64,000 nucleotides of DNA from Photobacterium sp. CCB-ST2H9 (lineage in GTDB: Bacteria > Pseudomonadota > Gammaproteobacteria > Enterobacterales > Vibrionaceae), in assembly GCF_023151555.2 (NCBI RefSeq), contig NZ_CP100426.1:372001-436000 (forward strand), read 5' to 3'. Below the pieces are notes generated by a model, which was given only the letters and a program-made list of their open reading frames with translations, was not told the DNA's origin and made no database searches. Shown piece after piece: positions 1-64,000 of the stretch. Within the stretch, counting starts at the first letter, position 1; each line of letters begins with the position of its first letter. A program made the translations under genes and the position numbers.

Positions 1-1151
1 TGACTGTCGGCGACACCAATACTCACTGTAATTTGCACGGTTTCCTGATTTTTCGTAGTGCCGCGTTTCCTTTTGCCTTCGACATCATTCAACGGGCGTG
101 TCTCAATATCCCGGATATGCATCGGATAGTTCGCGATAGCTTCACGTAATTCTTCCAAAGCCTCTAAACACTGGTTTTTACGCTTTCCTTTGAAAAGAAT
201 GGTGAATTCTTCTCCGCCATACCGATAGACATCGGCTTTGATGTTGATATTCAGCAAAAACTGCGCAACCAGCCGAAGGACATCATCCCCGGTTTTGTGG
301 CCGTATTGATCATTAAACTGCTTGAAGTGATCAACATCCAGCATCGCAAGTGTATAGGTTCTGCCCAGATGCTTCAGTTCTGTTTCCATGGCCCGCCGGC
401 CCGGAATCCCTGTCAGCGGATCAATAAATGCCAGCTCATGAGAACAGGACATCAGATTCAGCAAAAGCAGGCCGGACGCAACGGTAAAAGCAACACTGGA
501 AATAAAAGGCTGCTGAAACTGGGCCAAGGTGAGCCCGGAAAACAGCAGACAGATAAATGTTGCCTGATCATAGCCCTGATTACGTTTCAGGATGATTGAA
601 GCACTGGCACAGCTCAGCGACAGCAGCATTAAGATCAACACTAACGGTAAAGGTGAGAAGTCACCCAAAGTGTAGAAATAGGTTTGCCACATTTCTGTGT
701 CCTGGTTGGGTTCAACATGCTTGACGAGCAGCCACCCCCAGGAGATCTGAAGACCGAGTACGGCCAGATAAATCAACCCGAAACGCGAGAAAAGCCGTCG
801 CTCGGGGATGAAATGAAGCTGAAACAGGTTCAAAGGCAGCAATATTGCCAGCAAGATATAAGTCAGCCCGGTTTTTGACTGAGCAAGCGGCGTTTGCAGA
901 TTCTGCTGGATCAGGTAATAGGCAAGCAGCATCAGCATCGCGCTGATTCCTGTTTTACTCTGATTGAACGGCTGGCACAGCATCATGACCAGGCTCAACA
1001 GGATGTAGGGAAGCAGCAGCAACACTTCAATATGCTGTGACATAAAAGCCACAATATCGCCGTGTACAGCAAACGTGCCTGTAACGAGTGCTAAAGGCAT
1101 CGCGAAACGCATTTTAGCATTTCTAAATACTGAGAATGAAAATGGTTGCAT
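1..1151 (-). CDS. Membrane-bound GGDEF diguanylate cyclase (C-terminus cut by window edge)
   Basis: At least 383 residues read without a stop from the ATG at 1149-1151 to the window edge. The first ~190 residues are mostly hydrophobic stretches, about six membrane segments, with no recognised sensor family. A GGDEF domain follows: DPLTGIPGRR opens it and RYGGEEF lies at about residues 310-316. The family makes cyclic di-GMP from two GTP at the inner membrane. The active-site loop is intact (GGEEF). The RxxD inhibitory site normally five residues upstream is absent, so product inhibition is not expected. It reads away from the DUF1415 gene and probably has its own promoter. Only a few C-terminal residues appear to be missing. 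The signal it senses cannot be inferred. Confidence 0.85.
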   Translation of the reverse strand, partial: MQPFSFSVFRNAKMRFAMPLALVTGTFAVHGDIVAFMSQHIEVLLLLPYILLSLVMMLCQPFNQSKTGISAMLMLLAYYLIQQNLQTPLAQSKTGLTYILLAILLPLNLFQLHFIPERRLFSRFGLIYLAVLGLQISWGWLLVKHVEPNQDTEMWQTYFYTLGDFSPLPLVLILMLLSLSCASASIILKRNQGYDQATFICLLFSGLTLAQFQQPFISSVAFTVASGLLLLNLMSCSHELAFIDPLTGIPGRRAMETELKHLGRTYTLAMLDVDHFKQFNDQYGHKTGDDVLRLVAQFLLNINIKADVYRYGGEEFTILFKGKRKNQCLEALEELREAIANYPMHIRDIETRPLNDVEGKRKRGTTKNQETVQITVSIGVADS

Positions 1152-1277
1152 TACAATATTCCCTGTCAAGGAGATATCATAGCTAACTTGATGCTTAATC
1201 CCAACAAATTTGAATGCCTGTATGAAATATGTCTGGTTAATATAAGGTACTGAATCATGGGCTATAGCTATAGAATG

Positions 1278-1302
1278 AAAAAGCCCTGCAAGATGCGGGG
1301 CT
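1278..1302 (-). terminator. Rho-independent terminator after the DUF1415 gene
   Basis: On the minus strand AGCCCCGC and GCAGGGCT pair across a short loop, followed directly by TTTTTC. It begins a few bases after the stop codon at 1309, so it ends that transcript before the GGDEF gene. Confidence 0.75.
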
Positions 1303-1308
1303 GCAATG

Positions 1309-1854
1309 TTAGTTTTTGCTAATTAAATAAGGGAAAAGGCGACGGATTTCTTCATCCGTGAGCGCGTTCATTTTTTCTATATTCCGCTCCGGTATAGCAT
1401 CCGGATCGGGATAATGCGCCAGCACTTTTTCCATACTGTCTTCTCGAATTAAATGGAAGATTGGATAGGGTGCACGGTTAGTCAGGTTCTCAGCATCATC
1501 GGGTGCTGCACCATAGAAACAGTAATCAGGATGAAAACTTGCCACCTGATAGATACCTTCTTTTCCACACTGGCTGATTAGCGCCTCTACCATATCAAGA
1601 AACTGATTGTACTCGTCAAAATCCTGTAAAAGGTTCGGACAAACGACAAGGCTGGTATCAAGATCACATGCTGGGGTGTCATCCAGCCGTTTTATTTCTT
1701 GATAAATACCTTCCAGAAGTGCTTCCAGAGAATCAGTTTCATAAACAGCAATACGAATCTGTTCATTTCTTCGTGGCTTTGCTGCAAAAGGACACAAGTT
1801 TAGTCCAATGACAACTTCATCAAGCCATTGTTCAACTTTGAGGAGATAAGACAT
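1309..1854 (-). CDS. DUF1415 family protein
   Basis: A 181-residue protein resembling the DUF1415 family of gammaproteobacteria. The N-terminal signature is WLDEVVIGLNLCPFAAKP. There is no signal peptide or membrane segment, so it should be cytoplasmic. The family has no established function; the conserved NLCPFA segment and later acidic and histidine residues suggest metal or ligand binding, but that is inference. It lies downstream of rnb in the same orientation with an 87-base gap holding a hairpin, so co-transcription may be partial. Its own terminator follows. The full length matches the family. Confidence 0.8.
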   Translation of the reverse strand: MSYLLKVEQWLDEVVIGLNLCPFAAKPRRNEQIRIAVYETDSLEALLEGIYQEIKRLDDTPACDLDTSLVVCPNLLQDFDEYNQFLDMVEALISQCGKEGIYQVASFHPDYCFYGAAPDDAENLTNRAPYPIFHLIREDSMEKVLAHYPDPDAIPERNIEKMNALTDEEIRRLFPYLISKN

Positions 1855-1903
1855 GAGGCACCAGACTACTAACGTGTTACTCAGGTTGGATAGGGTATGA
1901 TTT

Positions 1904-1933
1904 GAGCCAGAACGATATGGTTCGTCCTGGCTC
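1904..1933 (-). terminator. Hairpin after rnb (weak terminator or 3'-end stabiliser)
   Basis: GAGCCAGAACGA pairs with TCGTCCTGGCTC (12 bp, one G-U wobble) across a 6-base loop, just past the rnb stop codon. No T-run follows on the minus strand, so it may protect the mRNA 3' end or terminate only partly before the DUF1415 gene. Confidence 0.5.
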
Positions 1934-1941
1934 TTGGTTTA

Positions 1942-3951
1942 TCAGGCTTTTTCTGTTTCAGCCTGCTGATCTGCATTTTCCTGAGTAATAACTTCAGGGA
2001 ACTGTTTGACTGGTTTTGCAACTAATTGACGGGTTGTTTCGCGAACTTCGGTCAGCACAATCTCAAAATGATCACCTAATTGGAATTCACGAACTTTATC
2101 AATGTTGATGATACCCAGATCACCGTTACACTCAATGCGTTGTTTATTGTCCAGAACCAGTGGTGCTGGAATGAAGGCGGACGCGCCGTTCTCCAGGACA
2201 CGCACACGCATACCAGCGCGGTTGATATCAAACACTTCTGCAGTGAATACCGTTTCTTCTTTCACGGCATCTTTCAGTAAGCGGACATACAGCCAGTCTG
2301 CAACATCACGCTCAGCCATGCGGTGACTGCGGCGATGTGTTGAAATTTCTTCACCAATCGTTTCATCTGGCGTCTGTACCGGTTCCAGACCAGTGACAAC
2401 AGCTTTCAGCATACGGTGGTTGATCATGTCACCGTATTTACGGATTGGAGATGTCCAGGTTGCATAGACATCCAGACCCATTGCAAAGTGTGCCGCAGGT
2501 TCGTTCCCAACTTCACTGTACGCCTGAAACTTACGCAGACGGTTGTCCAGATAAGTTGTGTCCTGAGCGTTCAGCCAGCGGCGCAGCGCGCTGAAACCTT
2601 CCAGTGAAAGCAGGGCTTCTTTTTCGAAAGGCGCATTTGCTTCTGTCAGGAATTCCATGGCGTTCTCCAGTTTTTCCGGATTGAAGCCGTTATGGAAGTT
2701 ATAGACACCTTTGCCAAATTTTTCTTGCAGAATGCGGCCAGCACAAATGTTCGCTGTGATCATCGCTTCTTCGATCATCCGGTTCGCTGTACGGCGCGGA
2801 TCGGTGTGAATCGCAATCACATCGTTATCTTCGCTCAGCTCGAAACGGTAGTCCGGACGGTCCGGGAAAACGACCGCATGTTTACTGCGCCAATCGCTGC
2901 GTGCGTTGGCAAAGGCTCTCAGTGCCTTGATTTGTGCTTCGATGACTGCATCCGGCGTCCAGTTTTCGGCTGCACCATGTTCAAGATAATCAGAAACATT
3001 ATCGTAGTTCAGACGTCCCTGCGAACGAACCCAGGCGGCAAAGAAGGTAATGTCATCACCAATCACACCATCTTTATCCACCGTGACACGGCAGCAAAGA
3101 GCAGGGCGTTTTTCATTTTCCATCAGTGAACACAGTTCATCACTCAGTTCACGTGGCAGCATCGGGATGTTGCGGCCCGGCAGATAGATAGTAAAGCCAC
3201 GTTCACGGGCTTCTTTGTCCATGTCGCTGCCAACTTCAATATATGAAGTCGGATCTGCAATGGCGATGGTGATTTCAAAGCTGCCGTCATCTTTGGCAAC
3301 GGTGTAAATGGCATCATCCATGTCTTTGGTGGATTCACCATCAATCGTGATGAACGGCAGATCGGTCAGATCTTCACGGACCAGACCTTCGTCCAGCATC
3401 GCCCAGCTGTCTTGCGGCGCTGGTTCTGCGTTTGGCAGATCGTGGCGGGCAAGGGTGACCCACCAAGGCGCAATTTTATCTTCGCTGTCTGTGATTTTTT
3501 CTTTAATTTCACAGAAGAAAGTTTTGTTTTCACCCACGAGCGGGTGACGCGTCATATGCGCAACAACCCAGTCACCTTCTTTCAGGGTTTCCGGGTTCAG
3601 ACCTTTCACCGCCCGAGCTTTAATTGCATCTTTGAGTTGCGGATGATCAGGTACAACATTCAGACGATCTTTGATCAGTTTTACACGACCGATGAAACGG
3701 GTCAGATACTGTTCAACTAATTCTTGCGGTTCAGCAACGTCACGCTCTTTTTCCGTGCGGATGACAGCTACAACACGGTCACCGTGCATCACTTTTTTCA
3801 TATAGTTAGGCGGAATGAAGACGCTGTCTTTGCCATCAACTTCCAGGAAGCCAAAACCGCGATCGGTTGCTTTAATCTGGCCTTCTTTCTTCGGAAGTGA
3901 TTCTTGAATCTGTTTTTTCAGTTGTGCTAAAAGCGGATTATCTTGAAACAT
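1942..3951 (-). CDS. rnb: Exoribonuclease II (RNase II)
   Basis: A 669-residue 3'-to-5' exoribonuclease that degrades single-stranded RNA processively to short oligonucleotides. The start at [14 protein letters not shown] matches the E. coli RNase II N-terminus; an in-frame ATG ten codons upstream is not needed. Domain order is N-terminal cold-shock domains ([15 protein letters not shown]), the RNB catalytic domain and a C-terminal S1 domain. The metal-binding aspartates are visible as [11 protein letters not shown] (D204, D210, D212, D213), equivalent to E. coli D201/D207/D209/D210. [16 protein letters not shown] is also typical. The acidic, glutamine-rich C-terminal tail makes it somewhat longer than E. 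coli RNase II (644 residues). It probably acts in general mRNA turnover. Confidence 0.97.
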
Positions 3952-4363
3952 TATGCCTGGTCCCGGATTATGAACCGTCACACTATACGGATTAACAAGG
4001 CTAAAACCAAGGGTAATCCGATTTTTAAGCAGTCAGATCGGGTACTGAAACGCTAAAGCTGCCATCTTTTCCGCAACGCTGAATGTATCTTGAACGACTT
4101 GTCTGATGTCTGCGCCCGTGGAATAAATCTCATGTTTTGTTTACTGGTCAATAATATATGTATCAATAGTGGCAGAGAATTCTTTTTGACACGCAGACCT
4201 GAGCGAAACGTTTTCTTTAAATTATTGGTCACAAATATCGTAGAAAATCGCAATCATGATTTCGAAGTCCCTCATGAAGGTCGTTATTATCTTCGACTTG
4301 GAGTATTTTGTATTCTGTTTCACACCGATCAAATGAATGAAGACACATTGTCAAAGGAAAAGC
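3952..4363. other. Divergent intergenic region rnb / GAF-GGDEF gene
   Basis: About 410 bases of AT-rich DNA between divergent genes. It must hold both promoters. I see no structured RNA or strong operator, and the short reading frames across it have no convincing ribosome-binding site or recognisable product. Confidence 0.5.
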
Positions 4364-6085
4364 ATGCCGTTTAAACTCAACGATGAGTTGGATAAACTTG
4401 TTGATACGCTTGCCCGTCAGGCAAACATGGAGCGTTGGTGCCATCGTTTGCTGTCAGCATTGCATCATACACTGGACTTAACTTACCTGACTTTGTTAGT
4501 TGAGCAGGAAGGGCAGACCAGGGTACTGGCCAGCTGGATGGGGAATGAAGAGTTTAAGTATTATCTGCATCCTTTATCACTCTCCAATTATAATGGTGTC
4601 CCACCTGAACATCTGCTCGAAGTGAAACAGCTGAGGCAAGCCATCAGTACCGTTGCACAAAAACCGTTTAAGGCCATCTGGAACGACAAGCCAACAGAAT
4701 GGCGGCGGGTACTTTTTCCGATCATTATGCATGAGAAGCCGGTCGCTTATCTGTATGCAGAAACCCAGTACCCTGAACGACTGGATGAAAACTTACAGGC
4801 TTTCGAACGGGTTCTGCTGCTGATTGCTTCTGATATCAGTGTACACATGCTCAGAGAAGAAGCGCTGACGCATAATATCAGCCGCCGGAGTGTGGAAGCT
4901 GAATTAGAGGTTCGGAATTACTCTTTGCGTGAATACCTCTCTTTATTAAAGCAGCTTCATGAAGTGACGCTGTCACTCGCGGAATCCTGCGATCTTGACA
5001 GCTTATATCGTACGGCAATTGAGTTAGGCAGAAAAAAACTGGGCATTGATCGTCTGGCAGTATTTCTGACAGATATTCAAAACTCCACTATGCAAGGAAC
5101 ATACGGCACCGATCCGGAAGGAAATCTGGTCTCCCGCTATTCTTTTGTCAGTGATATTCCAGATCATCCCCTGGTGCATGAGGCCCTGAGCCGGAAAGAC
5201 GTTGTGGTCGTGAAGGAAAATGCGCCGCTTTATTTTGGCACACAACAGGTTGGCACGGGCTGGAATGCCATGATCTCGATGTGGAACGGTGATGATTGTA
5301 TTGGCTGGGTTGCTGCAGATAATCTGATCAGCCAGCGCAGTCTGACAGAACATCAGAAAGAGATCATGAAGCTGTTTGGTGCTGCCCTGGGTCAGCAGAT
5401 TGTGATCAAACGCAGTCATGAGGCTCTGACCCGGTTGAATGCTGAACTGGAACAGCGGGTCCAGTTGCGGACTCAGGAGCTGCAACAAACCAATAGAGCA
5501 CTGGAAGAAGCGAATCGGCGACTGGAAGCCTGGTCGATGCAAGATGGATTAACCGGTGTCGCAAACCGGCGTTTCTTCGACCTGACCCTGAAACGTTACT
5601 GGCAGGTTGCCAGCCGGAAACAGCTGCCTCTGAGTATCATTATTCTCGATGTCGATCATTTTAAGGCTTTTAATGATACTTACGGTCATCAGCGTGGCGA
5701 TGTATGCCTTAAACAGGTTGCAGTCACCCTGGAAAAGCTGGCGCATCATCATGAAAAAGCGATTTTCAGCCGTTATGGCGGGGAGGAGTTTGTTTGCCTG
5801 CTTCCGAATATGACCGCTGAAGCCGTTCGTGTGCTGGCTGATCAGATGCTGAATGCTGTTTTGCAACTGAGCATTCCTCATGCAGGAACACGGGAAGGGA
5901 TCATCAGTATCAGTCTGGGATTGTATAGCCGGATCCCTTCGGAAGAGATACAGGAAGAAGTACTGCTTGCCGGGGCTGATCAAGGTTTATATCTGGCAAA
6001 ACAACACGGAAGGAATCAATATTTTCAATGGGATGACACTATGAAGGCAGAAAAAGCTTACCAAGGTGTACATATCGCAGGCTGA
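4364..6085 (+). CDS. Cytoplasmic GAF-domain GGDEF diguanylate cyclase
   Basis: A 573-residue predicted soluble protein. The ATG at 4364 is preferred because AAAGGA precedes it by about six bases; an in-frame ATG nine codons upstream lacks this. The middle third looks like a GAF sensor (ESCDLDSLYRTAIELGRKKLGIDR...). A coiled-coil linker (LNAELEQRVQLRTQELQQ) follows at about residues 355-395, then a GGDEF domain opening with DGLTGVANRR. The active-site loop RYGGEEF contains GGEEF at about residues 472-476. No RxxD inhibitory site is seen. The role is c-di-GMP synthesis gated by a cytosolic signal. The N-terminal third may be a second degenerate GAF domain. It is a single gene divergent from rnb. 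Confidence 0.88.
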   Translation: MPFKLNDELDKLVDTLARQANMERWCHRLLSALHHTLDLTYLTLLVEQEGQTRVLASWMGNEEFKYYLHPLSLSNYNGVPPEHLLEVKQLRQAISTVAQKPFKAIWNDKPTEWRRVLFPIIMHEKPVAYLYAETQYPERLDENLQAFERVLLLIASDISVHMLREEALTHNISRRSVEAELEVRNYSLREYLSLLKQLHEVTLSLAESCDLDSLYRTAIELGRKKLGIDRLAVFLTDIQNSTMQGTYGTDPEGNLVSRYSFVSDIPDHPLVHEALSRKDVVVVKENAPLYFGTQQVGTGWNAMISMWNGDDCIGWVAADNLISQRSLTEHQKEIMKLFGAALGQQIVIKRSHEALTRLNAELEQRVQLRTQELQQTNRALEEANRRLEAWSMQDGLTGVANRRFFDLTLKRYWQVASRKQLPLSIIILDVDHFKAFNDTYGHQRGDVCLKQVAVTLEKLAHHHEKAIFSRYGGEEFVCLLPNMTAEAVRVLADQMLNAVLQLSIPHAGTREGIISISLGLYSRIPSEEIQEEVLLAGADQGLYLAKQHGRNQYFQWDDTMKAEKAYQGVHIAG

Positions 6086-6267
6086 TTGAATAATAAATAA
6101 ATGCTTAAGTTTTAATTTGTGACATCAATCAATTTTTTCTGGTAATTCAGCCCTGAATAGCGCACAATGCGCGCCTTAGTCGAGGCCCATGCTTGTGGAT
6201 ACAGTTGCTGAACCGTGTTAAAAGGCAAAGGGGCCCCGTTTTCGTTCGATCATCTATTGGGATCCCA
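6086..6267 (+). promoter_or_regulatory. Long 5' leader of deaD
   Basis: There are 182 bases between the preceding stop codon and the chosen deaD start. The stretch has several short self-complementary segments (GCGCACAATGCGCGC near 6160, GGGGCCCC near 6230). Long structured leaders are usual for cold-shock helicase genes, so post-transcriptional control is plausible, but no defined element was recognised. Confidence 0.4.
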
Positions 6268-8196
6268 ATGCAAGAATCTGTTACAGAATTTCGCCAGTTA
6301 GAACTGGCCGACACTATTTTATCCGCACTTGACGCGATGGGCTTCGTAGCGCCGACCCCTATTCAGGCGGCTTCTATTCCACTTCTATTAACGGGTACTG
6401 ATGCTCTGGGTCAGGCTCAGACAGGTACCGGTAAAACTGCAGCATTCTCACTGCCACTGCTGAACAAGATCAACCTGAAGCAACATAAGCCACAGGCAAT
6501 CGTGATGGCTCCGACGCGTGAGCTGGCGATTCAGGTTGCTGCTGAGATCAAGAACCTGGGTCAGAACATCCAGGGCCTGAAAGTTCTGGAAATCTACGGT
6601 GGTGCATCTATCGTAGACCAGATGCGTGCTCTGAAATCAGGTGCTCACATTGTTGTTGGTACACCTGGTCGTGTAAAAGATCTGATCAGCCGTGACCGTC
6701 TGCACCTGGATGAGGTTCATACCTTCATTCTGGATGAAGCCGATGAAATGTTGAAAATGGGCTTTGTTGATGACGTGACCTGGATTCTGGAACAAGCACC
6801 AGAATCTGCTCAGCGCGTGCTGTTCTCTGCAACCATGCCACCAATGGTGAAGGAAATCGTTGATCGTTTCCTGCGTGAGCCTGCACGAATCGACGTTGCT
6901 GGTGAAAACCGTACAGTTGCCAAAGTAGAGCAGCAGTTCTGGGTAGTGAAAGGCGTAGAAAAAGACGAAGCAATGATTCGTCTGCTGGAAACTGAAGAAA
7001 CTGACGCGTCAATCGTGTTCGTTCGTACCCGTCAGGATACTGAGCGTCTGGCTGACTGGCTGTCTTCCCGCGGTTTCAAAGCAGCTGCGCTGCACGGTGA
7101 CATTCCGCAGTCTCTGCGTGAACGTACTGTTGATCACATCAAGCGTGGCGTCATTGACATTCTGGTTGCGACGGACGTTGTTGCCCGTGGTCTGGACGTG
7201 CCGCGTATTACGCACGTATTCAACTACGACATTCCGTTTGATGTTGAATCTTACATCCACCGTATCGGGCGTACAGGTCGTGCCGGACGTAAAGGTAAAG
7301 CAATCCTGCTGGTTCGTACAAACCAGATCCGTATGCTGCGCACGATTGAACGTGTGACCAAGTCACGTATGGAAGAAATTCAGCTTCCGATGCGTGATGA
7401 TGTCGCTTTAGCGCGTCTGGATCGTCTGGGCAAAGAGCTGGAAGAGCAGAAAGAAAGCGCAAGTCTGGAAGCGTTTGTCGAGCTGGTTGAAAAGCTGCAG
7501 GAATCTGTTGAGGTTGATGCAACGACACTGGCTGCAATCCTGCTGAAACGTCAGCAAGGCAACCGTCCTCTGTTCTACAAAGGTCCGGATCCGATGATTG
7601 CTGCGATTGAGCGTGAGAAGCAACGTCGTGACCGTCGTGGCGAACGCGGTGAACGAGGCGAGCGTGGTGAACGCGGCGAGCGAGGCGAACGTCGTGAACG
7701 CCGTCAGTACAACGCTGCGGACTGGGATACCTATCAGCTGCATGTTGGTCGTGAGCAAGGTGTTCAGGTGAAAGATATCGTTGGTGCAATCGCAAACGAA
7801 CTGGGTCTGAGCAAAGACTTCATCGGTGCGATTAAACTGGCACCTGAGCACACCTATGTTCAGCTGCCGAAGAAGATGAGTTCTGACGTTGTTGCACAAC
7901 TGAAGAAACTTCGTATTCGCCAGAACGAAGCGAAAGCTGTCGTTGTTGAAGACAACGTTTTACGTGAACATCGCCGCGGTGGACGTGAAGGCGGCAATCG
8001 TGAAGGTGGATTCCGTCGTGGTGGAAACCGCGAAGGTGGTCAGCGTGAAGGCGGCCAACGTGAAGGTGGTTTCCGTAATCGTCGTGAAGGCGAGCGTCGT
8101 TTTGACCGCAACCGCGGTGGCGATCATCGTGGCAGCTTCCGTGGTGAACGAAACCACGGTCAGCGTCAGGAACGCAGCAAACCACGTTTCGACTGA
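6268..8196 (+). CDS. deaD: ATP-dependent DEAD-box RNA helicase DeaD/CsdA
   Basis: A 642-residue RNA helicase that unwinds structured RNA and assists ribosome assembly and mRNA decay in the cold. The start at MQESVTEF aligns with DeaD; the open frame extends 25 codons upstream but that part is not family-like. Helicase motifs are in order: Q-motif TPIQAASIP, Walker A AQTGTGKT (residues 50-57), PTRELA, DEAD (156-159), SAT, and HRIGRTGRAGR. A linker with six consecutive RGE tripeptides follows, then a DbpA-type RNA-binding domain (WDTYQLHVGREQGV...). The tail is rich in Gly, Arg and Glu (REGG repeats). Codon use looks strongly optimised compared with neighbours, suggesting high expression. It is monocistronic, with its own terminator. 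Confidence 0.96.
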   Translation: MQESVTEFRQLELADTILSALDAMGFVAPTPIQAASIPLLLTGTDALGQAQTGTGKTAAFSLPLLNKINLKQHKPQAIVMAPTRELAIQVAAEIKNLGQNIQGLKVLEIYGGASIVDQMRALKSGAHIVVGTPGRVKDLISRDRLHLDEVHTFILDEADEMLKMGFVDDVTWILEQAPESAQRVLFSATMPPMVKEIVDRFLREPARIDVAGENRTVAKVEQQFWVVKGVEKDEAMIRLLETEETDASIVFVRTRQDTERLADWLSSRGFKAAALHGDIPQSLRERTVDHIKRGVIDILVATDVVARGLDVPRITHVFNYDIPFDVESYIHRIGRTGRAGRKGKAILLVRTNQIRMLRTIERVTKSRMEEIQLPMRDDVALARLDRLGKELEEQKESASLEAFVELVEKLQESVEVDATTLAAILLKRQQGNRPLFYKGPDPMIAAIEREKQRRDRRGERGERGERGERGERGERRERRQYNAADWDTYQLHVGREQGVQVKDIVGAIANELGLSKDFIGAIKLAPEHTYVQLPKKMSSDVVAQLKKLRIRQNEAKAVVVEDNVLREHRRGGREGGNREGGFRRGGNREGGQREGGQREGGFRNRREGERRFDRNRGGDHRGSFRGERNHGQRQERSKPRFD

Positions 8197-8230
8197 TTCA
8201 CACCCATGTGAAACTTCAGAAATATCAAAG

Positions 8231-8253
8231 ACCGGGGATACCCCGGTTTTTTT
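8231..8253 (+). terminator. Rho-independent terminator of deaD
   Basis: A perfect 7-bp stem ACCGGGG/CCCCGGT with an ATA loop is followed by a run of T, 35 bases after the deaD stop codon. Confidence 0.92.
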
Positions 8254-8718
8254 ATACCTTCATTTCGGTATACACCTCATTTGTTTTCAGGTTGTTCATT
8301 CCTGCGCTTTTAAATACTGCTGTTCAGAGAATCCTTATTGTTTTCTATGCTTATTGTCTGTGTCGTTATTTTGACATGACTACTTGCTGCTGCGACACCA
8401 CAGCTTGTGTCACGGGGACTCGACGCAAACAGCAGCGACACATCATCCTCAATGACAAGTTCGTTCACTTAAAATAATTCTCATCAATGCACTGGCACTG
8501 GTTTAAATCTGTATTTCTTATTTTATTTTTAATTAAATTAGAATATCCCTGAAAACAGATGAATTATTTATTTTAGAAAGTGCTTTTTTATAATAAACTT
8601 GAATTGTGATAATAATTTTATTAATTATTGATATTCACCTCAACTTATGAATAATAACTTGATTTTAAAATTTAAATTTAAACATGTTGTGAATAATGAA
8701 TCATAAGGGTTGAAACTA
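8254..8718. other. Gene-free AT-rich stretch upstream of the chemoreceptor gene
   Basis: About 465 bases, very AT-rich from 8500 onward. A small palindromic area near 8390-8420 (GACACCACAGCTTGTGTC) could be a hairpin. No coding frame is convincing; the longest one runs through the deaD terminator. It presumably holds the chemoreceptor promoter. Confidence 0.5.
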
Positions 8719-10347
8719 ATGCTGAAAGGAATATCCATTCGAAATCAGGTTCTTACTCCTGTAATCATATCAGCGATATTATTACTTACGTCTGTGGTTA
8801 TATCCCAGAAGGTATTAGTTGATACTGTCAGTGAATTAAATTCCGCTTCTCAACAATCTTTATCTTTAAAAGATAATGTAGCGCAGCTGATTGAAAGTAC
8901 ATATGCAATGCGTGTTGGCGCGATTTATGCGCTTTATGATGAAACCCAGCTGAACACACTCCGGGATACACTGGCACAGCGGGAAACTGAAATTAAACAA
9001 TTGCTGCCTGCACTCAAACATTTCCAGGGAGCTGCACCTGAGTTGGCTTCACTGGAAAATGCTGTGGATGATTATCTGATCTACAGCCGCCAAACCATGC
9101 TTGAGGTGCTGAAGCAGCGGCACAGTGGAGCCATGTCGGATCAGGCGTTCGACGCATACGTGGTGCCATATCGTAATAAAGGAAATGTGCTGATTCAGCG
9201 AATTGAGACGCTGTCTCAAAAGCTGAATGATTTATCTTCGGCGTACATGAGCCAGCAGGTTGTCCATCACGAGAATGTCCTGTTCTGGAGCTTACTGGCC
9301 AGCATTGGCACAATTATGATTGGATTATTTGCAGGCTGGTATTTGTCTGGTTTTATTGCGAAGCCGCTTTCTTCGCTCAGTAAAGAGATGCAGCAATTTG
9401 CAAAAGGTGAATTGGAAATTTCCGCCTATTTAGCGGGGACGAACGAACTGAGCCGGCTTGGACAAAACATCGATTCAATGGCTGTAAACCTCCGCTCAAT
9501 TGTTTCTGGTCTGCGTTATATCGGAGACAATACTGCGGCATCAACCTCTGAACTGGCAACAGTGATGAAGGAATCTGAACACAATGCCGTGCGCCAGAGC
9601 CGTGAAATTGAGTCGATTGCTTCTGCAATCGAAGAATTGGCGACATCCGCCAGAGAAGTCTCCGGAATGGCATTTCTGGCGGATGAGGGAGCGAAATCAG
9701 CTGTCCAGATCACGGGAGAAGGTGAACAGATGTTCAGTCAGGTTTCTCAGGCGACGCTTCAGATGAGTCAGGGTGTCGGAGAAGCCGTTGTCGAAATTGG
9801 GGAGCTGGAGCAAGCATCCGCTCAGATCAGCGGAGTGCTCGAAGTCATTCATGCGATTTCTGAGCAGACAAATCTGCTGGCTTTGAATGCGGCCATTGAA
9901 GCGGCCAGAGCAGGAGAGAGCGGACGAGGGTTTGCGGTCGTTGCCGATGAAGTTCGTCAGCTGGCAGCCAGAACGCAGCAGTCGACCGGCGATATTCAAA
10001 AAATCATTGAAGAGCTTCAGGTTCGTTCACAATCAGCGAGTCAGTCAATGAGCCGGATAGCTGAACTGCTGGAAAATAATATGCATCTTGAAGAAAGGGC
10101 ATCGCTGGCATTGGGCAAGATTAAAGAAGCGATTACGCAAATTGGAGATTTGAACCATCAGGTTGCGGAGTCGTCCGATCAGCAAACGGAAGTGACACAG
10201 ACAATCAACGAAAATCTGGCCAACATTCATGATATCGTTTCGACAAATGCGACTGGAATCAGTCAGTGTGCCTCTTCAAGCCGGGAGATCTCGCAATTGG
10301 CGGAGAATATGGCTCATCAGCTGCAGTTCTTTAAATTATCGAAGTAG
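8719..10347 (+). CDS. Methyl-accepting chemotaxis protein
   Basis: A 542-residue transmembrane chemoreceptor. The ATG at 8719 is chosen because AAGGG lies nine bases upstream; a TTG three codons earlier directly abuts that site. TM1 spans about residues 11-33, a mainly helical periplasmic sensor about 34-185, and TM2 about 187-210, followed by a HAMP linker. The signalling tip is at about 382-416 ([20 protein letters not shown]). The protein ends in LQFFKLSK without a CheR/CheB-tethering pentapeptide, so it probably depends on other receptors for efficient methylation. The periplasmic part looks like a four-helix-bundle sensor, but the ligand is unknown. No chemotaxis genes are nearby. Confidence 0.92.
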
Positions 10348-10395
10348 TGCGTCTTTCTGAAAAGTAACGTGACGAACGAATGAAGCCCTGGCGGA

Positions 10396-11349
10396 TTACT
10401 CGGACACCACTTGTGCGGGTTCCTGTTGCACCAGGGCACTTTTGTTCTGCTGGTCGATTTCCTGAACGCGTCCGATTAAATAATCTTTAAAATTTACGCA
10501 ACGGGCCGGCATATATTTACGTGGTTTGAAGTAAAGATTGAGTTCGAACTGGCTGCTGACATAATTTTTGAGAATTGCCTGCAGCCGGCCTTCCTTTAAA
10601 TCATTGCTGACCAGGCTATAGGGCAGATAAGCAATGCCGCCCCCGGCAAGGGCAATATTTTTTAAGATTTCACTGTCATCCGCTTCGACTGTCTGTGCAA
10701 TTTCAACAGAGTTATATTCTCCGTTCTGCTCGAATATCCATTTATTGCCGCCCACAAGAGTGGTCGCATACAGACAAAAGTGACTTTTCAGCTCATCGGG
10801 TAATACAGGTTCGCCGTGATGTGCAATATATTGTGGTGAGCAGCAGGCAATTAACGGTTCACGGAGCAGGGAACGTTTGACCAGCAAACTGTCTTTATCC
10901 TGCAGACCCCGGTAGGTTGCATTGGCCCGAACAGCAAAATCGACATCATGGACATGATCGACTTCAAAAGCTGTCTCTATCACCACAAAATTGATAGACG
11001 GGTGAATCTGGACATATTCGCCAATGATCTGACTCAGGTAATATTTGGCGAATAAAGGCGTACTGGCGACCCGAATTAAGCCTTTATCCTCATTGCTGAG
11101 GTTCTGAACTTCATTAAATACATCATTGATCTGGCTGTTAATCAGACTGAATCTGTCATACAGGCGCTGCCCGGCCTGAGTCGGGGATATTTTTCGGGTG
11201 GTCCGTTTGAGTAAACTGACGCCCATGCTTTCTTCAAGCTCGGTCAGCCAACGGCTTCCGGCAGACGCAGAGATCCCGTACTGCTTTGCGGCTTCGCTCA
11301 GCGAACCACTTCGCACCACATGTAGAAAAAAAACTACTTTATCGAGCAT
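10396..11349 (-). CDS. LysR-family transcriptional regulator
   Basis: A 317-residue regulator when started at MLDKVVFFLHVVRSGS, the usual beginning of a LysR helix-turn-helix. The frame extends 20 codons upstream to a TTG without a ribosome-binding site. The winged HTH occupies about residues 1-60 (SLSEAAKQYGISASAGSRW) and the substrate-binding domain follows. The HTH recognition helix is unusual: SASAGSRW replaces the common TPSAVSRQ. It is convergent with the chemoreceptor gene and divergent from the SDR gene at 11748, which is its most likely target. The effector is unknown. Confidence 0.88.
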   Translation of the reverse strand: MLDKVVFFLHVVRSGSLSEAAKQYGISASAGSRWLTELEESMGVSLLKRTTRKISPTQAGQRLYDRFSLINSQINDVFNEVQNLSNEDKGLIRVASTPLFAKYYLSQIIGEYVQIHPSINFVVIETAFEVDHVHDVDFAVRANATYRGLQDKDSLLVKRSLLREPLIACCSPQYIAHHGEPVLPDELKSHFCLYATTLVGGNKWIFEQNGEYNSVEIAQTVEADDSEILKNIALAGGGIAYLPYSLVSNDLKEGRLQAILKNYVSSQFELNLYFKPRKYMPARCVNFKDYLIGRVQEIDQQNKSALVQQEPAQVVSE

Positions 11350-11747
11350 GCTCTGCAACAGATCCTTGTTCAATTCCTTTCTTACATTTATAGCAAAGGC
11401 TTCGTTCAATACCAGTGAAGAGTTGATGAAGTCTTGGATGACAGTTGTAACTGATTGTTGAATAAGGAATCGGTAATTTTGACCTTGTATCAGAAAATGA
11501 TGTCATATCATGTTATTTCTATCTGTCATTTGATGATAATGAGGTGGGTTATCCTCGTATTAATCTATGTTTCAGCTGAATCTGGCTTGGCCCTATCCGG
11601 ATGATCGCAAAGGTGAATTGCAGCTTTGAGTGTAATCATTTGATTTATTTCATCTAAAATCAGGTATGAATGAAGTGAGCAGGGAAGCGGTGTGCCCGCA
11701 CTGTATTCGATTTTCACTTCGGCATTTCGAACCAAGAGGGAAAGACT
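11350..11747. promoter_or_regulatory. Divergent control region LysR / SDR
   Basis: About 400 bases between divergent genes. It contains the dyad ATGATGTCATATCAT near 11496 and a nearby TGTCATTTGATGA, either of which could serve as a LysR or other operator. No gene is supported here. Confidence 0.4.
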
Positions 11748-12482
11748 ATGTTAGACAACAAGGTTTGCATTGTAACGGGAGGCGCGCAGGGCATTGGCCG
11801 TTGTATTGTGGAGACCTTTGCCAGGCATCAGGCTGCAGTCGTGTACGCCTGCGACATGAATGCAGCTGCAATGGCTGATTTGGAGAAAACTTACAAAAAT
11901 GTGAAAGCCATTGAGTTGAATGTTTGCGATCGTGACGCGATTACCCGTTTCATTGATGTGATTCGCAATGAGTCTGGTCGTGTAGATGTACTGGTCAATA
12001 ATGCCGGGATTACCCGGGATAACCTGATTGAGAAAATGTCGGTTGAAGAATGGGACATGGTCATTGACGTTAACCTGAAAGGGGTTTTCAACATGACGCA
12101 GGCGGTTGCGCCACTCATGATGGAACTAGGAAGCGGCTCAATTATCACGATGTCTTCCGTTGTGGGCACGGATGGTAATATTGGCCAGAGTAATTATGCC
12201 GCAACGAAGGGCGGTGTCATTGCAATGACGAAAGGCTGGGCGAAGGAATTTTCCCGCAAAGGTGCTCAGGTCAGAGCAAACTGTATTGCACCAGGATTTA
12301 TTGAAACACCTTTGACAGTCGACCTGCCTGAGAAAATTCTGGATTATATGAAATCGAAAACCCCGCTTCAGCGAATGGGGCAGCCGCAAGATATTGCAAA
12401 TGGTGCGTTATTTCTGGCAAGTGAACAGTCATCCTTTATTACCGGGCAGACACTGAAAATTGATGGCGGACTGGTGATTTAA
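11748..12482 (+). CDS. FabG/PhaB-like SDR oxidoreductase
   Basis: A 244-residue short-chain dehydrogenase/reductase with all classical features: the nucleotide-binding TGGAQGIG at about residues 9-16, NNAG, the catalytic serine in MSSVVG, and YAATK. The start is supported by AGAGGGAAAGACT before the ATG. Length and sequence are close to 3-oxoacyl-ACP reductase (FabG) and acetoacetyl-CoA reductase (PhaB). It stands alone and not in a fab cluster, so a 3-ketoacyl-CoA or other catabolic substrate is more likely than fatty-acid synthesis. It is divergent from a LysR gene that may control it, and is followed by its own terminator. The specific substrate is not determined. Confidence 0.85.
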   Translation: MLDNKVCIVTGGAQGIGRCIVETFARHQAAVVYACDMNAAAMADLEKTYKNVKAIELNVCDRDAITRFIDVIRNESGRVDVLVNNAGITRDNLIEKMSVEEWDMVIDVNLKGVFNMTQAVAPLMMELGSGSIITMSSVVGTDGNIGQSNYAATKGGVIAMTKGWAKEFSRKGAQVRANCIAPGFIETPLTVDLPEKILDYMKSKTPLQRMGQPQDIANGALFLASEQSSFITGQTLKIDGGLVI

Positions 12483-12512
12483 GTCGCTGTAGTGTTTATG
12501 CCTGTTGTACAC

Positions 12513-12546
12513 AAAAGCCTTGAAAAATCGAGGCTTTTTTGTTTTT
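12513..12546 (+). terminator. Rho-independent terminator after the SDR gene
   Basis: AAGCCT and AGGCTT pair across TGAAAAATCG and are followed by a T-rich run, about 30 bases after the SDR stop codon. Confidence 0.85.
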
Positions 12547-12700
12547 GAGTCAACGAATTGCGATCATGATTCAAGAGTCTGGAAATGGTCAACTGTCCTA
12601 TTCAGACAAGGGATTACACAAAGTGTAAATATGCATAAATTTTCTTTAACTATGACCTTCAACACCGTATCATTTTGCCACTTTGCAGGTTTTTGAGGTT

Positions 12701-12946
12701 GTGAGAGTGCTTTCTGGTTTTGTTTCGCCAAGTCTGCTGTTGATTGTTGTGGTGTGCTTAATCACCCTGGCGATTGCGCTGCAAAAACAGTGGCTCTGGC
12801 TGACGCGATTCTCATTGGCCGGTCTGCTTATTGCTGCTGCGATGGTGGCGAAATATCAGTATCAGGACTTGCAGTCAGTTGGTTCTTGCCTGAATCGTCT
12901 GGAAAATCCCCGCTCAATTCAGCATGGTTGCATGCGCGTCGATTAA
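12701..12946 (+). CDS. Small predicted membrane protein, unknown
   Basis: About 80 residues starting from a GTG (12701 or 12707); GAGG lies just upstream. The first two-thirds are hydrophobic and suggest two membrane segments (SLLLIVVVCLITLAIAL and a second near LAGLLIAAAMV), followed by a polar tail. I recognise no family. It sits between a terminator and the lipoprotein gene in the same orientation. Coding is plausible from the membrane-like composition, but the starts are non-ATG and the tail looks arbitrary. Confidence 0.4.
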   Translation: MRVLSGFVSPSLLLIVVVCLITLAIALQKQWLWLTRFSLAGLLIAAAMVAKYQYQDLQSVGSCLNRLENPRSIQHGCMRVD

Positions 12947-13095
12947 ACGATATCTCGCAGAAGATATGTGACCCGATTTATAGCCTTGTCATTTTTTTAT
13001 CTCCCTCTGTCATTTTGTTGTTAACTCTTCGCTGCGATGCTGTTATTTGCATTTTGAATCGCTAAGCTTGCACAAAAAGCAAATGGAGCAGTTTC

Positions 13096-14031
13096 ATGAA
13101 AAAGGTTTTGATCGCTGGGATGGCAAGTCTGGTGCTTGCTGGATGTGGTTCCGGCTCTGACGATCAGGCGACAGGTAAAATTTCTCTTGGCATGTCTGAT
13201 GCGCCTGTTGATGGTCTGAAGAAGGTTTGTGTCGCTTTCGATAACATTACTGTGCACCACACAGGCGGGAGCGAATCATCCTGGAGTGCGACTTCTTTCG
13301 CAGCGGATCAGAGTTCAGCGACCTGTGTTCCTGATGGATTGAGCATTCCGGAAGATGAAAACGGTCAGCCAAAATTCATGGTTATCAATTTACTCGACTA
13401 TCAGGGCAGCAATGCACTGCAGGTGTTGAGTGATGAAGTGTTACTTGCTGGTCAGTATACGCAAATGCGTTTGTCTGTACTGGAGAAAGGCAGTTATACC
13501 GATGGCACACCGTATTCTCATGTGGTGACTGATACGGATGCTGTGGAAGGAATTCGCGTACCAAGCGGAGAATTGAAACTGGATGGTTTCACGGTGGAAG
13601 CGGATTCAACTCAGGCATATACGATTGAATTTGATCTGCGCAAGAGCATGGTTCTGAATGCAAATGGCTATCAGCTGAAGCCTCGCGGCGTACGTGTTGT
13701 TGAAAATACAGCGGTTGCGACGATTGGCGGCACTGTAGATACAGCGCTTTGCAGCAATGATTTGTCGAATGCCTTTGTTTATATTTATCCGTTATCGAAT
13801 GGCGGTGAGTTCGGAGATCTGGGTTCTGAGCATGAACCACTGACTTCGGCAGCAGTTGATCCGGTCACAGGCCAGTACTCTGTGGGCTATCTGCCGCTGG
13901 ATACTTATGACCTGAATCTGGTCTGTAATGGGAACGAAGACGATCCTGAGCAGGCCAATGATTTGCTGACGGTCGAAACGACCATCTATGATCAGATCTT
14001 AGGCACTGATGGCCTGACCGTAAACTTCTGA
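13096..14031 (+). CDS. DUF4382-type lipoprotein
   Basis: A 311-residue predicted lipoprotein. The signal peptide ends in the lipobox LAGC (lipidated Cys17). The mature N-terminus, GKISLGMSDAPVDGLKKVCV, is typical of DUF4382 domains. A second beta-rich part after about residue 195 (ATIGGTVDTALC...) resembles a carboxypeptidase-regulatory or CNA-B-like fold and ends in a segment typical of cell-surface domains. After the lipobox cysteine it carries paired cysteines that may form disulfides. Function is unknown; a surface or outer-membrane lipoprotein role fits. GGAG precedes the ATG. The gene is monocistronic, ending at a strong terminator. Confidence 0.85.
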   Translation: MKKVLIAGMASLVLAGCGSGSDDQATGKISLGMSDAPVDGLKKVCVAFDNITVHHTGGSESSWSATSFAADQSSATCVPDGLSIPEDENGQPKFMVINLLDYQGSNALQVLSDEVLLAGQYTQMRLSVLEKGSYTDGTPYSHVVTDTDAVEGIRVPSGELKLDGFTVEADSTQAYTIEFDLRKSMVLNANGYQLKPRGVRVVENTAVATIGGTVDTALCSNDLSNAFVYIYPLSNGGEFGDLGSEHEPLTSAAVDPVTGQYSVGYLPLDTYDLNLVCNGNEDDPEQANDLLTVETTIYDQILGTDGLTVNF

Positions 14032-14042
14032 CAGACCTCGAT

Positions 14043-14071
14043 AAAAAAACCGCCGGAAGGCGGTTTTTTTA
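14043..14071. terminator. Bidirectional rho-independent terminator
   Basis: The stem AACCGCC/GGCGGTT around a GGAA loop has an A-run on the left and a T-run on the right, so it can stop transcripts from both the lipoprotein gene (+) and the DUF3392 gene (-). It overlaps the stop codon of the latter. Confidence 0.93.
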
Positions 14072-14401
14072 TACCTGATTATTTCGCTGAGCCCAGCTGC
14101 CAAGTATCACAAAGGTACCCAGCACCACAGCTAACAGCCAAAGGTTGCTTAACCCTGCCAGTTTTGTGGCTAACCAGGGTGAAACGGCAACAATCAACAG
14201 GCCGTAGCCAAAAGCATTGACGAAAATAAAAGCACAGGTGCGGATGAGAAAGTTGGTTCCCGACAGGTAACGCCTCATGATCATGTTGATATCCGAACCG
14301 AACACAACAAGTAAACATGCCATCATCGCCATTGAAATATCATTGATCCAGGGACGCATCCACTGACCAGATTCAGCTAAATAATGTAGTACTGTATCCA
14401 T
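14069..14401 (-). CDS. DUF3392 family inner-membrane protein
   Basis: A 110-residue protein with three hydrophobic segments (SMAMMACLLVVFG, FLIRTCAFIFVNAFGYGLLIV, LWLLAVVLGTFVILG). It resembles the DUF3392 family found in Vibrionaceae and relatives, for which no function is established. It should sit in the inner membrane. It is convergent with the lipoprotein gene and shares its terminator. No strong ribosome-binding site is visible before the ATG at 14399-14401. Confidence 0.8.
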   Translation of the reverse strand: MDTVLHYLAESGQWMRPWINDISMAMMACLLVVFGSDINMIMRRYLSGTNFLIRTCAFIFVNAFGYGLLIVAVSPWLATKLAGLSNLWLLAVVLGTFVILGSWAQRNNQV

Positions 14402-14604
14402 AACTGATTGTTATCAAACAAAAGGAGCAATTGGTGCCGGACAGGATACGCTGAGTCAGAGGAACGATGAATGTCACTGTCAGTGAGATGCAAAGAAGAT
14501 CACAGATTGAAATTGCTTTCGTCCTGAGTTCAGGTTTGGTTTTGCTGGACATTTGCAGCTGAAATCAGAGAATAGGGAAAGCGTAATTACAGCGAAAGAC
14601 AGTT

Positions 14605-15018
14605 ATGTTACACATTTCGAATGCCGTTCAAATCGCGGACTGGGAAATTGAAATTTCAGCGATTCGTGCTCAGGGAGCCGGCGGTCAGAACGTCAACAAA
14701 GTTTCAAGTGCTATTCACCTGCGTTTTGATATCCATCGCTCCAGCTTGCCTGATATTTATAAAGAAAAACTCCTGAATTTGTCTGATCAGCGCATCACGA
14801 AAGACGGCGTGATCATTATCAAGGCGCAGCAGTTTCGGACGCAGGAGCAAAACAGGGAAGATGCTCTGCAAAGGCTGCAGCAATTGATTCAGTCGGCCAT
14901 GAAACAGGAGAAGAAACGCAGAGCAACCAAGCCGACCCGGGCATCCAAGCAACGTCGAATGGATAAGAAATCACAACGCGGGCAGGTGAAGTCGATGCGA
15001 AGTAAAGTGAATTATTGA
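14605..15018 (+). CDS. arfB: Alternative ribosome-rescue factor ArfB (YaeJ)
   Basis: A 137-residue peptidyl-tRNA hydrolase that rescues ribosomes stalled on mRNAs lacking a stop codon. The catalytic GGQ motif is at residues 26-28 ([12 protein letters not shown]), in the domain shared with class I release factors. The lysine/arginine-rich C-terminal tail ([20 protein letters not shown]) is the part known to enter the empty mRNA channel. Length equals that of typical ArfB, and codon-recognition domains are absent as expected. It is a single gene between convergent and divergent neighbours. Confidence 0.96.
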
Positions 15019-15108
15019 TTGAAATAAAAAGTCCTTAAAAATGCTTGTTTATTCGCGTGTTGAAGGCTGGCATACTGAGGCCCTCTTCAAATTTTCTGAT
15101 GATTCCAA

Positions 15109-16008
15109 GTGGTGATGACAAGGATGAAAAGTATTAATTCTGTCGCAGTCGTGGGCGGTACTCACGGCAATGAATTCAGCGGTATTTACCTGTTACGTCA
15201 ATGGCAGCAAAATCCGCAGCGCATTACCCGGGACAGTTTCACAACGCAGACTCTGTTTGCGAACCCCAAGGCGCATGAAGAAAACAAACGTTACGTCGAC
15301 AGTGATCTGAATCGTCAGTTTTCAGTGGAAGATCTGGCTAATCCTGAGCTGGCCAATTATGAGCAGAGCAGGGCAAAAGTGATGAATGAAATTCTGGGGC
15401 CAAAAGGTAACGCCAGAACAGACTTCATCATCGATTTACATAATACGACCAGTAACATGGGGCCAACACTGATTGTGCTTCAATCTGATGATTTCAACAT
15501 CAAAATGGGCGCTTATGTGAAAGCCCGGATGCCAGAGGCCGTGGTTGTTTTTGAAGATCAGATCCCGCTGGCGGAACATAAGTTTGTCAGCTCTATCGCA
15601 CAACAGGGCGTGATTGTTGAAATTGGTCCGCAGCCACAATCTGTGATTCGTCAGGATGTCCTGGACTGGATGGACGCCATGACCGGCCATATCCTCGATT
15701 ACGTCGATTTATACAACAAAAACGAACTTCCAGCACTGCCTGAAACTTACGAAGCATACCGGTATACCGAAACGTTAAAACTGCCTGAAAATGCCAAAGG
15801 TGAACGGATCGGCATGGTGCATAAAAATGTGCAGGACAACGATTTCAAACCCCTGCATAACGGCGACCCGATTTTCACTTTATTCGATGGAAACGAGATT
15901 CACTGGGACGGAAGCTACGAAGCTTACCCGCATTTTATTAACGAAGCCGCGTATTACGACAACAATCTGGCTATGTCTCTGGCCGAAAAGATTATGGTTG
16001 CGCTGTAA
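15109..16008 (+). CDS. Aspartoacylase / succinylglutamate desuccinylase-family hydrolase
   Basis: Up to 299 residues (GTG at 15109; ATGs at 15112 and 15124 are alternatives and the last is closest to the family start). The protein resembles zinc-dependent N-acyl-aspartate deacylases. Zinc and catalytic motifs are visible: GGTHGNEFSG (His and Glu ligands), SDLNRQF, DLHNTTSNMG (third zinc ligand His) and VEIGPQ (catalytic Glu). It would release acetate and aspartate from N-acetylaspartate or act on a similar N-acyl amino acid. It is not in an arginine-succinylation (ast) cluster, favouring aspartoacylase over AstE. Its 3' end overlaps the convergent dioxygenase-like gene by 17 bases. Confidence 0.88.
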   Translation: MVMTRMKSINSVAVVGGTHGNEFSGIYLLRQWQQNPQRITRDSFTTQTLFANPKAHEENKRYVDSDLNRQFSVEDLANPELANYEQSRAKVMNEILGPKGNARTDFIIDLHNTTSNMGPTLIVLQSDDFNIKMGAYVKARMPEAVVVFEDQIPLAEHKFVSSIAQQGVIVEIGPQPQSVIRQDVLDWMDAMTGHILDYVDLYNKNELPALPETYEAYRYTETLKLPENAKGERIGMVHKNVQDNDFKPLHNGDPIFTLFDGNEIHWDGSYEAYPHFINEAAYYDNNLAMSLAEKIMVAL

Positions 16009-16321
16009 AAATTCCGGTATGGATCGGCAACTGCTGACCTAACCAGCTCGCATTGACGGTATGATCAGCCAGTTCATTAGCAGAAACCGGATGGATCAGA
16101 ACAGATAATCCCGCTCTGTTCTGGTCCAGCCATTCGACAAAACCAGTCCTGTTATCCGAAAAATGCATTTCAAACATGGGCTTATCATGGGGGCCCACCC
16201 GTCTTGGAACTAATGGAAAAATAGCCAGGATGTCATCAGCCCGTTCCCCGATAATTTTCTGACGAACCTGTTCAGCTAAGACTTGCTGAGATAAATCAAA
16301 ATAGACGTGAGCGTGATACAT
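15992..16321 (-). CDS. DOPA 4,5-dioxygenase-family protein
   Basis: A 109-residue protein of the small bacterial DOPA 4,5-dioxygenase-like family. Histidines typical of the family are present: HAHVYFD at the N-terminus, GPHDKPMFEMHF in the middle and LSVLIHP near the C-terminus. These could ligate iron. AAGGAG lies just upstream of the ATG. The bacterial members' true substrate is unknown. The gene converges on the aspartoacylase gene with a 17-base overlap. Confidence 0.85.
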   Translation of the reverse strand: MYHAHVYFDLSQQVLAEQVRQKIIGERADDILAIFPLVPRRVGPHDKPMFEMHFSDNRTGFVEWLDQNRAGLSVLIHPVSANELADHTVNASWLGQQLPIHTGIFTAQP

Positions 16322-16674
16322 AACTTTCTCCTTCAGTCGTTTATGCCTGCATGTTATCCCTCTGAGATATTATGACCAGCGCATGAAAGTGAAGCAATTA
16401 TTCGAAAAATTCGATGGTTCAGTTTGCCGATTGCCGGGACAACCGCGCCGAGGTGGGCCATCATCTTACAGCGCTAATTCGAAAATGCCGGGTAGGATGT
16501 TCATCGCTATATGCGAAACCTGAACAAGGTCGCAAAAAGGGAGTTGAATCACAGGGAGCTCTGCTCAGAAACAAACGGATTCACTTCAAATTGCGCTCCC
16601 GGTAATTAGCTGATACAACACACATTTCACGCCAATACCAGACTTAATGTCAGGATTCAGAGTAAGGACACGTT
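16322..16674. other. Gene-free region upstream of the isochorismatase-like gene
   Basis: About 350 bases between divergent genes. One short plus-strand frame (16414-16605) lacks a convincing ribosome-binding site and a recognisable product. Nothing else was identified apart from the presumed promoters. Confidence 0.45.
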
Positions 16675-17211
16675 ATGAAAAAAGCCGTGCTTGTCATTGA
16701 TGTACAGCGCATTTGTTTTGAGCCTGAGCCGCAGCCATTTGAAGCGGACGCGGTGGTTGCCCGGATCAACCAGCTAACTGAGTGGGCCAGAGATAAATCG
16801 TTGCCTGTGGTTTTTATTCAGCATGAAGAGCCAGGAACCGAGATTGCTTATCAGACCGATGGCTGGCAGCTGCATCGTGCGCTGGTGACCGCTGAAGACG
16901 ATCACTATGTCCGCAAAACAACGCCAGATTCTTTCCTGAATACGGAACTGAAAGCGACGCTGGATCAGCTTGGCGTGGATGAACTGGTGATCTGTGGTTA
17001 CGCAACAGATTTTTGTGTCGATACCACTACGCGTCGGGCGGCTTGCTTAGGTTATGGCGTGGAACTGGTCTCAGATGCGCATACGACCCATGATAAGCCT
17101 TATGCGACGGGTGAACTGATTCGTAAACATCATACTTCTGTGCTGTCCTGGGCAGAGAGTTTCCCGAAACGGATTATAGCGGTGCCGACGGCTGAGCTGA
17201 TTTCAGGCTGA
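16675..17211 (+). CDS. Isochorismatase-family cysteine hydrolase
   Basis: A 178-residue hydrolase with the complete cysteine-hydrolase triad visible: D9 (VIDVQ), K81 (VRKTTPDSF) and C114 (GYATDFCVDTT). AAGGACACGTT precedes the ATG. The family includes nicotinamidases, isochorismatases and N-carbamoyl hydrolases. The CGYATDFCVDTT signature and small size fit the generic isochorismatase-like group. No siderophore synthesis genes are adjacent, so a real isochorismate substrate is not supported. It is convergent with malT. Confidence 0.88.
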   Translation: MKKAVLVIDVQRICFEPEPQPFEADAVVARINQLTEWARDKSLPVVFIQHEEPGTEIAYQTDGWQLHRALVTAEDDHYVRKTTPDSFLNTELKATLDQLGVDELVICGYATDFCVDTTTRRAACLGYGVELVSDAHTTHDKPYATGELIRKHHTSVLSWAESFPKRIIAVPTAELISG

Positions 17212-17239
17212 CTTGGCTTGAATAAACAGGGATGAGAAA

Positions 17240-17260
17240 GGGGGAGGAGAGTCCTCCCCC
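17240..17260. terminator. Strong GC-rich hairpin between convergent genes
   Basis: GGGGGAGGA and TCCTCCCCC form a perfect 9-bp stem around a GAG loop, between the isochorismatase-like gene and malT. There is no T-run on either side, so it is a hairpin barrier and not a textbook terminator. Confidence 0.55.
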
Positions 17261-17302
17261 CGGTGACAGAGCAGACGGGGGACCGTTCAGGCGGAAGACC
17301 GG

Positions 17303-20020
17303 TCAGGCGGATTGATAACCCATCAGTCCCAGAAGTTCCTGAGCCGTTTCAATCGCCTCATTGCGGTTTGCAATATTTAGTTTCTGATACAGATTCCGGA
17401 TGTGAGTTTTGATGGTTGTCGCCGCCACATCCAATTCCGATGCAATTTGCTCATTGCTGTATCCGGTGTAAATCAGTCCCAGGACCTGCCATTCCCGTTG
17501 TGTCAGCGGGCTGGTCCGCACAAGCTCTGGTAAGTCAGGCAGATTCAGAAGCTTCTCTACAAATGCTTCATCAAAGTGAACCAGACGATGCCGTTCTTTA
17601 CTGCTCATATCACGAAGCAACTGACGGGCACGATGCAGTGACAGCTCATTCAGCATTTTGTCATCAACCAGTTCCTGCAGCAGATCCTGAATATCATTAG
17701 CCGCGATCAGGAAATTGCCCACCATGCCCGTGCTGTTGGTCAGACGGAGCGCTTCCGTCAGGTGTGCCAGTGCAGACGAACGATCGCCGGCATGTTTACT
17801 GATCACCGTCTGAAGAATCAGGTTTCGGTTGCGATCGGTCACCAGCTGATGCTTATCGCAGCTTTCGAGCAGCATTGTGAGGATGTTCTGAGCCTGTTCA
17901 ATCTGGCCGGTGATCAGGTTAGCCAGCGCCAGGTTTCGCCATTGTTGCTGTTGAAAGTGATTACAGGAGCCGTCCGGTTCAACAGCCTGACGCAGCCATT
18001 TGCCGACGCTGTCAATATCTTTGATTTGCTGCCAGTACAGCAGGTTGGCAATATCGGCATTCGCGCACCAGTCAATATGATATTCGGCACATTCCATCAG
18101 CTCATTACAGCGCTGCAGATAACGGGCAGCTTTGTCTTGCTCACCACGGGTAACGGCAATACGGGCAAGCATGGAATAGGCCTGTAATGACTTCGTATCG
18201 TCATATGGTGCGAGAACGTCCAGACTCTTGAATGCGGCTTCTTCAGCCTCATCAAGCCGGTTCCAGCACCAGAGAATTTGTGCTTTCAGCCGCAGCAGGA
18301 ACTCATGCAGCGGCACCTGTTGCAGATGCTGATCTTTGACCAGTTTAAAGGCCTGCTCAAGCAGTTCAAAAGCGGGCTGAACGGCACCCTGCGCCAGCAG
18401 AATTTCACTCTGTTGCAGCAGTGCCCACAGGGCCTGATGGTATACGTGGTACTGCCGGGCCATCTTTTCCGTTTGCTGCATCATCGGCAGGGCGCGGCTG
18501 AGGTTCCCCAGACAGTGATGGACTTCACCCACGACAGACGTTGCGACAATCCGGCTGCGGTATGTTGTCGCCGGTAGTTGACCGAGTGCCTGTTCTGACA
18601 GCAGTAAGGCTTCTTCCGGTTGCCCCTGATTGATGGCAACCTGCGCCCGCAGTGCATTCAACTCCCCCTGAAGTGCATCGTCAAAAACGATGTTGTTCGC
18701 CAGCATTTCGGCTTCGGATTCCGCAATTAAGTCTCCGACTTCATGATAGCGGTGCTGACTCTGAACCAGCCAGAGTCTGAGCAGAATCAGGCGCGGGCTG
18801 CTGAACAGCATCGATTTGTCCAGCGAAGCAATGCATTCTTCCAGCAGTTTCAATTCGCCGTGGTGGAACATATTCCAGCCGTGATCCGACAGGATGGCCA
18901 CCATCAGCTCATGATTGCTGCTCTTGCGGACATGATAGAGAGCCTGTTGCGGACTGTTCTGATTCAGCCAGGCCTGAGCCGCTTTGTTATGTAGCGCCAT
19001 GCGCTGTTCAGGGATGTGTGCATGGCGTTTATGACGCAAAAATTCAGCAAAAAGGTGGTGGAAGCGATACCAGTTATCTGCCCCTTCCAGCGGGCTGATA
19101 AAGAGTCCGTAGCGGTTCAGCATTTCCAGCTTCATCAGCGCATCGCTGCGCCCGGTTAAGTCCATCACCAGTTCGGCATTGAACATATCCAGCACAGAGC
19201 ACTGAAGCAGGAAGGCGCAGGTATCCTCATCGAGCAGGTCAAACACTTCTTCCGCAAGATAATCCCACAGATGACTGCGGTTAAAATTAGCCAGCGACAA
19301 AGCTGACTCAGCCAGATGATTGGGGCGCTGCTGGGCATGAAGCGCGATGAGCTGAAGTGCAGAAGGCCAGCCTTCAACCTGAGCACGAAGGCTGCTGAGT
19401 GCGCTTGTTTCTAACTCGTTCGCCACACGTTTGCTGAAAAAACGGGTCGTTTCTTCTTCATCAAACGCCAGCCATTCGTGATCGACTTCGATCAGTAAAT
19501 CCCGGACACGCAGGTTTGCAGTGCCCAGCGGAGGCAGGCTGCGGCTGGTAACGACCAGAGTCAGCTCATCCGGCATGTTTTTCAGAAAGAAACGCATCCC
19601 GTCGTGGATATCTTCGTTGTGGATGACGTGATAATCGTCGAGCACCAGAAAAGTCGGGTGCGGGTAATCTTGCAGTTCCGCGAAGAGTTCGCCGAACAGT
19701 GTGCTGAGGCAGGCAAACTGTCTGCGTTCTGCCATGGCTTTTGTTTTCAGGCAGGCATCATGCGTGGCCTTGTTCAGGGCCTGAAGCAGGTAATTGGCAA
19801 AACGAAACGTATCGTTGTCATTGTCATCGAGATTAAACCAGCCCGTATGCGGATGTTCGTTCAGCCATTGTGCCGCCATTGTCGTTTTGCCATATCCTGC
19901 CGGAGACCGGAAAAGCACCAGTCTGTATGCAGGGGCATGTTGCAGCAAATCCAGCAACCGTGGTCGTAAAATAGCGTTGTGCAGGCGTGCCGGGCGGGTC
20001 AGCTTTGAAGGTATCCACAT
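17303..20020 (-). CDS. malT: MalT, ATP-dependent activator of maltose genes
   Basis: A 905-residue STAND-family activator, nearly the same length and pattern as E. coli MalT (901). The N-terminus [14 protein letters not shown] leads into Walker [10 protein letters not shown] (residues 39-47); LVLDDYH is the Walker B region and LRVRDLL is also conserved. The centre is a helical repeat sensor domain and the C-terminus a LuxR-type HTH ([25 protein letters not shown]). In the family, maltotriose plus ATP drives multimerisation and activation of mal promoters; the residues visible here support the same role. It is divergent from malP, its classical target. Confidence 0.96.
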
Positions 20021-20404
20021 AATTCTGATTATCTATATTGTGATGGTTCATGGTGTAAGCGCATTTTTATCATCACCTGACTTGCAGACTAAATCAGCAT
20101 TTCTTGCTGTCTCATCCCTTAAAATAAGTGACTGGTCACACTTTAATAATCATGCGGCTATTTTTCGGGACAGCTTTGCACGAACGCAAAGAACCCGGGT
20201 TTTGTGATGTCAGTCAGTGTAAGTGGTTCTGAACGGATGAAAATTCAGGAAATTGTCACATATTTGGGTCTCCCTCGAGGACTACGCCCTGTTACTCCTC
20301 CCTCAGCCCCGGCAATTCAGGATGATGTTTTTCCCCAATGCCACAGGCAGCATTAGCATCAGATTTTTTCATTTTCGAAGCATTAACCCGACAGCGAGAA
20401 ACCC
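20021..20404. promoter_or_regulatory. malT-malP divergent control region with MalT-type sites
   Basis: About 380 bases between malT and malP. MalT core hexamers (GGATGA/GGAGGA type) occur at 20235-20240 (+), 20296-20301 (-) and 20320-20325 (+). On the minus strand at 20301-20310, GGGGCTGAGG is one base from the decamer consensus known from E. coli. A palindrome GTGACTGGTCAC near 20130 has the wrong spacing for CRP. The hexamers are short, so individual sites are tentative; their clustering before malP is the support. Confidence 0.5.
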
Positions 20405-22864
20405 ATGATGCAGAAGCAAACTAAAGCGTCTTTTGATAAGGCCGCATTTCAGACTTCGGTTGAGCAACATCTCCTGACAACCTACGCACAGACACCAGCA
20501 ACAGCAGCCCCTCGTCACTGGTATATGGCCATGAGCCGTGCGCTGGCTGAAATCAGTACGGGCAACCTGATTGACACTGAGCAGCAACTGGCTGCCGAAT
20601 CTTGTCGCAGCGTGAATTACCTTTCGATGGAATTCCTGATTGGCCGTCTGACCGGGAACAACCTGATCAGCCTCGGTTTATATGAGCAGGTTTCAGAAGT
20701 GATGGCATCGTTCGGTCAGAACCTGACGGATCTGCTGGAAGAAGAGCGGGATCCGGCACTGGGTAACGGCGGACTGGGCCGGTTGGCAGCCTGTTTTATG
20801 GATTCACTGGCGGCGCAGGAGTTTCCGGCTGTGGGTTATGGCCTGCACTATGAGTACGGTTTGTTCCGTCAGTCATTTGAAGGTGGCCGTCAGATGGAAG
20901 CGCCGGATGCATGGCGCGGACAGGAAGGATATCCGTGGGAAGTACAGCGACCTGAACTGAACCAGACGGTGGGTTTTTTTGGTCAGGTGGAAGTTTATAC
21001 CGATGAAACCGGCGCACAACGTCGCCGCTGGGTTCCGGGTCTGCAGGTAGATGGGATCGCCTGGGATCTGCCGGTGATCGGCTATCAGAATAACAGTGTT
21101 TACCCGCTGCGACTGTGGGAGTGCCGTGCACCAGCACCGTTTAATCTAGCTATGTTTAATGACGGCGACTATGTCGGTGCCCAGTATTCGGCCATTGAGG
21201 CCGGGAATATCACCAAGGTGCTGTACCCGAATGATAACCATGAGCAGGGTAAGACACTGCGCTTGATGCAGCAGTATTTCCACTGTGCTTGTTCTGTGGC
21301 TGATATTCTGCGTCGTCATCTGGCCGCAGGCCATGCGATTGAGACACTTGCAACGCTGGAATCGATTCAGCTGAATGATACACACCCGACGATTGCTATT
21401 CCGGAACTGATGCGCGTTCTGCTGGATGAGCACCACCTGAGCTGGGATGCGGCATGGACTATCTGTAATCAGGTATTTGCGTATACCAACCATACCTTAC
21501 TGCCGGAAGCGCTGGAGACCTGGAGCGAATCGCTGATTGCTCATTTGTTACCGCGTCACCTGGAGATCATCTTCGAAATCAACCACCGGTTCCTGGAAGC
21601 CGTCAATGCCAAATGGCCGGGTCGCGATGACATCAAGCGGAAGCTTTCTGTGATTGAGGAAGGTGAGCAGCGCATGGTGCGGATGGCAAATCTATGTGTG
21701 ATCGGCAGCTATGCGGTGAATGGCGTAGCAGCGCTGCACTCCGAACTGGTGAAACGCGATCTGTTCCCTGAGTTTGATGCAATGTTCCCGGGTAAACTTC
21801 AGAATGTGACCAACGGGGTGACCCCGCGCCGCTGGCTGAAGTTCTGTAACCCGACACTCAGTGCGCTGATTGATGAAAAAATCGGAACCGATTGGCCGGC
21901 GCAGCTGGAGCAGTTGTCAGCACTGGCTGATTTTGCGGATGATTCAGCGTTCCAGAAGCGCTACATGGCGGTGAAGAAAGCAAATAAACAACGTCTGGCT
22001 GACTGGGTCTCTGAAAATATGGGCATCACGCTGGATACGGATGCCATTTTTGATGTGCAGATTAAACGTCTTCACGAATATAAGCGTCAGCATCTGAACC
22101 TGATTCATATTCTTTCGCTGTATCACCGCTTACTCAATGATCCGGATTTCGACATGCATCCGCGTGTCTTCATCTTTGCAGCTAAAGCGGCACCGGGCTA
22201 TGCGCTGGCGAAAGATATTATTTTTGCAATCAACAAAGTGGCCGATAAGGTTAATCACGATCCGCGTCTGGGCGGCAAGCTGAAAGTGGTCTTTATTCCG
22301 GATTATCGTGTCAGCCTGGCTGAGATCATTATTCCGGCAGCCGATGTGTCGGAGCAAATCTCAACAGCTGGTAAGGAAGCATCAGGCACGGGGAACATGA
22401 AACTGGCGCTGAACGGTGCGTTAACCATCGGCACCATGGATGGCGCGAATGTCGAGATTCGCGAGGAAGTGGGCGATGACAATATCTTCATCTTTGGCTT
22501 GCTGGTGGACGAAGTGCTTGAACTCAAGCAACAGGGGTATCTGCCGTACCGTTATTATGAGTCCGACAGTCTGCTGAAAGCGTCACTGGATCTGTTGCTG
22601 GGTGAGACGTTTACACCGGGTGAGCCGGAAGCGCTGGCCGGGATTCGTCATAACCTGCTGGAAGGCGGTGACCCGTATCTGGTGCTGGCTGACTTTGCAG
22701 ATTATGTCTCTGCACATGAGCGAATCGATGAAGCTTACCGGGATCAGGCTGGCTGGGCCCGTAAGGCTATCCTGAATACTTCGCTGGTTGGCAAATTCAG
22801 TTCTGACCGCAGTATTCGTGATTATGTCGACAATATCTGGCAGTTGAAGCGTGTAAAACGCTGA
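20405..22864 (+). CDS. malP: Maltodextrin phosphorylase
   Basis: An 819-residue glycogen/maltodextrin phosphorylase that releases glucose-1-phosphate from alpha-1,4-glucans with phosphate. Landmarks are LSMEFLIGRLTGNN, LGNGGLGRLAACFMDS, the NDTHP segment and the pyridoxal-phosphate site GTGNMKLALNGAL with Lys at about 666. Length matches the family (E. coli MalP ~797). Two consecutive ATGs are possible starts; GAGAA lies before the first. It is the first gene of malP-malQ-glgB, divergent from malT and presumably MalT-activated. A GC hairpin follows it. Confidence 0.95.
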   Translation: MMQKQTKASFDKAAFQTSVEQHLLTTYAQTPATAAPRHWYMAMSRALAEISTGNLIDTEQQLAAESCRSVNYLSMEFLIGRLTGNNLISLGLYEQVSEVMASFGQNLTDLLEEERDPALGNGGLGRLAACFMDSLAAQEFPAVGYGLHYEYGLFRQSFEGGRQMEAPDAWRGQEGYPWEVQRPELNQTVGFFGQVEVYTDETGAQRRRWVPGLQVDGIAWDLPVIGYQNNSVYPLRLWECRAPAPFNLAMFNDGDYVGAQYSAIEAGNITKVLYPNDNHEQGKTLRLMQQYFHCACSVADILRRHLAAGHAIETLATLESIQLNDTHPTIAIPELMRVLLDEHHLSWDAAWTICNQVFAYTNHTLLPEALETWSESLIAHLLPRHLEIIFEINHRFLEAVNAKWPGRDDIKRKLSVIEEGEQRMVRMANLCVIGSYAVNGVAALHSELVKRDLFPEFDAMFPGKLQNVTNGVTPRRWLKFCNPTLSALIDEKIGTDWPAQLEQLSALADFADDSAFQKRYMAVKKANKQRLADWVSENMGITLDTDAIFDVQIKRLHEYKRQHLNLIHILSLYHRLLNDPDFDMHPRVFIFAAKAAPGYALAKDIIFAINKVADKVNHDPRLGGKLKVVFIPDYRVSLAEIIIPAADVSEQISTAGKEASGTGNMKLALNGALTIGTMDGANVEIREEVGDDNIFIFGLLVDEVLELKQQGYLPYRYYESDSLLKASLDLLLGETFTPGEPEALAGIRHNLLEGGDPYLVLADFADYVSAHERIDEAYRDQAGWARKAILNTSLVGKFSSDRSIRDYVDNIWQLKRVKR

Positions 22865-22871
22865 TATTTTT

Positions 22872-22894
22872 GCCGGGGCTGGTTTGGCCCCGGC
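22872..22894 (+). terminator. malP-malQ intergenic hairpin (partial attenuator?)
   Basis: A perfect 8-bp stem GCCGGGGC/GCCCCGGC with a 7-base loop lies eight bases after the malP stop codon, followed by only TTTGTG. The weak T-run and the same-strand malQ gene 75 bases on suggest partial termination or mRNA stabilisation within the operon. Confidence 0.6.
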
Positions 22895-22969
22895 TTTGTG
22901 ATTTGTGGTGAACCAGGGCGTTCGAACACATTCGGGAGAGAGACCCCTGTGGTGTCACGGAGAAGAAAA

Positions 22970-25153
22970 ATGAGAACAGAAAAGGTTGTGAAAGACATTG
23001 CCAGACAGGCTGGGCTGGCAGCCAGTTACATCAGTGCCTGGGGAGAAGAGACCGCAGTCAGTACGGATACGCTGACACGCTTGCTGGCAGCGCTGGGCTA
23101 CGATGTCAGCAGCGATGAATCGCTGGAAGCGTCAGCAGCCAGATTGCAGCCAAGAGAAGTGTTGGCGCCGGTGAAGGTGATTCGTCGCGGTGAACCGGTC
23201 CGGGTGGAACTGACACTCGGCCGCAGTGCCCGTGTCAGCGATTTCAGCTGGAAACTCGAAACGGAGCAGGGCGAGGTGATGGAAGGCTGGCTGCAGTCAC
23301 AGCTGGTTTCTGATGAAAGGGAGGAGGGCGGAGACATGCTGTTTGCGCTGCCGGATCTCCTTTTGGGTTATCACAAGCTGGAAATTTTCCGCAAGCGCCG
23401 TCAGTCACCTTATGAAATGACACTGATTGTCACGCCGGTTGCCTGTTATAAGCAGCCAGCGCTGGAAAAAGGAACCAAGCTCTGGGGCCCGAGTGTGCAG
23501 TTGTATTCCGTGCGTACCGGTCATAACTGGGGTATCGGCGATTTCGGCGATCTGAAGCAACTGGTTTCGGATATCGCTGCGCAAGGGGGGGATTTTGTCG
23601 GTCTGAACCCGATTCATTCTCTGTTTCCGGCAAACCCGGAAGGGGCAAGTCCTTACAGTCCGTCTTCCCGACGCTGGCTGAATATCATCTATATCGATGT
23701 GTGCTCCGTACCGGAGTTTGCACAATGTGATGAAGCGCTTCAGCTGGTGGGCAGTGAGACTTTCCAGCAGCGTTTAGTTGCGGCGCGTGACAGTAACTGG
23801 GTGAATTACAGTGAAGTTGCCTGCCTGAAAATGGCGGTGTTGCCGATGCTGTTCGCGACGTTCAAACAACGTCATCTGAAAGCAGAAACAGTGCGTGGCC
23901 GGGCTTTCCTTGATTTTGTTGAAGCCGGTGGTGAGAGCCTGATGCATCAGGCTGCCTTTGATGCCTTACATGCTGAGCTGAAACAGAAAGATGATCAAAT
24001 CTGGGGCTGGCCGGTGTTCCCTGAACAATACCGCCATTTTGAAAATGCAGCGGTGAAACAGTTTATCAGTCAGCATCCGGAGCAGGTTCAGCTGTATATG
24101 TACCTGCAATGGCTTGCGGATACCCAACTGGCCGAAGCACAGCAGCTTGCTGAAGAAAAAGGCATGGTAATGGGTTTGTATCGCGATCTGGCCGTTGGCG
24201 TTTGCGATTCTGGCGCGGAAACCTGGGCGGATCAGGGGGCATTATGTCAGGACGTGAGTGTTGGCGCGCCGCCGGATATTCTGGGCCCGCTCGGACAAAA
24301 CTGGGGCTTACCGCCGTTTAATCCACAGCAGTTGCGTCATACAGCGTATCAGCCTTATATCGATCTGCTGCGTGCCAATATGCGTCACTGTGGCGCTCTG
24401 CGAATTGACCATGTCCTGGGCTTACTGCGTCTGTGGTGGATTCCGAAAGGCGAATCGGCTAAACAGGGTGCCTACATGTATTACCCGGTTGATGATCTGA
24501 TGGCGATTCTGGCGCTGGAAAGTCATCGTCACCAATGTACTGTAATCGGTGAAGACCTGGGCACAGTACCGGATGAGATTGTAGAGAAGCTGGCAACGGC
24601 AGGGATTCATTCCTACAAGGTGTTCTTCTTCGAAACTGCGGAAGACGGCGGCTATTATTCACCGGCACATTATACCGAACAGTCAATGTCGGCCCTGTGT
24701 ACACATGATATGCCGACACTGCGAGGCTTCTGGCATTGTGATGATCTGAAACTGGGCCGCGAGCTGGGGCTGTACCCGGATGAAGCACAGCTGAAAACCT
24801 TGTTCGACGGTCGCGCTGAGAGCAAGCAGCGTATTCTCGACAGCGTGAACTGGCACGGTTTCCTGCCGGAAAATGTGGGTCGGGATGCGTTGTACGTTCC
24901 GATGGATCGTGCATTGAGTGAAGGGCTGCAATTGCATCTGGCTGCGGGTGCCAGTGCCTTGCTGAGTCTGCAGCTGGAAGACTGGCTGGAGATGGATAAA
25001 CCCGTGAACATTCCGGGCACCGTAGATGAATACCCGAACTGGCGCCGTAAACTGTCTGCGAATCTGGAAGATCTGTTCAATCGTCAGAACATTGTGGATC
25101 TGACCAAACGCCTGACAGAAGTTCGCGCCCGGGCATCACAAAAAGCGGAGTAG
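22970..25153 (+). CDS. malQ: 4-alpha-glucanotransferase (amylomaltase)
   Basis: A 727-residue disproportionating enzyme of glycoside hydrolase family 77 that transfers maltodextrin segments between chains. The ATG at 22970 follows GGAGAAG; the frame extends 24 codons upstream without a family-like sequence. Family marks are GPSVQLYSVRTGHNWGIGDFGDL, NPIHSLFP, the nucleophile region ALRIDHVLGL, the acid/base region VIGEDLGTVP and the THDMPTLRGFW segment with the third carboxylate. An N-terminal ~140-residue extension before the catalytic core is present as in E. coli MalQ. It lies between malP and glgB, four bases before the latter's start. Confidence 0.95.
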   Translation: MRTEKVVKDIARQAGLAASYISAWGEETAVSTDTLTRLLAALGYDVSSDESLEASAARLQPREVLAPVKVIRRGEPVRVELTLGRSARVSDFSWKLETEQGEVMEGWLQSQLVSDEREEGGDMLFALPDLLLGYHKLEIFRKRRQSPYEMTLIVTPVACYKQPALEKGTKLWGPSVQLYSVRTGHNWGIGDFGDLKQLVSDIAAQGGDFVGLNPIHSLFPANPEGASPYSPSSRRWLNIIYIDVCSVPEFAQCDEALQLVGSETFQQRLVAARDSNWVNYSEVACLKMAVLPMLFATFKQRHLKAETVRGRAFLDFVEAGGESLMHQAAFDALHAELKQKDDQIWGWPVFPEQYRHFENAAVKQFISQHPEQVQLYMYLQWLADTQLAEAQQLAEEKGMVMGLYRDLAVGVCDSGAETWADQGALCQDVSVGAPPDILGPLGQNWGLPPFNPQQLRHTAYQPYIDLLRANMRHCGALRIDHVLGLLRLWWIPKGESAKQGAYMYYPVDDLMAILALESHRHQCTVIGEDLGTVPDEIVEKLATAGIHSYKVFFFETAEDGGYYSPAHYTEQSMSALCTHDMPTLRGFWHCDDLKLGRELGLYPDEAQLKTLFDGRAESKQRILDSVNWHGFLPENVGRDALYVPMDRALSEGLQLHLAAGASALLSLQLEDWLEMDKPVNIPGTVDEYPNWRRKLSANLEDLFNRQNIVDLTKRLTEVRARASQKAE

Positions 25154-25156
25154 CCA

Positions 25157-27061
25157 GTGAAGACTGAACCCGTCGAAATCAAACACTGGCTGCCGGATAT
25201 GGCTGAACTGGGTCATCCGTCGACCCAGTATCACCACATGGGGGCACAGCTCATGGAAATTGACTGCTCTGAAGGTGTGGTGACTGGCGTACGTTTTCTG
25301 GTGTATGCGCCGAATGCAAGTGCAGTCAGCGTGGTGGGTGACTTTAATCAGTGGGACAGCCGACGTCATCCGCTGACCTCTCTGGAACAAGGTTATTGGG
25401 GGTGTTTTGTCGAAGCACTGTCAGCAGGAGTGCGGTATAAGTTCGAGCTGCGCGATTCGTCTGGTCATCAGCTGCCGCATAAAGCGGATCCCTGGGGGTA
25501 TCAGGCCGAGCAGTATCCGTCTTTTGCATCTCTGGTCTATGACCACAGTGCTTACCAGTGGCAGGATGAGGACTGGCAGCGACGTCCGGTTACCCCAAAG
25601 CATGAGCAACCGCTTTCGTTTTATGAACTGCATGCCGGTTCGTGGCGACGTCACGAAAATGGTGAGCACCTGAGCTACCGCGAGCTGGCGGCTGAACTGA
25701 TCCCTTATCTGACTGAGATGGGGTATACCCATGTGGAATTGATGCCGGTTTCGGAGCATCCGTTTTACGGCTCCTGGGGTTATCAGCCCGTTGGCTTATT
25801 TGCTCCGACCAGCCGCTACGGTTCACCGGACGACTTTAAATTTTTCATTGATCAGTGCCATCAGGCAGGGTTAGGTGTGATTCTGGACTGGGTGCCGGCG
25901 CATTTTCCGGCGGATGATCATGGTCTGGCGTTTTTTGACGGCACGGCGCTGTTTCATGATCCGGATCCGCGCCGGGGCTGGCATCAGGACTGGCAGAGTT
26001 ATATTTATGACTACGGGCGTGAGCATGTTCGCCGCTTTCTGGTTGCCAATGCACTTTCCTGGTTTGAGCATTTTCACATCGATGGACTGCGGGTCGATGC
26101 CGTCGCATCGATGCTTTATCTGGACTATTCCCGTCAGCCGGGCCAGTGGATTCCGAACGAAGATGGCGGCAACATCAATCACGATGCAGTCAGTTTACTG
26201 CGCTGGATGAATGAAGAAGTCTACAGCCGATATCCGAATGCAATGACGATTGCGGAAGAATCGACGACGTTTCCCGGCGTTTCCCGTCCGACGAATGAAG
26301 GCGGGCTGGGTTTTGGCTTCAAATGGAACATGGGCTGGATGCACGACAGCCTGACTTATATGCGTGAGGATCCGATTCATCGCCGTTATCATCACGACAC
26401 ACTGACCTTTCCGCTGGTGTATGCGTTCAGCGAAAACTATGTGCTGTCGCTGTCGCATGACGAAGTGGTTTACGGAAAAGGGTCCCTGCTGAATAAAATG
26501 CCGGGTGATGAATGGCAGCAGACAGCAAACCTCCGAGCATATCTGGGTTACATGTACGGTCAGCCAGGCAAGAAACTGAATTTTATGGGTTCAGAAATCG
26601 CTCAGAGTGCTGAGTGGAATCATGACGGCGTGCTGGAGTGGCATTATCTGAAATATGAGCGCCATGCCGGTGTGCAACGTCTGGTGAAGGCGCTGAATCA
26701 GCTGTATTGTCAGACGCCTGCGCTGTACGAACAGGATTACGATCCGGCCGGATTTGTCTGGTGCACTCAGTCGGATGCAGAACAGAGTGTGATTGCCCAT
26801 GAACGTTATGCCAAAAACGGGGAGAAGGTGCTGGTGGTCAGTAATTTCACGCCCGTTCCGCGTGAAAATTACGGTATCCCGGTACCGGTTGCCGGACACT
26901 ATCAGGTGCTGCTGAATACGGATGACTCAGAGTTCTGGGGCAGCGGTCAAACAGTTCAGGCGCGTACTGGCACATTCTGGGATGAAACCCGTCAGACGCA
27001 TCTGCTGGTGCTGAACCTGCCACCGCTTGCGACTGTATTTTTACGGTATGATGCAGACTGA
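25157..27061 (+). CDS. glgB: 1,4-alpha-glucan branching enzyme, short form
   Basis: A 634-residue family GH13 branching enzyme that makes alpha-1,6 branches in glycogen. It starts at a GTG four bases after malQ, so translation is probably coupled. It has one N-terminal CBM48 domain ([19 protein letters not shown]). The catalytic domain contains [19 protein letters not shown] (nucleophile Asp about 314), [10 protein letters not shown] (acid/base Glu about 367) and [12 protein letters not shown]. It is roughly 90 residues shorter than the E. coli enzyme because the first N-terminal module is missing. Its place with malP and malQ, not with glgC/glgA, ties branching to maltodextrin turnover. Confidence 0.95.
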
Positions 27062-27062
27062 T

Positions 27063-27422
27063 TCATTTTGCCGGTGCGCTTAAGTCCACGGTTTCCAGCG
27101 GGTTTGGACAGAACTGACGGGTTTTGTCCAACACCTGTTTTTGCAGCGACTGATCTGCATTGATGCCGGGATATTTTTTTCGCAGTGCTTCCATACATGC
27201 TTCAGTTGCACTGAGCATCTGTGTCAGTTCACCCTTCGAACTCATCAGACGGCTCAGGTCATTGCCTTTCTCCGTTTTCATTGCCTGTAAGGCTTTTTCC
27301 AGGGCTGCATAGGGTTCAGCCAGACAACCACAAACGTCTTTTGCCGCCTGATCCAAGTCATCGGCCTGTACCGGGGCGGTCATGATGAGGGTTGCCAGAA
27401 ACATCGGGGTCAGCTTTTTCAT
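27063..27422 (-). CDS. Small secreted protein, unknown
   Basis: A 119-residue protein starting MKKLTPMFLATLIMTAPVQA, a clear Sec signal peptide cleaved after QADD or nearby. GGAG precedes this ATG by six bases; the open frame extends 26 codons further upstream without support. The mature part is helical and charged, with cysteines in the CGC motif, one mid-protein (TEACME) and one near the C-terminus (FCPNP), which could form disulfides in the periplasm. I recognise no family. It is convergent with glgB with one base between stop codons and divergent from the barrel gene. Confidence 0.7.
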   Translation of the reverse strand: MKKLTPMFLATLIMTAPVQADDLDQAAKDVCGCLAEPYAALEKALQAMKTEKGNDLSRLMSSKGELTQMLSATEACMEALRKKYPGINADQSLQKQVLDKTRQFCPNPLETVDLSAPAK

Positions 27423-27719
27423 GTAGAACTCCGGCCAAGAAAAAAATTGAAGATATAAACGTGTTGTACAATTTTGCGATGTCGAGGATGTGCTGATCAT
27501 TAAGTCATTCTCAAATCAGGCAATCCGGATTTGTCCCCATAGCAGATAAATACAAATGCGGCATACTTTGGTTCGCAAAAAAATACTTGTATTATTTTTG
27601 CGACGTTGTTCAAAAAATGCCCACCCTATACTCAAGACTAGATGCACTTGTGACGATGTATTAGATGCGTCTAATAAAGGCGTACATAACATTATAAGCG
27701 TGTAGGTTTAGGGGGCGAT
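27423..27719. promoter_or_regulatory. Upstream region of the outer-membrane barrel gene, with operator-like dyad
   Basis: About 300 bases between divergent genes. At 27659-27676 the dyad TATTAGA-TGCG-TCTAATA (7-bp arms) lies 44 bases before the ATG, a typical position for a repressor operator or a promoter element. No known regulator consensus was matched. Confidence 0.4.
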
Positions 27720-28940
27720 ATGGGAAGCGCATATCGGTGTCACGGTGTCTGGGTACCAGTAGTCTTGCTTGCAGTGTCAGTTCCGCAGTCTTCATGGGCG
27801 GACAGCAGTAAATCCAGTTTCGTCAGTTCAGTGTCAGATGAGGTCATGGATTCTCTGATGACTATTGCCAGCGATGTCCGGGTCGACAAACCCAGCCAGA
27901 AAGAATCGGTTCATCCGGCAGCCAGTATTTATTCTTCGTCAGTCGCGTTATATCCGGGAGATGTCAGTGCCCGGACCAGCAGTGTCCGTCAGGACAGCCG
28001 GGGTCGTGCGGTTTATGCGTCTTCGAACGAACCGGGTTCTGCAGCTTCATATTTTGACAATGCGAACGGCGGGCTTGGCACCTACATGCGAGTTGAACGT
28101 TCAACACCGCAACTGACGTTTAGCCAGTATCATTCCGGACGGAAGCAATCATCGGCCAGCCAGGAATATTCTGTCACCATGGGCGGGGATTATCTGCTGA
28201 ACAACAATTATCTGTTTGGTTTAGCTCTGGGGATGCCAAGTTATAAATCAGCAGACTATGAAAATGAGACCGGCAGTGACATTGATGGTTTAGTCGCGTC
28301 GGGTTACTTCAGCTATTTCAAAGATGCATGGTTTCTTGATTTTACGGCCAGCTATGCCCTGATCGATACCGATATGAACCGTCAGGTAAATATGTATACC
28401 GATCCGGTGGTGAGCAGTATGGATGATGCAGATTCGGATGTCTGGGTGTTTACGCTCGGCGGCGGATATGTGGTGGATTATCCCTATGCCAAAATTGCCT
28501 TTGAAAGTTCAGTGCAATATACGCTTTCAGATCAGGACAGATATAACGAAAGATTGTCCAAAGGGAATTCGAACTACGTGATTTCCCGTGTTGATGACGT
28601 CAGTAAACTTGAAGGTACCACTTTTATCACCGGCGCCACCATTTCAAAGCCTTTCCGGACCAGCATCGGTATTTTTCAGCCTTATTTGAAAAGCTACCTG
28701 CATTACGATTATCAGTTCCATTCCGACCGTATTGTCAGCCAGTTCAAATCCAGTTATTCCAGCAGCAATCTTCCGGTGATCACACAGTCTGAAGATCAGT
28801 TTTACGGTCGTTTTCACGCCGGTGTTTCCGGTGCATTTAACGACAAGTGGGTTGCTTACGCCGAGGCCAGCACGCTGGTTGGTCTGGATGATATGACACC
28901 GTCACTCTACAGTGTCGGAGTGATTATTCCGTTTAAATAA
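27720..28940 (+). CDS. Outer-membrane beta-barrel (autotransporter-domain-like) protein
   Basis: A 406-residue protein with a signal peptide ending around SSWADSS. A short polar, serine-rich region to about residue 130 could be a small passenger or plug. After it come alternating amphipathic strands typical of an autotransporter-type barrel (YSVTMGGDYLLNNNYLFGLA, FSYFKDAWFLDFTASYAL), ending in a terminal aromatic-containing strand (YSVGVIIPFK) as recognised by the BAM machinery. The exact family is not certain. A long passenger is absent, so a porin or small adhesin is possible. It is convergent with the siderophore transporter operon; an 11-bp-stem hairpin separates them. Confidence 0.75.
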   Translation: MGSAYRCHGVWVPVVLLAVSVPQSSWADSSKSSFVSSVSDEVMDSLMTIASDVRVDKPSQKESVHPAASIYSSSVALYPGDVSARTSSVRQDSRGRAVYASSNEPGSAASYFDNANGGLGTYMRVERSTPQLTFSQYHSGRKQSSASQEYSVTMGGDYLLNNNYLFGLALGMPSYKSADYENETGSDIDGLVASGYFSYFKDAWFLDFTASYALIDTDMNRQVNMYTDPVVSSMDDADSDVWVFTLGGGYVVDYPYAKIAFESSVQYTLSDQDRYNERLSKGNSNYVISRVDDVSKLEGTTFITGATISKPFRTSIGIFQPYLKSYLHYDYQFHSDRIVSQFKSSYSSSNLPVITQSEDQFYGRFHAGVSGAFNDKWVAYAEASTLVGLDDMTPSLYSVGVIIPFK

Positions 28941-28970
28941 GGCTTATCCGATTGATTCAGGATAAGCCTT
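28939..28970. terminator. Hairpin between convergent barrel gene and siderophore operon
   Basis: AAGGCTTATCC and GGATAAGCCTT form an 11-bp stem around a 10-base loop. It begins at the barrel gene's stop codon, 12 bases before the ABC gene's. There is no long T-run, but the position suggests termination from both sides. Confidence 0.65.
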
Positions 28971-28981
28971 ACCCAGCTTTG

Positions 28982-29743
28982 TTAACCGCCGTAATACAGA
29001 CAAATCCGCTGTCCGTCGATCTCCTTGATATCAAACGGGATTTCATACATAGCTTCCATGATGTTCTTTTCAATCACTTCATGGACTTTCCCGCTGGCGA
29101 CCACTTCGCCGCGTTTCATCGCGATAATGTTATCTGAATAACAGGAGCTGAAATTGATGTCATGGATCACGATGACGACGGCTTTTTGCATGTCTCTTGC
29201 GAGTCGGCGAAGCGTCATCATGATGTCGACGGAATGGCGGATATCCAGATTGTTCAGTGGTTCATCCAGAAAGATGTAGTCAGTATCCTGCGCCACAACC
29301 ATGGCGATGAAAGCCATTTGTCGCTGGCCGCCACTGAGCTCATCAATAAAACGGTCCTGAATCTCCCGGATGCCCAGGTGATCCAGCGCTTCATCAATGA
29401 TGCGGTTATCTTCAGCCGTCAGTCGTCCCTGAGAATGCGGATAACGACCAAACGCAACCAGCTCGCGGACTTTAAACCGCATATTGATATTATTTGACTG
29501 CCGCAGTACAGCCAGTCGTTTCGACAGGGCTTTGCTGTCCCACTGGGATAGAGGCGTGCCGGCAATCACCACTTCACCGGCATCACTGTGGGTCAGTCGG
29601 CTGGCCATGGAGAGCAGGGTACTTTTTCCCGCGCCGTTCGGGCCGATAATAGAAGTCACTTCACCTTTGGGAAAAAGCGCCGAAGCATCTTTCACCACGG
29701 TGGTGTTGCCATAATGTTTGGTTAATCCGGTTAATTCGATCAT
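28982..29743 (-). CDS. Iron-siderophore ABC transporter ATPase (VctC/FatE-like)
   Basis: A 253-residue ATPase of the iron-siderophore ABC family. Walker A GPNGAGKST is at residues 34-42, the signature LSGGQRQMAFIAM at about 130-142 and Walker B YIFLDEPLNNLD follows. It energises the import of a ferric siderophore from periplasm to cytoplasm. It is the last of four genes, 5 bases after the second permease. The best match in memory is VctC of Vibrio cholerae or FatE of Vibrio anguillarum. It presumably follows the iron regulation of the operon. Confidence 0.9.
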   Translation of the reverse strand: MIELTGLTKHYGNTTVVKDASALFPKGEVTSIIGPNGAGKSTLLSMASRLTHSDAGEVVIAGTPLSQWDSKALSKRLAVLRQSNNINMRFKVRELVAFGRYPHSQGRLTAEDNRIIDEALDHLGIREIQDRFIDELSGGQRQMAFIAMVVAQDTDYIFLDEPLNNLDIRHSVDIMMTLRRLARDMQKAVVIVIHDINFSSCYSDNIIAMKRGEVVASGKVHEVIEKNIMEAMYEIPFDIKEIDGQRICLYYGG

Positions 29744-29748
29744 AAGCT

Positions 29749-30696
29749 TCAGATTTTATTTCGGGTCAGCAGATACAGAAAATAACTGCCACCCACAAAG
29801 TTAATCAGGACGCTGACAGTGGTTTCAAATTTCAGTACTTTTTCAACGAAATACTGACCGCTGATCAGCAGCAATACTGCCATCAGGCTGGAAATCAGAA
29901 TCAGATATCTGTGATGGTAAGTCCGGAAGATCTCCCGGGTCAGGCTGACGACAATCAGGCCAAAGAAAAGAACGGGGCCGACCAGCGCAGTCGAGATTGA
30001 AATCATCACGGAGACGACCAGCATGACTTGCAGGGTCAGCTTGCGGGTATCGATCCCCAGACTTTTTGCGTTGTCTTCTCCCAGCCACATCACATCTAGC
30101 TGCGGAGACAGGTGCAACAGATACAACAGGCAAATTGTGAGCATCGGAACACACCAGTAAACCAGTTCACTGTTCACATTGTTAAAACTGGCAAACATCG
30201 CATTCTGAACCACGGAGAACTCATTCGGGTCGATGAGCATGGCAAAGAAGTTTGAGATGTTGGAGAACAGACTGCCCAGCACAATGCCCAGCAACAGCAG
30301 CGTAAAGACATTGGTATTGCGGCGACGGAAATACAGACTGAACAGCAGGACAGACAAACCTGTCATCAGGAACACGCAAACAAAGAAATTGATTTTCTGA
30401 TTGATAATCAGAATGCTGGCGCTGCCAAACAACACGACAATGATGGTTTGCAGCATGATGTAGAGAAAATCAAACCCCAGAATGGACGGTGTCAGAATCC
30501 GGTTATTGGTGATGGTCTGGAACACCATCGAAGATGCTGAAATGGCAATGGCTGCCAGACAAATCGCTAAGACTTTCGGGATGCGGCGGGACAGGAAAAA
30601 GCTGTAGTTATCCGGTGTCAGCCCCTGCCCGATGAAATAGCCAATGATCAGCACAGACAAAGCTGCCATCCAGATGACTTTCATGGAATCACGCAT
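29749..30696 (-). CDS. Iron-siderophore ABC permease, second subunit (VctG/FatC-like)
   Basis: A 315-residue FecCD-family permease with about nine hydrophobic segments. Family motifs include LFGSASILIINQK, SLFSNISNFFAMLIDPNEFSV-type loops and GPVLFFGLIVV near the C-terminal coupling region. It pairs with the permease encoded just upstream; their frames overlap by eight bases, indicating translational coupling. It forms half of the membrane channel for a ferric siderophore. The substrate is not determined. Confidence 0.9.
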   Translation of the reverse strand: MRDSMKVIWMAALSVLIIGYFIGQGLTPDNYSFFLSRRIPKVLAICLAAIAISASSMVFQTITNNRILTPSILGFDFLYIMLQTIIVVLFGSASILIINQKINFFVCVFLMTGLSVLLFSLYFRRRNTNVFTLLLLGIVLGSLFSNISNFFAMLIDPNEFSVVQNAMFASFNNVNSELVYWCVPMLTICLLYLLHLSPQLDVMWLGEDNAKSLGIDTRKLTLQVMLVVSVMISISTALVGPVLFFGLIVVSLTREIFRTYHHRYLILISSLMAVLLLISGQYFVEKVLKFETTVSVLINFVGGSYFLYLLTRNKI

Positions 30697-31663
30697 TGGT
30701 TTTGTCCTTCAGTACCAGATAGATGAACGCTGCACCGCCAAGCACGGAAACGATCATGGATATTGGAATTTCATAAGGGAAGATGATCAGGCGGCCGAGA
30801 ATGTCACAGGCCAGAACGACCACGACGCCCCAGAAGGCCGTCCAGGGCAGGTTTCGCTTCATGTTGTCGCCGAGGAACAAAGACACCAGATTCGGGATAA
30901 TCAGGCCGACAAAATAAATCACACCCACGATCATCACGACCGACGCGGAAATTACGGCCACAATGATGACGCCAATCAGCACAATGTTCTGATAGTTCAG
31001 CCCGATATTTTTCGCGAAACTTTCGCCAACGCTGGCTGCACTGAACTGACTGGCAAAATGATAGGCAAGCACAGAAGCCGGAATCGCAAGATATAACAGC
31101 TCATACTGCCCCTGAAGTACCGAAGAGAAGTTGGCGATGGTCCAGGTTTTCATGGTCTGAACCAGATCATATTTGTAGGCAATGAACTGAGTAAAAGCGG
31201 AGACGACATTCCCGAACATCATCCCGATCAGAGGGACAAGCACGGTATTTTTGAACGTCAGCCGCTGCAGGAATTTGACGAACAGCAGGGTGCCACCGAC
31301 TGCAAACGCAAAAATGACGGCTAGATCGACCCATTTGCTCAGACCGGAAAAAAACACCATGCTGGCCACATAACCAAGCAGGGCGCAATCGATGGTTCCT
31401 GTGGTATCCGGGGCTGCAAATCGGTTCTGGCAGATCTGCTGCATGATCAGCCCGGCAATACTTAATCCGGCGCCGGCCAGACAAATAGCCAGCAAACGTG
31501 GGATACGGCTGGTGATCAGGATAGAGGTGGCTTCGATATCGCCTTGCCAGAGGCTGCTGAGCTGAAGATCTGCAACACCGACGGACAAAGAAGCAGCGCT
31601 GAGGAACAGCAGCAACGTGCCGGATATGAAAATCCGGGAAAAATAAATGTTTGATGAATTCAT
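30689..31663 (-). CDS. Iron-siderophore ABC permease, first subunit (VctD/FatD-like)
   Basis: A 324-residue FecCD-family permease. Motifs typical of this family are SRIPRLLAICLAGAGLSIAG near residue 50-70 and VGVIYFVGLIIPN in the cytoplasmic coupling region near 260. Several hydrophobic segments span the length. It follows the binding-protein gene by 42 bases and overlaps the next permease. Together with it, the pair makes the inner-membrane pore of the siderophore transporter. Confidence 0.9.
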   Translation of the reverse strand: MNSSNIYFSRIFISGTLLLFLSAASLSVGVADLQLSSLWQGDIEATSILITSRIPRLLAICLAGAGLSIAGLIMQQICQNRFAAPDTTGTIDCALLGYVASMVFFSGLSKWVDLAVIFAFAVGGTLLFVKFLQRLTFKNTVLVPLIGMMFGNVVSAFTQFIAYKYDLVQTMKTWTIANFSSVLQGQYELLYLAIPASVLAYHFASQFSAASVGESFAKNIGLNYQNIVLIGVIIVAVISASVVMIVGVIYFVGLIIPNLVSLFLGDNMKRNLPWTAFWGVVVVLACDILGRLIIFPYEIPISMIVSVLGGAAFIYLVLKDKTNA

Positions 31664-31705
31664 AGTAAACCGAGACCTGCCGGAAGGCAGGCCTCACAAC
31701 ATGGA

Positions 31706-32632
31706 TTAGAACAGGGCGTTTATATCGTCGATCATTAACTCGGTCGCTGTTGCGCCGGCCATGGTGATGTACCAGGCGTTCGGGTTCAGATAGACAATAT
31801 GGTTACTCTGAAAAGCTGGCGTTGATTTCACCAGCGAGTTGTCGAAACGCGCTTTTGCTTTGCCGGAATCACGGCCAATGGCTTGTTCCCGGTCCAGAAC
31901 CAGCATGGCATCTGGCTTGGCATCAGCAATGTATTCAAATGAAATCAGGTTGCCGTGCGGGCCGCCAGCTGAAACTTTCTCGCTTCGGGCAGGGGAGAAG
32001 CCAAAATCATCGAAGACCATCGAAAAACGGCTGCCTTCATTGAACATGGCGAGCTTGTTGCCGTTGTTCATCAGCATCAGTGCATTCATCTTGCTGTCTT
32101 TTACCCGATGTTTGGTGGCATCTAATTTTGTCTGAACGTCTGCGATGAGTTTTTCGGCTTCTGTCTGTTTGTTGAAAATTTCACCCAGCATACGCCAGTT
32201 TTGCTGTGCATCCTGCCAGTACTGACCGTATTCAACGGAGTACATGATGGTCGGAGCGATTTCCTGAAGCTGATCCATCAGAGGTTTCATGCGTGCTTCA
32301 GCAATAATCAGATCAGGCTTGGCCATAAAAATGGCTTCGAAATCCGGCTCCACAACTGATCCTACGCCTGCATATTTTTCATCCTGATATTTGTTCAGGT
32401 ACGCAGGCATCATAGATTTCACGACACCGACTGGTTCGACACCCAGGCGATCCAGTGTATCCAGGCTTCCCTGACCCAGAACAACAACCCGTTGTGGTAC
32501 TTTGCTCAGCGTGATTTCGCCCAAAGCATGTTTGATCGTTTTCGGTGAATTCTTGTCGGCAAATACGGCTTGTGCAGTCAGCAAACCGGCAGCCAGCAGA
32601 ACAATGCGTGACAGAAGGCCAAATGATTTCAT
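31706..32632 (-). CDS. Periplasmic siderophore-binding protein (VctP/FatB-like)
   Basis: A 308-residue substrate-binding protein. The start MKSFGLLSRIVLLAAG is chosen for the signal peptide (cleavage near VFADKNS) and AGGACG upstream; the open frame extends 12 codons further. The signal lacks a lipobox, so the protein is free in the periplasm. The body is a class III FepB/FatB-type binding protein (VPQRVVVLGQGSLDTLDRLGVEPVGVV). It is first in the operon, before two permeases and an ATPase, with a Fur-box-like site upstream. No TonB-dependent receptor lies in the window. Confidence 0.9.
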   Translation of the reverse strand: MKSFGLLSRIVLLAAGLLTAQAVFADKNSPKTIKHALGEITLSKVPQRVVVLGQGSLDTLDRLGVEPVGVVKSMMPAYLNKYQDEKYAGVGSVVEPDFEAIFMAKPDLIIAEARMKPLMDQLQEIAPTIMYSVEYGQYWQDAQQNWRMLGEIFNKQTEAEKLIADVQTKLDATKHRVKDSKMNALMLMNNGNKLAMFNEGSRFSMVFDDFGFSPARSEKVSAGGPHGNLISFEYIADAKPDAMLVLDREQAIGRDSGKAKARFDNSLVKSTPAFQSNHIVYLNPNAWYITMAGATATELMIDDINALF

Positions 32633-32700
32633 TGTTTCTACGTCCTTAGGATGAAATAAGTCGCACAATGCTATTCAATTTGTAGTTTATTGTCACGAAT

Positions 32701-32719
32701 AAAACTGATAATCGTTCTT
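32701..32719 (-). promoter_or_regulatory. Fur-box-like operator upstream of the siderophore transport operon
   Basis: The 19-base segment AAAACTGATAATCGTTCTT matches the GATAATGATAATCATTATC Fur consensus at 13 of 19 positions by hand alignment, including the core GATAATC. It lies about 70 bases before the binding-protein ATG, where Fur would block the promoter under iron-replete conditions. Confidence 0.6.
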
Positions 32720-32857
32720 TTTTGTATTTGCTGTTTAGTGTCAAAATAATGCTGTGTATTCTGAGTTTTTAGACAGAAATCACCTTAAAATCATAGGATT
32801 GCAGATGATTCTGGTGTGGATGTCTGCCTTGCATGTAATACCGGTCTTTACACTGAT

Positions 32858-33757
32858 TTACCATTGGCGGGGCAGATTTTCCTTCAGATAGTCCAGAAAC
32901 AGACTGAGTTTTCTGGAGCGTTTACTTTTTTCTGCTGAAACCAGCGCCACAATATTAGCCGGAGAAAGCGCATAATCGGTGAGCAGGGGAATCAGTCTGT
33001 CCGCATCGATTTCTTTTCTGACATCCCACTCAGAACGCTGAATCACGCCATGACCTGCCAGTGCCCATTGTTTGACGACCTGACCTACATTACTGGCCAG
33101 CTTAGGCTCAATCCGAATGCTGATGGACTGGCGGGATTGCGGATTGAACTTCCACATCGTGACATCTTCATTGTTTTCTTTCAGTGCAATACAGGCGTGT
33201 TTGTGCAGATCTTCCGGTGTGTTGAGCGGCGGCGCTGAAGCCAGATACGCTGGCGAGGCCAGTAAGAAACGACGATTGTTCGCCAGATGAATGCATTTCA
33301 GTGAGGAGTCCCGGAGCTGACCGATATAGATCATGACATCCGGTTCGAGGGTATGAGACCAGCTTGGGTTATCGGACAACGTCAGTTCGATCACCAGATT
33401 CGGATAATGCTGCTGAAACGCAGCGATCAGCGGTGCGATATAGGCAGAACCGAACCCCAGCGGTGCCAGCACATTCAGTTTACCTTCGATCATGGATTGA
33501 TTACTGAGCAGATCATTCTGCAGGGCTTCCAGTGCCAGCAGAATACTGTGTCCTTCCCGGGCCAGCCGCTGACCTTCAGATGTAAGCCTGGTGGATCTCA
33601 GGTTACGGTCGACAAGGGTTACGTTCAGTTTTCGTTCCAGAGCTTGCAATCGCTGTGAAACACTCGGTGGCGTGACATTCAGTTTCCTCGCAGCTGCCGC
33701 CAATGACGGACTACCGGCAACAACCTGAAAGAATTCGATGTCCTGAGAATTAATCAT
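32858..33757 (-). CDS. LysR-family regulator
   Basis: A 299-residue LysR regulator. The HTH is near the N-terminus (SLAAAARKLNVTPPSVSQRLQALERKL), followed by the substrate-binding domain (LNVLAPLGFGSAYIAPLIAAF). It is divergent, with a 114-base gap, from the TauD-like dioxygenase gene and its TSUP exporter, which are its probable targets. Autoregulation is likely by family habit. The effector is unknown. Confidence 0.9.
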   Translation of the reverse strand: MINSQDIEFFQVVAGSPSLAAAARKLNVTPPSVSQRLQALERKLNVTLVDRNLRSTRLTSEGQRLAREGHSILLALEALQNDLLSNQSMIEGKLNVLAPLGFGSAYIAPLIAAFQQHYPNLVIELTLSDNPSWSHTLEPDVMIYIGQLRDSSLKCIHLANNRRFLLASPAYLASAPPLNTPEDLHKHACIALKENNEDVTMWKFNPQSRQSISIRIEPKLASNVGQVVKQWALAGHGVIQRSEWDVRKEIDADRLIPLLTDYALSPANIVALVSAEKSKRSRKLSLFLDYLKENLPRQW

Positions 33758-33871
33758 TAAGTTCTATCTAAATGTGTGAATAAGTAATCGTTAATTTAAC
33801 TTAATGTGCAACCTTGGTACAACTAGGCGCGTTTATGAACCCAAGGCATATTAAGCAGAGAGAATATCACG

Positions 33872-34729
33872 ATGAACAGTCACGGCTTATCTTTGGCTTC
33901 TCTGGCAAGTGAAGCGAAGCCCCTGGCACCGAGTTTTGGTCTGGAATTTACCCATCAGTCTCTGGCAAATTTAGTCTCAAATCACTTCCATGAACTTTAT
34001 CAGGCCCTGATCCGCCATAAACTTCTGATTTTTAGGAAGCAGGATACGTCACCAAAGCAACTCATCCAGATAGCAAAAGCAATGGGTGAGGTGCAGCGCT
34101 ATCCATTTTCCAGCGGGATTGAGGATTACCCTGAAATCGTTGAAATTCGCAAAGAACCGACGCAGCAAAATGTTTTCAGTGGTGTCTGGCACATTGATTC
34201 GACGTACCTGGATTCGCCACCGGATTTCACTTTGCTTGCAGCAAAACAGACGCCCTTAGTTGGCGGAGATACCGTGTTTTCTGATGCTCAGAAGGCTTTT
34301 TTTGCGCTGTCTGAAGGGATGCAAAAATTTCTGTTAGCCGAAAAGGCAGAATATATTTCGAATAAATTTCAGGATGCCGGTAAGAAGGCGTCTCACCTGG
34401 TGAATTTCACCGATATTGCCATGGCAAACACATATTTCTCCGCCTCTCATTTTGCAGCAAAACGCCATGAAGAAACCGGCATTCCGGCCATTTATGTCAA
34501 TGACGAGCACACGAGTCGTTTTTCATCAATGTCCACAGAAGAAAGCGCCCCGATTCTGAATTACCTTTTCCGGCACCTGACGCGGGATGAATTTACAGCG
34601 CGTGTTCAATGGGAAAACGACACCATTGTGATCTGGGATAACCGGGGACTCCAGCATCATGCTGTGAATGATTATTTCGGGGAATTACGGGTGATGCACC
34701 GGCTCATTATTCGCTCCGGTCAGCGCTGA
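33872..34729 (+). CDS. TauD/TfdA-family Fe(II)/2-oxoglutarate dioxygenase
   Basis: A 285-residue oxygenase. The iron ligands are visible: HxD in VWHIDSTY (H107, D109) and the distal His in NRGLQHHAVNDY (H262). The 2-oxoglutarate arginine lies in RVMHRLIIR. A GGDTVF segment is also typical. The family splits sulfonates, phenoxy acids or other substrates by hydroxylation with 2-oxoglutarate and O2. Its partner is a TauE/SafE-family exporter 33 bases downstream, which suggests release of a sulfur oxyanion. Taurine itself is not proved. A LysR gene is divergent. GAGAGAAT precedes the ATG. Confidence 0.88.
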   Translation: MNSHGLSLASLASEAKPLAPSFGLEFTHQSLANLVSNHFHELYQALIRHKLLIFRKQDTSPKQLIQIAKAMGEVQRYPFSSGIEDYPEIVEIRKEPTQQNVFSGVWHIDSTYLDSPPDFTLLAAKQTPLVGGDTVFSDAQKAFFALSEGMQKFLLAEKAEYISNKFQDAGKKASHLVNFTDIAMANTYFSASHFAAKRHEETGIPAIYVNDEHTSRFSSMSTEESAPILNYLFRHLTRDEFTARVQWENDTIVIWDNRGLQHHAVNDYFGELRVMHRLIIRSGQR

Positions 34730-34762
34730 TATCTCAACCTCAATGAAATCAAAGGAAAATAT

Positions 34763-35563
34763 ATGCTGGAGTCTGTCACTTTTGTACCGTCGGATAGTGT
34801 TCTGCTGATATTGTTCGCCGCGGCCTTTCTCGCCGGGGTCGTAGATGCCATTGCCGGCGGAGGCGGGTTAATTACGGTTCCGAGTCTGCTGCTGGCCGGT
34901 GTTCCGCCGTTAACTGCCCTGGGTACAAATCGGCTGCAAGCCGTTATTGGGGAACTGACGGCATTTCTGACGTATTTGTGGCATCAGCAAATGAATCTGA
35001 ATGGTTTGTTGTCCGGCATGATTGCGACAGCGGTGGGCGCACTTGCGGGCTCTTATGCGGTCAGCCTTTTCCCGGCAGACGCATTAAGAATCTTGCTGCC
35101 TGTGCTCATGGTGGTCATCACCATCTATTCTGTGGTGTCTAAGCGGTTTAAAAGCAATGAAGCCGCCGAGCCGAAGATATCTGGACAATGGTTTATGATC
35201 TCCATGGGTCTGCTCATCGGTTTTTATAATGGCTTTTTTGGTCCGGGAACCGGCGCTATCTGGATGATCGCTTTTGCGATACTCCTCGGATATACCGCGA
35301 AGCAGGCTAGTATAGCAACCAAGCCGCTGAACTTGATGGGGAATCTTGTTTCACTGTTCTTTTTCATCATGATCAGCAGTGTGAACTACAAAATAGGATT
35401 GCTGATGGGGCTGGGCCAGATCCTGGGGTCTGTGTTAGGCAGTAAAATTGTGATTCGCAATGGTGACAAAGTGGTTCGGCCGGTCTTCATTACGGTGACC
35501 TTACTGATGACCGTCAAACTGATATATGAAACAGGAACCGGGCCTTTACTCGCGCTGCTTTAG
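34763..35563 (+). CDS. TSUP (TauE/SafE) family permease
   Basis: A 266-residue membrane protein with about eight hydrophobic segments. The family motif AGVVDAIAGGGGLITVPSLLLAG is near the N-terminus, repeated in degenerate form in the second half (IGFYNGFFGPGTGAIWMIAFA). The TSUP family exports sulfite, sulfoacetate or other organic anions. AAAGGAAAATAT precedes the ATG. It lies 33 bases after the dioxygenase gene in the same orientation, so the two form one transcription unit. If the dioxygenase releases sulfite, this protein could expel it; that is inference. Confidence 0.9.
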   Translation: MLESVTFVPSDSVLLILFAAAFLAGVVDAIAGGGGLITVPSLLLAGVPPLTALGTNRLQAVIGELTAFLTYLWHQQMNLNGLLSGMIATAVGALAGSYAVSLFPADALRILLPVLMVVITIYSVVSKRFKSNEAAEPKISGQWFMISMGLLIGFYNGFFGPGTGAIWMIAFAILLGYTAKQASIATKPLNLMGNLVSLFFFIMISSVNYKIGLLMGLGQILGSVLGSKIVIRNGDKVVRPVFITVTLLMTVKLIYETGTGPLLALL

Positions 35564-35668
35564 GTATACGGGATTTTGGTGTGCAGCCCTGGCCCTGTGT
35601 ATGATACTTCGATGTCTTCTTTCTCGGGGCAGGGCGGCTGTTGATATTCGGGTCTATTTGAGTCAGTA

Positions 35669-36157
35669 CTACTCGAAGATGAGTGACATTTGTATTGAAT
35701 CAAAAAACGTCTCATTAAATTTCATGGCATTTTTCTTGGTCACTTCAGTAACAAAACCTAATTTTTTATACAGGTTGATGGATGGGAAGTTATCTGCGCG
35801 AGTTTCTAATTCTATCCGGGAGATGCCTTTGGATCTGGCTTTCTTTAAACAGGTTCTGAGTCGTTGTTCACCAATGCCTTGACCACGGTAAGCTGGATGA
35901 ACGCCCATACCCAAATTTCCTCTATGGGCTAATGTTGATGCCCAGTGTGGAAAAATATCTGCCCAACCGACGACTTGATTGTTGACTAGTGCAACATACT
36001 GGATGGCATCATTCTCAATACTATCTTTGACAAATGAAGTTATAATTTCCAGAGGCAATGCTTCTGTTTGTGCCAGGAAACGATTTTCTTTGGCGACAGT
36101 ATCTAAGCATTCATGGAAACTCTCTACATGCTCCAACCTTATTTGAGTAACCAACAT
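35669..36157 (-). CDS. GNAT-family N-acetyltransferase
   Basis: A 162-residue acetyltransferase starting MLVTQIRLEHVESFHE; the open frame extends 12 codons upstream without support. Acetyl-CoA-binding motif A is visible as GMGVHPAYRGQGIGEQ. The C-terminal NFPSINLYKKLGF is the usual GNAT end. It is a cytosolic enzyme whose substrate, antibiotic, polyamine or protein N-terminus, cannot be inferred. It is the last of the minus-strand islet genes, 78 bases after the APH-like gene. Confidence 0.85.
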   Translation of the reverse strand: MLVTQIRLEHVESFHECLDTVAKENRFLAQTEALPLEIITSFVKDSIENDAIQYVALVNNQVVGWADIFPHWASTLAHRGNLGMGVHPAYRGQGIGEQRLRTCLKKARSKGISRIELETRADNFPSINLYKKLGFVTEVTKKNAMKFNETFFDSIQMSLIFE

Positions 36158-36235
36158 GACCTGAATCCTTTCAATTTGTTTGACGAATAACATCGCGTTC
36201 TATGAGTCAGCGTTTTCTGCCAGATGATGAAATTT

Positions 36236-37204
36236 TCAAAGACCAGCATTTTGTTTTAAAAATTGTATCTCTCTGTCAAAGTATGAATCATCCAGCCAGT
36301 CTTGATCACTTGCTGTTTCAATATGTAACCCAATCAGCCAAATGTGACGGATAGAAATAAATATATCCACAAAGCTTAAATCATATTCAGATATTGGTCT
36401 TACCTTTCTATAGGCATTCAAAAATGGGACCCACCATTCATTTTCTTTATTTCTTAACCTTGCACTCCACTTGAACACAGCTAAGTCATAAGCTCTCAGA
36501 CCAAAACCACAGCAGTCAAAGTCATAGAATGTAATTTCTTCTCTGTGCTTATGGGCATTCCAACCATGGAAATCACCATGGCAAAAACCATAGTCAAGTA
36601 AACCTAAATCAGATTCATCGATTTTCTTGGATAGTACAGACGCGTAGTTATTCAAAAATACCCAGTCATCCACTCGGTGTGAGAGGGACAGCTTAATGCG
36701 TTTAAGAGGCTCTTCTACCAGATGCTTGAGGTCTAATTTATAGCGAGCATGATTTGAAATGAAATCATCTGATAATCGGTGAATCTTAGCGACGGCTTTT
36801 CCATATTGAGCCGCATCATCTATATTTTTATATTTTAATTCTTCACCCTCTGCAAAAGTTGTGATAATGGCATATCTTAAACCTTCAGGTGTATTTATTT
36901 CTGTGATGTATCCACCCTGGTTTTTTTCAATTGGGTAAGCGACATGAGCTCCTTTCTCATGAAGATAATTTAATGCTTCAATTTCGAACTCAATATCGTG
37001 CAAAGATCTCCAGTTTTTCCGGTATATGCGGAGAAGGTGTTTTTTTCTCTCGCTTGTGACAATATAAGAATCATTGATTCCTTGATGCAAAATTTCACAT
37101 GAAATCGGATTGGGTATTTTATACAGTGGGACGACATTTGATATCAGTTCTTTTGGGGAAAGAACAGGGTACACAGAACTGATATCTATTTGAGGATGAC
37201 TCAT
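36236..37204 (-). CDS. APH-family small-molecule kinase
   Basis: A 322-residue aminoglycoside-phosphotransferase/choline-kinase fold protein starting MSHPQIDISS after GGAAAA; the frame opens 14 codons earlier. Kinase landmarks are the N-lobe lysine region (KKHLLRIYRK), the catalytic loop FCHGDFHGWN and the metal-binding DFDCCGFG. Sequence style is close to phosphotransferases acting on homoserine, choline or unknown small molecules (SrkA-type), not to classical antibiotic-resistance enzymes. It lies between two GNAT genes in an AT-rich islet. The substrate is unknown. Confidence 0.85.
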   Translation of the reverse strand: MSHPQIDISSVYPVLSPKELISNVVPLYKIPNPISCEILHQGINDSYIVTSERKKHLLRIYRKNWRSLHDIEFEIEALNYLHEKGAHVAYPIEKNQGGYITEINTPEGLRYAIITTFAEGEELKYKNIDDAAQYGKAVAKIHRLSDDFISNHARYKLDLKHLVEEPLKRIKLSLSHRVDDWVFLNNYASVLSKKIDESDLGLLDYGFCHGDFHGWNAHKHREEITFYDFDCCGFGLRAYDLAVFKWSARLRNKENEWWVPFLNAYRKVRPISEYDLSFVDIFISIRHIWLIGLHIETASDQDWLDDSYFDREIQFLKQNAGL

Positions 37205-37279
37205 TTGTTTTCCTTTTCCAATCAATCCAAAATTAAGAGCGCTCATAAATACTGACTTTGCCTTGTGATATGTACCAAC

Positions 37280-37705
37280 CTAGCTGAGTTGAAGTACGTG
37301 AAATCGATGTTTAAAACCAATGCTTTCATAAAAAGGGAGTGCTTGTTCATTGCCTTCAGCTACATAAACTCTTATGTTCTCACATTGCTTTGCTTTTAAC
37401 CATTCGATAGAATGCTTCATTAGCTTCTGTCCGAATCCCTTTCCACGGTAGTTAATATCAACAAAAAGTGAATAGATCTCTCCAGCTTCAGAATTAACAG
37501 TTGCGATAGTGTAGCCCGCAATATCATTGCCATCCTTTATACCGAAAATTTTGACGTGCTCGTTGGAAATTATCTTATTTGTTCGATCTTCAAACTTTAA
37601 ATTTTGAAAGTGTGTCTTAAAGTGTGTTGAATGTTTAAAGTGTAAATCATTTAAATTTTTCCATAGTGATTCAATTTCATTTATCTCAAGTTCAACAATA
37701 TTCAC
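37280..37705 (-). CDS. GNAT-family N-acetyltransferase
   Basis: A 141-residue acetyltransferase from a GTG start with AGGAG about ten bases upstream. Motif A is visible as SLFVDINYRGKGFGQKLM, followed by NEQALPFYESIGFKH. The N-terminal part is more diverged. It is 75 bases upstream of the APH-like gene in the same orientation, so the two may be co-transcribed. A palindromic site lies upstream at 37817-37833. The substrate is unknown. Confidence 0.83.
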   Translation of the reverse strand: MNIVELEINEIESLWKNLNDLHFKHSTHFKTHFQNLKFEDRTNKIISNEHVKIFGIKDGNDIAGYTIATVNSEAGEIYSLFVDINYRGKGFGQKLMKHSIEWLKAKQCENIRVYVAEGNEQALPFYESIGFKHRFHVLQLS

Positions 37706-37816
37706 TGGTGTTTATCTCCTCTGTTTTTAAATGACATATAAAATAACTCATATCGTGTTAAAAAGAGCAAGGCATGTTATATGATAGGTGCTGAAATGAC
37801 TTTTAAATAAAAAATA

Positions 37817-37833
37817 TGATGCAATTTACATCA
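37817..37833 (-). promoter_or_regulatory. CRP-like palindrome upstream of GNAT gene
   Basis: TGATGCAATTTACATCA is a near-perfect inverted repeat (7 of 8 positions per arm) about 110 bases before the GNAT start. It shares an adjacent TTTTAAATAAA...ATATGAT block with the site upstream of the cupin gene at 39537. Confidence 0.35.
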
Positions 37834-37925
37834 ACAAAAAACTGATTGTCTTTACCATATTTCAATTGGAGTCTTGGGGTGTCCCCCTTTATGTATGTAC
37901 CTGAAAACCAAATGAAAATATCGGG

Positions 37926-38201
37926 TCATTCGTTATCGAATCCTTTAATTGGTTTTTGTTCTGGAAAGTTCCGGGAACCACAAAACGATATGAAATTTTG
38001 AGTTTTGTAATTTGTGATCGCATATGAGTTTAAATTTTTTTTGGGGTAGAGAAAAGAAATAAAGAAGGTAAATAAAACCAAGTCGGAAAATAAAAAAGGG
38101 AAGACACTCATCACCGGGTTGATAAAAGCTATAATCCACAGAATCAATTTTTCGTATTGGTTGAATGGGCTTGCATAAATTGCAAAGCGGCTCAAATCCA
38201 T
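37926..38201 (-). CDS. Possible small membrane protein, unknown
   Basis: About 91 residues from an ATG at 38201, 29 bases after the YidD-like stop. Two hydrophobic segments (LILWIIAFINPVMSVFPFLF and LVLFTFFISFLY) followed by a polar tail suggest a small membrane protein. The frame is open further upstream into the YidD-like gene, which is probably coincidence. No convincing ribosome-binding site and no recognised family; it may be a degraded gene. Confidence 0.35.
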   Translation of the reverse strand: MDLSRFAIYASPFNQYEKLILWIIAFINPVMSVFPFLFSDLVLFTFFISFLYPKKNLNSYAITNYKTQNFISFCGSRNFPEQKPIKGFDNE

Positions 38202-38229
38202 TTCATTCTGTCTGCATTCGTGCCAACAT

Positions 38230-38529
38230 TTAATCGGGCCAACACATATCCCAACTAACCCAAAAACAGCAATCAGCCTCCGAATTATTGGGATTGCGCC
38301 GTTTACGATTTCGACCGCCATTCAGCTTTTTCGATGCCCTCTGACATTCTTGAAAGCGTTGTTTAATCGCTACAGGTAACTTTCTGCACGGAAGTGTTTC
38401 GATGAACTCAACTATAGCTGCTGAACAACTTTTACCGCCATAGTAAGCTGTATGAGCACACCGGAAGCCTTTATGTGGTGATATCCATTTTTGATAACCA
38501 CGGATTGACCAAATTGCCAATATTTTCAA
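38230..38529 (-). CDS. YidD-like membrane protein insertion factor (diverged)
   Basis: About 99 residues from a TTG start at 38529, preceded by GAGG. Read from there, LKILAIWSIRGYQKWISPHKGFRCAH aligns with the YidD family start (KLLIVLVQLYQRFISPLLG...). The family is a small inner-membrane-associated protein that assists YidC/SecYEG. The canonical CRFxPTCSxYA motif is altered (RCAHTAYYGGKSCSAAI), with key cysteines kept. The C-terminal extension is Arg/Asn-rich, then Trp/Cys-rich (CCFWVSW). It lies outside the usual rpmH-rnpA-yidD-yidC cluster, so it is probably an accessory copy. The function of such diverged copies is unknown. Confidence 0.65.
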   Translation of the reverse strand: MKILAIWSIRGYQKWISPHKGFRCAHTAYYGGKSCSAAIVEFIETLPCRKLPVAIKQRFQECQRASKKLNGGRNRKRRNPNNSEADCCFWVSWDMCWPD

Positions 38530-38566
38530 TTTATTGCCTGCCTCGTTTTGAACGCCATAAACGGGA

Positions 38567-38878
38567 TTAGTATTGCCCTGCAATTATGATTTTATTACCT
38601 GACTTTTTGATGACAAAAGCGACCGTATGATTGCTGTTGCGAAAACCCACAGAGCAAATGGCCATTGAACCCAAACCGCATGAAATTTCCGGATACTGTT
38701 CATTCATTGACACTTCGTCTTCTTGTGTCGGTATATATGTCCAACCTTTGGTGAGTAAATCATTTTTTACAAGGTCATATTCTTGTCCATCATATTGTGA
38801 GAAGTCTAATTCATTAGCATAAGTCGAATCAGTAAAACAGAAAAATAATACGACAAGAAAACTAGCTTTAATATTCAA
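38567..38878 (-). CDS. Small secreted protein, unknown
   Basis: A 103-residue protein from a TTG at 38878, preceded by AAGGATG. The N-terminus is a signal peptide ending around DSTYANELD. The mature domain is short and mixed, with two cysteines (ISCGLGSMAICSVGF) that may be disulfide-bonded in the periplasm, and it ends in a beta-like KKSGNKIIIAGQY. No family was recognised. The YidD-like gene lies 37 bases downstream; co-transcription with it is likely. Confidence 0.6.
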   Translation of the reverse strand: MNIKASFLVVLFFCFTDSTYANELDFSQYDGQEYDLVKNDLLTKGWTYIPTQEDEVSMNEQYPEISCGLGSMAICSVGFRNSNHTVAFVIKKSGNKIIIAGQY

Positions 38879-38960
38879 AATACATCCTTTCAATAATCTG
38901 ATTGATTCAATGAAATTGCTTGCTATAACCGTGGGGAACACACATCAATGAAAATTGTAT

Positions 38961-39467
38961 TTATGCTTTCAAGCCATTGTTGAGCGATTTATTACGAAAC
39001 GAATAGGGAGTGCCATTTTTTTTGGAAGGCACCTTCTTACCTGTGCTTTCAACAACCCATTTGAAGTCATCATCTGGATAATGTACTTCGTCTCCTGCGA
39101 CTCGACTACCCACGACGATAAACTTTGCTTGCTCATTACTTCGGTTGATTAAGTGATGACCGTTATCGATCCCAGCTGGGAAACCGATACACATGCCAGA
39201 CGTAAGAACTTGCTCCCCATCATCGGTAACCAGACACAATTCACCATCGAGTACATAAATGAACTCATCTGATTTGGTATGCCAGTGTCGAAGCGCCGAT
39301 TGAGAATTTGGTTCCAATAATTCTAAATCCACACCGAATTGAGTCAGTCCAAAAGGATCACCTAAACTCTTGTATTCAGACTGACCAAGACGAGACTTGA
39401 ATGGTTCTGGGAAAGGGTTAAATGTTTCGCCTTTTAAAGTCAGGGCTTCTTTTGCTTTTGTCATCAT
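38961..39467 (-). CDS. Cupin-domain protein
   Basis: A 168-residue single-domain cupin. The metal-binding cupin motif 1 is visible as HWHTKSDEFIYVLDGELCL and motif 2 as CIGFPAGIDNGHHLINRS. Two ATGs overlap at the start; ACGGAAAAAG precedes the first. It resembles cupin_2 proteins often annotated as transcriptional-regulator-like or isomerases, with no fixed substrate. It is the first gene of the minus-strand islet and has a CRP-like palindrome about 70 bases upstream. Confidence 0.85.
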   Translation of the reverse strand: MMTKAKEALTLKGETFNPFPEPFKSRLGQSEYKSLGDPFGLTQFGVDLELLEPNSQSALRHWHTKSDEFIYVLDGELCLVTDDGEQVLTSGMCIGFPAGIDNGHHLINRSNEQAKFIVVGSRVAGDEVHYPDDDFKWVVESTGKKVPSKKNGTPYSFRNKSLNNGLKA

Positions 39468-39916
39468 CTTTTTCCGTTCTGTTACTCAGCACTCGTTTAG
39501 GAGCAGGACTCGCAAAACGATTTTAAATAAAGGATATGATTTAAATCACGACAACCAAGGTATATCAGTACTCAGCGGTCTAACGGATTCACGAACACGC
39601 TACCGCCCCTGGCAATCAAGCCACGCGTAGGATGAGTAATTCCATTTGGGGTCAATATAATAGGTGCATATCAGCAATGTTGCATTAAATGCTTGTTTTT
39701 GGGCTGCATATCTGTGGGTAAGTGCAAAGTGGCTCCTGCGATAGGGCGTTAGGCGAAAAGCCAAATGGTCTGACAGGCTGCTTTATCAACGGATACTGAG
39801 AATGCTCACAGAAGGAACTTGATTATGCGCGTGAATAGGTCAAAGTATTTGCAATATTGTTACCATGGTGCTGCGTTTGCTTAGAGTTTGTCCATGGTAT
39901 GAAAGGAATGAAATTG
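39468..39916. other. Gene-free region between cupin and GNAT genes
   Basis: About 450 bases between divergent genes. It holds a CRP-like palindrome at 39537 and a GGCGTTAGGC word near 39745, which resembles an integron attC end but has no matching partner. No reading frame is convincing. Confidence 0.4.
39537..39548 (-). promoter_or_regulatory. CRP-like palindrome upstream of the cupin gene
   Basis: A perfect 12-base palindrome TGATTTAAATCA; in context CGTGATTTAAATCATA is close to GTGA-N6-TCAC spacing of CRP sites. It lies about 70 bases upstream of the cupin start. Confidence 0.4.
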
Positions 39917-40468
39917 ATGTCAGTTGCTGATTACTTTGAAGGCTGTGAATTTCATACCGCGCGGTTGCGGGTGAGCCATATTTCGAAACTTCTGAATCAG
40001 AATCGGTCAACATTGGAAGACCTGTTGGCGCACGCAGCTTTGAATTTACTGACCCCGAAAGTAACACATTCGCTTCCACCTGAGTTTCAATCGGTTCAAT
40101 GTGAGCATTCGGCCCGAGCGTGGGCGCGGAAAATGATGAAAGAAAGCCATGTTCTTGTGATTCAGGGGACAGTGACACAAGAAATCATCGGCTTTATATT
40201 TCTCTCTCAGTATGATGATGCGGGTTTACAAAAAGCACATGTGGGTTATCTGCTGGGTGAAGGGTATTGGGGGCAGGGTTATGCCAGTGAGTGTCTGGCT
40301 GGACTGATTGCCTGGTGTCAGGAAGCAAAGATTGTTTCTGCTTTAGTAGCCGGGGTGGAAACGGAGAATTTCCAGTCAGTCAGACTGCTTCAAAAACATG
40401 GTTTTGATGAAGTCGCAACTGATGCTCCGGCTGGCGTGCTGTTCTTTGAGCGTGTTTTAACGTCATAG
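39917..40468 (+). CDS. RimJ/RimL-like GNAT acetyltransferase
   Basis: A 183-residue acetyltransferase starting MSVADYFEGCEFHTARLRV. AAAGGA lies nine bases before this ATG, favouring it over upstream in-frame ATGs. Motif A is VGYLLGEGYWGQGYASECLAGL and the end carries NFQSVRLLQKHGF. The start with HTARLRV and the EGYWGQGYASE pattern are typical of RimJ/RimL-type enzymes that acetylate protein N-termini or small amines. It follows the AT-rich islet but has more ordinary composition. It is convergent with the envelope gene at 40494. Confidence 0.85.
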   Translation: MSVADYFEGCEFHTARLRVSHISKLLNQNRSTLEDLLAHAALNLLTPKVTHSLPPEFQSVQCEHSARAWARKMMKESHVLVIQGTVTQEIIGFIFLSQYDDAGLQKAHVGYLLGEGYWGQGYASECLAGLIAWCQEAKIVSALVAGVETENFQSVRLLQKHGFDEVATDAPAGVLFFERVLTS

Positions 40469-40493
40469 TCAGGTGCCGCTGAAAGTCATATAT

Positions 40494-41534
40494 TCACGGT
40501 TTGGGAATACTGCGGTAGAGCCGGTTAAACCGTCTGTTCTTTGTGAAATACAGTTCTATCTCGGCCAGAAAACCTGGGTTAACTTTGTAGTTATATTCTT
40601 TCTGAAAATTCACAGACGGCGTCAGTTTCATATAGAGCCAATGTTTATGTAATCTGCGTTGCCAACTGAACGAAATCCAGGCGTTTTCAGTCGACAGGTT
40701 TGGCCTGCTGTTCGCACTCATGCCGATTGAGTAGGTGAGTAAATTGCGGTTGCTGATCCGGTCATAGATTTCGGCCAGATTGACGAACTGCCAGTTGTCA
40801 TCGTCATCCAGAAACTGTGCACTGGTGCCGACTCTGAGAATTGTCAGTTCGGTTGGTTCAAGAGCATTATAAAAATCAGCTGAAGTCAGGCTACCGGGCC
40901 CTTTGCTGTGATAGTAAAAGAATTCCTGCCGGACCAGACTTGTCCAGCCGGCGCCTAATTTATCAACACGCCTGAACTGGGCCCGGGTAAAGGGATCTAA
41001 GGGCAGACGAAGTTTCAGACCAATATCAAAGTCGGCGTACCATTCACCAAACTTGCGGCTTTCGAGACGCACCCCTGCGATAGCGCCGCGATTTTCTGTA
41101 CCGGTTGTATCCGCGATGCCCCGTTCTTTATTTTCCAGGCTCTCGTAATCTTCAGGATCGGTTTCAAAAATCAGTTTCCAGTCTTTTTCCGCATGGGGAA
41201 GATCCATTCTGAGCGCGATACTGGAGTCGAACTCAAAGTAGCCCCGATGCGTGTAATAGGGTTTTAGTCTGATTCGCAGATAGCTTTCGTTGACCATGGG
41301 TTCCTCTTCCTCATTGAAGCTGAGAAACTCATCGATACCTGAACTCATGTCGGTAATGGTATCAGAGACGGATGTCTGTGTTGTGTCTAACCAGGCAGGT
41401 AAAAGTTTGTCGTCATCATCTTCCGGGTATTGCCAGGGATCTGTGGTCGCTGTGTCAGCGGTACAAATTGCAGGTGTCCCGATCCAGCAGACCGTCGTTA
41501 AAAAAATGATACCGGTTCGGCGCAGACACTTCAT
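40494..41534 (-). CDS. Predicted outer-membrane protein, conserved unknown
   Basis: A 346-residue protein from an ATG after GAGGACTTTT. A signal peptide ends around ICTADTA. The following ~70 residues are acidic (YPEDDDDK, NEEEEP). The remainder alternates amphipathic strands ending in charged turns (LRIRLKPYYTHRGYFEFDSSIALRM, WISFSWQRRL, YMKLTPSVNF), consistent with an outer-membrane barrel. There is no clear terminal Phe; it ends in YRSIPKP. I recognise no named family. It stands alone between a GNAT gene and an AT-rich upstream region. Confidence 0.65.
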   Translation of the reverse strand: MKCLRRTGIIFLTTVCWIGTPAICTADTATTDPWQYPEDDDDKLLPAWLDTTQTSVSDTITDMSSGIDEFLSFNEEEEPMVNESYLRIRLKPYYTHRGYFEFDSSIALRMDLPHAEKDWKLIFETDPEDYESLENKERGIADTTGTENRGAIAGVRLESRKFGEWYADFDIGLKLRLPLDPFTRAQFRRVDKLGAGWTSLVRQEFFYYHSKGPGSLTSADFYNALEPTELTILRVGTSAQFLDDDDNWQFVNLAEIYDRISNRNLLTYSIGMSANSRPNLSTENAWISFSWQRRLHKHWLYMKLTPSVNFQKEYNYKVNPGFLAEIELYFTKNRRFNRLYRSIPKP

Positions 41535-41857
41535 AAAAGTCCTCGGATCGGGTGCTAACAATTTGATATCCCTGCATCTAGTATAGATAAAACTGAAGCA
41601 GGCTTGTTCCGGAATCCTCTGGCTGAAAAGTTTGAAACATATCTAAAAATTGGAAGCAAGTTTTGAAATCGTTTACATGGGTGATTGTGCGGGAATGAAA
41701 GAAATGGCTTTCGGCACTGAGAGTTATCCGCTATGAGAACAATTTGTCGAAAACTTTGCGCTTGTGGCTAAATTTTTGTGTCACAAATCTCGGCTACACT
41801 TTACCCGTAAAGAAAATCTATGCACCCCTGCATAGGTTAATGATGGTGAGGTGTAGG
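41535..41857. other. Divergent intergenic region 41535-41857
   Basis: About 320 bases between the envelope gene and a small conserved gene. A reading frame in its second half is an in-frame extension of the downstream gene with no independent start support. No operator was recognised. Confidence 0.4.
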
Positions 41858-42133
41858 ATGGATATGTCAGATTTTGATGGAATCAGAAGAGATATCTCAC
41901 TGAAAGTTGAACACATTTTTGAAGCTTATGAAAAAGAAAATTACTGCATGCCGACGATGGAAGAATTCCGGGCCATGTTTAATGAACATATTGATGAATA
42001 TGTTGGTCCGGACGATTCGCTGAGGGGAGCCGGACTGGGCATGCCATCAGACATCAAGCAACGACGTGAGCAGAAGGTATGGCGTGTTGTAAATGAGCTG
42101 GAAGCCGAGCAACGGTTCTTGCGTTCCGAGTAG
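41858..42133 (+). CDS. Small conserved cytoplasmic protein, unknown
   Basis: A 91-residue predicted soluble protein from the ATG at 41858 (or 41864), with GGTGAGG upstream. The sequence is charged and helical (GIRRDISLKVEHIFEAYEKEN) and mid-protein contains EYVGPDDSLRGAGLG. No enzyme motif is visible. The frame opens 38 codons further upstream but that part looks random. It is followed by a strong terminator shared with the convergent liu operon. Confidence 0.65.
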   Translation: MDMSDFDGIRRDISLKVEHIFEAYEKENYCMPTMEEFRAMFNEHIDEYVGPDDSLRGAGLGMPSDIKQRREQKVWRVVNELEAEQRFLRSE

Positions 42134-42160
42134 CGGAACCACCAGCGCTTCAAGAGGAAA

Positions 42161-42197
42161 AAACGAGGTCAGTGTGAGGGCACTGGCCTCGTTTTTT
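42161..42197. terminator. Bidirectional terminator ending the small gene and the liu operon
   Basis: ACGAGGTCAGTG pairs with CACTGGCCTCGT (12 bp, one wobble) around TGAGGG. T-runs are on the right and A-runs on the left, so both strands give a rho-independent terminator. Confidence 0.92.
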
Positions 42198-42204
42198 CAT
42201 GATG

Positions 42205-43149
42205 TCATTTGTGCCGGGCAGCCAGTAAAGCCAGAGCCGCATTTGAATTGGGTTGCTTGCCCAAACGCCGGCAAATTGCTGCTCCCGCTTCAGCCAGCTT
42301 CATGAGATTAATCCCGGTGCTGATACCTGACTGTTCACAGAGATACACCACATCTTCGGTTGCGACATTTCCGCTTGCACCAGGTGCGTAAGGACATCCG
42401 CCCAAACCGGCAACACTGGCGTCAATCGTTGAAATCCCCATTAACAGTGACTGGTAGATATTGGCAAGTGCCTGCCCCCAGGTATTGTGGCAGTGAACGG
42501 CCAGAGTCTGTACAGGCATATCCTCCATACAGGCTTCAAGCATGGCTGCAAACCGAAGGGGAGTGGCCTTGCCAATGGTGTCTCCCAGCGAGATTTCATA
42601 GCACCCCATGTTGAAGAGCGTTTGGGCAATACGGGCAGTTTGTGCCGGAAGCGTCGGGCCGTCATAAGGGCAGTCTGTCACGCAGGACAGGTAGCCACGC
42701 ACCGCAATCCCGTTTTCTCTCGCGTGGTGAATCACGGGTTCAAAGCGTTTCAGGCTCTCTGCAATGCTGCAGTTGATATTATGCTGGCTGAACCCTTCTG
42801 ATGCGGAAGCAAAAACAGCAATCTCATCGGCGCCTGCCTCAATTGCCAGCTCAAGGCCTTTCATATTTGGCGTTAGGGCCGCGTAGGTAATTCCCGAAAC
42901 GCGGTTGATTTGTTGAAAGACTTCTGCAGAATCGGCCATTTGCGGCACCCATTTGGGTGAAACAAAGGAGCCCGCTTCAATATGGCGAAGTCCGGTTGCT
43001 GAAAGCTGATTGATCAAAGTGACTTTATCGGCCGTACTGACACTGAGCTCATTCTGCAAGCCGTCTCTTGGTCCGACTTCGACAATTTTGACCTCTTTGG
43101 GAACTTGCGCATGCAATGTGGCTGACGGCATCAACGTATCTTTGCTCAT
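42205..43149 (-). CDS. liuE: Hydroxymethylglutaryl-CoA lyase
   Basis: A 314-residue lyase that cleaves 3-hydroxy-3-methylglutaryl-CoA to acetoacetate and acetyl-CoA, the last step of leucine degradation. Started at MSKDTLMPSATL; the frame extends upstream into the liuD region without support. Motifs include VEVGPRDGLQNE (catalytic Arg/Asp), IEAGSFVSPKWVPQMAD, and GLGGCPYAPGASGNVATEDVV, where the catalytic cysteine lies. It is the last gene of the operon, seven bases after liuD. Length is typical. Confidence 0.96.
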   Translation of the reverse strand: MSKDTLMPSATLHAQVPKEVKIVEVGPRDGLQNELSVSTADKVTLINQLSATGLRHIEAGSFVSPKWVPQMADSAEVFQQINRVSGITYAALTPNMKGLELAIEAGADEIAVFASASEGFSQHNINCSIAESLKRFEPVIHHARENGIAVRGYLSCVTDCPYDGPTLPAQTARIAQTLFNMGCYEISLGDTIGKATPLRFAAMLEACMEDMPVQTLAVHCHNTWGQALANIYQSLLMGISTIDASVAGLGGCPYAPGASGNVATEDVVYLCEQSGISTGINLMKLAEAGAAICRRLGKQPNSNAALALLAARHK

Positions 43150-43156
43150 GCTGATT

Positions 43157-45337
43157 TCACTCCGTATGGCCCGGTTCTTCACCGGTGGCACTGAGCTGTA
43201 CCAGTTCCTGCCCATGCTGAACCTGATCGCCATTGCTGACCAGCACGGAGATAATCTGGCCATCATGTGGTGCCCGGACGGTGTATTCCATCTTCATGGC
43301 TTCAATGACCACCAGCCCCTGATCTTTTTCGATCGTATCGCCGGGCTGACATAAAACTTCAGACACAATGCCGTTGAGTGGCGCGACAGGGCTGTCGTTT
43401 TGGTCTGAACGATGGTGGCTGAAGTTGGGACGCAACTGATACTGCTGTTGCTCACCATGGGTGAATGCCAGCAGCGCATCTGAATCGGCCAGCCGGACCA
43501 GGCGGATCTGATGACGAGCACCATGGATTTCAACTTTGCAGTCAATGACAGATACTTGCGAATCCAGCTCTAGCAAAGTGATATACACAGGTGTCAATTG
43601 CAGGGTGTCTGATCCGGACATCCATTGTTTCAGCCAGATCCGGCCGTCTGAAACGCTTTCAAATACGAAGAGACAGCTGTCATTCTGAGGATCGCAAAGC
43701 GTGATGTTGTGCAGACTGCGCTGGTTGAGTCGCCAGCCTGTCAGTTCGCGCTGAGCAGCTTGCTGAAAACACAGGGTGACGGCACACAGCAGCTGATTGA
43801 GCGGGAGGTGGACGGGCTCACCGGTGATTGATTTTATTTCCAACAGAGCAGCCGAGTCTGCGGATAAGGCGTCCTGATGATGTTCAATAAAATGGGTACT
43901 CAGCGAACCCTGAACAAAAGCCTCGTGACTGAGAATGCGCTGCAGATATTTCAGGTTTGTGGCAAGACCGCCGAGCTGATAATCAGATAAAAGTGTTTTC
44001 AATTGCTGAATGGCACTTTGTCGGTCTTCTGCCCAGGCAATGACTTTCGCCAGCATGGGGTCATAATGTGTCGTGACGGTGTCACCTTCAGCAATGCCGC
44101 TGTCGACGCGCGCCCGAATCTGATGTCCCGGGAGGGCCGCTGCATGCTCTGTAACCGGTTCCCTCAGGTACTGTATTAAGCCAGATGCGGGTAAAAAGTC
44201 CTGCTCGGTATCCTCTGCATAAAGCCTGGCTTCAACCGCATGGCCGCGATGCTGAATTTCATGCTGTGCGAGGGGAAGGCGATACCCTTCGGCAACCCGA
44301 ATTTGCCACTGGACTAAATCCTGGCCGGTAATCAGCTCGGTGACCGGATGTTCAACCTGAAGCCGGGTGTTCATTTCCATGAAATAATACGCCTGACTCT
44401 GACTGTCATAGAGAAACTCAACAGTCCCAGCGCCGACATACTGAATGGCCAGCGCTGCCTGTACAGCAGCTTCACCCATCTCTTTTCTCAGGCGATCACT
44501 GAGGCCGGGAGCCGGGGCTTCTTCAATGATTTTCTGGTGACGTCGCTGAACAGAACAATCACGATCTGACAGATAAACGCAGTTGCCATGCTGATCGGCA
44601 AAAATCTGAACTTCAATGTGACGTGGCTGAGTCAGGTATTTTTCAAGCAACAGGGTCTGGTCCCCAAATGCGGATTTCGCTTCCCGCCGGGCAGACTGAA
44701 CGGCTTCCGTCAGTTCACTTTCCCGGTGGACGATTTTCATCCCTTTACCACCACCGCCTAAAGCTGGTTTCAGAATCACCGGGTAGCCAATCTGAGCGGC
44801 TGTCTTTGTCAGATTCTCAAGGTTATCTTCGTCACCGTGATAGCCGGGTAAAAGCGGCACACCGGCTTTAGACATGATGGTTTTTGCATCGGATTTCGAG
44901 CTCATTGCGGCCATCGCTGAAGGGCCCGGGCCGATAAAAATAATTTGGTTGTGCTGGCAAGCTCTTGCGAATGCGACGTTCTCAGAGAGGAAGCCATAGC
45001 CGGGATGAATTGCATCAGCCTGGCTGTTTTTGGCGGCATCAATCAGTTTGTCGATGGCCAGATAGGAATCCAGAGCCGGGGCAGGCCCGATACAGAGTGC
45101 CTCGTCTGCCATACGGACGTGCCGGGCATGTCGGTCAGCTTCAGAGTAGACGGCAATCGTGGTGATGCCCATGCTTTTTGCAGTCTGAATGACGCGGCAG
45201 GCAATTTCGCCGCGGTTCGCGATGAGCAGGCGGCGAATGGCGGTATGTGTGTCGGCAGATGCAGAAGATCCAAGTGCGCCTGTTATGGCAGGTTGTTCCT
45301 GGAGTGGCTGCAGCAGATCACCGGGTTTACTCATCAT
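43157..45337 (-). CDS. liuD: 3-methylcrotonyl-CoA carboxylase, biotin-containing alpha subunit
   Basis: A 726-residue subunit with biotin carboxylase and biotin carrier parts. The start follows AAGGAGAGC; ATG ATG gives 45337 or 45334. The N-terminal half is the ATP-grasp biotin carboxylase (LLIANRGEIACRVI, KPALGGGGKGMKIV, EMNTRLQVEHPVTE). The biotin-attachment motif EAMKMEY lies near the C-terminus with Lys at about 682. It carboxylates 3-methylcrotonyl-CoA with LiuB. Its start overlaps the liuC end, indicating translational coupling. Confidence 0.96.
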   Translation of the reverse strand: MMSKPGDLLQPLQEQPAITGALGSSASADTHTAIRRLLIANRGEIACRVIQTAKSMGITTIAVYSEADRHARHVRMADEALCIGPAPALDSYLAIDKLIDAAKNSQADAIHPGYGFLSENVAFARACQHNQIIFIGPGPSAMAAMSSKSDAKTIMSKAGVPLLPGYHGDEDNLENLTKTAAQIGYPVILKPALGGGGKGMKIVHRESELTEAVQSARREAKSAFGDQTLLLEKYLTQPRHIEVQIFADQHGNCVYLSDRDCSVQRRHQKIIEEAPAPGLSDRLRKEMGEAAVQAALAIQYVGAGTVEFLYDSQSQAYYFMEMNTRLQVEHPVTELITGQDLVQWQIRVAEGYRLPLAQHEIQHRGHAVEARLYAEDTEQDFLPASGLIQYLREPVTEHAAALPGHQIRARVDSGIAEGDTVTTHYDPMLAKVIAWAEDRQSAIQQLKTLLSDYQLGGLATNLKYLQRILSHEAFVQGSLSTHFIEHHQDALSADSAALLEIKSITGEPVHLPLNQLLCAVTLCFQQAAQRELTGWRLNQRSLHNITLCDPQNDSCLFVFESVSDGRIWLKQWMSGSDTLQLTPVYITLLELDSQVSVIDCKVEIHGARHQIRLVRLADSDALLAFTHGEQQQYQLRPNFSHHRSDQNDSPVAPLNGIVSEVLCQPGDTIEKDQGLVVIEAMKMEYTVRAPHDGQIISVLVSNGDQVQHGQELVQLSATGEEPGHTE

Positions 45338-46208
45338 GCTCTCCTTGCATAGAGTGATTCTCTTGAATCCAGTTCGGGCGTCGCTTGTCAAAAAATGCAG
45401 ATAAACCTTCCTGACCCTGTTCAGAGACACGGATGTCAGCAATCATTTCACTGGTCAGCTGAATCAGTTCATCATCGATTGGGGAGGTCTCACAGTGACG
45501 GCACAGCAATTTGACCTGACTCATGGCCTGAGGACTGTTCGCAAGCAGCGCATTGATCGTCTGTTGCAGCCGGGCCTCAAGTTGCGCTTCGGAACAGACT
45601 TCATGCAGGATGCCCAGTTCCTGAGCGCGCTGTGCATCAAAGGCTTCCGCTGTCAGCATCAGACGCCGGGCCTGTCGTTGCCCGAGGGTGCGGCAGACAT
45701 AAGGTCCGATCGTTGCGGGAATCAGGCCCAATTTGACTTCGCTTAAACAGAAACGCGTATTTTCTGTTCCCAGCGCGATGTCACTACAGCAAATCAGCCC
45801 CAATGCACCGCCGTATGCAGAGCCCTGAACGGAAACGATCGTCGGATGAGGGAAGGTATCGAGTTCATGCATCAGTAAAGCCAGCGCTTGTGCGTCATTC
45901 AGATTCTCGTGACGGCTTTTACTTGCCATCGATATCATCCAGTTCAGATCAGCCCCGGCCGAGAAATGTTTGCCGGTAGCGTTCAGTAACAGGACGCGGA
46001 CATCCGGGTGGCGGGCCAGTTGCTTCAGATAGTGACGCAGAGCCGCAATGAAGTGATCGTCAAAGGCATTATATTTTTCGGGCCGGTTGAGTGTCAGCGT
46101 CGCAACTCCCTGGCGATTGATCGTGCAAAGTACAGTGTCCCGGGCGGTCGCATGAAGAATCTCCGCAATATTACCGGGCTGAAAAACAGGCGTTCCTTGA
46201 AATGTCAT
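45327..46208 (-). CDS. liuC: 3-methylglutaconyl-CoA hydratase
   Basis: A 293-residue crotonase-fold enzyme starting MTFQGTPVF after GAGGAC. Motifs are LTLNRPEKYNAFD, the oxyanion-hole region GKHFSAGADLNWM and GSAYGGALGLICCSDIALG with the second-site EVKLGLIPATIGPYV. It hydrates 3-methylglutaconyl-CoA to HMG-CoA in leucine degradation; assignment to this step is by operon context. Its 3' end overlaps liuD by about ten bases and it starts 25 bases after liuB. Confidence 0.93.
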   Translation of the reverse strand: MTFQGTPVFQPGNIAEILHATARDTVLCTINRQGVATLTLNRPEKYNAFDDHFIAALRHYLKQLARHPDVRVLLLNATGKHFSAGADLNWMISMASKSRHENLNDAQALALLMHELDTFPHPTIVSVQGSAYGGALGLICCSDIALGTENTRFCLSEVKLGLIPATIGPYVCRTLGQRQARRLMLTAEAFDAQRAQELGILHEVCSEAQLEARLQQTINALLANSPQAMSQVKLLCRHCETSPIDDELIQLTSEMIADIRVSEQGQEGLSAFFDKRRPNWIQENHSMQGEHDE

Positions 46209-46233
46209 GGTATGTCCTCGCTTGTGCGGACGG

Positions 46234-47847
46234 TTACATTCGGAAAATGCCAAACTGGCTGTCTTCTTTCGGCGCATGGCTAGCGGCTTTCAGGGCCATC
46301 GCCAGAACATCCCGGGTCTGAACCGGATCGATGATGCCGTCATCCCACAGGCGGGCGCTGGCAAAGTAGGGGGAGCCTTCTTTTTCGTAGCGTTCCCGGA
46401 TGGGTTGTTTGAAGGTCTCTTCATCTTCTGCTGACCAGCTTTCACCTTTGCGCTGTTTGATATCCCGGGTGACCTGAGCCAGGACACCTGCAGCCTGCTC
46501 ACCTCCCATGACAGATATACGGGCGTTGGGCCACATCCAGATCAGGGTGGGATCATAAGCCCGGCCACACATCCCGTAGTTTCCGGCGCCGTAAGAACCA
46601 CCGATGATTACGGTAAATTTCGGGACATTAGCACAGGCAACCGCCATCACCATTTTGGCACCATGCTTGGCAATGCCTTCTGCTTCGTATTTCCGGCCCA
46701 CCATAAAACCAGTGATGTTCTGCAAAAACAGCAGCGGGATATTGCGCTGCGTACAAAGCTGAATGAAGTGCGCCCCTTTTTGTGCCGATTCCGAAAAAAG
46801 AATGCCGTTATTTGCCACGATGCCGACCGGATAACCTTGTAACCGGGCAAAGCCGCAAATCAGGGTTTCGCCGTAAAGGGCTTTAAATTCGTCAAATTCA
46901 GAACCGTCCACCAGCCGGGCAATCACCTCACGGGCGTCAATTTGTTTGCGCAGGTCGGTTCCGACAATACCGTATAAGTTGGTTGCCGGATAAAGCGGTG
47001 CTTTGACAGGGTCGGGTTGCACGGACAAGACGGATGCCTTCTGGCGATGACAGCTATCGACAGCCTGCCGGGCCAGTGCCAGTGCATGGGGCTCATCTTC
47101 AGCGTAATAGTCTGCGACGCCAGAGGTTTTACAGTGCACATCGGCTCCGCCTAATGCTTCTGCGCTGACATCTTCACCGGTTGCAGCTTTTACCAGAGGC
47201 GGACCGGCAAGAAAGATCGTGCCTTGATTTTTCACCATAATGGCAACATCGGCCATGGCAGGCACATACGCGCCACCTGCAGTACAGAGCCCCAGGACAA
47301 TCGCAATTTGCGGAATCCCTTTGGCCGACATGCGGGCCTGATTAAAAAAGATCCGTCCGAAATGATCTTTATCCGGAAAAACTTCGGCCTGGTGGGGCAG
47401 GTTGGCACCGCCGGAATCGACCAGATAGAGGCAGGGCAGGTGACAGCGTTCCGCTATCTCCTGGGCTCTCAGATGTTTTTTGACGGTTAACGGGTAATAA
47501 GTCCCGCCTTTCACGGTCGGATCATTGGCAATGATCATCACATCGGTACCGGACACCTGACCAATCCCTGCAACGACCCCTGCGCAGGGAATGTTCTCAT
47601 CATAGACTTCCCAGGCGGCAAACTGGCCGACTTCCAGGAAAGGACTGCCGGCGTCCAGCAGCCGGTCAATCCGCTCCCGGACGGGTAGTTTGCCTTTGGA
47701 TCGCTGTCTGGCTTGTGCCTGTTCACCGCCGCCCTGAAGCTGGATGCTCAAACGGGTCTGCAGTTCATCAACCAGTGTTGCCATTTCCTGGTGGTTCTGC
47801 TGAAACTGTGTGTCATGAGGCTGAATGTGGCTCTCAAGTATCGCCAT
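46234..47847 (-). CDS. liuB: 3-methylcrotonyl-CoA carboxylase, beta subunit
   Basis: A 537-residue carboxyltransferase. Family motifs are [34 protein letters not shown] and [18 protein letters not shown]. The gene carries AGGGAC before its ATG. It transfers the carboxyl group from biotin on LiuD to 3-methylcrotonyl-CoA. Length matches the family (about 535). It is the second structural gene after liuA, 26 bases downstream. Propionyl- or geranyl-CoA carboxylase subunits are similar, but the operon settles the role. Confidence 0.95.
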
Positions 47848-47873
47848 GATATCTGTCCCTGTTGTATTGATAC

Positions 47874-49043
47874 TTATCGGCTTTGTTCGAACAGCTCGCG
47901 GCCAATCAGCATGCGGCGAATTTCAGAGGTGCCCGCACCGATTTCATAGAGCTTGGCATCACGGAGCAGTCGTCCGGTCGGAAATTCGTTGATGTAGCCG
48001 TTACCACCGAGGATCTGAATGGCGTCCAGTGCCATTTGCGTCGCCAGCTCCGCACAGTACAGAATCGCACCGGCTGCATCCTGACGAGTGGTCTCACCCC
48101 GGTCACACGCGGCCGCAACGGTGTAGACATACGCGCGCGCCGCATTCATGCGGGTATACATGTCGGCAATTTTTGCCTGAATCAGTTGGAACTCACCGAT
48201 GGACTTCCCGAATTGTTTGCGGTCGTGAATATAGGGCAGGCAAATATCCAGACAAGCGCGCATGATTCCCAGCGGACCGGCTGCAAGCACAACCCGCTCG
48301 TAGTCCAGACCGCTCATCAGTACTTCAACCCCCTGATTGAGTTTCCCCAGCAGGTTTTCAGCCGGAACTTCACAGTTGTTGAACACGAGTTCGCAGGTGT
48401 TTGATCCCCGCATGCCCAGTTTGTCGAGTTTTTGCGCCCGGGTGAAACCAGGGAAATCGCGTTCAATAATAAACGCACTGATCCCACGGGATTTTGCCTG
48501 CGAATCAGTTTTGGCATAGACCACAAAGGTATGGGCATCCGGTCCGTTGGTGATCCACATTTTGTTGCCATTCAGGACAAAGACTTCGCCTTGTTTTTCG
48601 GCTTTCAGCTGCATGCTGACGACATCTGAACCCGCATTGGCTTCGCTCATTGCGAGTGCGCCGATGTGCTCGCCGCTGATCAGTTTGGGAAGGTATTTTT
48701 CTTTCTGTGCCTGCGTACCGTTCCGGTAGATCTGGTTGACGCACAGGTTGGAATGAGCGCCATAGCTCAGCCCGACAGAAGCGGATGCCCGGCTGATTTC
48801 TTCCATGGCGACAACATGGGCCAGATAGCCCATACCCGCGCCACCGAACTCTTCACTGACGGTGACCCCAAGTAAACCCATGTTGCCCAGTTTTTCCCAG
48901 AGGTGAGCGGGGAAAAGGTTGTCTTTATCAATCTGCTCGGCGAGTGGTGCAATGGCATCGGCGGCAAAATGATTGACATGCACACGGAGCATGTCCAGGG
49001 TTTCGCCCAAGCCAAAATTGAGCGGGGTAAACAGGTCTTTCAT
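47874..49043 (-). CDS. liuA: Isovaleryl-CoA dehydrogenase
   Basis: A 389-residue FAD-dependent acyl-CoA dehydrogenase. Family residues include [13 protein letters not shown] and [10 protein letters not shown]. The isovaleryl-type feature is clear: the catalytic Glu is placed in the helix [14 protein letters not shown] (E249), while the usual C-terminal position reads [11 protein letters not shown] with no Glu before GT. It oxidises isovaleryl-CoA to 3-methylcrotonyl-CoA, passing electrons to ETF. It is the first structural gene, 75 bases after liuR. GGGAGATGCT precedes the ATG. Confidence 0.96.
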
Positions 49044-49118
49044 AGCATCTCCCTTGTATCCGAATATTCGGATGAGTCATGAGATACAACTAAATTCTCA
49101 GGATGATCAGTGATTGTC

Positions 49119-49544
49119 TCAGCCTTCAAATTTCGACTGACTGTGATTGTTTTTTCTGTGCTTGCTGGTGTTGCTTTTGTCGTCCAGCGCCTGCTGGCAC
49201 CGTGCTTTTGCAGCATCCAGTTCCTGCATCAGGATATCGATATCATCTAACTGACGCTGGAGTTTTGATTGTTTCTCTTCGATGATTTTAATCATCTGGT
49301 GAAGCTGGCTATCACTCTGATTTGTATCATATAAATCAAAGAGTTCACGAATTTCAGCCAAAGACAATCCAAGCCGTTTCCCGCGAAGAATCAGCTTGAG
49401 CCGGATCTTATCCCGGCGTTGATAGACTCGGATTGTGCCGTCTCTTTCCGGCTGGAGCAGACCCACGTCTTCATAAAAACGAATACTGCGGGTGGTGATG
49501 CCAAATTCTTTTGCCAGCTCGCTGATCTTAAAGGTATCCACCAC
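49119..49544 (-). CDS. liuR: MerR-family regulator of branched-chain degradation
   Basis: About 141 residues from a GTG at 49544 with GGGAGGA upstream. The MerR HTH begins FKISELAKEFGITTRSIRFYEDVGLLQPERDG, followed by a long dimerisation coiled coil (SQLHQMIKIIEEKQSKLQRQLDDID) and a basic tail. No metal-binding cysteines are seen, consistent with LiuR, which senses a pathway intermediate. It heads the liuRABCDE operon and is divergent from the thiolase/valine operon across a pair of MerR-type promoters. Confidence 0.93.
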   Translation of the reverse strand: MVDTFKISELAKEFGITTRSIRFYEDVGLLQPERDGTIRVYQRRDKIRLKLILRGKRLGLSLAEIRELFDLYDTNQSDSQLHQMIKIIEEKQSKLQRQLDDIDILMQELDAAKARCQQALDDKSNTSKHRKNNHSQSKFEG

Positions 49545-49680
49545 ACTGCTGTCCTCCCGATGTTCGTAAATGCGGGACTGAAAAGCAACCTCGTCAGAGT
49601 GAGACCAGAACACGGCGGTTTATCCGGAAATGGCAACAATTCTGTACGCTGATCAATCAATATTGTTGTGCTGTTGTTTC

Positions 49681-49724
49681 TTAACGTTTACGTAAATGTT
49701 AGTGCTATGCTTACGTAAACGTCA
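49681..49724. promoter_or_regulatory. Twin divergent MerR-type promoters with LiuR operators
   Basis: Plus strand: -35 TTAACG (49681-49686), a 19-base spacer holding TTTACGTAAA, and -10 TATGCT (49706-49711). Minus strand: -35 TTGACG (49719-49724), a 19-base spacer holding TTTACGTAA, and -10-like AACATT. The two units are inverted copies of the pattern TTRACGTTTACGTAA. A 19-base spacer is the hallmark of MerR-activated promoters. The first serves the valine operon and the second liuR-liuABCDE. Confidence 0.8.
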
Positions 49725-49744
49725 AGAAAAGCGGAGCCTGGAAA

Positions 49745-51010
49745 ATGGAAACCAGCACCAGTTCAACTGCAGTATCTTCATCTGAGAAAGAAGTGTGGAT
49801 CGTCTCAGCCAAACGTACCCCTTTAGGCAGTTTTCAGGGGCAGTTTTCGTCGTTGTCCTCCCCGACATTAGGGGCTTATGCCATCAAAGGTGCCCTCGAG
49901 AGTATCGGGGTTTTTACCGATGAACTTTTCCCGGGCAAGGCCGATGGTCTCCGGATCGATGAAGTCCTGATGGGGTGTGTTCTGCCTGCCGGATGTGGTC
50001 AGGCGCCTGCACGTCAGGCAGCGCTCAACGCCGGGCTGCCAATTTCGACCGGTTGTGTGACGGTGAATAAAGTTTGTGGTTCAGGAATGAAAACTGTGAT
50101 GCTTGCCGCAGATATGATTCGTGCCGGCAGTATTCAGACGGCAATCGCCGGTGGGATGGAAAGTATGACCAACGCCCCTTATCTGCTGAAGCAGGCCAGG
50201 GGCGGTTTTCGTTTAGGGCACCAGACTACGCATGATCATCTGTTTCTGGATGGTTTGCAGGATGCCTATGAAGGAGAACTCATGGGGGTTTACGCCCAGC
50301 AGATTGCCGATGCCAAGCAATTCAGCCGGGAAGCCATGGATGAATGGGCTGCGATGTCCGTACAGCGTGCCTGTCAGGCGATTGAATCCGGGGCGTTTGA
50401 GCAGGAAACCTGCCCTGTCGTGATCGCGGATCGAAAAGGTGAGCACCTGGTTAAAGTGGATGAGCATCCGGGAGAAGTTGATCCGGCCAAGATCCCCAAA
50501 CTGAAGCCTGTTTTTGCCAAAGACGGCAGTGTGACTGCTGCAAACTCCAGTTCTATCGCCGATGGCGCGGCAGCCTTACTGCTGATGGACAGCGACACAG
50601 CCCAACAGCATGGGTTTGAGCCGCTGGCGATTATTCGCGGTCAGTCGACCCATGCCCGTCTCCCGTCTGAATTCACCGTTGCTCCGGTGGATGCCATCCG
50701 GCAGTTGCTTGAACAGCTGCAATGGCAAACGGATGACGTGGATCTCTGGGAGATCAATGAAGCTTTTGCCGTCGTCACGCAAATTGCGGTCCGTGAGTTG
50801 CAACTGGATGCCAGCAAAGTAAATATTCACGGCGGGGCCTGTGCTCTGGGTCATCCGATTGGTGCCAGCGGCGCCCGCATTATCGTCAGTTTGATTCATG
50901 CACTGCGCCGCAAGCAACAGGCGGGTGAACCGGTCAGCCGGGGCATCGCATCCTTATGTATCGGTGGTGGCGAAGCAACCGCCGTCGCGATTGAACTTCC
51001 GGCTCAGTAA
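49745..51010 (+). CDS. Acetyl-CoA acetyltransferase (thiolase)
   Basis: A 421-residue degradative-type thiolase. The active-site cysteine is in [11 protein letters not shown] (C111), the His region is [16 protein letters not shown], and the second Cys region is [11 protein letters not shown]. It is somewhat longer than typical thiolases because of extra residues at both ends and a loop near 60. It should cleave acetoacetyl-CoA, the product of leucine degradation once activated, or 2-methylacetoacetyl-CoA from isoleucine. It is first in the plus-strand operon, divergent from liuR, with the MerR-type promoter directly upstream. CGGAG precedes the ATG. Confidence 0.93.
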
Positions 51011-51086
51011 ATTCCAACTCAGTAATAAATTCGCACCTGGTCGCTGTATCACCAGCAATGGAAATGACAGTTTAGAGGACGTGAAA

Positions 51087-52583
51087 ATGATTGAGAGAGT
51101 ACCCCTGTTCATTGATGGCCAATTCCGTCAGTCACAGTCAGAAGAATGGATTGATGTGACCAACCCGGCTACCAATGAAGTGATTGCCCATTTGCCGTGT
51201 GCATTAACATCGGAAATGGATGAGGCGATTGCCAGCGCAAAAAGAACCTTCGAGAAGTGGAAAAATGTGCCGGTGCCTGAGCGTGCCAGGCTGATGCTGA
51301 GTTATCAGCAACTTCTCAAAGCACATCATGACGAACTGGCTTGTCTGCTTTCCAGCGAGACGGGCAAAATTCTTGCCGATGCCAAAGGCGATGTCTGGCG
51401 AGGCATTGAAGTGGTGGAACAGGCCGCCAATATTGCCAGCCTGATGATGGGTGAATCCAGTGAAAATGTTGCAAATAATATCGACACATACTCCCTGACT
51501 CAGCCGCTGGGTGTCTGCAGTGGGATTACTCCGTTTAATTTTCCGGCCATGATTCCGCTCTGGATGTTCCCGCTGGCGATCGCGGCCGGGAATACCTTTG
51601 TGCTGAAACCTTCTGAGCAGGTGCCGCTGACTTCGGTCAGATTGGCAGAGCTGTTTGAGCAGGCAGGGGCGCCTCCGGGCGTGCTGCAATTGGTTCACGG
51701 GCGTAAAGCACAGGTTGATCATTTGCTGGAGCATCCGGATATCCGCACGGTTTCATTTGTGGGTTCTGTGCCGGTGGCGCGCTATATCTACCAGACAGGA
51801 ACACACCACCTGAAACGCGTTCAGGCATTTGCCGGGGCGAAAAACCATCTGGTGGTGATGCCGGATGCGAACAAACAACAGGTGATTAATAATCTGGTCG
51901 GTGCGTCAGTCGGTGCGGCGGGCCAACGCTGCATGGCGATTTCCGTTGCGGTTTTTGTCGATGGGGCCAAAGACTGGATTCCTGAACTGAAAGAAGCCAT
52001 GGCGAAAATGAAACCCGGCGGATGGGATGAGGAAGACGCGGCTTACGGTCCGTTAATCAATCCGGAAGCCAAAGCCCGTGTGCTGCGGTTGATTCAGGAA
52101 GGGAAAGCGCAGGGGGCCGTGTGTGAACTCGACGGCAGTGATTGCACGGTGAAAGATTATCCGGCAGGTAACTGGGTGGGACCAACGCTGTTCAGCGGTG
52201 TAACACCGGAAATGAGCATTTACCGTGAAGAGATCTTCGGACCGGTTCTGGTCTGTGTGGAAGTGAGTTCACTGGAAGAAGCCATCGCACTGATCAATGA
52301 CAACCCGTACGGTAACGGGACCTCGATCTTTACGGCCAACGGTGCGGCAGCCCGGAAGTTCCAGCATGAAATTCAGGTCGGCCAGGTCGGGATTAACGTG
52401 CCGATTCCGGTGCCGCTGCCATTCTTCTCTTTTACCGGCTGGCGGGGCAGTTTTTATGGTGATCTGCATGCTTACGGGAAACAAGCCGTGCGTTTCTTCA
52501 CTGAAACGAAAACGGTGACTGCACGTTGGTTTGATGACGATATTCCGAAAGGCCCGAACCTGACGATTAACATCGATCATTAA
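51087..52583 (+). CDS. mmsA: Methylmalonate-semialdehyde dehydrogenase (CoA-acylating)
   Basis: A 498-residue aldehyde dehydrogenase. The ATG at 51087 follows GAGGAC. Family motifs are [28 protein letters not shown] and the catalytic cysteine in GQRCMAIS (about C282). The last step converts methylmalonate semialdehyde to propionyl-CoA with NAD and CoA. Length is typical. It follows the thiolase gene by 76 bases in the same orientation and is the terminal enzyme for the valine branch encoded alongside. Confidence 0.96.
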
Positions 52584-52606
52584 GACTGAACCGACGGAGT
52601 AAGGCG

Positions 52607-53761
52607 ATGGATTTTGAACTGAATGATGATCAGCGCGCGTTTGCTGAGGCTGCAAGGCAGTTTTCTCAGGAACAATTGCTGCCGATGGCGGCGAGCTGGG
52701 ATGAAACCTCAACATTCCCGAAAGATGTGCTCAGACAGGCTGGAGAAATGGGGTTTCTCAGCCTCTATACCCCGGTAGAGTCCGGCGGAATGGGGCTGAG
52801 CCGGTTGGATGCCTCGATCATTTTCGAACAACTGGCGATGGGCTGCACTTCAACAACAGCTTTTATGACCATTCACAACATGGTGACCTGGATGATCGCG
52901 AGCTTTGCTTCCGGGCAGGCCCGTTCGGAGTGTATTTCGAAATTAATCACAGGTGAGTGGCTGGGTTCTTATTGTCTGACGGAAGCCAACGCAGGTTCAG
53001 ATGCGGCATCTTTGACGACCCGGGCAGAACGGAAAGGGGATCACTATGTGATTTCGGGGGCGAAGGCCTTCATTTCCGGGGCGGGTGATACCGATGTGCT
53101 GGTTGTGATGGCCCGTACGGGAGAGAACGGAGCCAATGGGATCTCTGCCTTTATCGTGCCTGCGGATGCTGATGGCATCAGTTATGGCCGAAAAGAGCCG
53201 AAGCTTGGCTGGCATAGTCAGCCAACCCGTGCCGTCTCATTCGACAGTGTGAAGGTTCCGGTCCATTACCGCTTGGGCGAGGAAGGCGAAGGTTTCCGAT
53301 TCGCGATGAAAGGGCTGGATGGCGGACGGATCAATATCGCCACTTGCTCTGTCGGTACAGCGCAGCAGGCGCTCAATCTGGCCCGACAGTATATGACTGA
53401 GCGGAAGCAGTTTGGCAAACCTATCGCACAGTTTCAGGCGCTGCAGTTCAAACTGGCTGATATGGCGACTGAACTTGAAGCGGCGCGGCAGCTGGTCCGG
53501 TTTGCGGCATCCAAGCTGGATAAGGGCGATCCGGAAGCTACAGCGTACTGTGCGATGGCAAAACGCTTCGCGACGGATGTTGGGTTTACGGTCTGTGATC
53601 ATGCCCTGCAGCTTTATGGTGGTTACGGGTACATTCAGGATTATCCGATCGAACGTCATTTCCGGGATGTCCGGGTGCATCAAATTCTGGAAGGAACAAA
53701 CGAAATCATGCGCTTGATCATCGCGCGTCGTTTATTAAGTGAGGATACTGGACTGCTTTGA
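52607..53761 (+). CDS. Acyl-CoA dehydrogenase, probably isobutyryl-CoA
   Basis: A 384-residue FAD acyl-CoA dehydrogenase. The canonical catalytic Glu is present in HQILEGTNEIMR (E362), unlike LiuA. The signature YCLTEANAGSDAAS and the family's C-terminal YGGYGYIQDYP are visible. In this operon it should oxidise isobutyryl-CoA to methacrylyl-CoA, matching the human ACAD8-like C-terminus. 2-methylbutyryl-CoA from isoleucine is a possible second substrate. GGAGTAAGG precedes the ATG; the gap from mmsA is 23 bases. Confidence 0.92.
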   Translation: MDFELNDDQRAFAEAARQFSQEQLLPMAASWDETSTFPKDVLRQAGEMGFLSLYTPVESGGMGLSRLDASIIFEQLAMGCTSTTAFMTIHNMVTWMIASFASGQARSECISKLITGEWLGSYCLTEANAGSDAASLTTRAERKGDHYVISGAKAFISGAGDTDVLVVMARTGENGANGISAFIVPADADGISYGRKEPKLGWHSQPTRAVSFDSVKVPVHYRLGEEGEGFRFAMKGLDGGRINIATCSVGTAQQALNLARQYMTERKQFGKPIAQFQALQFKLADMATELEAARQLVRFAASKLDKGDPEATAYCAMAKRFATDVGFTVCDHALQLYGGYGYIQDYPIERHFRDVRVHQILEGTNEIMRLIIARRLLSEDTGLL

Positions 53762-53887
53762 ATAACTCTGATGTCTTCTCACGGCTGCCATGCTCGTTCT
53801 TCCGGGTGTGGCAGCCGTGCGAATGAAGGTTATCGGCACTCAGTCCAGTTGCCTTGCATGGATCTCAACCCAAAAAGGATGGGCGTT

Positions 53888-54682
53888 ATGCACGCACTGA
53901 CACAAACAAGTGGTCCGATTGAAGTTGAAATTGATGGCCATGTCGCGGTACTGACCATGAATAACCCGCCAGCCAATACCTGGACGGCGGACAGTCTGAA
54001 TCAGCTGAAGGCTCTGGTCAAAGCACTGAATGAAGACAAAAACATTTATGCCCTGGTGCTGACCGGCAAAGGAGAAAAGTTTTTCTCTGCCGGCGCAGAT
54101 TTGAAACTGTTTGCCGAGGGCGATAAGGCGGTTGCAGCCGATATGGCGTTTTGTTTTGGTCAGGCTTTTGAAACTTTGTCTGATTTTCGCGGTGTATCTA
54201 TCGCTGCCATCAATGGCTATGGCATGGGCGGCGGGCTGGAAGTTGCATTGGCGTGTGATATCCGTATTGCGGAAGCGCATGCGATCATGGCATTGCCGGA
54301 AGCGAGTGTTGGCTTGCTGCCTTGTGCGGGCGGGACACAGAACCTAGCCTGGCTGGTGGGCGAAGGCTGGGCCAAGCGGATGATTTTGTGTGGCGAGCGG
54401 GTTAGCGCCTCACAGGCACTGGATATCCGTCTGGTTGAAGAAGTCGTCGCGACGGGACAGTCTCTGGAGACTGCGAAAAAGTTGGCTGCTGAAGTCGCGC
54501 ATCAGTCGCCAACTGCCGTGACGGCATGTAAATCGCTGATTCAGAATGCCCGGTTTGCCCCATTACATCAGGGATTAATTCAGGAAAGGGAACGTTTTAT
54601 CCGCCTGTTTGATACATTGGATCAACGGGAAGGGGTCCGGGCGTTTTTTGAAAAACGTCCTCCGGTATGGAAAAACGAATAA
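53888..54682 (+). CDS. Enoyl-CoA hydratase (methacrylyl-CoA hydratase role)
   Basis: A 264-residue crotonase. The ATG at 53888 is preferred because AAAAAGG precedes it by nine bases; the frame opens 39 codons earlier. Motifs are GEKFFSAGADLKLF, GYGMGGGLEVALACDIRI with the first catalytic Glu, and the PEASVGLLPCAGGTQ segment. It hydrates methacrylyl-CoA to 3-hydroxyisobutyryl-CoA by context. It lies between the acyl-CoA dehydrogenase and hydrolase genes. Confidence 0.93.
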   Translation: MHALTQTSGPIEVEIDGHVAVLTMNNPPANTWTADSLNQLKALVKALNEDKNIYALVLTGKGEKFFSAGADLKLFAEGDKAVAADMAFCFGQAFETLSDFRGVSIAAINGYGMGGGLEVALACDIRIAEAHAIMALPEASVGLLPCAGGTQNLAWLVGEGWAKRMILCGERVSASQALDIRLVEEVVATGQSLETAKKLAAEVAHQSPTAVTACKSLIQNARFAPLHQGLIQERERFIRLFDTLDQREGVRAFFEKRPPVWKNE

Positions 54683-54748
54683 TAACGGCAGATAAATGCT
54701 GATCAGCGAATGATGGACCATCCTGCCATTCGCGTGCATGGAGTGAAC

Positions 54749-55909
54749 ATGACTGGAACAATGACTTTTAGCGAACTTGAGTGTGGGCGCGGCAAGCGAA
54801 TTGGTATTGCGGCAATTGATAACCCTTCCTCCTTAAATGCACTCACATTAGAGATGCTGCGACAGCTCAGTGCCCGTCTGGCTGAATGGGAAAAGGATGA
54901 TCAGATTGCGTGTGTGTTTTTACACAGTGACCATGCGAAAGCATTCTGTGCAGGCGGGGATGTACGGGCCATTTACAAAGCGATGGTTGAAGCTGAATCG
55001 CATAAAGAAGCGGGTGAGGCCGGAGCGTCACCAGAGTCTTTCCTGACCGAATATTTCAGCGTCGAATACCGGTGTGATTATCAGATTCATCAGTTTAAAA
55101 AGCCGTTGATTGCCTGGGGTGAAGGGATCGTTATGGGCGGTGGGATCGGGCTGTATATCGGTGCTGGTCATCGGGTCGTGACCCCATCCAGCATGTTAGC
55201 CATGCCTGAAATTTCCATTGGTCTGTACCCTGATGTTGGCGGTACCTGGTTTCTGAATCAGTTGCCGGCAGGCGTCGGTCTGTTCTTAGGGTTGACGGGT
55301 GCACGGGTGAACGCAAGTGATGCGCTGGACCTGAAAATGGCCGATCATATTCTGCTGGCGGAACATAAGTCGGCTGTTTTTGAAGCGTTACAGGCAATTG
55401 ACTGGCAAAGCGTGCCGGACGCGGATCAGGCTGTGTCTGATTGCCTTCGTGAATTTGCAGAATCGGCAAAACGCGACTGGCCGCCAAGCCAGATGATTCC
55501 TTACTTCCCTCAGATTCAGGCAGCTTCGGTTGGCCGTAATCTGGAAGAAATTTGCCAGCAGATCATGGCGATTGATGGCTTAGGCACCTGGCTTGAAACC
55601 GCGAAGTCAAACTTGAAACATGGCAGCCCGGTTTCTGCGCATATCTGTTACCGGCAACTGAAAGGGTATCGCGACCTGACGCTGGCCGATTGTTTCCGTC
55701 TGGAACTGGGTTTGTCGGTGAGATGCGGATTGCTGGGCGAGTTTCAGGAAGGCGTTCGCGCGCGTCTGATTGATAAGAGCGGAGAACCCACATGGCTCTT
55801 TTCTGCTGTTTCTGCAGTCGATGAAAGTGTGATTGATGATTTATTTGCGCCAATGTGGCAAGCCTCTGAACATCCATTGGCAGACTTAGGTGCGGAATCA
55901 ATGTCCTGA
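54749..55909 (+). CDS. 3-hydroxyisobutyryl-CoA hydrolase
   Basis: A 386-residue crotonase-superfamily thioesterase. The start MTGTMTFSELEC follows GGAG; the frame opens 13 codons earlier. Family marks are AFCAGGDVRAIY, GIVMGGGIGLYIGAGHRVV and MPEISIGLYPDVGGTWFLNQL. It is much longer than hydratases because of a C-terminal extension, as is usual for this hydrolase. It frees 3-hydroxyisobutyrate from CoA, so the next step (MmsB) can act on the free acid. Confidence 0.94.
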   Translation: MTGTMTFSELECGRGKRIGIAAIDNPSSLNALTLEMLRQLSARLAEWEKDDQIACVFLHSDHAKAFCAGGDVRAIYKAMVEAESHKEAGEAGASPESFLTEYFSVEYRCDYQIHQFKKPLIAWGEGIVMGGGIGLYIGAGHRVVTPSSMLAMPEISIGLYPDVGGTWFLNQLPAGVGLFLGLTGARVNASDALDLKMADHILLAEHKSAVFEALQAIDWQSVPDADQAVSDCLREFAESAKRDWPPSQMIPYFPQIQAASVGRNLEEICQQIMAIDGLGTWLETAKSNLKHGSPVSAHICYRQLKGYRDLTLADCFRLELGLSVRCGLLGEFQEGVRARLIDKSGEPTWLFSAVSAVDESVIDDLFAPMWQASEHPLADLGAESMS

Positions 55910-56038
55910 GATTGTGAAATACTCAGGATGTTTCCGCCTGAATTGAAATTGCAGCGAGTTGTTGGGGGAGTATTGTTCGCCCCTTAGTTGTACCTGCATC
56001 ACTGCACCACAGATTGAAGATCTGAAAAGGAGTGTGTT

Positions 56039-56950
56039 ATGGCGACAACGATTGCGTTTATCGGGCTGGGCAATATGGGCAGCCCGATGGCGAGAAACTT
56101 ATTAAAAGCGGGTTGTCATGTGAAGGTTTTTGACCTGAATATGGAAGCGGCCCGCAAGCTGGAAGCCGATGGTGCAGTTGCGGCAGCGAACCTGAAAGAG
56201 GTCGTCGCTGGTGCGGACACTGTCATTACGATGTTGCCGGCCGGGCAGCATGTTCACGATGTCTACCTGGGACCCAAAGGTCAACCTGAGCAAGGATTGT
56301 TCGCCATGGTTGCCCCGGGTACTTTTCTGATTGATTCCTCAACGATTGATCCGGCGACGGCAAAAGAAGTCGCAAAATATGCCGAGCAGCATCAGTTCGA
56401 ATTTGTGGATGCGCCTGTGTCTGGCGGGGTGGCCGGGGCTGAAGCCGGTACGCTGACGTTTATTGTCGGCGGAACGGATTCTGCATTTCACCGGGCTGAA
56501 GCTGTCTTGCAATATGTCGGGAAGAATATCTTCCATGCGGGTCAGGCTGGTGACGGACAGATGGCAAAAATCTGTAATAACCTGATGCTGGCGGTGCAAA
56601 TGGCGGGTGCCTGTGAAGCATTGAACTTAGGGATCGAAAACGGTCTGGATCCGAAAGTGCTGTCAGACATTATGTTACAAAGCTCGGGCCGTAACTGGGT
56701 GCTGGAACTTTATAACCCTTGTCCGGGCGTCATGGAAAATGCACCGGCCAGCAAAGGTTATCAGCCCGGATTTATGAGTAAGCTTATGCTCAAGGATCTG
56801 GGGCTTGGCATGGATGCAGCACTGCAGAGCCAGTCCGCGGTCCCGATGGGGACACTGGCTCGGAACCTTTACGCTTTCCATAATGCGAACGGGAACGAGC
56901 TTCTGGATTTTTCGAGTTTGTTTGAGTTCTATCAGCGTCAGCAAAAATAA
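56039..56950 (+). CDS. mmsB: 3-hydroxyisobutyrate dehydrogenase
   Basis: A 303-residue NAD-dependent beta-hydroxyacid dehydrogenase. The nucleotide motif is FIGLGNMGSPMARNL, the substrate region DAPVSGGVAGAEAGTL, and the catalytic-lysine helix MAKICNNLMLA. It oxidises 3-hydroxyisobutyrate to methylmalonate semialdehyde, the MmsA substrate. AAAGGAGTGTGTT precedes the ATG. Length is typical. The 129-base gap before it is the longest in the operon and could hold a minor promoter. Confidence 0.95.
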   Translation: MATTIAFIGLGNMGSPMARNLLKAGCHVKVFDLNMEAARKLEADGAVAAANLKEVVAGADTVITMLPAGQHVHDVYLGPKGQPEQGLFAMVAPGTFLIDSSTIDPATAKEVAKYAEQHQFEFVDAPVSGGVAGAEAGTLTFIVGGTDSAFHRAEAVLQYVGKNIFHAGQAGDGQMAKICNNLMLAVQMAGACEALNLGIENGLDPKVLSDIMLQSSGRNWVLELYNPCPGVMENAPASKGYQPGFMSKLMLKDLGLGMDAALQSQSAVPMGTLARNLYAFHNANGNELLDFSSLFEFYQRQQK

Positions 56951-56977
56951 GTGTATGCAGCATTCAGGGAGTTCAAT

Positions 56978-57736
56978 ATGGATATTAAAAATTCTGTCAT
57001 TGCAATCACTGGCGCAGGTCAGGGACTGGGACAAATGATGGCGATTACCCTGGCTCAGGCCGGGGCCGATCTGGCTTTGATTGATATGAATCCGGAAGGT
57101 TTGGCACAGACCCGTTCACAGTGTCAGATGCTCAGCAGTAAAGCGTTAACGTATCAAGTGGATGTTACGCAGGAAGATCAGGTCGAGCGAGTTTTCGATC
57201 AGATCATTGAGGATTTTGGTCAGCTGGATGGGCTGGTGAATAATGCCGGGATTCTTCGTGACGGATTACTGGTCAAAGTGAAAGATGGCGCGATCAGTAA
57301 AATGTCGCTGGAGCAGTTTAATGCGGTGATGACAGTGAATGCTACGGGGACATTTCTTTGTGGTCGCGAAGCAGCAGCCCGCATGATACAAACTAAACGG
57401 CCCGGCGCTATTATCAATATCTCCAGCGTTGCCCGTGCGGGTAATTTCGGACAGACCAACTATGCTGCTTCCAAAGCGGCCGTCGCAACGATGGCTGTTT
57501 GCTGGGCAAAAGAGCTGGGCCGTTTTGGTATCCGGGCTGCGGCGATTGCACCAGGTGTCGTCTGGACTGCTATGGCTGATCAATTACCTCAGGAAGCGAT
57601 TGAGCGCTTAGAAAAAATGATTCCGCTGGGCCGGGTGGGGCAATCAACAGATATCGCAAATGCTGTGAAATATATTCTGGAAAATGATTACTTTACCGGT
57701 CGAGTTCTTGAAGTGGACGGTGGTATGCGGATGTAA
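56978..57736 (+). CDS. SDR-family oxidoreductase of the valine/isoleucine operon
   Basis: A 252-residue FabG-like short-chain dehydrogenase. The start MDIKNSVIAITG follows GGGAG. Motifs are TGAGQGLG, NNAG and YAASK, with the serine in NISSVA. Equivalent genes close the similar Shewanella operon. A 3-hydroxy-2-methylbutyryl-CoA dehydrogenase role (isoleucine branch) is attractive but inferred. It is the last gene of the plus-strand operon, 27 bases after mmsB. Confidence 0.9.
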   Translation: MDIKNSVIAITGAGQGLGQMMAITLAQAGADLALIDMNPEGLAQTRSQCQMLSSKALTYQVDVTQEDQVERVFDQIIEDFGQLDGLVNNAGILRDGLLVKVKDGAISKMSLEQFNAVMTVNATGTFLCGREAAARMIQTKRPGAIINISSVARAGNFGQTNYAASKAAVATMAVCWAKELGRFGIRAAAIAPGVVWTAMADQLPQEAIERLEKMIPLGRVGQSTDIANAVKYILENDYFTGRVLEVDGGMRM

Positions 57737-57770
57737 AAGCCATCCCATCCTGTTCAAGGAAGGTGAGTAA

Positions 57771-57790
57771 ACGGGCCAGTTATGGCCCGT
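57771..57790. terminator. Hairpin after the valine operon
   Basis: ACGGGCCA/TGGCCCGT is a perfect 8-bp stem with a GTTA loop. The T-rich flank is on the minus-strand side (TTTACT), so it terminates the small minus-strand gene best and may slow plus-strand transcripts from the valine operon. Confidence 0.6.
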
Positions 57791-57899
57791 AAACGATCGC
57801 GTAAAGTGCTAAGCCCCCGCCAATGACCAGCATGAGCAAAGACAGGTAAACGGTGAATTGAGTCAGCACCGACAGCCATTTTTGTTTCGTTTTTTGCAT
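57780..57899 (-). CDS. 39-residue small membrane protein
   Basis: A 39-residue reading frame from ATG (57897-57899) to TAA (57780-57782). The N-terminus is basic (MQKTKQKW) and one hydrophobic segment (LLMLVIGGGLALYAIVY) spans most of the rest. Positive-inside topology and a terminator-like hairpin at the stop codon support a real small protein of the single-TM kind often linked to membrane complexes. No clear ribosome-binding site was seen. It lies between the valine operon and a LysR gene. Confidence 0.5.
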   Translation of the reverse strand: MQKTKQKWLSVLTQFTVYLSLLMLVIGGGLALYAIVYGP

Positions 57900-57968
57900 C
57901 TTGAAGTTTGTCGTTCACAATCAATTGACACCGCGCACCATGCCATATTTCAGCCAGGCAGGCGAGTG

Positions 57969-58877
57969 CTATTCACATTTGATTGCAGTTTTCATGATGG
58001 TCAGATGTTTTCCGCCGGTGTTGTATTTTTTTTTCAATGCCGCGAGAAATGCATGACTGATTGTTCGCGCAATCTGAGTCGTGAGACCGGAATGTGACTG
58101 AGGTGCCAGCGCCAGCGCGATTTCAATTCCCGGCAATGGCGGCAGCCAGTCAGCCCGGAGTTCGACTAAATCCGGAGACATACTGCTTCTTGCCATGGCA
58201 CCAATGGCCAGTCCTGCCCGCACCATGCCTCGTTGGGCGGTTGCACTACTGCTGCAACTGACTAAATCGAAACTGATTTCCTGTTTCATCAACCCATCCA
58301 GTGCTGCTGCATGAAATTTGCAATCTGCCTGAAACAGCGCGATGGGTAGCGGACGCAGGGATAATAAGTCAGTTTCAGGTGAGCCGTACCAGACGCCTTG
58401 ATCCTGCATTAAAAAGTGGCCTTCATCTGAGCCGGGCTGCCGGGTGAGCATTGCAGCGTGGAGCTCACCTTTATCCATCAGCTGGCGCAGACGAACACTG
58501 GTGGCGCACATGACGTGGATCTGGACAGGTCCCAGATGTTGACGAATCAAAGACACCAGGCAGGGGAGCAAGGTTTCAGCATAGTCATCCGGACAGCCAA
58601 ATAACAAGGGCTGGCTGTCGGCCTGAGTGCGCAGACTGGAAACCGCTTCATCATGTAAGCTCAGTAAACGTCTGGCATAACTGGCCAGTTTCTGGCCTTC
58701 ATGGGTCAACACCAGTTGTCTGCCTTCCCGCTGAAAGAGCGTTTGATCCAGTTCCTGCTCCAGTTTTTTCATCTGCATACTGATTGCAGACTGAGTCCTG
58801 AATGTCTGCTTTGCAGCCCGGGTAAAACTACCGGTATCGATGAATGCTAAAAAGCTTCGAAGCGCCTCTATATCCAT
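57969..58877 (-). CDS. LysR-family regulator
   Basis: A 302-residue LysR regulator started at MDIEALRSFLAFIDTGSFTRAAK, the usual family beginning; the frame opens 18 codons earlier. The HTH is SFTRAAKQTFRTQSAISMQMKKL and the effector domain follows (LLFGCPDDYAETLLPCLVSLI). AGGAT precedes the ATG. It is an isolated gene beside the valine operon; control of that operon is possible but LiuR is the better candidate. The effector is unknown. Confidence 0.88.
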   Translation of the reverse strand: MDIEALRSFLAFIDTGSFTRAAKQTFRTQSAISMQMKKLEQELDQTLFQREGRQLVLTHEGQKLASYARRLLSLHDEAVSSLRTQADSQPLLFGCPDDYAETLLPCLVSLIRQHLGPVQIHVMCATSVRLRQLMDKGELHAAMLTRQPGSDEGHFLMQDQGVWYGSPETDLLSLRPLPIALFQADCKFHAAALDGLMKQEISFDLVSCSSSATAQRGMVRAGLAIGAMARSSMSPDLVELRADWLPPLPGIEIALALAPQSHSGLTTQIARTISHAFLAALKKKYNTGGKHLTIMKTAIKCE

Positions 58878-59014
58878 AAGCAATCCTGATGAATATCCAT
58901 TTGAATTACTGATAAGCATACTGGAAATCACAGTGGCTTGAACAGATTGAAACGTGAAGCCGGAAAGAAAAAGGCAACTCAGGTTGCCTTCATGGAGTGA
59001 GCCAGATTTTGAAA

Positions 59015-59488
59015 TCAGTCCTGAGGATGTTCAGGTTCAGCCGGGCTGGCTGGCTTGGCAGGACGATGAGGCTCTGTCTGAGGTTCAGCAGATTCGAAAA
59101 AAGCCAGATCACGGACATTTTTTTGTGTCACAACAGCACTGAATAAGCCTAAAGCGAATGTAATTGCGAAAAATCCCTTCTCATTTAACGCAAGTGTACT
59201 GGCATTCCAGAGTCCAATCAGCATTAAGGCACATGAAATGATGACACCGGCAATGACCATAGTTCTATACAATGCGGTGACATTGATACCTTCCATCTCA
59301 TCCCGCACTGTTTTTTGTAACGTGATGACACTGAACAGGCCAAACAGCAGGACTACAAGATAGTAACCTTTTTCATTGAGCTGGAGGTTGGCATTGAGCA
59401 AACCGACACCATAAGCCAGCACAGCCAGTGCAAGTGCAGCCCAAGACGTGATGACAAAAGCCTTGGTTGGCTTTAATGATACGTTCAT
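59015..59488 (-). CDS. YiaA/YiaB-family inner-membrane protein
   Basis: A 157-residue protein with two repeats of a two-helix unit. Each repeat holds an LNEKG(Y/F)(Y/F) loop (LQLNEKGYYLVVLLFGLFS and LALNEKGFFAITFALGLFS) and a following QK(T/N)VRD, a pattern typical of YiaA/YiaB. Four membrane segments are predicted. The C-terminal tail is rich in Pro, Glu and Ala (TEPHRPAKPASPAEP) and is longer than usual. The family has no assigned function. AGGAAT precedes the ATG. Confidence 0.88.
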   Translation of the reverse strand: MNVSLKPTKAFVITSWAALALAVLAYGVGLLNANLQLNEKGYYLVVLLFGLFSVITLQKTVRDEMEGINVTALYRTMVIAGVIISCALMLIGLWNASTLALNEKGFFAITFALGLFSAVVTQKNVRDLAFFESAEPQTEPHRPAKPASPAEPEHPQD

Positions 59489-60159
59489 TGAATATTCCTG
59501 TAAGAAAATGGTGGAATGAGCAACAGGCAGAATATAAGAAGCCTTATTCTTCTCAAGGCGGCAGGTTGGTGACGTTTCTTTAGAGGCAACAGGGGGTTAC
59601 AAAAGGCAGCTGGTTATTGGACTAGGGTTGATGCATTGGTCTGAGCCGGGTGAGACTCTTTTTAACTTGTGTTATGTCGGGTCAATTTGGAACTTCAGAT
59701 AAATATCATTGCGTTGAGGTGATATTTCCATGGCTTTTATGTGGTCTATTTCATCAATATTCATTGTTCATGAAGATATATATTATGAGGAAGTTGTGAT
59801 GCCTGTTGTGACTATTGTCTGGTGCCAGAACAAATCCAATCAATATTTATGAATCATTTTGGAACACTGCAATCAATTTCTTGTTTGCGACTTGATGATA
59901 TGATGGTGAAATATTTAATTCTTATAGATGGATAGATTGAAAGGATATTTCCAATATCGATATATTATCATTCGTTGATGTTCAAATCGAAAGTATGGAT
60001 TTGATCTCATTAAATTGTGGTCGTACTTTGTATTTCATATTGAATTTTCGAACCAATCGTCAGAAATAGGAATGCTACCTTCTTCTTGTATTTTTCCTGT
60101 GGACATAATTGATACTCAACTAGTTGAATAATAATTAATTTTGTTAATTTGAGGAAAAC
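59489..60159. promoter_or_regulatory. Long AT-rich leader before the secreted/cytochrome gene group
   Basis: About 670 bases, increasingly AT-rich toward the first gene of the cluster. A perfect 12-base palindrome TCAACTAGTTGA lies at 60116-60127, 33 bases before the ATG, where an operator would be. One 40-codon frame at 59730 has a good ribosome-binding site. Nothing else is recognised. Confidence 0.5.
59730..59852 (+). CDS. Possible 40-residue small protein
   Basis: An ATG at 59730 with GAGGTGA seven bases upstream opens 40 codons before TGA at 59850-59852. The product MAFMWSISSIFIVHED... begins hydrophobic and continues mixed, with one Cys. It lies inside a long AT-rich leader, where such frames arise by chance. 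The ribosome-binding site is the main support. Confidence 0.25.
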   Translation: MAFMWSISSIFIVHEDIYYEEVVMPVVTIVWCQNKSNQYL

Positions 60160-61461
60160 ATGAAAAGGACTCACATTATTCAGCTGAGCGCTATCGCTTC
60201 AGCTTTGCTTAGTTGCGCGGTTACGGCCACACCAATGGATCCAAATGATGATAATGCTTACCGTCATTTTCCGGGCAGTGTATCGGCTGAATTAGAAAGT
60301 AAATACTACCTGTATAAAGATTCTCATAAAAAAGATCTGATGTGGTATGTGCCTAAATCTGGTTATGTTGCATACCGTGGTACCGGGGACAATACCCGAC
60401 CAAACTTCAATGCCTCCAGCTACATCCCAAGGTTTGGTACCTGGGCTGCACTCCGTCCGGGAGAAGCTCAAATCCGGATGGGTGGTGCGTTCAATACGAT
60501 GGGACGTGTTGAAGATGTCCAATTCTTGAAAACCGAAGCAGAAAAAGTGGGTTTCAGTGTCTCTCCTGCTGTGGTTACGCGAGGAACGGCGTTATTTGTT
60601 GTTGATGGTATTGATGCAAACGCGGATGGACGAATTGACGTTGAATGTGTGGATGAGCCGTTAACAGTGACGGATGCATTAGGTCAGACGATCAATGTCA
60701 CGATAAATAACTGTTACGTGACAACGATTGATGGCAAACAGCAGCCTACAACGATCGTTGAAAAGGCATACGCGAAAGTACCAGGCGGAAGAACGAGTGC
60801 ATCTGTGAATGTACCATTCCAGTTGGTGACATTACCTGATAATGACATGACGAATGCCATTGAGAATGATCTGGCGGTTGGGAACAGTCTATCGCCGTAC
60901 TTCAGCCTGATTGTGGACTGGGAACTAGAGACGGAAAGAGAGACGCGTGCAGCTCGTATTACCGTGGACTGGAACCAGACATTTGAGCAAGCCCACACAT
61001 TCGCTGCTTACCACAACTTTGCCTGTGTAGACATTGAAATCCAAACCTTCTTCAAGAAGTTAGTACAGGAAGGAAAAGGGGTTTATGTCGAGTATTACAA
61101 CCCTGAAACGAAGCAGTACGAAGAGCAAGCGCCAAATCAGGCTGCATTTATTAAAGCTGTGGAAGGTATTCAGGCTGAATTGCAGGCAGAGCTGTTTGAC
61201 CAGATTCAGGAATATAGTCAGTCGCAGTTAGGGAAGGTGGATACAAGCACCAACTCAATGTGGACGCTGCGTGCAAACTATGAAAAACAAGTGCTGAAAC
61301 GCAACGAAACAAGAACCATCAACTGGAATCCAGGCATGTCAATGGAGACCGTTCAAACTGAAATGAGTGTCGATTGTGTTGTTGGCGGATTCGGAACACC
61401 TGTTGAGTGGAGTACAGATGTAGGTTGTCACGCGATTGTTGAAGATGCAACTCAACCGTAA
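60160..61461 (+). CDS. Secreted protein of unknown family, paralogue of the gene at 63705
   Basis: A 433-residue protein with a signal peptide cleaved near VTATPMDP. The N-terminus of the mature form shares the pattern ELxSKxYLYxD...LxWxVPKxG with the protein starting at 63705, so they are paralogues. Residues 152-160 read DANADGRID, the spacing of an EF-hand or dockerin-type calcium loop. Cysteines occur at CVDEP, NNCYV, FACVDI, VDCVVGG and GCHAIV, possibly disulfides. The C-terminal half is predicted beta/alpha with a helical stretch (AVEGIQAELQAELFDQIQEYSQ). No known family. It starts a group with a second secreted protein and a multiheme cytochrome. Role unknown. Confidence 0.7.
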   Translation: MKRTHIIQLSAIASALLSCAVTATPMDPNDDNAYRHFPGSVSAELESKYYLYKDSHKKDLMWYVPKSGYVAYRGTGDNTRPNFNASSYIPRFGTWAALRPGEAQIRMGGAFNTMGRVEDVQFLKTEAEKVGFSVSPAVVTRGTALFVVDGIDANADGRIDVECVDEPLTVTDALGQTINVTINNCYVTTIDGKQQPTTIVEKAYAKVPGGRTSASVNVPFQLVTLPDNDMTNAIENDLAVGNSLSPYFSLIVDWELETERETRAARITVDWNQTFEQAHTFAAYHNFACVDIEIQTFFKKLVQEGKGVYVEYYNPETKQYEEQAPNQAAFIKAVEGIQAELQAELFDQIQEYSQSQLGKVDTSTNSMWTLRANYEKQVLKRNETRTINWNPGMSMETVQTEMSVDCVVGGFGTPVEWSTDVGCHAIVEDATQP

Positions 61462-61478
61462 CTGAGATGATTCTGAAG

Positions 61479-61554
61479 TTACGGAATACACCGTAATGAA
61501 GCGTTATCTCATTGTGCTGCATAAATAGTATCTAGCCCACGTTGTTTGTGGGCT
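61479..61554 (+). other. Two intergenic hairpins in the secreted/cytochrome cluster
   Basis: TTACGG/CCGTAA at 61479-61496 and AGCCCAC/GTGGGCT at 61534-61554 both lie in the 109-base gap between the first two cluster genes. Neither has a T-run. They could stabilise the upstream mRNA, giving a higher level of the first secreted protein. Confidence 0.5.
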
Positions 61555-61570
61555 ATTCCAAGGAATACCC

Positions 61571-62488
61571 ATGATAAAATTCACTCATTTACTTGCGAGT
61601 GCCGCATTATTGACGGCAGCTTCAGCTCATTCGAGCGATTACCAATTGTCATTGTTAGATTTTAATTCCACGATCGACAATGGTGATATCGTGTTTGCAC
61701 CATTTAAAAATACCACGCGTGGTACTGGTTATGTTTGGTTTCGTAATTATGAATATGATTACATTTTACCTGTCCCGGGAGCTTACAGAAATAAAACGCT
61801 GACAGTCAGCTTCGTTCCCAGCAGTATTCAAAGTGGTGAATTTACGGTATTTGCACAAGAAAATAATATTTCTCCAAGCAGAAAAACGCTCGTTCCTGAT
61901 GATGCGGTTCTTTGTCAACCGACCCAAGCGCTGACAGAATTGCTCACGACTTTTGAATATTCTTCAGTATCGACTCGTCCTCCGGGTTATCCGAAACTTT
62001 GCAGTCTGGTGATTCGTTACAATACAAGTGCCGAGAAAGAAGCAAAGTTGTTCGAACTCGTGGATACCAAACAGTTGATGCATGCGAAATTTGCGTTGTC
62101 TGATCCGAGTAGTCAGCCTGCGCCCGGTGTATACATTGAAGTGCCAGCCATAGTAAATCAGTTGGTGGACCAAAAAGTGTTAGAGCAGGATTTACCTCTG
62201 CCAGTTGACCCAACTGAGCCTGGTATCCCTCATGTAGATATTGGCTGGTATGGACTTGACCAGGGTATCAATTTTTATTCGTCTCATATCGATCCAAGTC
62301 TGTTTGGATTTGAAGGTGAGATCGTGGATAAATCTTTGTTGTTCCAGCGCTGGACACAGTTTATTGATCTGTTTCAGACCATCGAAGGTCAACCCGCGTA
62401 TTGGGTTATTCCGGAAGAACTTGCAGCGAAGAAAATCGTTATTTCAGAACCTGTACCTTCAGCGCCATTCATAGAGGTCTCGTACTGA
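61571..62488 (+). CDS. Secreted protein of unknown family
   Basis: A 305-residue protein with a signal peptide (IKFTHLLASAALLTAASA) cleaved near AHSSD. CAAGGAAT precedes the ATG. The mature part is predicted beta-rich with a proline-rich linker (LPLPVDPTEPGIPHV); two cysteines (VLCQP and KLCSL) may pair. No domain is recognised and no heme motif is present. It is followed by the cytochrome gene after six bases, so the pair is almost surely co-translated. It could be a partner or carrier of the cytochrome, but this is inference. Confidence 0.65.
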   Translation: MIKFTHLLASAALLTAASAHSSDYQLSLLDFNSTIDNGDIVFAPFKNTTRGTGYVWFRNYEYDYILPVPGAYRNKTLTVSFVPSSIQSGEFTVFAQENNISPSRKTLVPDDAVLCQPTQALTELLTTFEYSSVSTRPPGYPKLCSLVIRYNTSAEKEAKLFELVDTKQLMHAKFALSDPSSQPAPGVYIEVPAIVNQLVDQKVLEQDLPLPVDPTEPGIPHVDIGWYGLDQGINFYSSHIDPSLFGFEGEIVDKSLLFQRWTQFIDLFQTIEGQPAYWVIPEELAAKKIVISEPVPSAPFIEVSY

Positions 62489-62494
62489 TTTTCT

Positions 62495-63715
62495 ATGAAG
62501 TGTTTGATGACCTACTGTCGCTGTATGTGGGGGCGTTGCGTGCTGGTGTTGCTGCTGGGCGCAACGTTTTTCATGTCTTTCGGTTTGCAAGCATTCGAAT
62601 TCGATCAACGTTTATATAAAAATGCGATTGAGCAGGAGTGTCACGGTTGCCATTTTGAGAACCGAATGAAACCTGTTGGTACGATGCCGAATGGATCCCG
62701 AAAGTGGACCGATCAAAAATGTGTCGCCTGTCATACAGAAGTCGATGAAATTGCTCGTAATTACCGGAATCATATGCATGACCCGAGATATGTCGCACTG
62801 CCGGTGAAGGATGTGCGGCTACAGTCTATGGAGAAATATCCTCTTTCTTATTTGAATGCACCGGTCTGGCCAATATTCGAAAAGCAAACCGCAAGGGTAA
62901 ACAGAAAAACACTCACGAAATTTTTAAATGCTCCCCATGGAACCTGCAGTGAGGGGAAGTGTGCTGCACCCAAAATGATGGCTTATACCGGTATTCACGA
63001 AAATGACGTGATATCCCTGAGCAAGCACCTGGATGCCATTCCTGCAGAATCAGAGATGGAACGGCAGGGGGCGAAGTCGAAAGGTTTGAAGTTGTTTGAA
63101 AACAATTGTGTGATGTGCCATGGCTCAAGCCAGTTGACCGGTTATAACGCTGCTGCGATGAGTTTGTTTTCTGCGGATTGGATTTACCAGTATGCCAATG
63201 GGAAATCCGTTGAAGGGAGAACGATGCCGAAACTGTCTGTTTCTCGTCATGACGCATACGATCTCTATGCTTATTTTCAAGACGCTCGGGACAAAAACGA
63301 AAAGGATCTTGCTCAAGCAATTCAGCAAATAGATCTCAATTTCGATCAATTACCCAAAGGGACGATTCCACCCAAAGCACTGCATTTTATCTGGAATCGT
63401 TTATGGCGTGATGGGGGGTGTGTGCATTGTCATGGTATTGATGGTCGTGCCAAAGATGCTTTCAGCATGGCCAACAGGCGGGATATTGAACGTTGGTTGA
63501 GAGAAAAAGATGCAAAGACGTTATATCAGCGCTTGGCAATCCGGGAGAAAGAACAGAAGTTTGGAATGGGAGCGAACCCAGCAGGTATGCCAGCAACTGG
63601 CCGTCCGTTACCGAACCAACTGATTAAGTTATTGGGCATCTGGATAAAGTCGGGTTGCCCAAATGAAGAAGATGAAATGATTTGCAAGGATAAATGGATT
63701 TCCCATGAGCAATAA
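62495..63715 (+). CDS. Four-heme secreted c-type cytochrome
   Basis: A 406-residue exported protein with four CxxCH heme-attachment motifs: CHGCH (about residue 49), CVACH (76), CVMCH (205) and CVHCH (309). An N-terminal membrane-targeting segment (VLVLLLGATFFMSFGLQA) precedes the first. The third and fourth motifs head class-I-like domains with probable methionine ligands (GRTMPKLS, GMPATGRPL); the first two lie close together and may be a diheme unit. Additional cysteines (CSEGKCAAP, SGCPNEEDEMIC) could form disulfides. It should act in the periplasm or outside the cell as an electron carrier. It overlaps the following gene by 11 bases and lies six bases after the preceding gene. Confidence 0.85.
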   Translation: MKCLMTYCRCMWGRCVLVLLLGATFFMSFGLQAFEFDQRLYKNAIEQECHGCHFENRMKPVGTMPNGSRKWTDQKCVACHTEVDEIARNYRNHMHDPRYVALPVKDVRLQSMEKYPLSYLNAPVWPIFEKQTARVNRKTLTKFLNAPHGTCSEGKCAAPKMMAYTGIHENDVISLSKHLDAIPAESEMERQGAKSKGLKLFENNCVMCHGSSQLTGYNAAAMSLFSADWIYQYANGKSVEGRTMPKLSVSRHDAYDLYAYFQDARDKNEKDLAQAIQQIDLNFDQLPKGTIPPKALHFIWNRLWRDGGCVHCHGIDGRAKDAFSMANRRDIERWLREKDAKTLYQRLAIREKEQKFGMGANPAGMPATGRPLPNQLIKLLGIWIKSGCPNEEDEMICKDKWISHEQ

Positions 63716-64000
63716 TATTTTAAAAAACACACTCCATTCTTTGATATTGATATCGGCATCTATCAGTGCCGCGATTGCTGCACCAATTGATCCGTCAATC
63801 AGGAATGTTGAAGCAGAATTTACCAATGAGCTGGTGAGTAAGTTTTATCTGTATGGCGACACCGAAGATCCAAACCTGATTTGGTTTGTTCCCAAATTCG
63901 GGACGATTGCAAGAGACATCACCGGGTTTAATCAGCCGGAATTTGATATTGGAAGTACATATAGTGAGCACCCAGACTACTTCCCGGGTGAAGAGCTGGT
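63705..64000 (+). CDS. Secreted paralogue of the 60160 protein (cut by window edge)
   Basis: At least 98 residues, open to the window edge. The ATG lies within the last codons of the cytochrome gene, an 11-base overlap. A signal peptide (ILISASISAAIAAP) precedes a mature start sharing ELxSKxYLYxD...LxWxVPKxG and a later GS..Y...P..F/PGE pattern with the protein at 60160. Only the first part of the gene is visible, so the full length and cysteine pattern cannot be compared. The repeat of one secreted family on both sides of a cytochrome suggests that the members act together. Confidence 0.75.
   Translation, partial: MSNNILKNTLHSLILISASISAAIAAPIDPSIRNVEAEFTNELVSKFYLYGDTEDPNLIWFVPKFGTIARDITGFNQPEFDIGSTYSEHPDYFPGEEL

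Follow-up and report, generated by a model that had tools for sequence, protein, structure and literature searches.

Four genes at the right-hand end of the window, the 64,000-nucleotide stretch of Photobacterium sp. CCB-ST2H9 DNA that was analysed here (NZ_CP100426.1, positions 372,001 to 436,000), form an operon that is real, conserved and undescribed by the searches made. Its first three genes, P1, P2 and CYT, are inherited as one unit, and the operon may encode an extracytoplasmic redox module in which the cytochrome CYT would exchange electrons with P1, a reading drawn from sequence that we hold tentatively and rate somewhat short of an even chance. We regard the operon as new in kind since, of the three core proteins, two belong to no named family and since, in agreement with the original prediction, none of the known systems that we tested fits. 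Its newness would be weaker should P1 turn out to be a divergent representative of an enzyme class already known.

The tight run of four genes reported in the original prediction was reproduced, with gaps of 109 bases between P1 and P2 and 6 bases between P2 and CYT and an overlap of 11 bases between CYT and the fourth gene, P1b (Table 1). P1b is indeed a paralogue of P1, to which it aligns with 26% identity over 439 columns (E ~1e-30). Judged by eye, all four products appear to carry export-type N-termini. P1 shares 87% identity with its relative in Vibrio penaeicida, with a dN/dS of ~0.03 and synonymous sites near saturation; dS for P2, CYT, and P1b is saturated and thus not computable. Since the P1 protein has been kept this similar despite nearly saturated synonymous sites, the run from P1 to P1b consists of selected genes and not of chance ORFs. 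In the window's genome, the operon sits on a 1.5-Mb contig and is flanked by a yiaA/B-type gene on the left and a gene for a LysM protein on the right, both on the opposite strand.

Table 1. Features of the operon and its upstream region (positions in the window unless a locus is named).
Feature	Position	Strand	Description
AT-rich non-coding leader	59490-60159	+	670 bases, 34.6% GC vs 48.7% for the window
Operator-like palindrome	60116-60127	.	Perfect, 12 bases, TCAACTAGTTGA; counterparts upstream of other P1 genes
P1	60160-61461	+	Exported, 433 aa, unnamed family (ORF list, family searches, model pLDDT 83.7)
P2	61571-62488	+	Exported, 305 aa, unnamed family (ORF list, family searches, model pLDDT 85.2)
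CYT	62495-63715	+	Exported, 406 aa, c-type cytochrome with four hemes (c3/c7-type and class I cytochrome domains by Pfam)
P1b	63705-64000 (window end); whole gene L002:5705-7093	+	P1 paralogue, 462 aa

We defined the cassette as P1, P2, and CYT lying adjacent to each other in this order on one strand. A P1 scan of genome contigs yielded 12 loci, namely in V. penaeicida, Cellvibrio, Algicola, Shewanella, Pseudoalteromonas, five Myxococcota, an Oligoflexales MAG, in which P1 is cut by the contig end, and "Comamonas sp. KCTC 72670". All 12 contain the cassette as confirmed by profile, including two loci in which tblastn with the window's P2 alone had missed P2. Among 195 Myxococcota genomes searched, 15 possess P1, at 18 places, and the same 15 possess CYT, at 16 places; P2 and CYT follow P1 at 16 of the 18, the remaining two being second copies that stand without them. 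Thus the neighbourhood conservation proposed as a check on the original prediction was found across genera and phyla. The hosts belong to what we take to be three phyla, going by the general taxonomy of the named organisms. Each of the three gene trees places the locus of "Comamonas sp. KCTC 72670" (L018) within the Myxococcota, and the record is assigned to the same phylum as Corallococcus, so that the name is probably wrong.

Within this range the cassette is rare and patchy. In the window's family, P1 occurs in 4 of 329 genomes and CYT in the same four; in a class sample of 369 genomes, P1 was found in the window's own genome only; and in the order of Algicola (227 genomes) CYT was confined to Algicola. 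CYT without P1 was seen in none of the 329 genomes of the window's family and none of the 227 of Algicola's order. Trees built for P1, P2, and CYT across 20 cassettes have 14, 11, and 10 of 17 splits in common, compared with at most 3 after shuffling of the labels. The cassette is also carried by plasmid pSU1 of Agarilytica rhodophyticola. Directly 5' of P1, this plasmid encodes a 722-aa P1-type protein (L021:5404-7572) which, according to Pfam results for P0018, a near-identical copy in the database, has discoidin-like domains both inserted and at the C-terminus; these domains hint at surface or carbohydrate binding.

The site that the cassette occupies is variable. It comprises 59490-60159 and L002:7094-7370, the corresponding site is present in L091, L092, L094, and L093, and the genes beyond it resemble glutathione transferase and DEAD helicase genes. 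Three other genomes of the genus carry at this site an 869-aa LysM protein together with two or three lipoproteins of ~200 aa; one of them yielded no yiaA/B gene. The LysM protein of G032, the one of the three that was scanned, contains a T6SS Tle1-like phospholipase domain, which points to a phospholipase effector gene of a sister species at the place taken by the cassette. In Photobacterium GJ3 the site is occupied by a DDE transposase and a short LysM protein, and the larger contig (L006:6221-14883) carries two tandem copies of the cassette, in which one P1 and one P2 are each split into two frames. In the window's genome, a 392-aa LysM protein corresponds to the N-terminal part of the 869-aa form and the cassette lies in the gap. 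From this arrangement we infer that the cassette arrived by insertion or replacement. To judge by the sequences compared, it is sparse and has moved horizontally. That the same genes have been retained although the operon is rare and mobile implies that they serve a joint function under selection.

P1 and P2 had been described as exported proteins of no recognisable family, and this holds in all libraries that we searched. Neither matches a family in Pfam, NCBIfam or PADLOC, and no established family with a different role emerged from the family and structure checks. Searches of the PDB by sequence and by fold gave no convincing match. The PADLOC anti-phage models gave no match for P1, P2, CYT, or P1b at E-values up to 0.1. 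Over a broad span of evolution, two families with neither named relatives nor a recognised fold are tied to a single tetraheme cytochrome. What stands of the original prediction is a conserved system of unplaced proteins with a cytochrome; its functional suggestions, namely respiration with an unusual acceptor, redox modification of an external substrate, or a surface structure, are candidate roles that sequence does not tell apart.

CYT was predicted to be an exported cytochrome with four CxxCH motifs, and these are found at residues 49-53, 76-80, 205-209, and 309-313. All 21 CYT sequences examined have four such motifs. CYT combines a diheme part of the c3/c7-like kind with a class I heme domain, and a conserved GMP comes after its fourth CxxCH. 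Met161, His311, and Met365 are conserved in 21 of 21 sequences and Met244 in 20; each of these residues may bind heme. The invariant candidates for distal ligands, Met161, Met365, and very nearly Met244, are fewer than the hemes, so one heme may be open.

MtrCAB-type conduits consist of an outer-membrane porin, MtrB, and a periplasmic decaheme cytochrome, MtrA, encoded alongside. CYT resembles the proteins of MtrCAB/OmcA conduits in being an exported multiheme c-type cytochrome, and its N-terminal part is weakly similar to them: it scores 21.1 bits against the OmcA/MtrC decaheme family TIGR03507, far below the cut-off of 209.3, and PF22113 was matched in 7 of 13 sequences. However, CYT contains four hemes and not ten, P1 and P2 are unrelated to the known partners by the searches made, and no porin was recognised by eye near the cassette. 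Of the matches that had been considered possible, none to alginate degradation emerged among our findings. Clusters for OmcS/OmcE-type nanowires likewise combine a cytochrome gene with exported partners, but we saw no sequence relation of these cytochromes to CYT. The third heme domain of CYT belongs to the class I cytochrome c superfamily, as in CcoP of cbb3 oxidase; yet the score against the CcoP equivalog TIGR00782 is 29.9 bits with a cut-off of 179.95, and the cassette is free of oxidase genes.

These comparisons bear on a role in extracellular electron transfer, in which the products would assemble at the surface, as a complex or fibre, and carry respiratory electrons to an acceptor outside the cell. 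The combination of four hemes in c3/c7-like and class I domains with three exported, scaffold-like products devoid of heme motifs would suit such a role, as would the lipoproteins that adjoin the cassette in several hosts. Given that no outer-membrane conduit was recognised by eye among the adjoining ORFs, that CYT scores so poorly as an OmcA/MtrC protein, and that myxobacteria are mostly aerobes, we consider this role decidedly unlikely.

The conservation pattern within P1 points to a site in its C-terminal half. Cys163, Cys185, Cys289, Cys406, Cys423, Glu276, Arg371, Asn373, Glu383, and Asn390 are invariant in 36 P1 sequences, and Glu293 (35 of 36) and His285 (34 of 36) nearly so. An odd number of cysteines, 5 or 7, lies outside the signal region in 35 of the 36; the exception is the orphan copy L051 with 8. 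Disulfide pairing, as suggested by this conservation, would apparently leave Cys289 unpaired, and the model places this residue in the loop that separates helices 271-284 and 291-304. In P1b, Cys289, Glu293, Arg371, Glu375, and Asn390 are altered in all five rows aligned, Glu276 and Glu383 in four, and His285 in three while being retained in two, although the alignment of these five rows around the P1-specific site is uncertain because P1b has inserts. The two putative outer cysteine pairs (Cys163, Cys185, Cys406, and Cys423) as well as Trp254 and Trp271 are retained in all five. This split of residues is what would be expected if P1 bore a working site and P1b were a scaffold alone. Alternatively, the conserved P1 residues may form a surface that binds P2 or CYT and performs no chemistry.

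In the mechanism that we propose, the self-contained, horizontally moving operon would supply an extracytoplasmic redox module from four exported proteins. CYT would pass electrons between the periplasmic electron carriers of the cell and P1, the putative working partner, whose site would comprise Cys289, His285, Glu276, Glu293, Arg371, Glu375, Glu383, and Asn390. P1b, keeping the P1 framework and lacking the site, would be a structural or docking subunit, and P2 would take part in assembly. Lipoproteins from adjacent genes may anchor the complex to the outer membrane in other hosts. Against a redox module counts that P1 and P2 have no known cofactor motif. The more specific claim that P1 represents a novel type of secreted redox protein, with an unpaired-Cys site and its own tetraheme cytochrome, assembled with P2 and a site-less paralogue and spread horizontally through three phyla that include marine and predatory bacteria, we regard as doubtful. 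With three to four genes, the operon lends itself to expression, deletion, and assay, and hence makes the role of a dedicated extracytoplasmic cytochrome directly testable.

The conserved and apparently unpaired Cys289 in an exported protein would also suit maturation of P1, with CYT oxidising or cross-linking it, for example at Cys289, either as an enzyme or as an electron sink, and with mature P1 then functioning on its own. The possibly open heme of CYT is consistent with this, and all three P1 copies that lack CYT were seen in genomes that also possess a full cassette. The known parallel is MauG in the maturation of methylamine dehydrogenase, where an exported partner is likewise modified by a heme protein. 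However, CYT has four hemes, and no MauG or diheme peroxidase family is among the 11 Pfam families listed for it at E-values up to 10, a scan in which the HMMER filters may hide very weak matches of this type; nor is a modified P1 residue known. Maturation is an unlikely explanation in our view. It is improbable that P1 is a factor for antagonism or predation which acts on other cells, with CYT serving merely to activate or protect it; for P1 we keep to the tentative reading as redox partner of CYT.

The AT-rich leader upstream of P1 was recovered at the length and with the base composition expected from the original prediction. It showed no excess of promoter- and terminator-like sites over shuffled sequences, and Rfam gave no match at gathering score in 59000-64000. 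The original prediction had also placed a palindrome in the leader; the region does contain a perfect one, and whether this is the palindrome that was meant is uncertain. Counterparts lie at the equal position before P1 in V. penaeicida (TCAACGCGTTGA) and, in GJ3, before one P1 copy out of two (TCAAGCGCTTGA). The second GJ3 copy is not preceded by the palindrome, and an exact-pattern search found it in none of the other loci that it covered. Because the palindrome recurs at the equal position in the window's genome, V. penaeicida, and the GJ3 copy with cores that differ and yet are each self-complementary, it suggests a putative site for a dimeric regulator.

Three P1-type genes were found without adjoining P2 and CYT, namely the two Myxococcota second copies and one distant Algicola gene, indicating that P1-like proteins can do without CYT nearby, which counts against the redox module. 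The Myxococcota orphans (L053:6035-7312 and L054:8634-9908) lie in two genomes; their neighbours encode RCC1-repeat lipoproteins, a subtilase, identified by Pfam in L053, and a protein that resembles a lipoprotein and bears a CGGCH motif. The Algicola gene (L060:6303-7403) is ~125 kb away from the cassette of that genome.

The genes that accompany the cassette vary with the host. P1b takes the fourth place in the loci of Vibrionaceae, Algicola, Shewanella, and Pseudoalteromonas; in Cellvibrio and Agarilytica the fourth gene encodes a remote P1-like lipoprotein. By eye, a small lipoprotein-like frame is present between P2 and CYT in all 10 translated loci of Myxococcota and Oligoflexales. In six Myxococcota-type loci (L012-L016 and L018), inspection by eye and clustering place an RCC1-repeat lipoprotein after CYT, the RCC1 assignment coming from a Pfam run on L012. 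One Myxococcus xanthus RCC1 protein, possibly unrelated to these lipoproteins, is reported from outer-membrane vesicles (PMC4158809). Downstream of the RCC1 lipoprotein, the Corallococcus locus encodes two vWA proteins with a dockerin-like end (L012:16090-18122), and L013 has, by eye, one vWA protein.
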